Made by a program: the position numbers and the translations under genes. A DNA stretch of 35,964 nt from Gammaproteobacteria bacterium (GTDB lineage Bacteria; Pseudomonadota; Gammaproteobacteria; Steroidobacterales; GCA-2729495): the NCBI GenBank assembly GCA_004357495.1, contig SMWD01000152.1, positions 1-35,964 of the forward strand. Reading direction: 5' to 3'. A model generated the notes under the pieces. That model was not told the origin of the DNA. It did not search any database and saw only the letters and a program-made list of their open reading frames with translations. Below, piece after piece: positions 1 through 35,964 of this stretch. Numbering within the stretch: position 1 is the stretch's first letter; each line of letters starts with the position of its first letter.

Positions 1-534
1 CTCGAAACATTAAGAAATGCCGGCATACCCGCTGCAGAAACCACCCTGCACGATCGAAACGGGCTTCGCTGCCTGATCATCAATCGCTTCGACCGCATCG
101 GCATAAACGGGCGTCGGGCCGTAATGACCCTTGCAGCCGCATCCGGACATGTCGGTATTCCATGGGCCGATGCCACCGAAGAACTTGAACGAAACGATTT
201 ACTCAGCGTCAACGACAATCAATGCATCGCACTGCTCGATGCCTTCGGTGCGCTGATCGCCAATACCGATCGCCACCTATACAACATCCTGCTGTACCCG
301 ACGGAAACCGGCTACACACTCGCATCGGCCTTCGACCAACTGCCCATGGCCTATGCACCACCGGCCAGCGGCAACCTCCGAATTTCAGCCATCAATGCAG
401 CACACCCATCCGTCAACACACTCGCAGTCTGGGATAACGCGCAAACACTCGCCAATGAGTTCTGGCTACGCGCGAGGGAGCAACAGCTATCCGACTCCAT
501 GCAGGAAATCGTCACAGAACACATCGCCCAATAA
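1..534 (+). CDS. HipA-family kinase, C-terminal part (5' end outside the window; possibly YjjJ-like)
   Basis: Frame 1 is open from base 1 (LETLRNAGIPAAETTLHDRNGLRCLIINRFDR...) to TAA at 532-534. HipA_C-like motifs: INRFDR, ALIANTDRHLYNILL, AFDQLPMAYAP. Confidence 0.75.
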   Translation, partial: LETLRNAGIPAAETTLHDRNGLRCLIINRFDRIGINGRRAVMTLAAASGHVGIPWADATEELERNDLLSVNDNQCIALLDAFGALIANTDRHLYNILLYPTETGYTLASAFDQLPMAYAPPASGNLRISAINAAHPSVNTLAVWDNAQTLANEFWLRAREQQLSDSMQEIVTEHIAQ

Positions 535-639
535 TCAAGACGTATTTTCCCGAGTAAGTATCCCCCGGCAAAGCCCTTCTCATGCATTCACTGGTTTATC
601 CCTGATCCATGTGATCGCATTGCTGCAACACACTGATAT

Positions 640-664
640 TCACACTCCCAGCGGGTGTGATTTT
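640..664 (+). terminator. Putative intrinsic terminator between convergent hipA-like and typA genes
   Basis: TCACACTCCC-AGC-GGGTGTGA hairpin (one bulged T) followed by TTTT. Confidence 0.4.
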
Positions 665-671
665 AACTCCT

Positions 672-2492
672 CTAAGTTATGCGCGAAGCGCGTTTGCGCT
701 CGGATTCGGAGAGGATCTTTTTGCGCAGTCGGATGCTCGCCGGCGTCACCTCGACCAGTTCGTCATCGTCGATGAACTCGAGGGCCTCCTCCAGTGAGAA
801 GCGGATCGGCGGCGTCAGGATCAGGCTTTCGTCCGCGAGATGCGTACGGATGTTGTTCAGTTGCTTTGCCTTGGTCGGGTTGACAACCAGATCGTTGCCG
901 CGACTGTGAATGCCGACCAGCATACCTTCGTAGATCTCGTCACCGTGCGCGAGAAACATGCGCCCACGCTCCTGAAGATTGAACAGCGAATAGGCGAGCG
1001 CCTTGCCGGTCACTTTTGAAACGAGCACCCCTTTGTGTCGCTGACCGATCTCCGTCGGCAGCTTGCGGTCGTAGCCGTCGAACACATGATAAATCAGGCC
1101 AGTGCCGGCCGTCGTGGTCAGGTACTCCGTCCGGAAACCGATCAGGCCGCGTGATGGAATCCGGTATTCGAGGCGCACCCGGCCCTTGCCGTCGGGCACC
1201 ATGTCGAGCAATTCGCCCTTGCGTTCGGCGAGGCGACTCATGACGCCACCCTGGTAATCCTCTGCGAAGTCGACCGTCAGCTGCTCCCAGGGTTCGCACA
1301 GCTGCCCGTCGATTTCCTTCTCGATCACCTCGGGGCGCGACACGGCAAGTTCGTAGCCTTCGCGACGCATGGTCTCGATCAGGATCGACAGGTGCAGCTC
1401 GCCGCGGCCCGAAACGCGGAATTTGTCCGGGTCTCCGGTCTCCTCGACGCGCAGCGCGACGTTGTGCTTGAGCTCGTGATCGAGGCGTTCGCTGATCTGC
1501 CGACTGGTCAGGAACTTGCCGTCGCGACCGGAGAACGGCGACTTGTTGACCTGGAAGGTCATCGTGATCGTCGGCTCGTCAATCGACAACGCCGGCAGAG
1601 CCTCCGGATGCTCGCGATCGCAGACGGTATCGGAAATCTGCAGATCGTCGATACCGCTGAACACGACGATGTCGCCGGCCCCGACCGACTCGACCGGCAG
1701 CCGCTCGAGCCCGAGAAAACTATACAAGTCATTGATACGACCGAAGCGCGGCTTCTCGCTTACGGTGACGATGGCAACCGCCGTGTTCGCCGTCACCTGG
1801 CCGCGCGTGACGCGACCGATGCCAAGCACGCCGACATAGGGATCGTAGTCCAGGCTCGACACCTGCAACTGCAACGGGCCGTCGCGGTCGACGTCCGGCG
1901 TCGGAACATGATCGACGATGGCCTGGAACAGCGGTGTCATGTCGCCCGAACTGACATCCGCGTCCCAACCTGCATAGCCGGACAGGGCCGATGCATAAAT
2001 CACCGGAAAATCGAGTTGCGCGTCGGTTGCACCGAGGCGGTCGAACAGGTCGAAGGTCTGATCGAGCACCCAGTGCGCACGGGCGCCGTCGCGGTCGACC
2101 TTGTTGATGACGACGATCGGCGTGAAGCCGAACGCGAACGCCTTTTGCGTGACGAAGCGGGTCTGCGGCATCGGGCCGTCAACCGCGTCGACCAGCAGCA
2201 ATACGCAGTCGACCATCGACAGCACACGCTCGACCTCGCCACCGAAGTCCGCGTGCCCGGGCGTATCGACAATATTGATGCGCCAGTCGCCCCAGTTGAT
2301 CGCGGTATTTTTAGCCAGGATCGTGATACCACGCTCGCGCTCGAGATCATTTGAATCCATGGCACGCTCGGGTAACACGACGCGTTCGCCCAGCGTAGCC
2401 GATTGCTTCAGCAACTGGTCGACCAGCGTTGTCTTGCCGTGGTCAACGTGCGCGATGATTGCGATGTTGCGAAGCTGCTCTGTCTTGATCAT
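672..2492 (-). CDS. typA: Translational GTPase TypA/BipA
   Basis: [55 protein letters not shown]; full-length TypA architecture. Start set at the internal Met of the 2510 ORF. Confidence 0.96.
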
Positions 2493-2554
2493 GTCGCTGT
2501 GTGTCCTCAATCGCGCTCCGGCCTGGTCAGCAGGGCAGCCATCCGGATGGCCGA

Positions 2555-3841
2555 TTATCCCATCCGCCGCGATCGCGAGCGCTGGCCGCTGCCCGGGCCG
2601 CCGCGTCGTCGTGCCCCGGCCGGTGCGCCGCGCCTGCCGCCGGGACGACCACGGCCTGCCGGCCGATGATTGCGACCCTTCATGATGGGTTCCGGCTTGA
2701 TGCGCGCATCAGGCTCATAGCCCGGAATGATGATCTGATCGATGTCATGCTTGAGCAAACGCTCGATATCCGCGAGCAGTTTCTTCTCGTCGACGCAGAC
2801 CAGCGATACCGCTTCGCCGTCCAGTCCGGCCCGGCCGGTGCGGCCGATACGGTGGATATAGTCTTCCGCCACATGCGGCAATTCGTAGTTGACGACATGC
2901 GGCAACTGAGTGATATCCAGCCCGCGGGCGGCGATGTCGGTGGCGACCAGTACCCGAACATCGCCGTTTTTGAAATCGGCCAGCGCGCGCGTGCGGGCAC
3001 CCTGCGACTTGTTACCGTGAATCGCGACCGTCGCAAGCCCGTCACTCGCCAGTTGCTCACTGAGCCGGTTCGCACCGTGCTTCGTGCGCGTGAAGACCAG
3101 CACCTGGCGCCAGTTGCCGGCACCGATCAGGTGTGACAGCAACTCGCGCTTGCGCGCGCGGTCGACCAGATGAACGACTTGCGTGACCTGCTCGGCGGCC
3201 GTGTTGCGGCGCGCCACCTGAATCTCCGTCGGGGAATTCAGCAAGTCGCCGGCAAGGCGCTTGATCTCCTGCGAGAACGTCGCCGAGAACAGCAGGTTCT
3301 GCCGCTCGGACGGCAGCGCTTTCAGGATCTTGCGAATGTCGCGGATGAAGCCCATGTCGAGCATGCGATCAGCCTCGTCCAGCACCAGCGTCTCGACCCC
3401 GTCGAGGCGAATCGTGCCCTGTTGCATGTGATCAAGGAGACGACCGGGGGTAGCGACGACAATGTCCACGCCCTTGCGCAATTTCGAGATTTGCGGGTTG
3501 ATACTGACGCCGCCGAATATCACGGCAGCCTTGAAGGGCAAATATCGGCCATAGTCGCGTACGCTCTCGGCGACCTGCGCCGCGAGCTCACGCGTCGGCA
3601 CCAGGATCAGCGCGCGCACCTGCGGGCGCCGCCCCGCAGACCCGGATACCTGCAGCCGCTGCAGCAAAGGCAAAGTGAAACCGGCCGTTTTGCCCGTGCC
3701 GGTTTGCGCACCGGCCAGAACATCCCGGCCTTCCAGGACGAGTGGAATCGCCTGTTGCTGAATCGGGGTTGCCTCCTGGTAGCCCTTTTTCTCAATCGCG
3801 CGCAGCAATTCGGCCGACAGGCCGAGTTGTGAAAATAACAT
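2555..3841 (-). CDS. rhlE: DEAD-box ATP-dependent RNA helicase, RhlE type
   Basis: [47 protein letters not shown]; basic R/G-rich C-terminal tail. Confidence 0.93.
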
Positions 3842-4093
3842 GTGTGTGAATACTCCGAGATCGCCCTACCCGAACCACGGATACATACCGGGCAAGGGTC
3901 GGTCCAGGCTGACTCTGTTGGACTCCGCCACCTGCGGAATTGCGGGCCGGGAGCGATTGGCGCAGACCGAAGTGCGCCAGAACGCGGCGGACTATAACAG
4001 ACGTCCGGCCAATTGGAAGGATTTGTTACTCTTGATGCGTAACCTGAATGGAACTGAATTGAATCATGCCCCCTGCGGAGGATTGCTCCACCC

Positions 4094-4636
4094 ATGAAGT
4101 TTTGTAATCAGTGCGGCGCAAGCGTGGTCCTGAACGTACCACCAGGCGACAACCGCCGACGCTACGTGTGCGCCGGCTGTGGCGTTATCCATTATGAAAA
4201 CCCCCGCATCGTGGCCGGCTGCGTGGCCGGATACGAGGGTGCAATCCTGCTCTGCAAGCGAGCCATCGAGCCGCGTTATGGTTACTGGACCGTGCCGGCC
4301 GGCTTCATGGAACTCGACGAGAGCCTGCCCGATGCGGCGGCTCGCGAGACCCGGGAAGAGGCTGAGGCGCGCGTCACGATCGGGCCGATGATTGCCTGTG
4401 TCGACGTGATCCAGGCCCACCAGGTTCACATTTTCTTCGCCGGGACGCTGGATGACCCCGAGTACGGCGCCGGGCACGAGACGCTGGAGGCCGGGCTTTA
4501 CGACCCGACCGATATCCCGTGGGCGGAGCTGGCATTTCCCAGCGTACGCATCGCACTGGAGCAATATCTGCGCAATCGCGAGTCGGGCAGTGACGATCTG
4601 CTGGTCTGCACCGCCCCACGCCGCAGTATCCTCTGA
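4094..4636 (+). CDS. NUDIX hydrolase with N-terminal zinc ribbon
   Basis: CNQCG...CAGCG zinc ribbon and Nudix box GFMELDESLPDAAARETREEAEA. Confidence 0.9.
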   Translation: MKFCNQCGASVVLNVPPGDNRRRYVCAGCGVIHYENPRIVAGCVAGYEGAILLCKRAIEPRYGYWTVPAGFMELDESLPDAAARETREEAEARVTIGPMIACVDVIQAHQVHIFFAGTLDDPEYGAGHETLEAGLYDPTDIPWAELAFPSVRIALEQYLRNRESGSDDLLVCTAPRRSIL

Positions 4637-4762
4637 TCGCCCAAATGCAGAAAAACCCGGTCGGCATACCGATATATCGCGAAATTATTTGATTTCCCCG
4701 ATGAAATCTCTACAGTACCGCGGTCTGGAACAGGAGATCGCAGGATCCGGCCGGAGAGTTGA

Positions 4763-5086
4763 ATGACATTCCTGGTAATTGAGAGCTGCATCAAGTGCAA
4801 ATTGATGGATTGTGTCGAGGTATGCCCCGTCGACTGTTTCCATGTAGGCCCCAATATGCTGGTCATCGATCCGGATGAATGCATCGACTGCACGTTGTGT
4901 GAACCGGAATGCCCGGTCGAGGCGATCGTGGCCGAAGACGAGATTCCGGAAGGTCAGGAGCAGTTCCTGAAACTCAACGAAGAACTATCGCGGGGGTGGC
5001 CCGTCATCACCGAGGCGGGCACACCGCCGGCAGATGCAGATGAATGGCGCGAGGTGCCTGACAAGCTGCAGCACCTGGAACGCTAG
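4763..5086 (+). CDS. fdxA: Ferredoxin, 7Fe FdxA type
   Basis: [49 protein letters not shown], typical of FdxA. Confidence 0.93.
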
Positions 5087-5113
5087 CGCGATCAGGTAAT
5101 CCGCCCGCAGCCG

Positions 5114-5842
5114 TTATTCGCTCTCGATGTAGCGCAGTAATTCATCGGGCCCGACATAGCCCGGAATCAACTCACCGCTCTCGGCAATGATTGCCGGCGT
5201 GCCTTGGATACCGAAGCTCAGGCCCAACTCGTAGTGCTGTGCGACCGGCGTCGTTCCGCAATCCCGCTCGTCGACGATCATGCCGGTCTTGGCCATCGTC
5301 AGCGCCACGTTGCGGTTATCGGCGCACCAGACATTCTCGGCCTTGTACCAGCTGTCGGTTGCCGGGCCGCTGCGCGGGAAAAACATATAACGAACCTCGA
5401 TGCCGAGTTCGTTGTAGCTCTTGATCTGGCGATGCAGCTTGCGGCAGTAGCCGCAGTCAATATCGGTAAACACAGTGATCGTATGCGTCTTTTTCCCTTG
5501 CGGAGAGAAAATAATCATGCTGCTTTCACCGACGGCATCCAGCGCCTCTGCCCGCGCGCCCATGCGACGCATTTCGGTCAGGTTCTCTTCGGTATCCGCG
5601 TCGTACAGATCACCCCGGATCAGGTAGCGGCCGTCGGCCGAGACATAACTTAATCTCATGCCCATACCAATCTCGTACAGGCCGGAAATTGGCGACGGAC
5701 GGATGGCTGATGGCCCCAGTTCCGGAAACTGCTCACGGATCAATTGCATGTCTGCCGCTTCCTGATCGGTCACGGCGTAGGTCACACCGGTTGCGCCCAA
5801 CCACAACATCAGCGAACCCAGTATCCATCGCGAAATGTTCAT
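5114..5842 (-). CDS. dsbC: Thiol:disulfide interchange protein DsbC
   Basis: Signal peptide MNISRWILGSLMLWLGATGVTYA; FTDIDCGYCRKLHRQI active site; GIQGTPAIIAESGELIPGYVGPDEL. Start moved to the internal Met at 5842. Confidence 0.9.
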   Translation of the reverse strand: MNISRWILGSLMLWLGATGVTYAVTDQEAADMQLIREQFPELGPSAIRPSPISGLYEIGMGMRLSYVSADGRYLIRGDLYDADTEENLTEMRRMGARAEALDAVGESSMIIFSPQGKKTHTITVFTDIDCGYCRKLHRQIKSYNELGIEVRYMFFPRSGPATDSWYKAENVWCADNRNVALTMAKTGMIVDERDCGTTPVAQHYELGLSFGIQGTPAIIAESGELIPGYVGPDELLRYIESE

Positions 5843-5979
5843 ATTCAGCCTGTTTCGAAATATCCGGAGATTACGCCAATTGGACCATACTCTGACGCGC
5901 GGGTTCCGCGACCGGCCGCCATTCTCGGCCGTCTGTGCCGGCCCTCGATCCCGACCGGTCATAAAGTCTAGCATGGACG

Positions 5980-6006
5980 AAAAAACCGGGCAGCGAGCCC
6001 GGTTTT
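5980..6006 (-). terminator. Intrinsic terminator downstream of xerD
   Basis: Perfect 10-bp stem AAAACCGGGC(5982-5991)/GCCCGGTTTT(5997-6006), 5-nt loop, T6 run on the minus strand. Confidence 0.7.
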
Positions 6007-6046
6007 CGTGCCGTCTTGACGCGACGGACAATGGCCTTCTTCACGC

Positions 6047-6985
6047 TCAGCCGCGCGGATGGTGCTGCGCATGCAGTTCCTTCATGCGCGCCCGGGCGAC
6101 GTGTGTATAGATCTGCGTCGTCGACAGATCACTGTGGCCGAGCAACATCTGCACGACGCGCAGATCCGCGCCGTTATTGAGCAGGTGGGTCGCAAACGCG
6201 TGACGCAGAGTATGCGGCGAGAGCTTGCCCTGGATCTCCGCCTTTTTCGTGTAGCGCTTGATAATGTGCCAGAATGCCTGGCGCGTCATCCGGTCACCGC
6301 GACGGGTCGGAAACAGGTAGTCGGTCTGACGCTCAAGCAGAATCTCCAACCGGGCGCCGGATATGAACTCACGAAGCCAGCTCTGCGCCTCGTCACCCAG
6401 CGGGATCAGGCGCTCACGCTCAGCCTTGCCGGTGACGCGCAGGACACCCTGGTTCAGGTTGATCTCACCCTGTTTCAGGTTGATCAATTCGGTCACGCGC
6501 AGGCCGGTTGCGTACAGAACCTCAAGCATGGTCCGGTCACGATGACCCAGCGGGTCATGCGTGTCCGGCGCCGCCAGCAGCGACTCAACCTCGTTCTCGG
6601 TCAGGGAACGCGGCAACGAACGGCCGATCTTCGGCATATCGATCTTCAGCGTCGGGTCTTCACCGATCATGCCTTCGCGCAGCAAGAAACGGTAGAAGCG
6701 ACGGAAACTGGACAGCTGCCGCGCGGTAGAGCGCGGCTTGGCACCTTCTTGTGCCCGCCATGCGATAAACGCCAGCAAATCTGCCCGGGTCGCATAAATC
6801 AGACTGATATCACGCCCGGCCAGCCAGCGCTTCAGCGCCATGACATCGGCACGATAGGCACCCAGCGTGTTGACCGACAGGCCACGCTCCATCCAGATCG
6901 TGTCGAGAAATTTATCGATAATCGCCTCGGGAGCAGCCGGACCCTGGCCGCTCTCGGCAACAACTTTTAGAGGAATTTGTGACAT
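6047..6985 (-). CDS. xerD: Site-specific tyrosine recombinase XerD
   Basis: LYATGLRVTELINL, LSPHTLRHAFATHLLNNGADLRVVQMLLGHSDLSTTQIYTHV; adjacent to dsbC as in many gammaproteobacteria. Confidence 0.95.
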   Translation of the reverse strand: MSQIPLKVVAESGQGPAAPEAIIDKFLDTIWMERGLSVNTLGAYRADVMALKRWLAGRDISLIYATRADLLAFIAWRAQEGAKPRSTARQLSSFRRFYRFLLREGMIGEDPTLKIDMPKIGRSLPRSLTENEVESLLAAPDTHDPLGHRDRTMLEVLYATGLRVTELINLKQGEINLNQGVLRVTGKAERERLIPLGDEAQSWLREFISGARLEILLERQTDYLFPTRRGDRMTRQAFWHIIKRYTKKAEIQGKLSPHTLRHAFATHLLNNGADLRVVQMLLGHSDLSTTQIYTHVARARMKELHAQHHPRG

Positions 6986-7297
6986 TACTTCACTTCTGCA
7001 CCTTCAGCAATCCTTCACAACTCAGCCCGTACCGGTAAGCGTTCGGCTTGAGTGCCTGGATCGAATCCACCGCATGCCAACGTCGATAATGCCTCCGGTC
7101 GACGCCGCATGTCCCGATCGCCCTGCCCCTTCGCGATCCACGGGTCCTGTCGTGGCTAGCGAAGCGGCATCTGCTGGCGGCAAGTATGGGCCGCTTTTCC
7201 TGGCACCGCCGTGATAGATTTCACAAAAAATATCAATGGATTACATAAACTTTAATTTAACAAAATACCGGGCCGGCAAAGCCTGTCCGCTACCCTG

Positions 7298-8002
7298 ATG
7301 CAGACACTTTATGGAATACTCAGCGCCGTGGCGTTTACCCTCGTCACAGTTCCGACCGTCGTGCTGCTGGCGCTCATTCCGGGGCAGAAGCGGCGCCGCA
7401 GCGTTGTAAAGATCGCAGCAGGGCTGATTTTCCGGCTCGTCGGCGCGCGCCCGCGGGTCTCCGGGCTGGCCAATCTGCCGGCGGGACCCTGCGTGGCGGT
7501 GGCCAATCACGCGAGCTACATAGACGGCATTATTTTGACCGCCGTCCTGCCGCCCCGATTTACCTTTGTCATCAAACGGGAGATGACGGAAATCCCATTT
7601 GCCAATTTTCTGCTGCAACGCATTGGATCCGCGTTCATCGATCGCTTCGACCGCTCGCGCGGCGCTATGGATGCCCGGCGTATCCTGGCGCATGCCGGCC
7701 AGCAAAAGTCGCTGGCCTTTTTTCCGGAAGGCACCTTTCGCGCCGAGCCCGGCCTGCGCCGGTTCCACAACGGGGCGTTCGCAGCGGCCCGCCACGGCGG
7801 TCTGGTCGTCGTGCCGATCGTAATTCGTGGCAGCCGCCATATGCTTCCCGCCGGCCGGGGGCTGCCACGCCCGGGCCGGCTCGAGGTCATCATCAAGCCG
7901 CCGGTCGATCCGGCCGCGGCCGATCTCAGCTCCACCGAGCTCATGCGGACCTGCCGGGCGCATATCCTCGCGGACCTCGGCGAACCCGACGCCACAATTT
8001 GA
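7298..8002 (+). CDS. Lysophospholipid acyltransferase family protein (1-acyl-glycerol-3-phosphate acyltransferase-like)
   Basis: VAVANHASYIDGI (HX4D), FFPEGTFRAEPGLRRFHNGAF; N-terminal TM helix. Confidence 0.88.
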   Translation: MQTLYGILSAVAFTLVTVPTVVLLALIPGQKRRRSVVKIAAGLIFRLVGARPRVSGLANLPAGPCVAVANHASYIDGIILTAVLPPRFTFVIKREMTEIPFANFLLQRIGSAFIDRFDRSRGAMDARRILAHAGQQKSLAFFPEGTFRAEPGLRRFHNGAFAAARHGGLVVVPIVIRGSRHMLPAGRGLPRPGRLEVIIKPPVDPAAADLSSTELMRTCRAHILADLGEPDATI

Positions 8003-8141
8003 ACCGGCCCGCGGCCGGGGACAGCAGTTTTCAGGATCGCTCCTTGGCGAAGTTTGCGCCGCGAAGCATAATCGTCCTGTGCGGAGTCAGGACCTGCCGT
8101 GGTCCGCCGACGCTCCTCGAACCACCCAGCACGGAAAATCA

Positions 8142-9323
8142 GTGAGCCAGGATTCTGTTGTCATCATTGCCGCGCGCCGTACGCCGATCGGCGCATTCCA
8201 GGGCGCGCTGAGCACCGTTCACGCCCCGGCCCTGTCCGCGGCAGCGACCCGTGCGTGTATCGCCGACGCCGGCATCGAACCCGGCGCGATCGACGAGGCC
8301 CTGATCGGCTGCGTCCTGCCCGCGGGCGTCGGCCAGGCCCCGGCGCGGCAGGCGGCACTCGCGGCCGGCCTGCCGAACGGAGTTGGCTGTATCACAATCA
8401 ACAAGGTCTGCGGCTCCGGCATGCAGGCCGCGATGCTCGGCCACGACCTGATCCGGGCGGGCTCGGCAAAGATTGTGCTCGCCGGCGGCATGGAATCGAT
8501 GAGCAACGCTCCGTACCTGCTGCCCAAAGCACGCGGCGGCTACCGCATGGGCCATCACGAAGTGGTCGACCATATGTTCATCGACGGTCTGCAAAATGCC
8601 TATGACGGTAAAATGATGGGTGTGTTCGCCGAGGACACCGCCAGACACTACGAATTCTCTCGCGAACAGCAAGACGCATTCGCGATCGAGTCAGTCACGC
8701 GCGCGCGCACTGCGGCCGCAGCAGGTGCATTCGACGCGGAGTTGACGCCGGTCACGGTCAAGAGCCGCAAGGGTGAAGTGATTGTCGACACCGATGAGGA
8801 ACCGGGCCGTGCGAATCTTGAGAAAATCCCGACTCTGCGCGCGGCATTTGCCAAGGATGGCACAGTCACGGCGGCTAACTCGTCAACCATTGCCGACGGC
8901 GCCGCATCTTTGTTGCTGATGAGCGAGAGCGAGGCCGCAAGCCGCGGTATCACGCCGCTGGCACGAATCGTCGGGCATGCCAGTCATGCCCACGAACCCG
9001 AATGGTTCACGACTGCGCCGGTCGGAGCAATCAAGTCATTGCACGAGCGCGTCGGCTGGTCGCCCGTCGACGTCGATCTGTACGAGATCAATGAGGCGTT
9101 CGCCTGCGTCACGATGGCGGCCATGAAAGATGTCGGCCTCGATCACGCGAAGGTCAACGTCAACGGCGGCGCCTGCGCGCTCGGCCACCCGCTGGGTGCC
9201 AGCGGCGCACGCATCATGGCAACGCTGATTCACGCGCTGCGTAACCGCGGCGGCCGGCGCGGCATCGCATCACTGTGTATCGGCGGCGGCGAAGCGGTAG
9301 CGATTGCCGTGGAGATTATCTAA
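8142..9323 (+). CDS. Acetyl-CoA C-acyltransferase (thiolase)
   Basis: VSQDSVVIIAARRTPIGAFQGALS; INKVCGSGMQA; GGMESMSNAPYLL; VNVNGGACALGHPLGASGARI. GTG start in frame with the 7827 ORF. Confidence 0.93.
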   Translation: MSQDSVVIIAARRTPIGAFQGALSTVHAPALSAAATRACIADAGIEPGAIDEALIGCVLPAGVGQAPARQAALAAGLPNGVGCITINKVCGSGMQAAMLGHDLIRAGSAKIVLAGGMESMSNAPYLLPKARGGYRMGHHEVVDHMFIDGLQNAYDGKMMGVFAEDTARHYEFSREQQDAFAIESVTRARTAAAAGAFDAELTPVTVKSRKGEVIVDTDEEPGRANLEKIPTLRAAFAKDGTVTAANSSTIADGAASLLLMSESEAASRGITPLARIVGHASHAHEPEWFTTAPVGAIKSLHERVGWSPVDVDLYEINEAFACVTMAAMKDVGLDHAKVNVNGGACALGHPLGASGARIMATLIHALRNRGGRRGIASLCIGGGEAVAIAVEII

Positions 9324-9356
9324 GCGGGTGCGGCCGCACCGGCGGTGCCGAAACTG

Positions 9357-11009
9357 CTACATTCCACTGTAGTTCGGCCCGCCACCGCCTTCTGGGACGA
9401 CCCAGTTGATGTTCTGTGCCGGATCCTTGATGTCACAGGCCTTGCAGTGCACGCAGTTTTGCGCATTGATCTGGAAGCGCGGCTTGCCGTCGTCGCCGTC
9501 GACCACTTCATACACGCCGGCAGGACAATAACGCTGCGCGGGCTCGGCATAGTCGGGCAGATTTTTCAGAATCGGAATCGCCGGATCGGTGAGTTGCAGG
9601 TGACAGACCTGGTTTTCCTCGTGGTTCGTGCTCGACAAGAACACCGATGACAGCTTGTCGAAGCTGATGACGCCATCCGGTTGCGGGTATTCTATCGATC
9701 TCGCGTCCGCCACTTTCTTCAGGCCCGCATGATCGGCCTGCCGACTGTGCAACGTGAACGGCAGACGTCCGTGGAAGATATTCTGATCGACCCACGCGAA
9801 TGCCGCACCGAGAAAGTTGCCGAACTTCTTCATGGCCGGACCGAAGTTGCGGGCGCGGTGCAATTCTTCGTAGACCCACGATGCCCGAACCCGCTCTTCG
9901 TAATCGGCCAGCGTAGCCTGCGCGCCGTCGCCGTTCGCGAGCGCCGCAAACACCGACTCGGCGGCAAGCATGCCGGTCTTCATCGCAGTGTGTGAGCCCT
10001 TGATCTTGGCGCCGTTCAAAAAGCCGGCCTCGCAACCGGCCAGCAGGCCGCCAGGAAAAACCAGCTTCGGCAGCGACTGCAGGCCGCCCTTGTTGACGGC
10101 CCGTGCGCCGTACGCGATGCGTTTGCCCCCTTCGAGCGTACGTCGAATCACCGGATGCTGCTTCCAGCGCTGGAACTCATCGAATGGGCTCAGGTTCGGG
10201 TTGCTGTAGTTCAGGGCAACGATCAGGCCGAGATACACCTGATTATCTTTCGCGTGATACAGGAAACCACCCCCCTCCGTCGAGTTGTCGAGCGGCCAGC
10301 CTAGGGTGTGCACGACGAGGCCTTCCTCATGTTGCGCGGGGTCGATAGCCCAGATCTCCTTGAGGCCGATGCCGTAGTGTTGCGGATCGCATGCATCGCG
10401 CAGCGAAAACTTCTCCATCAGCGACTTGCCGAGACTGCCATGACAGCCTTCGGCAAACAGCGTGTACCTCGCACGCAACTCGTAACCGCGCTCGAACGCC
10501 GGCTTGGGTTCGCCGTTCGCGTCACGCCCCATGTCGCCGGTCGCGACACCGACGACGCGCCCATCCTCATACAGCACCTCGGCCGCCGCGAAACCGGGGA
10601 AAATATTGACGCCGAGCGCCTCGGCCTGCTCGCCCAGCCAGCGGCACAACTCGCCGAGGCTGACGATATAGTTGCCGTGATTACGCGACGGCTTCGGCAC
10701 GAAGAACTCCGGTACGGTCTGCGCACCCTTCTCGCCCATCAGGTAATAGAAACGGTCGCCCGCAACGGCGACCGTAACCGGCGCTTTACGATCGCTCCAG
10801 TCCGGAAACAGTTCGTCCAGCGCACGCGGCTCCAGCACGGCGCCCGACAGGATATGCGCGCCGATTTCCGAACCCTTCTCGACGAGGCAAACATTGAGCT
10901 CCTGCCCCGCCTCTGCCGCCATCTGCATCAACCGACAGGCCGCCGACAGGCCGCAAGGTCCACCGCCGACGATAACGACATCGAAATCCATTGATTCTCG
11001 ATCAGACAT
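9357..11009 (-). CDS. Electron transfer flavoprotein-ubiquinone oxidoreductase
   Basis: MDFDVVIVGGGPCGLSAACRL FAD motif; C-terminal CPAGVYE...INAQNCVHCKACDIKDPAQNINWVVPEGGGGPNYSGM. Confidence 0.95.
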   Translation of the reverse strand: MSDRESMDFDVVIVGGGPCGLSAACRLMQMAAEAGQELNVCLVEKGSEIGAHILSGAVLEPRALDELFPDWSDRKAPVTVAVAGDRFYYLMGEKGAQTVPEFFVPKPSRNHGNYIVSLGELCRWLGEQAEALGVNIFPGFAAAEVLYEDGRVVGVATGDMGRDANGEPKPAFERGYELRARYTLFAEGCHGSLGKSLMEKFSLRDACDPQHYGIGLKEIWAIDPAQHEEGLVVHTLGWPLDNSTEGGGFLYHAKDNQVYLGLIVALNYSNPNLSPFDEFQRWKQHPVIRRTLEGGKRIAYGARAVNKGGLQSLPKLVFPGGLLAGCEAGFLNGAKIKGSHTAMKTGMLAAESVFAALANGDGAQATLADYEERVRASWVYEELHRARNFGPAMKKFGNFLGAAFAWVDQNIFHGRLPFTLHSRQADHAGLKKVADARSIEYPQPDGVISFDKLSSVFLSSTNHEENQVCHLQLTDPAIPILKNLPDYAEPAQRYCPAGVYEVVDGDDGKPRFQINAQNCVHCKACDIKDPAQNINWVVPEGGGGPNYSGM

Positions 11010-11057
11010 GAGCAGGCCCCGCGCGAGTAGACGCGTATTGTACGGTACAGTGCGCGC

Positions 11058-12167
11058 ATGAATCTGCACGACCGCTACCTCGAAGCGATCAAAGAACATG
11101 GTTTTTCGACGGACCAGGCGCAGCTCGCAGCCATCGCGACCCTCGACCGTGTCCGCGAGCAACTGATCAGGCGGGCCTCAACGCCGTGCTTCATAGCCCG
11201 ACTGATGCCGCAATTCATGCAACCGTGGTTCGGCGCCGGGCTCTCCGCTCCGGTCCGGGGCGCCTACCTGTGGGGCGGTGTCGGGCGCGGCAAAACCTTT
11301 GTCATGGACCTGTTCTTCGACAGCCTGCCGTTCGAGCAGAAGCTTCGCCGGCATTTTCACCGGATGATGTACCGGGTCCACGGTCAGTTGCAGCGGCTCG
11401 GCAATCATAAAGACCCGCTCGAACGCGTTGCTGACGAACTGGCCGGCCGTGCCCGCGTCATCTGCTTCGACGAGTTTTTCGTCGCGGATATCGCCGATGC
11501 GATGCTCCTCGGGCGCCTGCTCGATGCGCTGTTCCGGCGCGGTGTCACGCTGGTCGCGACATCGAACATTGCCCCCGATGAGCTGTACCACGACGGGCTG
11601 CAACGCGCACAGTTCCTGCCCGCGATCGCGCTGCTCAACGAACACACCGAGGTACTCAACGTCGACGGCCCGACGGACTACCGCCTGCGCGTCCTCGAGC
11701 AGGCCGAGCTATACCACGCCCCGCTCGACGCCGCGGCTACGCGGAATCTCGCGGATTACTTCGAACGTATCGCCCCGGATGCCGGCACGCGCGGCCAGGC
11801 CATGGAAGTCCTCGGCCGGAACATCCCGATGATCCGCCGCGCCGACGGCCTCGCGTGGTTCGACTTCGGCGCACTGTGCGACGGCCCGCGCAGCCAGAAT
11901 GATTACATCGAAATCGCCCGCAGCTTCCAGACCGTGATCGTGTCCGACGTGCCGCTGCTCGATCGGCCGAGGGAAGACCAGGCTCGTCGGTTCATCGCGC
12001 TCGTCGATGAGTTCTACGACCGCAAAGTCAAGCTGATCATCTCGGCCACCGCGCCGATTGCCGGGCTCTACACCGGTGACCGGCTGACGCAAGAGTTCGA
12101 GCGCACCCGCAGCCGGCTGCTCGAGATGCAATCGACGGCCTACCTGGCCGCCCCGCACGTGCCGTAA
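11058..12167 (+). CDS. zapE: Cell division ATPase ZapE (AFG1 family)
   Basis: GAYLWGGVGRGKTFVMDLFFDSLP, ICFDEFFVADIADAMLLGRL, LVATSNIAPDELYHDGLQR, AFG1/ZapE hallmarks. Confidence 0.92.
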   Translation: MNLHDRYLEAIKEHGFSTDQAQLAAIATLDRVREQLIRRASTPCFIARLMPQFMQPWFGAGLSAPVRGAYLWGGVGRGKTFVMDLFFDSLPFEQKLRRHFHRMMYRVHGQLQRLGNHKDPLERVADELAGRARVICFDEFFVADIADAMLLGRLLDALFRRGVTLVATSNIAPDELYHDGLQRAQFLPAIALLNEHTEVLNVDGPTDYRLRVLEQAELYHAPLDAAATRNLADYFERIAPDAGTRGQAMEVLGRNIPMIRRADGLAWFDFGALCDGPRSQNDYIEIARSFQTVIVSDVPLLDRPREDQARRFIALVDEFYDRKVKLIISATAPIAGLYTGDRLTQEFERTRSRLLEMQSTAYLAAPHVP

Positions 12168-12188
12168 TGTCAATGCGTCAGACTACTC

Positions 12189-12320
12189 GTGGGAATAGCC
12201 TGTGTGGGAGCGATCTTTGTGGGAGCGGCTTTTGTGGGAGCGGCTTTAGCCGCGAAAGAACAATGAATCGCGGCTAAAGCCGCTCCCACAAAAGCCCCCC
12301 ATAACAGCCTCCCACAACAG
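12189..12320. repeat. REP-like element: four 15-bp tandem units leading into a perfect 26-bp inverted repeat, with degenerate units on the return arm
   Basis: Units at 12189 gtgggaatagcctgt, 12204 gtgggagcgatcttt, 12219 gtgggagcggctttt, 12234 gtgggagcggcttta; arms 12230-12255 TTTTGTGGGAGCGGCTTTAGCCGCGA and 12268-12293 its exact reverse complement, 12-nt loop. Confidence 0.85.
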
Positions 12321-12400
12321 CCGAGACATTAGCAATGGGTCAGATTTATTGATTTTCCCTGCTAGACTGAGCGGCCTTTTCCATTCAGTGGAGACCATCG

Positions 12401-13153
12401 ATGGCGGGTAAATTGGTGCTGTGCCGACACGGGCAGAGCCAGTGGAATCTGGAGAACCTGTTCACGGGCTGGCATGACGTGGACCTGACCGAGCAGGGTT
12501 GCAGCGAGGCGAAGCAGGCAGGTTCGTTGCTCGCCAAGCTCGATTTCCGCTTCGATCTCGCCTACACGTCCGTGCTCAGGCGCGCGATCCGCACGCTGTG
12601 GATCATCCTCGACGAGCTGGACCTGATGTGGATTCCGGTCGAGCGTGCCTGGCAACTGAATGAACGCCACTACGGCGCGCTGCAGGGCCTGAACAAGGCC
12701 GAAACGACGGCGCGGCACGGTGCAGAACAGGTCAAAATCTGGCGCCGCAGTTACGCGATCCCGCCGCCGGCGCTGGACACCTCCGACCAACGGCACCCGG
12801 CGCACGACCCGCGCTACGCGGGGATCGCGAACCTGCCGGACACCGAATCGCTGAAGACCACGCTCGAGCGCGTCCAGCCCTACTGGACCGATGCGATCGC
12901 ACCCCGGCTGAAAGCCGGCAAGAATGTATTGATCGCGGCGCACGGCAACAGCCTGCGCGCACTCGTCAAAATGCTCGACGGGATCTCGGATACGGACATC
13001 ACCGAGTTCAATATCCCGACCGGCGTGCCGATTCTGTACGACCTGGACGATGCGCTTGCACCCCGCAGCCGCGAATTTCTGGGCGACCCGGAGACCATCC
13101 GCAAAGCGGCCGAAGCCGTCGCTGCCCAAGCCGCCGGCGGTGGCTTAAAATGA
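12401..13153 (+). CDS. gpmA: 2,3-bisphosphoglycerate-dependent phosphoglycerate mutase
   Basis: [59 protein letters not shown]. Confidence 0.96.
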
Positions 13154-13181
13154 CACCGGACCTCGCAGCGGGAACCGATCG

Positions 13182-13703
13182 ATGATTTATGCGCTGGCCG
13201 ACCTGAGCCCCGAGATTCGCGGCCGCCACTACATCGCGCCGACCGCTTCGGTCATCGGCGACGTGGTCCTCGGCGAGGACACGAGCGTCTGGTTCGGTGC
13301 GGTTGTGCGCGGCGACGTCGAAACAATCACCATCGGGCGTGGCTCAAATATTCAGGACAACTCAGTCCTGCACGCCGACCCGGGTGCACCGCTGGTCCTC
13401 GACGAACAGGTCACGATCGGCCACATGGTCATGCTGCACGGCTGTACGATCGGCCGGCACAGCCTGATCGGCATCGGCACGACGATCCTCAATCACGCGA
13501 AAATCGGTGCGAACTGCATCGTCGGCGCGAACTCGCTGGTAACCGAGCACAAAGAGTTTCCGGACGGCGTGCTGATTCTTGGCTCACCGGCCAAGGTCAT
13601 GCGCGAACTGACCGAGGATGAAATCGCGAACCTGCCGAGCTATGCGACGCGTTATATCGAACGGGCCGAGCGCTATCGGCGGCAGTTGCGCGAGACGAGC
13701 TGA
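13182..13703 (+). CDS. Gamma-class carbonic anhydrase-like protein (YrdA family)
   Basis: Left-handed beta-helix hexapeptides; SVWFGAVVRGDVETITIGRGSNIQDNSVLHAD, VTIGHMVMLHGCTIG. Confidence 0.92.
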   Translation: MIYALADLSPEIRGRHYIAPTASVIGDVVLGEDTSVWFGAVVRGDVETITIGRGSNIQDNSVLHADPGAPLVLDEQVTIGHMVMLHGCTIGRHSLIGIGTTILNHAKIGANCIVGANSLVTEHKEFPDGVLILGSPAKVMRELTEDEIANLPSYATRYIERAERYRRQLRETS

Positions 13704-13733
13704 ACGGGCGCAGACTAGCGGCTTGACCGGTCC

Positions 13734-14591
13734 TCACGTTCGTATGCGAATCAACCCTTCTTGAGCCGTCGATGCGACGAGCACGCCATCCGGGTCGAAA
13801 ACCTGTCCGCGCGCGAGGCCGCGGGCACCCGCCGCACGGGGACTGTCGAGGGAAAACAGCATCCACTCATCGACACGACACGCACTGTGAAACCACATCG
13901 CGTGATCAAGACTCGCCATCTGCAGGCTGTCGCGCAACAGACTCCGGTCGCCATGCGGCAGTGTCGCCGTGCCGAGCAACTGGTAATCCGAGATATAGGC
14001 CAGCATCACGGCATGCTGCCGGGCGTCGTCCGACATCCGGTCGATCGCCTTCATCCAGACGTGTTTGACCGGTTCCAGCCGCGCGGTCAACGTCTTGTCG
14101 CGCGGCACCGGGCGTACGTAAAACGGCCGCTTGTGTTTCAGGAAGCGCTGCACGGCCTTCGGCAGGTGTTTGAGATCATCCGGTTGCACGTCAGCGACGT
14201 CGCGCAGCCCGTCGGGCCCCGGCACGACGGGCATCGTCGTCTGGTGCTCCAGCCCGTCTTCATGCACCTGAAACGAGGCGGTCATATTGAAAATCTGGCG
14301 GCCGTGCTGAATCGCAACCACGCGCCGGTTCGAGAAACTGCGCCCGTCACGCGCATGGTCGACCTGGTAGACGATCGGCGACTCGACGTCTCCGCGCCGC
14401 AGAAAGTACGCATGCAGCGAATGTACGGCCCGGCCCTCGACCGTCGTCGCGGCGGCGAACAGCGCCTGAGCGAGAACCTGCCCGCCGTATACCTGCGGCG
14501 TACCGATGTCACGGCTCTGACCGCGAAAAATATTCTGCTCGATCCGCTCGGGCTCGAGCAATCGAAGCAAGTCAGCCAGGCTCTGATTCAT
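13734..14591 (-). CDS. tesB: Acyl-CoA thioesterase II
   Basis: NIFRGQSRDIGTPQVYGGQVLAQAL, VHSLHAYFLRRGD, LDHAMWFHSACRVDEWMLF. Confidence 0.93.
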   Translation of the reverse strand: MNQSLADLLRLLEPERIEQNIFRGQSRDIGTPQVYGGQVLAQALFAAATTVEGRAVHSLHAYFLRRGDVESPIVYQVDHARDGRSFSNRRVVAIQHGRQIFNMTASFQVHEDGLEHQTTMPVVPGPDGLRDVADVQPDDLKHLPKAVQRFLKHKRPFYVRPVPRDKTLTARLEPVKHVWMKAIDRMSDDARQHAVMLAYISDYQLLGTATLPHGDRSLLRDSLQMASLDHAMWFHSACRVDEWMLFSLDSPRAAGARGLARGQVFDPDGVLVASTAQEGLIRIRT

Positions 14592-14646
14592 ACGGTGTAT
14601 CCAGGCTCAAACACGACGCCCAATCCAGCCGGGCTATGCTAATGTC

Positions 14647-15441
14647 ATGACTACGAAAAAAACAACCGGGGAGCAGCAAATCATGACCACTACGGATGCG
14701 GCCAGGCGCCCGCTCGGCACGCGCTGGTGCAAGACAGCGATCGGACTTGCCTGGATTGCCGGGGTCGGCACGCTCATCGGGCTCGCTGGCGGCGCTACCG
14801 GCCTGCTCGGCCCGATGCTCGCCCTCGGCACATTCGGGCTCGGCGGCCCACTGTTCGCCATTGCAATCCTGACCAGCCTGATTGGACTCGCACTCAGCAA
14901 AGGCACGGCCGGCAATGCATCCACGGCCCGCACCTGGGCCGCGCTGGCAATCGGAATCATCGTCATCAGCGTCAGCGTGGCGCAATTTCCAGGCTTCGGT
15001 GCGCCGCCGATTCATGACATCTCGACGGATGTCGAGAATCCGCCGTTATTCGTCGCCATCGTGCCGCTGCGGGGCGCAGACTCTAACCCGGCCGAATATC
15101 TGGATGACGGCACCGCCGGGCAGCAGCTCAAGGCCTATCCGGACATTGTCACGCTGCACCTGGACCGGCCCGCGGCGGAGGTTTTCGCCGCCGCTGAAGG
15201 CATCGTCACCGAACTCGGCTGGGCACTGGTCGCAGCTGACCTCGAGGCCGGCCTCATCGAGGCCACCGCTTCGACATACTGGTTCGGCTTCAAGGACGAC
15301 GTCGTCATCCGTGTGCAGCGCGAAGCGGATACCACGCTCGTCGATGTGCGCTCAAAATCGCGCATCGGGCGCGGAGACATGGGTGCGAATGCCGCCCGCG
15401 TCCGTACGTTCCTGCAGGCGTTGCGTTCGCCCGACGGATGA
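14647..15441 (+). CDS. DUF1499-like protein with N-terminal TM helices
   Basis: Three to four hydrophobic N-terminal segments, then PPIHDISTDVENPPLF...VVIRVQREADTTLVDVRSKSRIGRGDMGANAARVRTFL, characteristic of DUF1499. Confidence 0.8.
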   Translation: MTTKKTTGEQQIMTTTDAARRPLGTRWCKTAIGLAWIAGVGTLIGLAGGATGLLGPMLALGTFGLGGPLFAIAILTSLIGLALSKGTAGNASTARTWAALAIGIIVISVSVAQFPGFGAPPIHDISTDVENPPLFVAIVPLRGADSNPAEYLDDGTAGQQLKAYPDIVTLHLDRPAAEVFAAAEGIVTELGWALVAADLEAGLIEATASTYWFGFKDDVVIRVQREADTTLVDVRSKSRIGRGDMGANAARVRTFLQALRSPDG

Positions 15442-15471
15442 GTTGAGTGGGCGGGCAGCGCCCGAAGACCG

Positions 15472-15960
15472 TCAGTCTTCCGACAGAAAATACAACGCGA
15501 TGGTCTCGGCAACGCAGGCCGGCTTTATCTCGCCCTCGATCTCCAGCCTGCTTTCCATGATGACCTGCAACGCACCGGCCCGCTTGCGCGCGGACTTCAG
15601 CGTGCCGCGCAGACGCACCCGACTGCCGGCGGGCACCATCTGCTTGAATCGCACCTTGTTCAGCCCGTAGTTGATCGCGCGCACCGCCTCGAAGCGCACG
15701 ACCTGATCCACCAGCACCGGAAATAATGCGGTCAACAGATAGCCATGCGCAATCGTCGAACCATTCGGCATCTCCTTCGCCGCACGTTCGGTATCGACAT
15801 GAATCCACTGATGATCATCGGTTGCCGCGGCGAAGCGGTCGATCCGATCCTGATCGATCAGCATCCAGTCGGAAACGCCCAGCTCCTGCCCTTCGAGCGC
15901 ACGAGCTGCCGCAAATGAGCGGATGACCAACGGGCCGGATACTGCAGTCTTCTTGATCAT
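15472..15960 (-). CDS. MaoC-like (R)-specific enoyl-CoA hydratase family protein
   Basis: DQDRIDRFAAATDDHQWIHVDTERA...IAHGYLLTALFPVL hotdog hydratase motif. Confidence 0.88.
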   Translation of the reverse strand: MIKKTAVSGPLVIRSFAAARALEGQELGVSDWMLIDQDRIDRFAAATDDHQWIHVDTERAAKEMPNGSTIAHGYLLTALFPVLVDQVVRFEAVRAINYGLNKVRFKQMVPAGSRVRLRGTLKSARKRAGALQVIMESRLEIEGEIKPACVAETIALYFLSED

Positions 15961-15980
15961 GTGGCCAAAGTGACAGCCTG

Positions 15981-16574
15981 CTAGTCGGCGCTCTGTCTGA
16001 TTGCGTTCAGAAACTCGTTACGAATGCGGTCATCGTCCTCGAACGCGCCGAGCATTTCCTGAGTGACCATCTTGATGCGGGTCTTGTTTACCCCCCGCGT
16101 AGTCATGCACTGATGCTGCGCCTCGACGACGACCGCCACGCCACGCGGCTGCAACGCCGCGTCGATACACGCGGCAATCTCCCCGGTGAGGCGTTCCTGC
16201 ACCTGCAGGCGCTTGGTATAGGCCTCGACGACGCGAACGAGCTTGCTGATACCAACCAGCCGCTCGTTCGGCAGGTAAGCGATGTGGATGCGCCCGATGA
16301 AAGGCGCCATGTGATGCTCGCAGTGCGACGAAAAATCGATATCACACAGCGTGACGATACGTTTGTAATTCTTGACGGCCTGGAACGAATTGCCGAGTAA
16401 TTCGTGGGGGTTCACGGCATAGCCGGCGAACCAGTCGCCGTACGCCCCCAGTACTCGCGCAGGTGTGCGCTTCACGCCAGGGCGATCGGCATCCTCGCCA
16501 ATCCACCACAGCAAGGTACGGATTGCGGTTTCCGCCTCATCCTGACTCGGTCGAGATGTTTTTTTATCGCTCAT
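15981..16574 (-). CDS. folE: GTP cyclohydrolase I
   Basis: DIDFSSHCEHHMAPFIGRIHIAYLPNERLVGISKLVRVVEAYTKRLQVQERLT; CMTTRGV. Confidence 0.95.
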   Translation of the reverse strand: MSDKKTSRPSQDEAETAIRTLLWWIGEDADRPGVKRTPARVLGAYGDWFAGYAVNPHELLGNSFQAVKNYKRIVTLCDIDFSSHCEHHMAPFIGRIHIAYLPNERLVGISKLVRVVEAYTKRLQVQERLTGEIAACIDAALQPRGVAVVVEAQHQCMTTRGVNKTRIKMVTQEMLGAFEDDDRIRNEFLNAIRQSAD

Positions 16575-16624
16575 TCAGTTCCTCTGTTCACACCCGCCTG
16601 TGGTTTGGCCACGGACCCGGGGCC

Positions 16625-17242
16625 TCACTTTCCAAGCCGCAGCAGATCCGCCGGCGTATTAACATTTATCAAGGCATCCGCTTCGGTCGGCTCGAGCATG
16701 TGAACGGCGACGCCGGACAAAAATTCACGCGGGCTCAGCCCTTCGCCCGCCGCGGCCTCACGCTGGAACCGCGCAAGGGTAGCGGGTTCATAGATTGCGC
16801 ACAACGGCTCGATGAGGCCGTCCGCCGGACTGCGATACGCAGTCGCCGCTGTGCGGACATCCCGGGACTGTACCAGAATCCGGATCGCCGCCTCGCTGAG
16901 CCCCGGCAGATCGCAGGCCAGCACCAGCCATGCCGCCTGCGGATGCCGACCGTGCGCGGCCAGGATACCGCCGGCCGGACCGAGTCCCGGCAACTCATCG
17001 GCGATCATCGGGAACCGGCTGCGCAGCGCATCGTCGACCTGATCGGCACGCACCGACACATAGGCTGTTTCGACCGCGGGCCGCAGCAGCCCGATCGTGC
17101 GCTCCAGCAGCGCCCGACCCTCGATCTGCAAGGCGGCCTTGTCCGATCCGAAGCGCCGGCTGCGGCCGCCCGCCAGCACGAGTCCGTATAACGGGGGTAC
17201 CCGTGGCTTGCCTGCGTCAGCCCCCGTGCCTTCGTTAGTCAA
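16625..17242 (-). CDS. mobA: Molybdenum cofactor guanylyltransferase
   Basis: LYGLVLAGGRSRRFGSDKAALQIEGRALLERT; WLVLACDLPGL. Confidence 0.9.
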   Translation of the reverse strand: MTNEGTGADAGKPRVPPLYGLVLAGGRSRRFGSDKAALQIEGRALLERTIGLLRPAVETAYVSVRADQVDDALRSRFPMIADELPGLGPAGGILAAHGRHPQAAWLVLACDLPGLSEAAIRILVQSRDVRTAATAYRSPADGLIEPLCAIYEPATLARFQREAAAGEGLSPREFLSGVAVHMLEPTEADALINVNTPADLLRLGK

Positions 17243-17258
17243 TGGGAAGTCTCTGCTG

Positions 17259-17732
17259 TCAGGATTCGGCGCGGTAATCGCTCTTACCGCCGGTCTTGCT
17301 GATCAGTCGCACGTCACCGATGACGATGTCGTGCGACAACGCCTTGCACATATCGTAGATGGTCAGCGCGGCGATGCTCGCGCCGGTCAGCGCCTCCATT
17401 TCGACTCCGGTTTTGTGCGCAACCTTGGTCGTGCAGTCGATAACTACATCACCGGCGGCGTCCAGTTCGATGGTGATCCGGCACCCGTCGAGACCGATCG
17501 GATGGCAAAGCGGAATCAGTTCGTGGGTCTTCTTCGCGGCCATCGTGCCGGCAATGATCGCGGTCTGGAACACGGGACCTTTCTTCGTCGTGATATCGCC
17601 GTCATGAATGACGGCCCGGACCGATTCCGGCAGGCGAACCCGGGCCCGGGCATGTGCCGTGCGTGTCGTGACCGACTTGTCGCTGACGTCGACCATCTTC
17701 GGCTGATTCTTGTCATCGAGGTGTGAAAGCAT
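17259..17732 (-). CDS. moaC: Cyclic pyranopterin monophosphate synthase MoaC
   Basis: MVDVSDKSVTTRTAHARARV; KGPVFQTAIIAGTMAAKKTHELIPLCHPIGLDGC; GVEMEALTGASIAALTIYDMCKAL. Confidence 0.95.
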   Translation of the reverse strand: MLSHLDDKNQPKMVDVSDKSVTTRTAHARARVRLPESVRAVIHDGDITTKKGPVFQTAIIAGTMAAKKTHELIPLCHPIGLDGCRITIELDAAGDVVIDCTTKVAHKTGVEMEALTGASIAALTIYDMCKALSHDIVIGDVRLISKTGGKSDYRAES

Positions 17733-17741
17733 TTGTGCGCC

Positions 17742-18305
<564 letters not shown>

Positions 18306-18454
18306 GCCAATGTGGTTCCGGGTGCCGATGCCAAGTATTTAACCTTTGCTGTTAACCCCAATGCTAAAATAACCCAATGGTCTTGCGCTACATGAATACC
18401 TGACACCGCTCGGCCACGCATGTGGCAGGGGGCTGGCCGGGAGAGCATACATAG

Positions 18455-19864
18455 ATGGGACGAACGATTATTGAAAAGCTCTGGGATGCGCATAGCGTAG
18501 CCGACCTCGGAGACGGCAGCCACCTTTTATATATCGACCGTGTGATGTTTCACGAGCGCACGGGCAGCATTGCCCTGAAGGGCCTCGAGGCCGCGGGGCG
18601 CAAAGTCCGAAACCCGGAACAGGTATTCGGCTGCATGGACCACATCGTCGATACGATTCCGGGCCGCACCGACGAAACCATGGTCCCTGGAGGTAACGCA
18701 TTCATCACGACGACCCGCGACGCGGCACAAAAGGCCGGCGTCAACCTTTTTGATCTGGGCGACGACCGCCAGGGAATCGTGCACGTCGTCTCGCCCGAGC
18801 AGGGCATCGTCCTGCCCGGCGTCACACTGGTCTGTCCTGACAGTCATACCTGCACGCAGGGCGCGGTCGGCGCGCTGGCCTGGGGCATCGGCTCCACCGA
18901 GGCCGAACACGCGATGGCGACCAAGACGCTCGTGGTCAAAAAACCGAAGACCATGCGCGTACGCTTCGACGGGCAGCCGGGTCTGGGCATCACGGCCAAG
19001 GACCTGATCCTGCGTCTGATCGGCGAATACACGGCTGCCGGCGGCGGCGGCTACGCAATCGAGTTCGCGGGTGAGGCCATCCGCGCGATGCCGATGGAGG
19101 CTCGCTTCACGCTGTGCAACATGGCCGTGGAATTCGGCGCGTGGACGGGCATCATCGCCCCGGACGAGTGCACGTACGCGTACTGCGACGGGCGGCCGTT
19201 CGCGCCGAAAGCACACGTCTGGGAACAGGCACTGGCGCACTGGAAAACGCTGCCGAGCGACGCGGATGCGGTCTTCGACAAGGAAATCGTCATCGACTGT
19301 GCCGACATCGTGCCACAAGTCACCTGGGGCACGAGCCCGCAACACGAAACCGGCATCGACGGCGTCGTGCCGGATCCGGCCAACGAGCCGGACGCGAACC
19401 GCAGGCAGTCGATCGAACGCGCGCTCGAATACATGGATCTGACGCCGGGTACGCCGCTGGAGGGCCTCCCGATCGACTCGGCCTTCATCGGCTCCTGCAC
19501 GAACGCCCGCCTGAGCGACCTGCGCGCCGCCGGTGCCATCGTCAAGGGCAGGAAGGTCGCCGCCGGCGTCAAGGCCATCGTCGTGCCGGGTTCCAGCCAG
19601 GTCAAACTGGCGGCCGAGGCCGAAGGTCTCGACGCCGTCTTCACCGAAGCGGGGTTCGAATGGCGCGAGTCCGGCTGCTCGATGTGTTTCTTCGCCGGCG
19701 GCGAGAACCTCGGGCAGGAAAAGCGCGCGGTCTCGAGCACGAACCGGAACTTCGAGAATCGCCAGGGACCGCGCACACGCACGCACCTGGCCAGCCCGGC
19801 GATGGTCGCCGCCGCGGCGATCGCCGGGCATCTGACCGACGTGCGCAAGCTGGAGCAGTCTTGA
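18455..19864 (+). CDS. leuC: 3-isopropylmalate dehydratase large subunit
   Basis: TIIEKLWDAHSV, VCPDSHTCTQGAVGALAWGIGSTEAEHAMAT, FIGSCTNARLSDLRAA, CSMCFFAGGENL. Confidence 0.95.
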   Translation: MGRTIIEKLWDAHSVADLGDGSHLLYIDRVMFHERTGSIALKGLEAAGRKVRNPEQVFGCMDHIVDTIPGRTDETMVPGGNAFITTTRDAAQKAGVNLFDLGDDRQGIVHVVSPEQGIVLPGVTLVCPDSHTCTQGAVGALAWGIGSTEAEHAMATKTLVVKKPKTMRVRFDGQPGLGITAKDLILRLIGEYTAAGGGGYAIEFAGEAIRAMPMEARFTLCNMAVEFGAWTGIIAPDECTYAYCDGRPFAPKAHVWEQALAHWKTLPSDADAVFDKEIVIDCADIVPQVTWGTSPQHETGIDGVVPDPANEPDANRRQSIERALEYMDLTPGTPLEGLPIDSAFIGSCTNARLSDLRAAGAIVKGRKVAAGVKAIVVPGSSQVKLAAEAEGLDAVFTEAGFEWRESGCSMCFFAGGENLGQEKRAVSSTNRNFENRQGPRTRTHLASPAMVAAAAIAGHLTDVRKLEQS

Positions 19865-19868
19865 GGCC

Positions 19869-20489
19869 ATGGAAAAGTTTATCGAACTGACCGCGATCGC
19901 GGCGCCACTGCTGCGCATCAACATCGACACGGATGCGATCATCCCGAGCCGCGAGTTAAAACGCGTCTCTAAAAAAGGTCTCGGGACGGGCCTGTTCGCC
20001 GGCTGGCGCTATACGGAACTCGGCAGCCGCATCGAAAACCCGGATTTCATCCTGAACCAGCCGCCCTACCGGGACGCCGGGATCCTGCTGTCCGGCGCGA
20101 ACTTCGGCTGCGGCTCGTCGCGCGAACACGCGGTCTGGTCACTCGCCGAGTGGGGCATCCGCGCGATAATCGCGCCGAGCTTCGGGGCGATCTTCTACAG
20201 CAACTGCGTCCGCAACGGCATCCTGCCGGTCATCCTCGACGACGAACGCATCGCGACGCTCGCGGATATCGTGTCCGCCAACCCGGCCGAAAACCGCATC
20301 GCCATCGACCTCGAACAGCAGACGGTCGTCGCCGTCGATGGCGGCACCGACACGTTCGACATCACTCCCGCCGATCGCCGGATGCTGATGGAAGGACTCG
20401 ATCCGATTGCCGTCACGATGCAGCGCGACGACGAAATCCTGGCGTTCCAGGCGCGGGACCGGCTGAAGCGACCCTGGGTTTACCTGTAG
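19869..20489 (+). CDS. leuD: 3-isopropylmalate dehydratase small subunit
   Basis: NIDTDAIIPSRELKRVSKKGLGTGLFAGWRY, GANFGCGSSREHAVWSLAEWGIRAIIAPSFGAIFYSNC. Confidence 0.95.
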   Translation: MEKFIELTAIAAPLLRINIDTDAIIPSRELKRVSKKGLGTGLFAGWRYTELGSRIENPDFILNQPPYRDAGILLSGANFGCGSSREHAVWSLAEWGIRAIIAPSFGAIFYSNCVRNGILPVILDDERIATLADIVSANPAENRIAIDLEQQTVVAVDGGTDTFDITPADRRMLMEGLDPIAVTMQRDDEILAFQARDRLKRPWVYL

Positions 20490-20513
20490 TAAAAATTACG
20501 GTCTGACCCCACC

Positions 20514-21716
20514 TCACTCCGCCCCGACAGCCCCCTCCCCGATCAGCGCGTCGATTTCTTCGTCGGAGTAACCGACCTCGGCCATGATCTCGCGGGTGTG
20601 TTGCCCCTGGCGCGGCACGTCGCGGCGAATACCGAAACGCCGACCGTCCATCTCCAGCGGCAACGCCGGAAGGCGAGCCTTCTCGCCCGCCCGGATGCCA
20701 TCGGTGACCGTCATTTCCAGCAGACCGCCGCTCGCATTCAGATGCGGATCGTCGAACAGTTCTTCGGGCTTCGCGATCGGCGCGAAAGGCAGACCGGTTG
20801 CCTCGAGCTTGTCCATCAGCTCGGCTTTCGTGAACTGCCCGAACGTCTTCTTGATGATCGGCAACAATCGTTCCTTGTGCGTGACGCGATCGTTGTTCGT
20901 CGCGAGGCTCTGATCGGCGGCCAGTTCATCGAGGCCGAACGACTCGCACAACTGCTTCCACTGCTTATCGGATACGACGCCGACGAAGACCTGGTCGTCG
21001 TCACCGGTTTCAAACACCTGGTAGATCGCCCACGCCGATATGCGCGCCGGCATCGGTGCCGCGGCCTGGCCGGTGACCGCGTACTGCGCCATGTGCTGCC
21101 CGACCAGGAACACGCTGCTCTCGTACAGCGACGCGACGACCTGCTGACCCTCGCCGGTCGCATCACGCTGATGCAGCGCTGCGAGGATGCCGATCACGCC
21201 GAACATGCCGCCCTGCACATCGACCACCGAAGAACCTGCGCGCAACGGCTGCCCCGGCGGGCCAGTCATGTAGGCGAGACCGCCCATCATCTGTGCAACC
21301 TCGTCCAGCGCGGTGCGGTGCTCGTAAGGGCCGCTCAAGAAGCCTTTTTCCGAACAGTAAATCAGCGCGGGGTTCCGCGTTTTCAACGCCGCGTAACCGA
21401 AACCGAGGCGGTCCATCGTGCCGAGACGAAAATTCTCGATCAACACGTCGGCCTCGTCGACGAGCTTTAGTACGAGCGCCTTGCCGGCCTCGGACTTTAA
21501 ATCGACACACAGGCTGCGCTTGTTGCGGTTGTACATCGGGAAGTAGCCGGCGCCAGAGCCCGGCAGGTGTCGCGTGTTGTCGCCCCCGGTCGGTTCGATG
21601 CGCACGATGTCGGCGCCCAGATCGGCCAGTATGAGGCCCGCAGCGGGACCCATTACCATATGTGTGAATTCGACGACCTTGATGCCGGCGAGCGGTAAAC
21701 CCTTGTTTTCTGTCAT
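20514..21716 (-). CDS. CaiB/BaiF (family III) CoA-transferase
   Basis: LAGIKVVEFTHMVMGPAAGLILADLGADIVRIEPTGGD, RNKRSLCVDLKSEAGK, DEADVLIENFRLGTMDRLGFGYAAL. Confidence 0.93.
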   Translation of the reverse strand: MTENKGLPLAGIKVVEFTHMVMGPAAGLILADLGADIVRIEPTGGDNTRHLPGSGAGYFPMYNRNKRSLCVDLKSEAGKALVLKLVDEADVLIENFRLGTMDRLGFGYAALKTRNPALIYCSEKGFLSGPYEHRTALDEVAQMMGGLAYMTGPPGQPLRAGSSVVDVQGGMFGVIGILAALHQRDATGEGQQVVASLYESSVFLVGQHMAQYAVTGQAAAPMPARISAWAIYQVFETGDDDQVFVGVVSDKQWKQLCESFGLDELAADQSLATNNDRVTHKERLLPIIKKTFGQFTKAELMDKLEATGLPFAPIAKPEELFDDPHLNASGGLLEMTVTDGIRAGEKARLPALPLEMDGRRFGIRRDVPRQGQHTREIMAEVGYSDEEIDALIGEGAVGAE

Positions 21717-21799
21717 CTAAAAGCCTTTTTCGTTATTATCCCGTGCCCCGGTGCCGTAAATTATGCCCTAAGGGCCGGGAATTAATAAGGACGTTATCA

Positions 21800-22747
21800 A
21801 TGAGCGACATCGATATTCTCGTCAGCGAAGTCGGCCCGCGCGATGGCCTGCAGAGTATTCGGACAATCATGCCCACGGCGGCGAAGATAGCGTGGATCGA
21901 TGCCGAGGCCGCCGCCGGCGTCCGCGAGATCGAGGTCGCATCGTTCGTGCCACCGAAGCTGCTGCCGCAAATGGCGGACGCCGCCGAGATCGTCGCGCAC
22001 GCGAAAACGATACCCAATCTCGCCGTCATCGCCCTGGTGCCCAACTTCAAGGGCGCCGAAAACGCGATCAGGGCCGGCGCCGACAAGCTCGGGCTGCCCC
22101 TGTCGTGCAGCGAGACCCACAGCCAGGCAAACCTGAAAATGACCCATAACCAGGTCATCGACGAGGTGCGCAAAATCCGGGCGCTGATCGACACGCTGCC
22201 GGCGGCCGAGCGCCCGGGCTTCGAGGGCAGCCTGTCGACCGCGTTCGGTTGCACACTGGAGGGCAAGGTGCCGGAAGGACAGGTCGTCCGTCTTGCCGCC
22301 CGGCTGGTCGAGGCCGGCGTCGACGAGCTGAGCCTGTCAGACACGACCGGCTACGCGAACCCGAACCAGCTGCGGCGCCTGATCAAGCTCGTGCGCGCCG
22401 AGGTCGGCGCGGACAAGCTCGCTGGCGTGCATTTGCACAACACCCGCGGACTGGGCCTCGCGAATGTCGTCGCGGCGCTGGAAGAAGGCATCACGACCGT
22501 CGACAGCTCGCTCGGCGGCATCGGCGGGTGCCCGTTCGCGCCCGGCGCGAGCGGCAACATCGTGACCGAGGACCTGGTCTTCATGCTCGATTCGATGGGT
22601 CTGAAGACCGGTATCGATCTCGAGCAACTGCTGACAGTGCGCAATACGGTACTCGCGGCATTGCCCGACGAGGAGATGTACGGCTTTACGCCGGATGCGG
22701 GCCTGCCCAAGGGCTATGCCGGCGGCGGCTGGGGCCTGGGCGCTTGA
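21800..22747 (+). CDS. Hydroxymethylglutaryl-CoA lyase family protein
   Basis: VSEVGPRDGLQSI, GVHLHNTRGLGLANV, DSSLGGIGGCPFAPGASGNIVTEDLVFML. Start at the internal ATG preceded by an aagga-type RBS. Confidence 0.9.
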   Translation: MSDIDILVSEVGPRDGLQSIRTIMPTAAKIAWIDAEAAAGVREIEVASFVPPKLLPQMADAAEIVAHAKTIPNLAVIALVPNFKGAENAIRAGADKLGLPLSCSETHSQANLKMTHNQVIDEVRKIRALIDTLPAAERPGFEGSLSTAFGCTLEGKVPEGQVVRLAARLVEAGVDELSLSDTTGYANPNQLRRLIKLVRAEVGADKLAGVHLHNTRGLGLANVVAALEEGITTVDSSLGGIGGCPFAPGASGNIVTEDLVFMLDSMGLKTGIDLEQLLTVRNTVLAALPDEEMYGFTPDAGLPKGYAGGGWGLGA

Positions 22748-22927
22748 CGCCGGGCCCATAAAAAACGGGCCGAATCCGTCAGGACCCAACCCGTCGAGTT
22801 CGCCGCCGACGCTTTGCATGGGGGAGATGCGCCACGGCGAGGGAGGGAATCATCACCCTTATTGGTACTTCAGGCCGTATTCAACATCGGCTGATTCGAA
22901 TCCTTTTCGATCGTCGCCATGTCGATC

Positions 22928-23791
22928 TCATTGATAGAATACTGCGCTCAGGCTCGCCTCCCAGCCGACGATGGCCTGCTTGCGGTGATCACCCCAGCGA
23001 TATCGCCCGAAAGCACCACTCTTACGAATCACCCGGTGGCATGGAATCAGGTAACCGATGTGGTTCTTCGCAATCGCCGATGCAACAGTGCGAGTTGCCG
23101 CTGGCGAACCGATCATTGCCGCGACCTGCTCGTAGGCGACGAGTTCGCCGGCCGGCACCGATAACAGCGCGGCCCAGACCTTGAGTTGAAACCTGCTGCC
23201 CCTGAGCAGCAGGTGCAAGGGCCTTCGCTCGCGCATATCGGTTGCGAATGCAGCACGCATCAGCGGCCGGGTAACGACGTCGTCGCGCTCGATGCACGCC
23301 TGCTTCCACTCGCCGGCCAGTTCGCGCTCCAGCCGTTCGCGCTCAACATCGGTGTCGAAGAATGCGAGCTTGCAGATGCCACGCTCCGTCGCGGCCAGCA
23401 GGCACCCGCCGAAGGGAGATTCGTGCAGACCAAAACAAATTCTCAGGCCCTGCCCATGGCGCCGATAATCGCCGGGCGTCATGCCCTCGCAGGTGATCAT
23501 CAGGTCATGCAAACGACCGGTGCCGCTAAGCCCGGAATCCAGCGCGGCCTCCATGACGGTTGCCGACCGCAGGCGTCGCTTGGCAGATTCCTTGGTCAGA
23601 TGCTGTAAAAATTGTTTCGGCGATACACCGACCCATGTCGAGAACACACGTTGCAGGTGATACTCGCTGACACCCACATGCGCACTGAGGTCCGCCAGAC
23701 ACGGCTGCTGCTCCCGGTGAGTATCCAGGTAATCAATTGCTTTGGCGATGCGGTCATACACGCGCCCGCCTGCTGGTTCCGTTGTCTCCAT
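22928..23791 (-). CDS. AraC-type HTH fused to methylated-DNA-protein-cysteine methyltransferase (Ada-like, without the N-terminal zinc domain)
   Basis: HTH segment LADLSAHVGVSEYHLQRVFSTWVGVSPKQFLQ and MGMT active site IPCHRVIRKSGAFGRYRWG. Confidence 0.9.
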   Translation of the reverse strand: METTEPAGGRVYDRIAKAIDYLDTHREQQPCLADLSAHVGVSEYHLQRVFSTWVGVSPKQFLQHLTKESAKRRLRSATVMEAALDSGLSGTGRLHDLMITCEGMTPGDYRRHGQGLRICFGLHESPFGGCLLAATERGICKLAFFDTDVERERLERELAGEWKQACIERDDVVTRPLMRAAFATDMRERRPLHLLLRGSRFQLKVWAALLSVPAGELVAYEQVAAMIGSPAATRTVASAIAKNHIGYLIPCHRVIRKSGAFGRYRWGDHRKQAIVGWEASLSAVFYQ

Positions 23792-24026
23792 TCGTCCCCA
23801 CCGACGTGCGCCCGAATCGCTGCATCGCGCAGCTTGTCTGATCGACCGCGTTCCACCTGACATGATAGAGGATTATTGCGGTCGACCGACGCATGGCGCG
23901 ACCCGATTCTTGCGGAATTTGCTCCGGCGGTCGCTTTGCCGCGCCGCACACCAGAGACGGCCCGAATAAGACACGCGGGCGACTCTGATATATAGTCAAG
24001 CGGCTATAGCCGTAAGGTGAAAGAAG

Positions 24027-24521
24027 ATGAATATACTTCGAGTACTCTTGACTGCCACGGCAGCCTTGGCACTCCTGTCTGCTTGCGGTCAGGAAACCTC
24101 CGTGCAGACATTCGACGGCGGCCCGACTCCCGAACCACCTGAATCGTCCGCGAAAGACTTCGGCGACTACGTCCTGCATTTCAACGGCATTTCAACGGAC
24201 CAGCTGCAGCCTGAAGTCGCGCGGGAATACAACGTGACGCGCAGTAAAAATAGAGCCATGCTGACGGTGTCGATCATCCGGAAAGAAGCCGGCACGATTG
24301 GTGTCTCCGTGCCCGGCGAAGTCACCGCGACGGCAAACAACCTGACGGGGCAACTCAAGAACCTGACCCTGCGAGAGATACGCGAAGGCGATGCGTTCTA
24401 TTACATCGGCGATATCTCCATCGCACACGCCGAGACGCTCGTCTTCAATGTCAATGCGACGCCGGAAAACACGACGAACAGCCTCGAGGTACGTTTTCTC
24501 CGGCAGTTCTATACTGACTGA
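24027..24521 (+). CDS. Lipoprotein, DUF4426-like
   Basis: Lipobox ALLSAC; GDYVLHFNGISTDQLQPEVAREYNVTRSKNRAMLTVSIIRKE. Confidence 0.8.
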   Translation: MNILRVLLTATAALALLSACGQETSVQTFDGGPTPEPPESSAKDFGDYVLHFNGISTDQLQPEVAREYNVTRSKNRAMLTVSIIRKEAGTIGVSVPGEVTATANNLTGQLKNLTLREIREGDAFYYIGDISIAHAETLVFNVNATPENTTNSLEVRFLRQFYTD

Positions 24522-24544
24522 CGAGTGGCCACAGCCGCCACCGG

Positions 24545-25747
24545 TCAGTGCCGCGGCAGCGGCTTCAGGCGCATCTCCCAGTGCGAATACATCGGGTACC
24601 GTCCTGCGCACCAGATAATGATCGCGATGAAGCCGGCTACCATGCCGACGGCGAGGCCGATGTCCGGCCACGTGCTGAATGGCTGATTATCGGGTGACAG
24701 CGCGGGAACCACCATCAGGTACTTGCTGATCCATATGCCGAGGTTAATGCCAAAACTGATAACGCACATCGCGAGCAGCGAACGTTTGACGACGGCGAAA
24801 ATAAACGCAACGAACGGGACAAAGAAACATCCGGCCATCATCGTCCAGAAGTACGGGCCGTAGTGGCCGTACATCTGTCGCCACAGTGGTTCTGACTCGT
24901 GTTCCAGGTTACCGAACCAGATCACGAAGAACTGCGCCCAGAAGAAATATAACCACAGCAGCGTGAACGCCGTGACCAACATCCCGAGCTTGCGCACCTG
25001 GTCCGGCCCGAACGGCGCGTCACCCTTGCCCGAACCACCCAGCAGCGCCGGGAACACAATCAGGGCCGCGCATCCAGCAAACAGGCTGCCGAACCAGAAG
25101 TAAATCGGGAACACCGTGCTGTGCCAGTGCGGGATCAGCATCATCGCGAAATCCCAGGCGAACAAGGTGTTGCACAGTATAAAAGCAATGATGACCCACG
25201 GCGACAGCAGATACAGCTGGCGCTCCACGGCACGGTGATCGATTGCGTCGGCGTCCGCACCGGCCGCCAGATCCGGGCGCAGGCTCTTTAAGACGTAAAC
25301 GGCACTGAGGCCATAGAAGGCCAGCAGGCCGAGCAGATTGCGGATCAACAGCCAGTTCAGATCGAGCCACGGACTCAGGTGCGCCTCCGGTTCCGGCGAC
25401 AGCCAGTAGAACAAATCGTCGCGCGCAAAGTAGAACAACAGCAGGAAAATGCCGATTGCGAATGGCGCGAATGCCAGCGTGCTGAGTTCCGCCAGGCGGT
25501 AGTACGGCTTGGCCCACTGCGCCTTGACGATCCGGGTGATCGCGCAGAAGACGACGCCGGCCTGGCTGATACCGAGCAGATACAGGAACGAGGCTGTCAG
25601 CACGCCGAAGTCGAGCGCGGCGGTCTCGCTATTCAGTCCATACAGCAGGCTGCCGAGTCCCAGCACAAACAAAGCGAGCATGACCCACAGGGCAACCGTT
25701 CCAGCCTCGCGTGATCGGGCGAATCCAAGCGGGTGCAGCGTGCTCAT
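24545..25747 (-). CDS. actF: Alternative complex III NrfD-like membrane subunit F (ActF)
   Basis: About 10 TM segments; MSTLHPLGFARSREAG...FLYLLGISQAGVVFCAITRIVKAQWAKPYYRLAEL; position in the ACIII operon. Confidence 0.8.
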   Translation of the reverse strand: MSTLHPLGFARSREAGTVALWVMLALFVLGLGSLLYGLNSETAALDFGVLTASFLYLLGISQAGVVFCAITRIVKAQWAKPYYRLAELSTLAFAPFAIGIFLLLFYFARDDLFYWLSPEPEAHLSPWLDLNWLLIRNLLGLLAFYGLSAVYVLKSLRPDLAAGADADAIDHRAVERQLYLLSPWVIIAFILCNTLFAWDFAMMLIPHWHSTVFPIYFWFGSLFAGCAALIVFPALLGGSGKGDAPFGPDQVRKLGMLVTAFTLLWLYFFWAQFFVIWFGNLEHESEPLWRQMYGHYGPYFWTMMAGCFFVPFVAFIFAVVKRSLLAMCVISFGINLGIWISKYLMVVPALSPDNQPFSTWPDIGLAVGMVAGFIAIIIWCAGRYPMYSHWEMRLKPLPRH

Positions 25748-26280
25748 TTTTCGTCGATCTCGGTCTTGCCGAATTCGTGTTTGATATAGTTGACCACGTC
25801 CCACCTCTCCTCCGGGCTCAACGCATCGCGGTAGAACGGCATGGCCGAACGGCCGCGCGTCAAGGTAAAAAACACCTGCCCGTCGGCCTGATCCTGGGTG
25901 TAGGCGTCGTTCAGGTCCGCCGGCGACGGATCGGCGAACTTCAGGCCAACCGGGCCGTCACCCCGCCCTTCCGGCCCGTGACAGACGATGCAGTTGGTCT
26001 GGTAAAAAGACTTGCCACGCGCCAGCGACTCGGGAGTCGCGGCGACCGGGTTCTCGATCGATATGGCTGCGTCCTTCGCATCGAACATGCCTTGCTCGGT
26101 CGTTGGCGCGACCACCGTTTCGCCACCACGCACCGGCACGGCACCCGGCCCCGGCGGTGCGATCGACTCCTGCGGCTTCGCGGACGGCTGATCGACCATG
26201 TCACGATCCCACGGCAAACCCGCGACCGTCGACGCGTAGCCGAGCAACCCTAATGCAATCAAAGCATGCCGAATGCGCAT
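25744..26280 (-). CDS. actE: Monoheme cytochrome c subunit of ACIII (ActE)
   Basis: Single CXXCH (YQTNCIVCHGPEGRGDGPVG), signal peptide, C-terminal SPEERWDVVNYI; overlaps actF. Confidence 0.85.
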   Translation of the reverse strand: MRIRHALIALGLLGYASTVAGLPWDRDMVDQPSAKPQESIAPPGPGAVPVRGGETVVAPTTEQGMFDAKDAAISIENPVAATPESLARGKSFYQTNCIVCHGPEGRGDGPVGLKFADPSPADLNDAYTQDQADGQVFFTLTRGRSAMPFYRDALSPEERWDVVNYIKHEFGKTEIDEK

Positions 26281-26798
26281 CAGGCGGCTTCCTCCTTCAT
26301 GGCGCGGACTTCCTCCGCGCCGGCCTCGCGGAGAATGCTCTCTGCTTTTTGAAAATGTGCGTCATCGTCAACCTCGACCGCCACGGCGAACTTGTCGACG
26401 GCGGCCTCCGGCACGTACACGCGCTCCCGGATTGCCGGCAGGCGCGCGCTGATGAAGAAGCCGAGGACTGTGAACAAAATGCCGAACAGGATCGTCATCT
26501 CGTAGGTGATGATCAGGAACGGCGGTATTGTGATGATCGGTCGGCCGCCAACCGGGTGCAGATACACCACGGCCGTGCCGGCGGCCAGCAGGAAGCCGCA
26601 GATACCGCCAATAATTCCACCCATCAGCGTAAAGCGTTTGATGACCGACTTCTTCTCGCCGAGCACTTCCTCCACGCCTTCCATTGGGATCGGCGACATC
26701 AGTGACGGTGTCGCGAACCCCGCGCCCTTGAGCTTGCCGGCTGCCGCCAGCGCGGCATCCGGCGCGGGAAACAGCCCCACTGCCTGGTGACTGACCAT
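26280..26798 (-). CDS. actD: DUF3341 membrane subunit of ACIII (ActD)
   Basis: MVSHQAVGLFPAPDAALAAAGKLKGAGF; two TM helices; HPVGGRPIITIPPFLIITYEMTILFG. Start set at 26798, giving a 1-nt overlap with actC. Confidence 0.88.
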   Translation of the reverse strand: MVSHQAVGLFPAPDAALAAAGKLKGAGFATPSLMSPIPMEGVEEVLGEKKSVIKRFTLMGGIIGGICGFLLAAGTAVVYLHPVGGRPIITIPPFLIITYEMTILFGILFTVLGFFISARLPAIRERVYVPEAAVDKFAVAVEVDDDAHFQKAESILREAGAEEVRAMKEEAA

Positions 26799-28159
26799 CA
26801 GTCGGCACCTCCTTCGGTTCCGGGCGTGCTGGTCGCAGCTTCGCCCGGCTGATCCATCGTCTCCTTGATCTCGTAGATTGATATGCTCGGGAAGATCTTG
26901 ACGAAGATCAGGAACAACGTGCTGAACATCCCCAGGGTGCCCACCATGATCGAGATCTCGACGGAACTCGGAACATACACACCCCACGAATCCGGCAGGT
27001 ACTGGCGCGACAGCGAGGTGCCGACGATCAGGAAACGCTCGGTGTACATGCCGATATTGATCACAATCGACAGGATCAGCATCGGCACGAACGACGTTCT
27101 GAATCTCTTCGAGATCATCAGCAGCGGAGCCACGGCACAGAACAGGATCATCTCCCAGTACAACCACGCGTAATAGCCGAACAGCTTGTACTTCAGCGCT
27201 TCGTACTCGGTCGAGGTGCCGCTGTACCAGGCCGTGAAGAGCTCGAGCGCGTTGATGTAGGTCCAGATCAGCGAGAGCACGATCAGCAGCTTGCCGAGAT
27301 TATCGAAGTGCAGATCGGTGATGTAATGCTCGAAGTTCATGTACTTGCGCAGCACAAACATGACGGTCACGATACCGGCGGTTCCGGAGTAGATTGCGCC
27401 GACCACGAAGTACGGCGCGAATATCGTCTGATGCAACGCCGGCACGAGCGACAGAGCGAAGTCCCAGGACACGATGCTATGCACCGAGACCGCGAGCGGA
27501 ATAATCAGCACGGCCAGGAACGTGTACGCCCAGCCCAGACGATGCCATTCGGTATCGGTACCGCGCCAGCCGAGTGACAGCATCACGTACATGTGATGCC
27601 GCCATCCGGTCGTGCGGTCGCGTACCGCGGCGAAATCAGGAATCGTCCCCATGTAGATAAAAATCGAGCTACCGGTCAGGTAAGTGGTGATCGCCATGAC
27701 GTCGAACATCAGCGGCGAACGAAAGTTCGGCCACAACCCCATCTGATTCGGGTACGGCAAGGTCCAGTGGATGAACCATGGACGCCCGACGTGTACCATG
27801 ACCATCGTCCCGGCGACCATCAGCGAGAACAGCGTCATGGCCTCGGCACTGCGGTACATCGCCTTGCGCCACGAACTTTGCGTAATGTGCAATACGCACG
27901 ACAGCAAGGTTCCGGAATGGCTGAGGCCAATCCAGAAGATGAAACTTGCGAGATACGTACCCCACACGGTCGGCTGGTTCATGCCGGCCGCACCGATGCC
28001 GTAATTCAGCTGGTAAAACCACGGGAAGAAGAAGCAAACGAGCGTGACCGTGATCGCAACCGTCAACGTAATGTAGTACGCCGACCCCGTCTGGGTCAGC
28101 GAGCGAACGACGTCGTCGTTAACGTCGGCGAATTGCAGCTTGCGCGGGTTATCTGGCAC
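26798..28159 (-). CDS. actC: NrfD/PsrC-like quinol-binding membrane subunit of ACIII (ActC)
   Basis: About 10 TM segments; SHSGTLLSCVLHITQSSWRKAMYRSAEAMTLFSL; SWDFALSLVPALHQTIFAPYFVVGAIYSG. Confidence 0.9.
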   Translation of the reverse strand: MPDNPRKLQFADVNDDVVRSLTQTGSAYYITLTVAITVTLVCFFFPWFYQLNYGIGAAGMNQPTVWGTYLASFIFWIGLSHSGTLLSCVLHITQSSWRKAMYRSAEAMTLFSLMVAGTMVMVHVGRPWFIHWTLPYPNQMGLWPNFRSPLMFDVMAITTYLTGSSIFIYMGTIPDFAAVRDRTTGWRHHMYVMLSLGWRGTDTEWHRLGWAYTFLAVLIIPLAVSVHSIVSWDFALSLVPALHQTIFAPYFVVGAIYSGTAGIVTVMFVLRKYMNFEHYITDLHFDNLGKLLIVLSLIWTYINALELFTAWYSGTSTEYEALKYKLFGYYAWLYWEMILFCAVAPLLMISKRFRTSFVPMLILSIVINIGMYTERFLIVGTSLSRQYLPDSWGVYVPSSVEISIMVGTLGMFSTLFLIFVKIFPSISIYEIKETMDQPGEAATSTPGTEGGAD

Positions 28160-28922
28160 CGGCGTCGACCTCCACCTTCTTCAGGTAGACCACGGACGGG
28201 GCGGTGTTCAGTTCCTCGAGCACGCGGTACGCCCGTGGATCATTGAGTTGCTTCGCGACCGCGCTGTCCGGGTCCTGGCGGTCACCGAAGACCAGCGCCT
28301 CGGTCGGGCAGGTCTGCACACAGGCCGGCTGCACCTCGCCGTCCCGTACGCGGCGACGCCCGTCGTCCTTGGCGGTGTCCTTGGCCAGGCGGATGCGCTG
28401 GATGCAGAACGTGCACTTCTCCATGACGCCTTTCTCACGCACCGTGACATCCGGGTTCAGCTGCTGATCGAGTGGCGTATCCCAGTGATGGGTTTGGTAG
28501 TTGAAATAACGCACTTCGTATGGGCAATAGACCGCGCACGCGCGCGTCCCGATGCAGCGGTTATAGACTTGCGCGTTGAGGCCGTCCTGGTTGTGGTAGG
28601 TCGCCGACACCGGACACACCGTCTCACACGGCGCCGCGTCGCACTGCTGACACAACATCGGAATGAAGCGCAGCTTGATGTCCGGGTACTCACCCTCCCA
28701 ATAACGCTCGATGCGGATCCAGTGCATGGTACGACCCTTGGCAATCTCCTCCTCGCCGACGATCGGCAGATTATTCTCGGCTTGGCAGGCGGTGACGCAG
28801 GCCTCGCAACCGGTGCAGCGGTCGAGGTCGATGGTCATCGTCCACGCGTAGTCGAACTTGTCGTAATAGCCGGGCTTCCGGTAGGCCTGCCATTGTTCGG
28901 CAAATTGGTCGATAAAGCTCAT
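28149..28922 (-). CDS. Iron-sulfur subunit of ACIII (ActB2-equivalent, separate gene)
   Basis: CTGCEACVTAC, CQQCDAAPCETVCP, CIGTRACAVYCPYEVRYFNY (Thr for Cys, 3Fe-4S type), CTFCIQRIRLAK...CVQTCPT. Start at 28922. Confidence 0.88.
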   Translation of the reverse strand: MSFIDQFAEQWQAYRKPGYYDKFDYAWTMTIDLDRCTGCEACVTACQAENNLPIVGEEEIAKGRTMHWIRIERYWEGEYPDIKLRFIPMLCQQCDAAPCETVCPVSATYHNQDGLNAQVYNRCIGTRACAVYCPYEVRYFNYQTHHWDTPLDQQLNPDVTVREKGVMEKCTFCIQRIRLAKDTAKDDGRRRVRDGEVQPACVQTCPTEALVFGDRQDPDSAVAKQLNDPRAYRVLEELNTAPSVVYLKKVEVDAGAR

Positions 28923-31225
28923 GTCGGTTCCACCGTGATTGGAATACTGCGCAGTCGAGTACTCTGCAAGGCGACACTGCGCGCTTCGCCCTGCGCCGGC
29001 GTCGATGAGGCGATCTGCACGATGTCGCGGCCCAGCTCGCGCGACTCGCCGCCGGTTTTGACCAGCTCGACGTGGCGGCCCGTGCGGGTGAGTTTGACAC
29101 GCGTCGCACTCCACGCCAGCGCCCCGGTTTCCGGCTCCATCTGCGGCGCGAGTATCCGGATCGGGTTGACGCCACGGTTCCGCGCGTAACGCCCGTACTC
29201 CGTATGGCCCTGGCCGATCGGGATCGCGATGACGTCGGGCCGGATGGCCGGGTAGACATAGACCGGGGCGGCGATCTTGCCGTACGGCGACTCGACGTCG
29301 AGCACGTCGCCCTCCTTGACGCCGAGTTGGGCTGCCGTCTGCGGATTCAGCTCGATCCACGATCCGTACACGATGCTTGTCATTGCATCCGGCAGCTCCT
29401 GCAACCACGGTAAGTTCGCGCCACGCCCATCACGCAGTGCGTTCGACTCGTACGGGTACAAAACAAACGGATATGTCTCCTCGGCGCCTGCGAACTCCGG
29501 TTCACCGACATCGATGCTGGCGATAACATTTCGGCTTACTGACACCGACGCATGATCGCGGCCGGTATCCTCGCCCCAGACACCGGCGCGAAGGATGTCG
29601 CGCCAGAACGTATCGAACCCTTCCGTGCCACCCGAGACCTGCGCATGAATCGTTCGCCAGCTGTCACGCAGGTAATCTTCCATGCTTGGCCATGGCAGCG
29701 CTTCGTCCAGGCCGACCTGCCGTGCCAGCGCAAGTACGATGTCACCCGTCGCGCGCGTGTTGTACAACGGGGATACGACGGGCTGCGAAACGGCACCGAC
29801 CGGGAATCCGACGCCCGGCTCGGGGCTGTGATCGCCCCAGCTCTCCAGGTAGGTATGGCTCGGCAGAATCACGTCGGCCATCGCGGTGGTCTCGTCGGGG
29901 AAACTCGACAGGCTGACAATCAGCGGGATCTCCTGCAGAGCGGCCGCGAATTCGGCCGCATCCGGCAAGGTGAAAAGTGGATTGGTGTTGTTGACGATCA
30001 GCACGTCGATTTTGCCCGCACGCGCCGCATCAGCCAGTTCCCGCATCGCCCGATAGGTCGCGTGTCGCGCCTGGGTGTCACGGCCGACGGCGGGCTCCGG
30101 GTTAAACACGACCCCGCCGGGCTTGCCCAGGTTGCCGACCAGATAATTCAGCGCATTGACAGCGACCAGCGTCGCCACCGCGTTGGTGTGACTACATGCC
30201 GTGCCCCCGCCAATCGCCAAGCTCGCTTTGCTAGCGGCGAATTTCTGTGCGACCCGCTCGATTCTCGCGGCCGGCAAGTCGACGGCTTCCGCGACGGAAG
30301 CCGGCGTGTACCGGTCGAGTGCCGCAGCCCATGCGTCACGATCCGCTCCCCGATAGCGTTTCTCAACCAAGTGTCGGGCGATGGCCAGCGCGAACAAACC
30401 CTCCGTACCCGGCGCGGCCGCCAGCCACTCATCGGCTGCCGCTCCACTCACCGACATCCGCGGCTCGACCTGCACGAAATAGCCACGCGCATCGGGTCGC
30501 GCGTGACGGCTCCGACCGAAGCCGAGACTATGATGCACCGGCGAGATCCAGGTGCTGAGGTAGTCGGCGCCAAACGAGATGACATAGTCGGCGTTTTGCA
30601 GATCGTAGTACGGCAGGCGCGTCTCACCGAACAGCCGCTGGTTGGCCGCGTACAGGGTTTGCGGATGCGCGAACTCATAATGCAGCAACCGGTCGGCACC
30701 GAGCTCGGCCATGAACCGCTCGAACAACTCGGCAAGGTGGCCGCCCACCCCCTCGGTCAGCAGGCAGATACGATCACCCTGTCCCGCCGCTTTCAGCGCG
30801 CTGAGCGTCTCGCCGACGCGGCCCAGTGCCTCATCCCACGTCGTCTTGACGAAACCGGCCGAACCGCGCTCCGCGTTCTGCACCAGCGGCCCCGTCAGGC
30901 GATCCGGGTTATACAGGGCCTGCAAACCGGCCTGGCCCAGCGCGCACACCGCGCCCTGACTGACCGGGTGCGCGGGATTGCCCTCGATCTTCTTGGCGCG
31001 CCCCTCGCGCGTCCGCACGGTAATGCCGCAGCCGGCCGAACACATCGAGCAGACCGAGTTATACCAGGTCGCGATTCCAGAACTGAATTCCTCGGGTGGC
31101 ACTGCGTACGGCACCAGGTACTCGAGCGGATGTTTGGTCGACTCCGAGAGCATGAAGCCGGCGCCGGCGCCGATGCCGCCCGCGCCGACGAGTTTCAAAA
31201 AATCCCTGCGTTCGATATTTGCCAT
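28919..31225 (-). CDS. Molybdopterin-oxidoreductase-like subunit of ACIII (ActB1-equivalent, separate gene)
   Basis: Tat motif RRDFLK; CSMCSAGCG-x26-C motif; C-terminal PWLQELPDAMTSIVYGSWIELNP...PIGQGHTEYGRYARNRGVNPIRIL. Confidence 0.88.
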   Translation of the reverse strand: MANIERRDFLKLVGAGGIGAGAGFMLSESTKHPLEYLVPYAVPPEEFSSGIATWYNSVCSMCSAGCGITVRTREGRAKKIEGNPAHPVSQGAVCALGQAGLQALYNPDRLTGPLVQNAERGSAGFVKTTWDEALGRVGETLSALKAAGQGDRICLLTEGVGGHLAELFERFMAELGADRLLHYEFAHPQTLYAANQRLFGETRLPYYDLQNADYVISFGADYLSTWISPVHHSLGFGRSRHARPDARGYFVQVEPRMSVSGAAADEWLAAAPGTEGLFALAIARHLVEKRYRGADRDAWAAALDRYTPASVAEAVDLPAARIERVAQKFAASKASLAIGGGTACSHTNAVATLVAVNALNYLVGNLGKPGGVVFNPEPAVGRDTQARHATYRAMRELADAARAGKIDVLIVNNTNPLFTLPDAAEFAAALQEIPLIVSLSSFPDETTAMADVILPSHTYLESWGDHSPEPGVGFPVGAVSQPVVSPLYNTRATGDIVLALARQVGLDEALPWPSMEDYLRDSWRTIHAQVSGGTEGFDTFWRDILRAGVWGEDTGRDHASVSVSRNVIASIDVGEPEFAGAEETYPFVLYPYESNALRDGRGANLPWLQELPDAMTSIVYGSWIELNPQTAAQLGVKEGDVLDVESPYGKIAAPVYVYPAIRPDVIAIPIGQGHTEYGRYARNRGVNPIRILAPQMEPETGALAWSATRVKLTRTGRHVELVKTGGESRELGRDIVQIASSTPAQGEARSVALQSTRLRSIPITVEPT

Positions 31226-31261
31226 GCCGTTATCCGACCCTTCTGTGCGTCGTCGCCTCGT

Positions 31262-31801
31262 TCATTTGTGACACGTCAAGCAATCCTGGCCGTGCTGCAC
31301 CTCGTTCTCCAGGTGACAATCCCGGCACCAGCCCATCTGCAGCGGCGCGATGCGGGTCACGACGTCCATCGTCTGCACCGGCCCGTGACAGCTCTGGCAT
31401 TCGATGTTCGCCTGCACATGGCGCTTGTGCGGAAAATACACGAAGTCCGGCAGGTCATGAACCTTGATCCACGGGATCGGATCCTTGTTGACCCAGTAGT
31501 TCATGAGCTTGCGAATCTCCGGGCGGTCCGTCGCGACTTCATTGTGACAGCCGACGCATTTGTTGACGCTCGGCACGCCCGCGGAAATCGAGCGGCGCGC
31601 CTGCGTGTGGCAGTACTGGCAGGGAATCTCAAAATCACCCGCATGGATACGGTGGCTGAAATTGATCGGCTGTACGGGGGTCGTGCCCGGAAAGAAGGTC
31701 GCATTGGCCCAATAGCCGGCGAACATGCCAACCAGCCCGACCACGCCGATCAAGGCCGCGGGCTTGAGGACTCGTAACGTTGGAACGATAGATACGCCCA
31801 T
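31262..31801 (-). CDS. actA: Pentaheme cytochrome c subunit of ACIII (ActA)
   Basis: Five CXXCH motifs (CQYCH, CVGCH, CQSCH, CRDCH, CLTCH) after one N-terminal TM anchor. Confidence 0.9.
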   Translation of the reverse strand: MGVSIVPTLRVLKPAALIGVVGLVGMFAGYWANATFFPGTTPVQPINFSHRIHAGDFEIPCQYCHTQARRSISAGVPSVNKCVGCHNEVATDRPEIRKLMNYWVNKDPIPWIKVHDLPDFVYFPHKRHVQANIECQSCHGPVQTMDVVTRIAPLQMGWCRDCHLENEVQHGQDCLTCHK

Positions 31802-31884
31802 CTACTCCACACTCCGTACACGGTATTCCACAACGGCCGTCGCCGGCCTCGAATAGACACCTTGCCTGCTTAGCTTTCCCCTAT

Positions 31885-32241
31885 TCACGAGCCGGGCGAT
31901 TCCGGCTGCCTGGTCAACCCCAGCGCCTTGCCGAACCTGTTGCCGAATTCCTGAATCGAGTCGGCCACCTCCTGGTTGTTCGTCGCGCGCCGGTAGGTGT
32001 CCGCCATCTTGTGGATCACCTGGTAGAAATACAGATTCATGTCTTCGACGCTCGTGTCCCGAATCCACAGGTCGATGGCTGCCGTCGTTTTCCGCTCGCT
32101 GTCCCACATCGACAGCATCACCGACTGACATGGTCTCGGACCGTCGTGGCGCGCCTCGGTGGCCTGCCATTCGATCTTGATCGGCAGATTGTCGCCATCG
32201 AGTTCGACCGTCAGTTTGATTTCGGCAGTTCGGGGCATCAT
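31885..32241 (-). CDS. GldC-like protein
   Basis: AEIKLTVELDGDNLPIKIEWQATEA...MLSMWDSERKTTAAIDLWIRDTSVEDMNLYFYQVIHKMADTYRRATNNQEVADSIQEF matches the remembered pattern of Bacteroidetes GldC (LD..N.P.KIEW.A, WD...K.T..IDLW.KDM.VDEM..F..Q....MADT..RAT). Confidence 0.72.
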   Translation of the reverse strand: MMPRTAEIKLTVELDGDNLPIKIEWQATEARHDGPRPCQSVMLSMWDSERKTTAAIDLWIRDTSVEDMNLYFYQVIHKMADTYRRATNNQEVADSIQEFGNRFGKALGLTRQPESPGS

Positions 32242-32293
32242 GCTGTTACCTTAGAATTCATGCGGGTACCACCGTGTTGCATCGACCGACACG

Positions 32294-32503
32294 ATGTTCG
32301 ACATTTTAATAATCATCGTCATGTTCGGCATCCTCGTCAGCCTGGGTGTCGGCCTGTTCTTTCTCGTCCGTGATCGCGGCCGCACCGAACGCACGGTTAT
32401 CTCGCTGAGCGTGCGCGTCGGGCTGTCCGTCCTATTGCTCGCTCTGCTCGCGTTCGGTTTTATGTCTCGCCTCATGTCTTCTGGCGCCACCCCCGGTGGT
32501 TAA
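32294..32503 (+). CDS. DUF2909-like twin-transmembrane protein of cox loci
   Basis: 69 aa, two TM helices flanking a basic loop: MFDILIIIVMFGILVSLGVGLFFLVRDRGRTERTVISLSVRVGLSVLLLALLAFGFMSRLMSSGA; lies beside coxC. Confidence 0.7.
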   Translation: MFDILIIIVMFGILVSLGVGLFFLVRDRGRTERTVISLSVRVGLSVLLLALLAFGFMSRLMSSGATPGG

Positions 32504-32517
32504 CCCCAGCCCTCCTG

Positions 32518-33402
32518 TCAGAACCAGTACACAAACGTAAAAAGAAACAGCCATACCACGTCGACGAAGTGCCAGTACCAGCTGGCAGCTTCGAATGCGA
32601 AGTGATTGTCCGGCGTGAAGTGGCCCTTGATACAGCGCAGGAGCATGACCGTGAGCATGATCGCGCCCAGAGTTACATGTGCGCCGTGGAATCCCGTCAG
32701 CATGAAGAACGTCGACCCGTAGATCCCGGAGCCGAGGCTCAGGCCGAGCTCGCTATAGGCGTGGATGTACTCGACGACCTGCAATGTGAGGAAGGTGAAC
32801 CCGAGTGTGACCGTCGTCGCCAGCCAGACTATCAGCGCCCCGCGCCGGCCCTTCTTCAAAGCCCAATGCGCGAACGTAACCGTCAGGCTGCTGGTCACGA
32901 GAATCATGGTGTTGATCAACGGCAGACCCCAGGCGCCCATCGCCTGCGTACCCTCGCCCCCCGGCGTCATGAACAGCGGCCAGACGTCCGCGAAGTCGGG
33001 CCACAACAGCAGATGCGTCTCGAGACGGTGACCCGCACCGGCCAGCCACGGCACTGAGATCACACGGGCATAGAATAATGTGCCGAAAAAAGCGGCAAAA
33101 AACATGACCTCGGACACGATGAACCACACCATGCCCATGCGATACGAGCGATCGAGCTGTCGGCTGACCAGACCCTGCATCGATTCCATGATGACGACGC
33201 GGAACCAGCCAAACATCATGAACGCGACCATCGCCAGCCCGGCGTAAAAAATTAGCGCGCCGAATTCACCCTCGGTCGCGACCTTGTCAGTGCTCTGCTG
33301 GATGAAGTTGACCGCGCCGAAGGCCGTCACAAACAACGCGATCGAGCCGATGATCGGCCAGACGCTGCTGTGCGGAACGTAATAGCGGGGTGTCCCGCTC
33401 AT
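32518..33402 (-). CDS. coxC: Cytochrome c oxidase subunit III
   Basis: YYVPHSSVWPIIGSIALFVTAFG; MFFAAFFGTLFYAR; GFHGAHVTLGAIML; ASWYWHFVDVVWLFLFTFVYWF. Start at the internal Met 33402. Confidence 0.95.
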   Translation of the reverse strand: MSGTPRYYVPHSSVWPIIGSIALFVTAFGAVNFIQQSTDKVATEGEFGALIFYAGLAMVAFMMFGWFRVVIMESMQGLVSRQLDRSYRMGMVWFIVSEVMFFAAFFGTLFYARVISVPWLAGAGHRLETHLLLWPDFADVWPLFMTPGGEGTQAMGAWGLPLINTMILVTSSLTVTFAHWALKKGRRGALIVWLATTVTLGFTFLTLQVVEYIHAYSELGLSLGSGIYGSTFFMLTGFHGAHVTLGAIMLTVMLLRCIKGHFTPDNHFAFEAASWYWHFVDVVWLFLFTFVYWF

Positions 33403-33451
33403 GATGCCTGCTTCGCCCCTTGCTCGTTGTTCATGAGTTGGTCGACCATAC

Positions 33452-34036
33452 TCAGTTGCTCGCGACCTGCTCTGGCTCAACATCGGGAACCCGGAACATC
33501 GAATACGACAGGCTCAGCGTACTGATTTCTTCGGGCAAATCCGCATCGATATAAAACGTCACCGGCATCTCGACCGCCTCACCCGCCGCCAGCACCTGCC
33601 GCTCGAAGCAGAAGCACTCGATCTTGTGCAGGTGCAAGGCTGCGACGCCCGGCGCCACGCTCGGCACGGCCTGACCGGTAACCGACGTGCCAGCCCGATT
33701 GCGTGCATAGAACGTCGTCGTGACCATCTCGCCAGGGCGCACACTCAGCTGGCTCACCGTCGGCCGGAACTCCCAGGGCAACCCCTTGCCCACCTGCGCC
33801 ACGAACTGGATCTTCACATCGCGATCAACGACCGGCCCGGGCATATCGGGCACGGCAACCGGCCCGGCGGTTTTGCCGTTGATCCCGGTCAGCTCACAGA
33901 ACACGTCGTACAGCGGGACCAGCGCGAAGGCGAAACCGAACATACTGCAGGCGAGCAGTATCAGCAGCGCCGCCTGCTTCCCGTGACCTTGCGGTGTGCC
34001 TTGCACGCTCAAACCGCTAGTCCTCCTCGGCCGCAA
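33452..34036 (-). CDS. ctaG: Cytochrome c oxidase assembly protein CtaG/Cox11
   Basis: FGFAFALVPLYDVFCELTGINGKT; LHKIECFCFERQVLAAGE copper motif; overlaps the coxA end. Confidence 0.93.
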   Translation of the reverse strand: MRPRRTSGLSVQGTPQGHGKQAALLILLACSMFGFAFALVPLYDVFCELTGINGKTAGPVAVPDMPGPVVDRDVKIQFVAQVGKGLPWEFRPTVSQLSVRPGEMVTTTFYARNRAGTSVTGQAVPSVAPGVAALHLHKIECFCFERQVLAAGEAVEMPVTFYIDADLPEEISTLSLSYSMFRVPDVEPEQVASN

Positions 34037-35609
34037 TAACCGGCGGCGTCTCGAATGTGTGGAACGGGGCCGGCGACGGTACCGTCCACTCGAGTCCTTC
34101 AGCCCCCTCCCAGACCTGTGCGGTGGCTTTCTGGCCGCCGCGAATCGTCTTGACCACGATGTACAGGAAAAGGACCTGCGTCAGGCCGAGCAACCCCGCA
34201 CCGATGCTGGACATCATGTTGAAGTCTGCGAATTGCACCGAGTAATCGACGATGCGCCGGGGCATGCCGGCGAGCCCGGAGAAATGCATGGGAAAAAACG
34301 TCAGGTTAACGGCGAAGGCAGCCACCCAGAAGTGAATCTTGCCGAGCCGTTCGTCATACATGTGCCCGGTCCACTTGGGTAGCCAGTAGTAGACGGCCGC
34401 CATCGTGCCGAAGATCGCGCCGGGATACAGCACATAGTGGAAGTGCGCAACGACGAAGAACGTATCGTGATACTGGAAGTCCGCCGGCACCAACGCCAGC
34501 ATCAGGCCAGACAAGCCACCGATGGTAAACATCATGACGAAGGCAATAGCGAACAACATCGGCGTCTCGAAGGTCATCGAGCCCCGCCACATCGTCGCGA
34601 CCCAGTTGAACACCTTGACGGCCGTGGGCACGGCAATCAGCATCGTCGCATACATGAAGAACAGCTCGCCGAACAGCGGCATACCGGTCGTGAACATGTG
34701 GTGGCCCCAGACGACGAACGACAGGACCGCGATCAGGACCGTGGCATAGACCATCGAGCGGTAGCCGAACAGCCGCTTGCGCGCGAACGTCGGAATGATC
34801 TGCGAGGCGATGCCGAAGCCCGGCAGGATCATGATGTAAACCTCCGGGTGCCCGAAGAACCAGAAGATGTGCTGGAACAGCACCGGATCACCGCCGCCGG
34901 AAGCCTCGAAGAAGCTGGTACCGAAGTGGCGGTCGGTCAGCATCATCGTGACGACGCCGGCCAGCACCGGCATGACCATGATCAGCAGAAACGCGGTGAT
35001 CAGCCAGGTCCAGACGAACAACGGCATTCTCATCAATGTCATGCCGGGCGCACGCAGGTTTATGATCGTCACGATGATGTTAATCGCCCCGGCGACCGAC
35101 GAGATGCCCATCATGTGCACGCCCAGGATGAAGAAGTCGGTGCTCGGCGGGCCGTAGGTCGTTGACAGCGGCGCATAGAACGTCCAACCAAAGTTCGGGG
35201 CCCCGCCTTCCATGAACAGTGTTGACAACAGCAGCGTGAATGCGAATGGCAGCAGCCAGAAGCTGAAGTTATTGAGCCGGGGCAGCGCCATATCGGGCGC
35301 GCCGATCATCAGCGGGATCATCCAGTTAGCCAGGCCGACGAACCCCGGCATGACGACGCCGAATACCATGATGAGGCCATGCATCGTGACCAGCTGGTTA
35401 TAAAAGTCCGGTTGCGTGAACTGGATACCCGGTGCAAACAACTCGAGACGCATGATCATCGCGAACGCGCCCGCAATGAAGAACAGCGTAAAGCTGAGGC
35501 ACAGGTAGAGCGTGCCGATCTCCTTGTGGTTCGTCGTCAGCAGCCAGCGGGCGATGTAGCTCACCAGCGGATGGCGTGAACTCGGTATGTTGTCTGCGTG
35601 TGCGCTCAT
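34017..35609 (-). CDS. coxA: Cytochrome c oxidase subunit I
   Basis: WLLTTNHKEIGTLYL; FFGHPEVYIMILPGFGIASQI; WGHHMFTTGMP; VVAHFHYVLYPGAIFG. Confidence 0.97.
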   Translation of the reverse strand: MSAHADNIPSSRHPLVSYIARWLLTTNHKEIGTLYLCLSFTLFFIAGAFAMIMRLELFAPGIQFTQPDFYNQLVTMHGLIMVFGVVMPGFVGLANWMIPLMIGAPDMALPRLNNFSFWLLPFAFTLLLSTLFMEGGAPNFGWTFYAPLSTTYGPPSTDFFILGVHMMGISSVAGAINIIVTIINLRAPGMTLMRMPLFVWTWLITAFLLIMVMPVLAGVVTMMLTDRHFGTSFFEASGGGDPVLFQHIFWFFGHPEVYIMILPGFGIASQIIPTFARKRLFGYRSMVYATVLIAVLSFVVWGHHMFTTGMPLFGELFFMYATMLIAVPTAVKVFNWVATMWRGSMTFETPMLFAIAFVMMFTIGGLSGLMLALVPADFQYHDTFFVVAHFHYVLYPGAIFGTMAAVYYWLPKWTGHMYDERLGKIHFWVAAFAVNLTFFPMHFSGLAGMPRRIVDYSVQFADFNMMSSIGAGLLGLTQVLFLYIVVKTIRGGQKATAQVWEGAEGLEWTVPSPAPFHTFETPPVIAAEED

Positions 35610-35619
35610 CGATCCGCCT

Positions 35620-35964
35620 CTAACGTGACTCATAGACGGTCATCGGTTGGATGACCTGGCCCATCTCGTTGCCCCAGGAATTGCGTTCGTAGGTAATGAC
35701 GGCCGCGATATCGAGATCAGAGAGCTGCGGAGCCCAGGCCTGCATCTCGGTGTCGGCCTTGCCGTTCAGGACACGATCGATATGGCTCTCGATGGTCCCG
35801 GTAGTAATGTCGCTGCCCGCCAGCGCCGGGTACTTGCTGCTCTGCCCCAGTCCGTTTGGCTGATGACACGTCGCACAATTGTCCATGTAAACACTCTCGC
35901 CGCGCGTCACGAGTTCACCCATGCTCCACGTCCTCTGTCGATCGCGCACCGCCGTCTCGCCGGC
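35620..35964 (-). CDS. coxB: Cytochrome c oxidase subunit II, C-terminal cytochrome c domain (gene runs off the window)
   Basis: Frame stays open to the window edge (AGETAVRDRQRTWSMGELVTRGESVYMDNCATCHQPNGLGQSSKYPALAGS); next to coxA. Confidence 0.82.
   Translation of the reverse strand, partial: AGETAVRDRQRTWSMGELVTRGESVYMDNCATCHQPNGLGQSSKYPALAGSDITTGTIESHIDRVLNGKADTEMQAWAPQLSDLDIAAVITYERNSWGNEMGQVIQPMTVYESR

Follow-up and report, generated by a model that had tools for sequence, protein, structure and literature searches.

The gene for the gliding-associated protein GldC lies between the genes of an aa3-type oxidase and those of ACIII in a gammaproteobacterial contig of 35,964 nucleotides (the window), and this place, the coxC/actA junction, is the place of gldC in all 20 distinct gammaproteobacterial loci that we found. 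We infer that gammaproteobacterial GldC is a cytosolic biogenesis or assembly factor of the aa3-ACIII cassette that is made together with ActA, a reading to which we assign a probability of about 0.55. GldC and ACIII are each known, and as far as the openly accessible literature that we searched shows, their union in one operon is undescribed; one paper mentioned the two together, though only within its reference list, and a search of the literature for a function of GldC in respiration found none. To our knowledge, GldC has carried its gliding label since 2000 with no known biochemical role, and we know of no dedicated ACIII assembly factor.

Identification of the window protein as GldC

The gldC gene (31885..32241) is an ORF of the minus strand that starts with ATG and encodes 118 amino acids; the plus strand was scanned over the same positions and gave no match. 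The product scored 97 bits against the Pfam GldC-like family PF19937 (E 9.4e-28, cut-off 25) and 105.1 bits against the NCBIfam GldC equivalog TIGR03515 (E 3e-30, residues 5-108), for which the curated cut-off is 102.15 bits. By two independent curated models the protein is a true member of the GldC family, as an earlier note on this DNA had proposed. That note also had gldC co-directional with actA and 83 bp before it, which is correct; it gave no strand.

An alignment of 36 sequences, including Bacteroidota GldC, has eight invariant and nine nearly invariant columns, and the invariant residues common to the gammaproteobacterial and Bacteroidota proteins are P19, W24, D46, I55-D56-L57-W58, and A85. 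Gammaproteobacterial GldC proteins are 51-98% identical to each other, a retention similar to that of ActB1 and ActE. An AlphaFold2 model based on 36 natural homologues (pLDDT 88.5, pTM 0.72) predicts a bbbb-aa fold, with four main strands ahead of two helices. No chain in the PDB matched this model at E ≤ 0.001 in a Foldseek search, and a PDB sequence search found no solved relative, so that neither search gave a hint of function. The protein is soluble, which fits the cytoplasmic factor envisaged in the earlier note.

The aa3-ACIII cassette

Downstream of gldC, all on the minus strand, actA (31262..31801) encodes the membrane-anchored pentaheme cytochrome c of ACIII, with five CXXCH motifs. 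It is followed by actB1 (28919..31225) for the molybdopterin-oxidoreductase-like part of ActB, actB2 (28149..28910, approximate start at MSFIDQ...) for the Fe-S part, actC (26798..28159) for an NrfD-like quinol subunit, actD (26280..26804, approximate start at MVSHQ...), actE (25744..26280) for a monoheme cytochrome c with a CIVCH motif, and actF (24545..25747, approximate start) for a second NrfD-like subunit. ActC matches the solved ACIII subunits 6lod_C, 6btm_C, 8k9e_C, and 6f0k_C, with E-values of about 2e-101 or better. The actF product gave no Pfam match at E ≤ 0.001 and has a homologue in the ActF of every complete relative. The set actA-B1-B2-C-D-E-F is a complete operon. ActB is carried on two separate ORFs (28149-31225) in the window and likewise in the relatives examined; ActB1 matches in three loci (L152, L021, and L028) consisted of two pieces and an unmatched stretch, which suggests insertions or frame changes.

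Upstream of gldC, also on the minus strand, lie coxC (32518..33483) for aa3 oxidase subunit III, which is kept in all loci; a gene for a Cu assembly factor (33452..34036), presumably ctaG/cox11 from our reading of its sequence, which is kept in all loci reaching that far; coxA (34017..35633) for the cassette-type aa3 oxidase subunit I; and the probable end of coxB (35620..35964), which encodes a C-terminal cytochrome c domain (PF13442/PF00034) and is cut by the contig end. A divergent DUF2909 gene (32294..32503, plus strand; PF11137, 56 bits) is situated between gldC and coxC. With coxA-ctaG-coxC just upstream on the same strand and actA-F downstream, gldC marks the aa3/ACIII junction. The earlier description of gldC as the head of an ACIII operon understated the context, as gldC is linked to a whole cassette of aa3 oxidase plus ACIII genes. 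A promoter and terminator scan at the junction was uninformative.

Distribution of gldC in Pseudomonadota

We searched 296 genomes from the window's order and found GldC in 15; in all 15 its gene lies between coxC and actA. A wider GldC scan, over 84,980 species genomes, gave 305 loci, the best 80 of which comprised 61 from Bacteroidota and 19 from gammaproteobacteria, one of the latter being filed under Rhodospirillaceae by title. All 19 show the order cox-gldC-act where the contig reaches. The two sets overlap and together make up the 20 distinct loci, all from metagenome-assembled genomes. These data bear out the proteobacterial host and establish the link to ACIII that had been noticed in the window.

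As the 20 loci were found via their gldC, a survey of ActC in the 296 genomes served as an independent check. An ActC-like protein was present in 45 genomes; GldC is encoded by those whose ActC is at least 82% identical to that of the window and is missing from a larger group with about 66-71% identity. Among 349 genomes sampled across the phylum, GldC was detected only in the window's own genome, and 28 other pseudomonadotal genomes encode more distant ActC-like proteins and are GldC-less. GldC is thus not a general requirement of ACIII, as these 28 genomes and the sister ACIII clade do without it. CoxA gave the same partition: proteins 81-100% identical to the window's belong to GldC-encoding genomes (81-88% for the CoxA of other cassettes with gldC), the other CoxA proteins were 74% identical or less among the matches listed, and genomes having only such a housekeeping CoxA are GldC-less. 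The window's genome encodes a second, housekeeping CoxA (70% identity, G000:C39) as well as cytochrome c1, and its cassette is thus an addition. No GldC-encoding gammaproteobacterial genome lacking the cassette was found, nor any loss of gldC from the cassette among the 20 loci. Viral contigs yielded no relative of GldC.

Two further observations concern the respiratory setting. Cytochrome c1 was not detected in four GldC-encoding genomes (G089, G095, G116, and G140), two of which are >90% complete, so that ACIII may serve as their sole complex III; most of the other GldC-encoding genomes keep bc1 too. In 9 of 19 GldC-less ACIII loci of the same order (L141-L147, L156, and L157), a DUF6941 gene (PF22091) lies near actA, mostly just upstream of it; where loci were inspected by eye, a cytochrome c gene was nearby. 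DUF6941 seems to be a small protein, unrelated to GldC, with a comparable position in the sister ACIII clade; profile comparison of the two was negative.

Coupling of gldC to actA

The distance from the gldC stop codon to the actA start is -4 to +3 bp in 19 of the 20 loci, and in most of these the two codons adjoin directly (TAG-ATG, TGA-ATG, or TAA-ATG); gldC and actA are therefore probably translationally coupled. The actA ribosome-binding sequence CGGAG is located inside the last gldC codons (...Arg-Ser-Ala/Val-x-stop) in many loci, and 12 of the 20 have a CGGAGTG-like-N5-stop-ATG motif.

The sole exception is the window, with its 83-bp gap (31802..31884, minus strand). In the relatives, ...RS[AV]x-stop is in frame with gldC and abuts actA; the window keeps CGGAGTGTGGAGTAG-ATG, readable as ...RVRSVE-stop in a frame other than that of gldC. 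The gap, which holds the actA ribosome-binding site and ends in CGGAGTGTGGAG-TAG directly 5' of the actA ATG, appears from its sequence to be an out-of-frame relic of the gldC 3' end, with the region 31802-31990 frameshifted. A late frameshift, either natural or an assembly error, is the likeliest cause of the loss of the gldC tail in the window.

In most loci, gldC is at a divergent DUF2909/gldC junction. L066, L067, and L078 have no DUF2909 at this point; their coxC-gldC gaps are 73, 2, and 45 bp, respectively, and the cox, gldC, and act genes therefore follow one another without interruption. Beyond the cox-act block, genes are common only to small subgroups, with the exception of oxidase and assembly genes (SURF1, SCO-like), which lie upstream or downstream of the block.

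Coupling of this kind would also suit a GldC that belongs permanently to the ACIII-aa3 supercomplex of this clade, as a cytosolic subunit docked at the inner face of ActC/ActF/ActA: the coupling suggests matched stoichiometry with ActA, the modeled fold is soluble and compact, and GldC co-occurs with the cassette. The PDB sequence search, however, revealed no GldC-like chain among solved ACIII structures, including the complex of Flavobacterium johnsoniae, a genus that carries gldC, and the sister ACIII clade works without GldC. We consider a subunit the next most likely form of the protein, though an improbable one. The ribosome-binding site of actA at the gldC 3' end and the divergent junction with DUF2909 would be compatible with regulation instead, in which translation of gldC gates that of actA, or GldC senses the respiratory state and controls expression of the cassette. 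Neither profile nor fold searches matched a DNA- or RNA-binding domain in GldC, and if gldC served only as a leader, its protein sequence would not be so well conserved; regulation is very unlikely.

GldC in Bacteroidota and the question of gliding

No act genes were found near gldC in any of the 61 Bacteroidota loci among the best 80 of 305, in flanks that extended to 10 kb or to the contig end where that came sooner; this sample is the part of Bacteroidota closest to the query and is rich in Flavobacterium. ACIII is present in these organisms: all 22 of the Bacteroidota GldC genomes tested carry ActC elsewhere, and the queries do detect Bacteroidota ACIII, with ActC, ActB2, ActE, and ActF recovered in 22 of 22 ActC loci. 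On the chromosome of Flavobacterium sp. LPB0248, for instance, gldC and the ActC gene are about 180 kb apart. The enrichment of gldC near ACIII genes that the earlier note had anticipated is thus complete in gammaproteobacteria, and the sampled Bacteroidota show none. In a Flavobacterium example, gldC follows a lipoprotein-like gene, which we take to be consistent with gldB, and its neighbors vary in other Bacteroidota. A very divergent GldC homologue is encoded on a Hymenobacter plasmid (NZ_CP040937.1, L060:5998-6333) beside hypothetical genes and far from ACIII or gliding genes.

GldL, the sole gliding/T9SS motor gene tested, was found in none of 11 GldC-encoding gammaproteobacterial genomes (the window's genome is 74% complete, others up to 97%) versus all 11 Bacteroidota controls. 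Judged by GldL, the window's gldC is indeed unaccompanied by other gliding genes, as had been noted. The gldB-gldC adjacency is absent in gammaproteobacteria as well, the neighbors being cox and act genes in every locus. A lineage that lacks GldL and has GldC locked to aa3-ACIII genes separates GldC from motility and points to a respiratory role. The linkage gives GldC a specific, testable candidate function, and makes gldC a candidate accessory gene for ACIII.

A wider reading is that every bacterium with GldC uses it in the biogenesis or function of the ACIII-aa3 chain, that its gliding label came from gldB adjacency together with the dependence of gliding on the proton motive force, and that the gammaproteobacterial cassette exposes the role. 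We regard this generalization as doubtful. GldC is reported as annotated in the fermentative Paludibacter jiangxiensis (PMC5522939); if that annotation is correct and ACIII is absent there, it speaks against a universal ACIII role.

History of gldC and the cassette

In a quick ActC tree, the loci with gldC form one clade (98 SH-aLRT) whose sister is the GldC-less ACIII of the same order, and Bacteroidota ActC is far from it. In the GldC tree, all gammaproteobacterial proteins fall on one side of a branch with support of 100/99. The GldC tree and the tree of concatenated Act proteins have 9 of 16 splits in common, versus a mean of 0.24 and a maximum of 2 with shuffled names. One supported conflict between the two trees concerns the place of the Rariloculus-like loci. 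In Mantel distance tests, GldC correlated with ActA, ActD, and CoxA, less strongly with CtaG and the remaining Act proteins, and not with CoxC.

The suggestion that gldC had travelled with ACIII from Bacteroidota was rejected, given the distance between the ActC lineages, the grouping of the window's ActC with GldC-less ACIII of its own order, the lack of linkage in the 61 Bacteroidota loci (best 80 of 305), and the presence of ACIII elsewhere in the 22 genomes. The simplest account is a single acquisition of GldC by the cassette ancestor, with Bacteroidota or some relative as donor, and later descent and transfer of the whole cassette. Transfer is indicated by a patchy distribution: genus g15 includes genomes with GldC and ACIII, with ACIII and no GldC, and with no ACIII, and the window's three genus mates are without ACIII. 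Misbinning of the window contig was considered and is unlikely, since its GC content is even and it carries a native gene about 3 kb beyond actF, which is 81-85% identical in two of the ACIII-less genus mates.

A single origin, seen in both the ActC and GldC trees, could also mean that gldC entered the ancestral cassette a single time and stays there by common descent, borrowing the expression of the cassette while its product acts elsewhere, for example in the envelope or in export. The mixed neighbors of Bacteroidota gldC and its separation from ACIII in the loci sampled agree with such a passenger. Against it, the abutment of stop and start codons has held down to 51% identity despite DUF2909 moves and flank changes, and gldC was neither lost from a cassette nor found outside one, in loci that were themselves found via gldC. 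We think this improbable, slightly more so than a subunit.

Proposed role and comparison with known systems

Under the assembly-factor reading, a Bacteroidota-type cytosolic GldC would have been recruited once into a gammaproteobacterial aa3-oxidase plus ACIII cassette. It would be a cytosolic accessory of the electron-transfer unit formed by ACIII and aa3, with its synthesis matched to that of ActA, and would most likely engage ActA, or the cytosolic face of ACIII, during assembly of the complex. In Bacteroidota, GldC may originally have had this role or one akin to it. The main weakness of this reading is that sister ACIII complexes lack GldC and that the Bacteroidota genes are unlinked. Position in an operon is by itself compatible with an assembly factor, a subunit, and a regulator alike.

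GldC of Flavobacterium and other Bacteroidota belongs to the same family (35-44% identity), is likewise a small cytosolic protein, and has the same invariant residues. It differs in context, with its gene beside a GldB-like lipoprotein gene or in varied surroundings in genomes that encode GldL, whereas the genes of the window's clade have aa3 and ACIII neighbors in genomes that do not. The export chaperone SecB resembles the GldC model in its order of secondary structure, which we take to be bbbb-aa in SecB; a SecB-like relationship was nevertheless rejected, as the two have no profile relation (hhalign probability 0.3%) and SecB was not among the Foldseek matches listed. The oxidase-assembly genes ctaG/cox11, SURF1, and SCO are, like gldC, small accessory genes inside or flanking the same cassettes. 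This likeness is one of genomic position only: their products have no sequence relation to GldC and act at the membrane or in the periplasm, whereas GldC is cytosolic. The ACIII-aa3 complex of F. johnsoniae (6BTM) and the ACIII of Rhodothermus (6F0K), Roseiflexus (6LOD), and 8K9E share with the window the actA-F set and a strong ActC match. The window cassette differs from these solved systems in carrying ActB on two ORFs, gldC before actA, and cox genes beyond gldC, and the ACIII lineage of its clade is distant from that of Bacteroidota.
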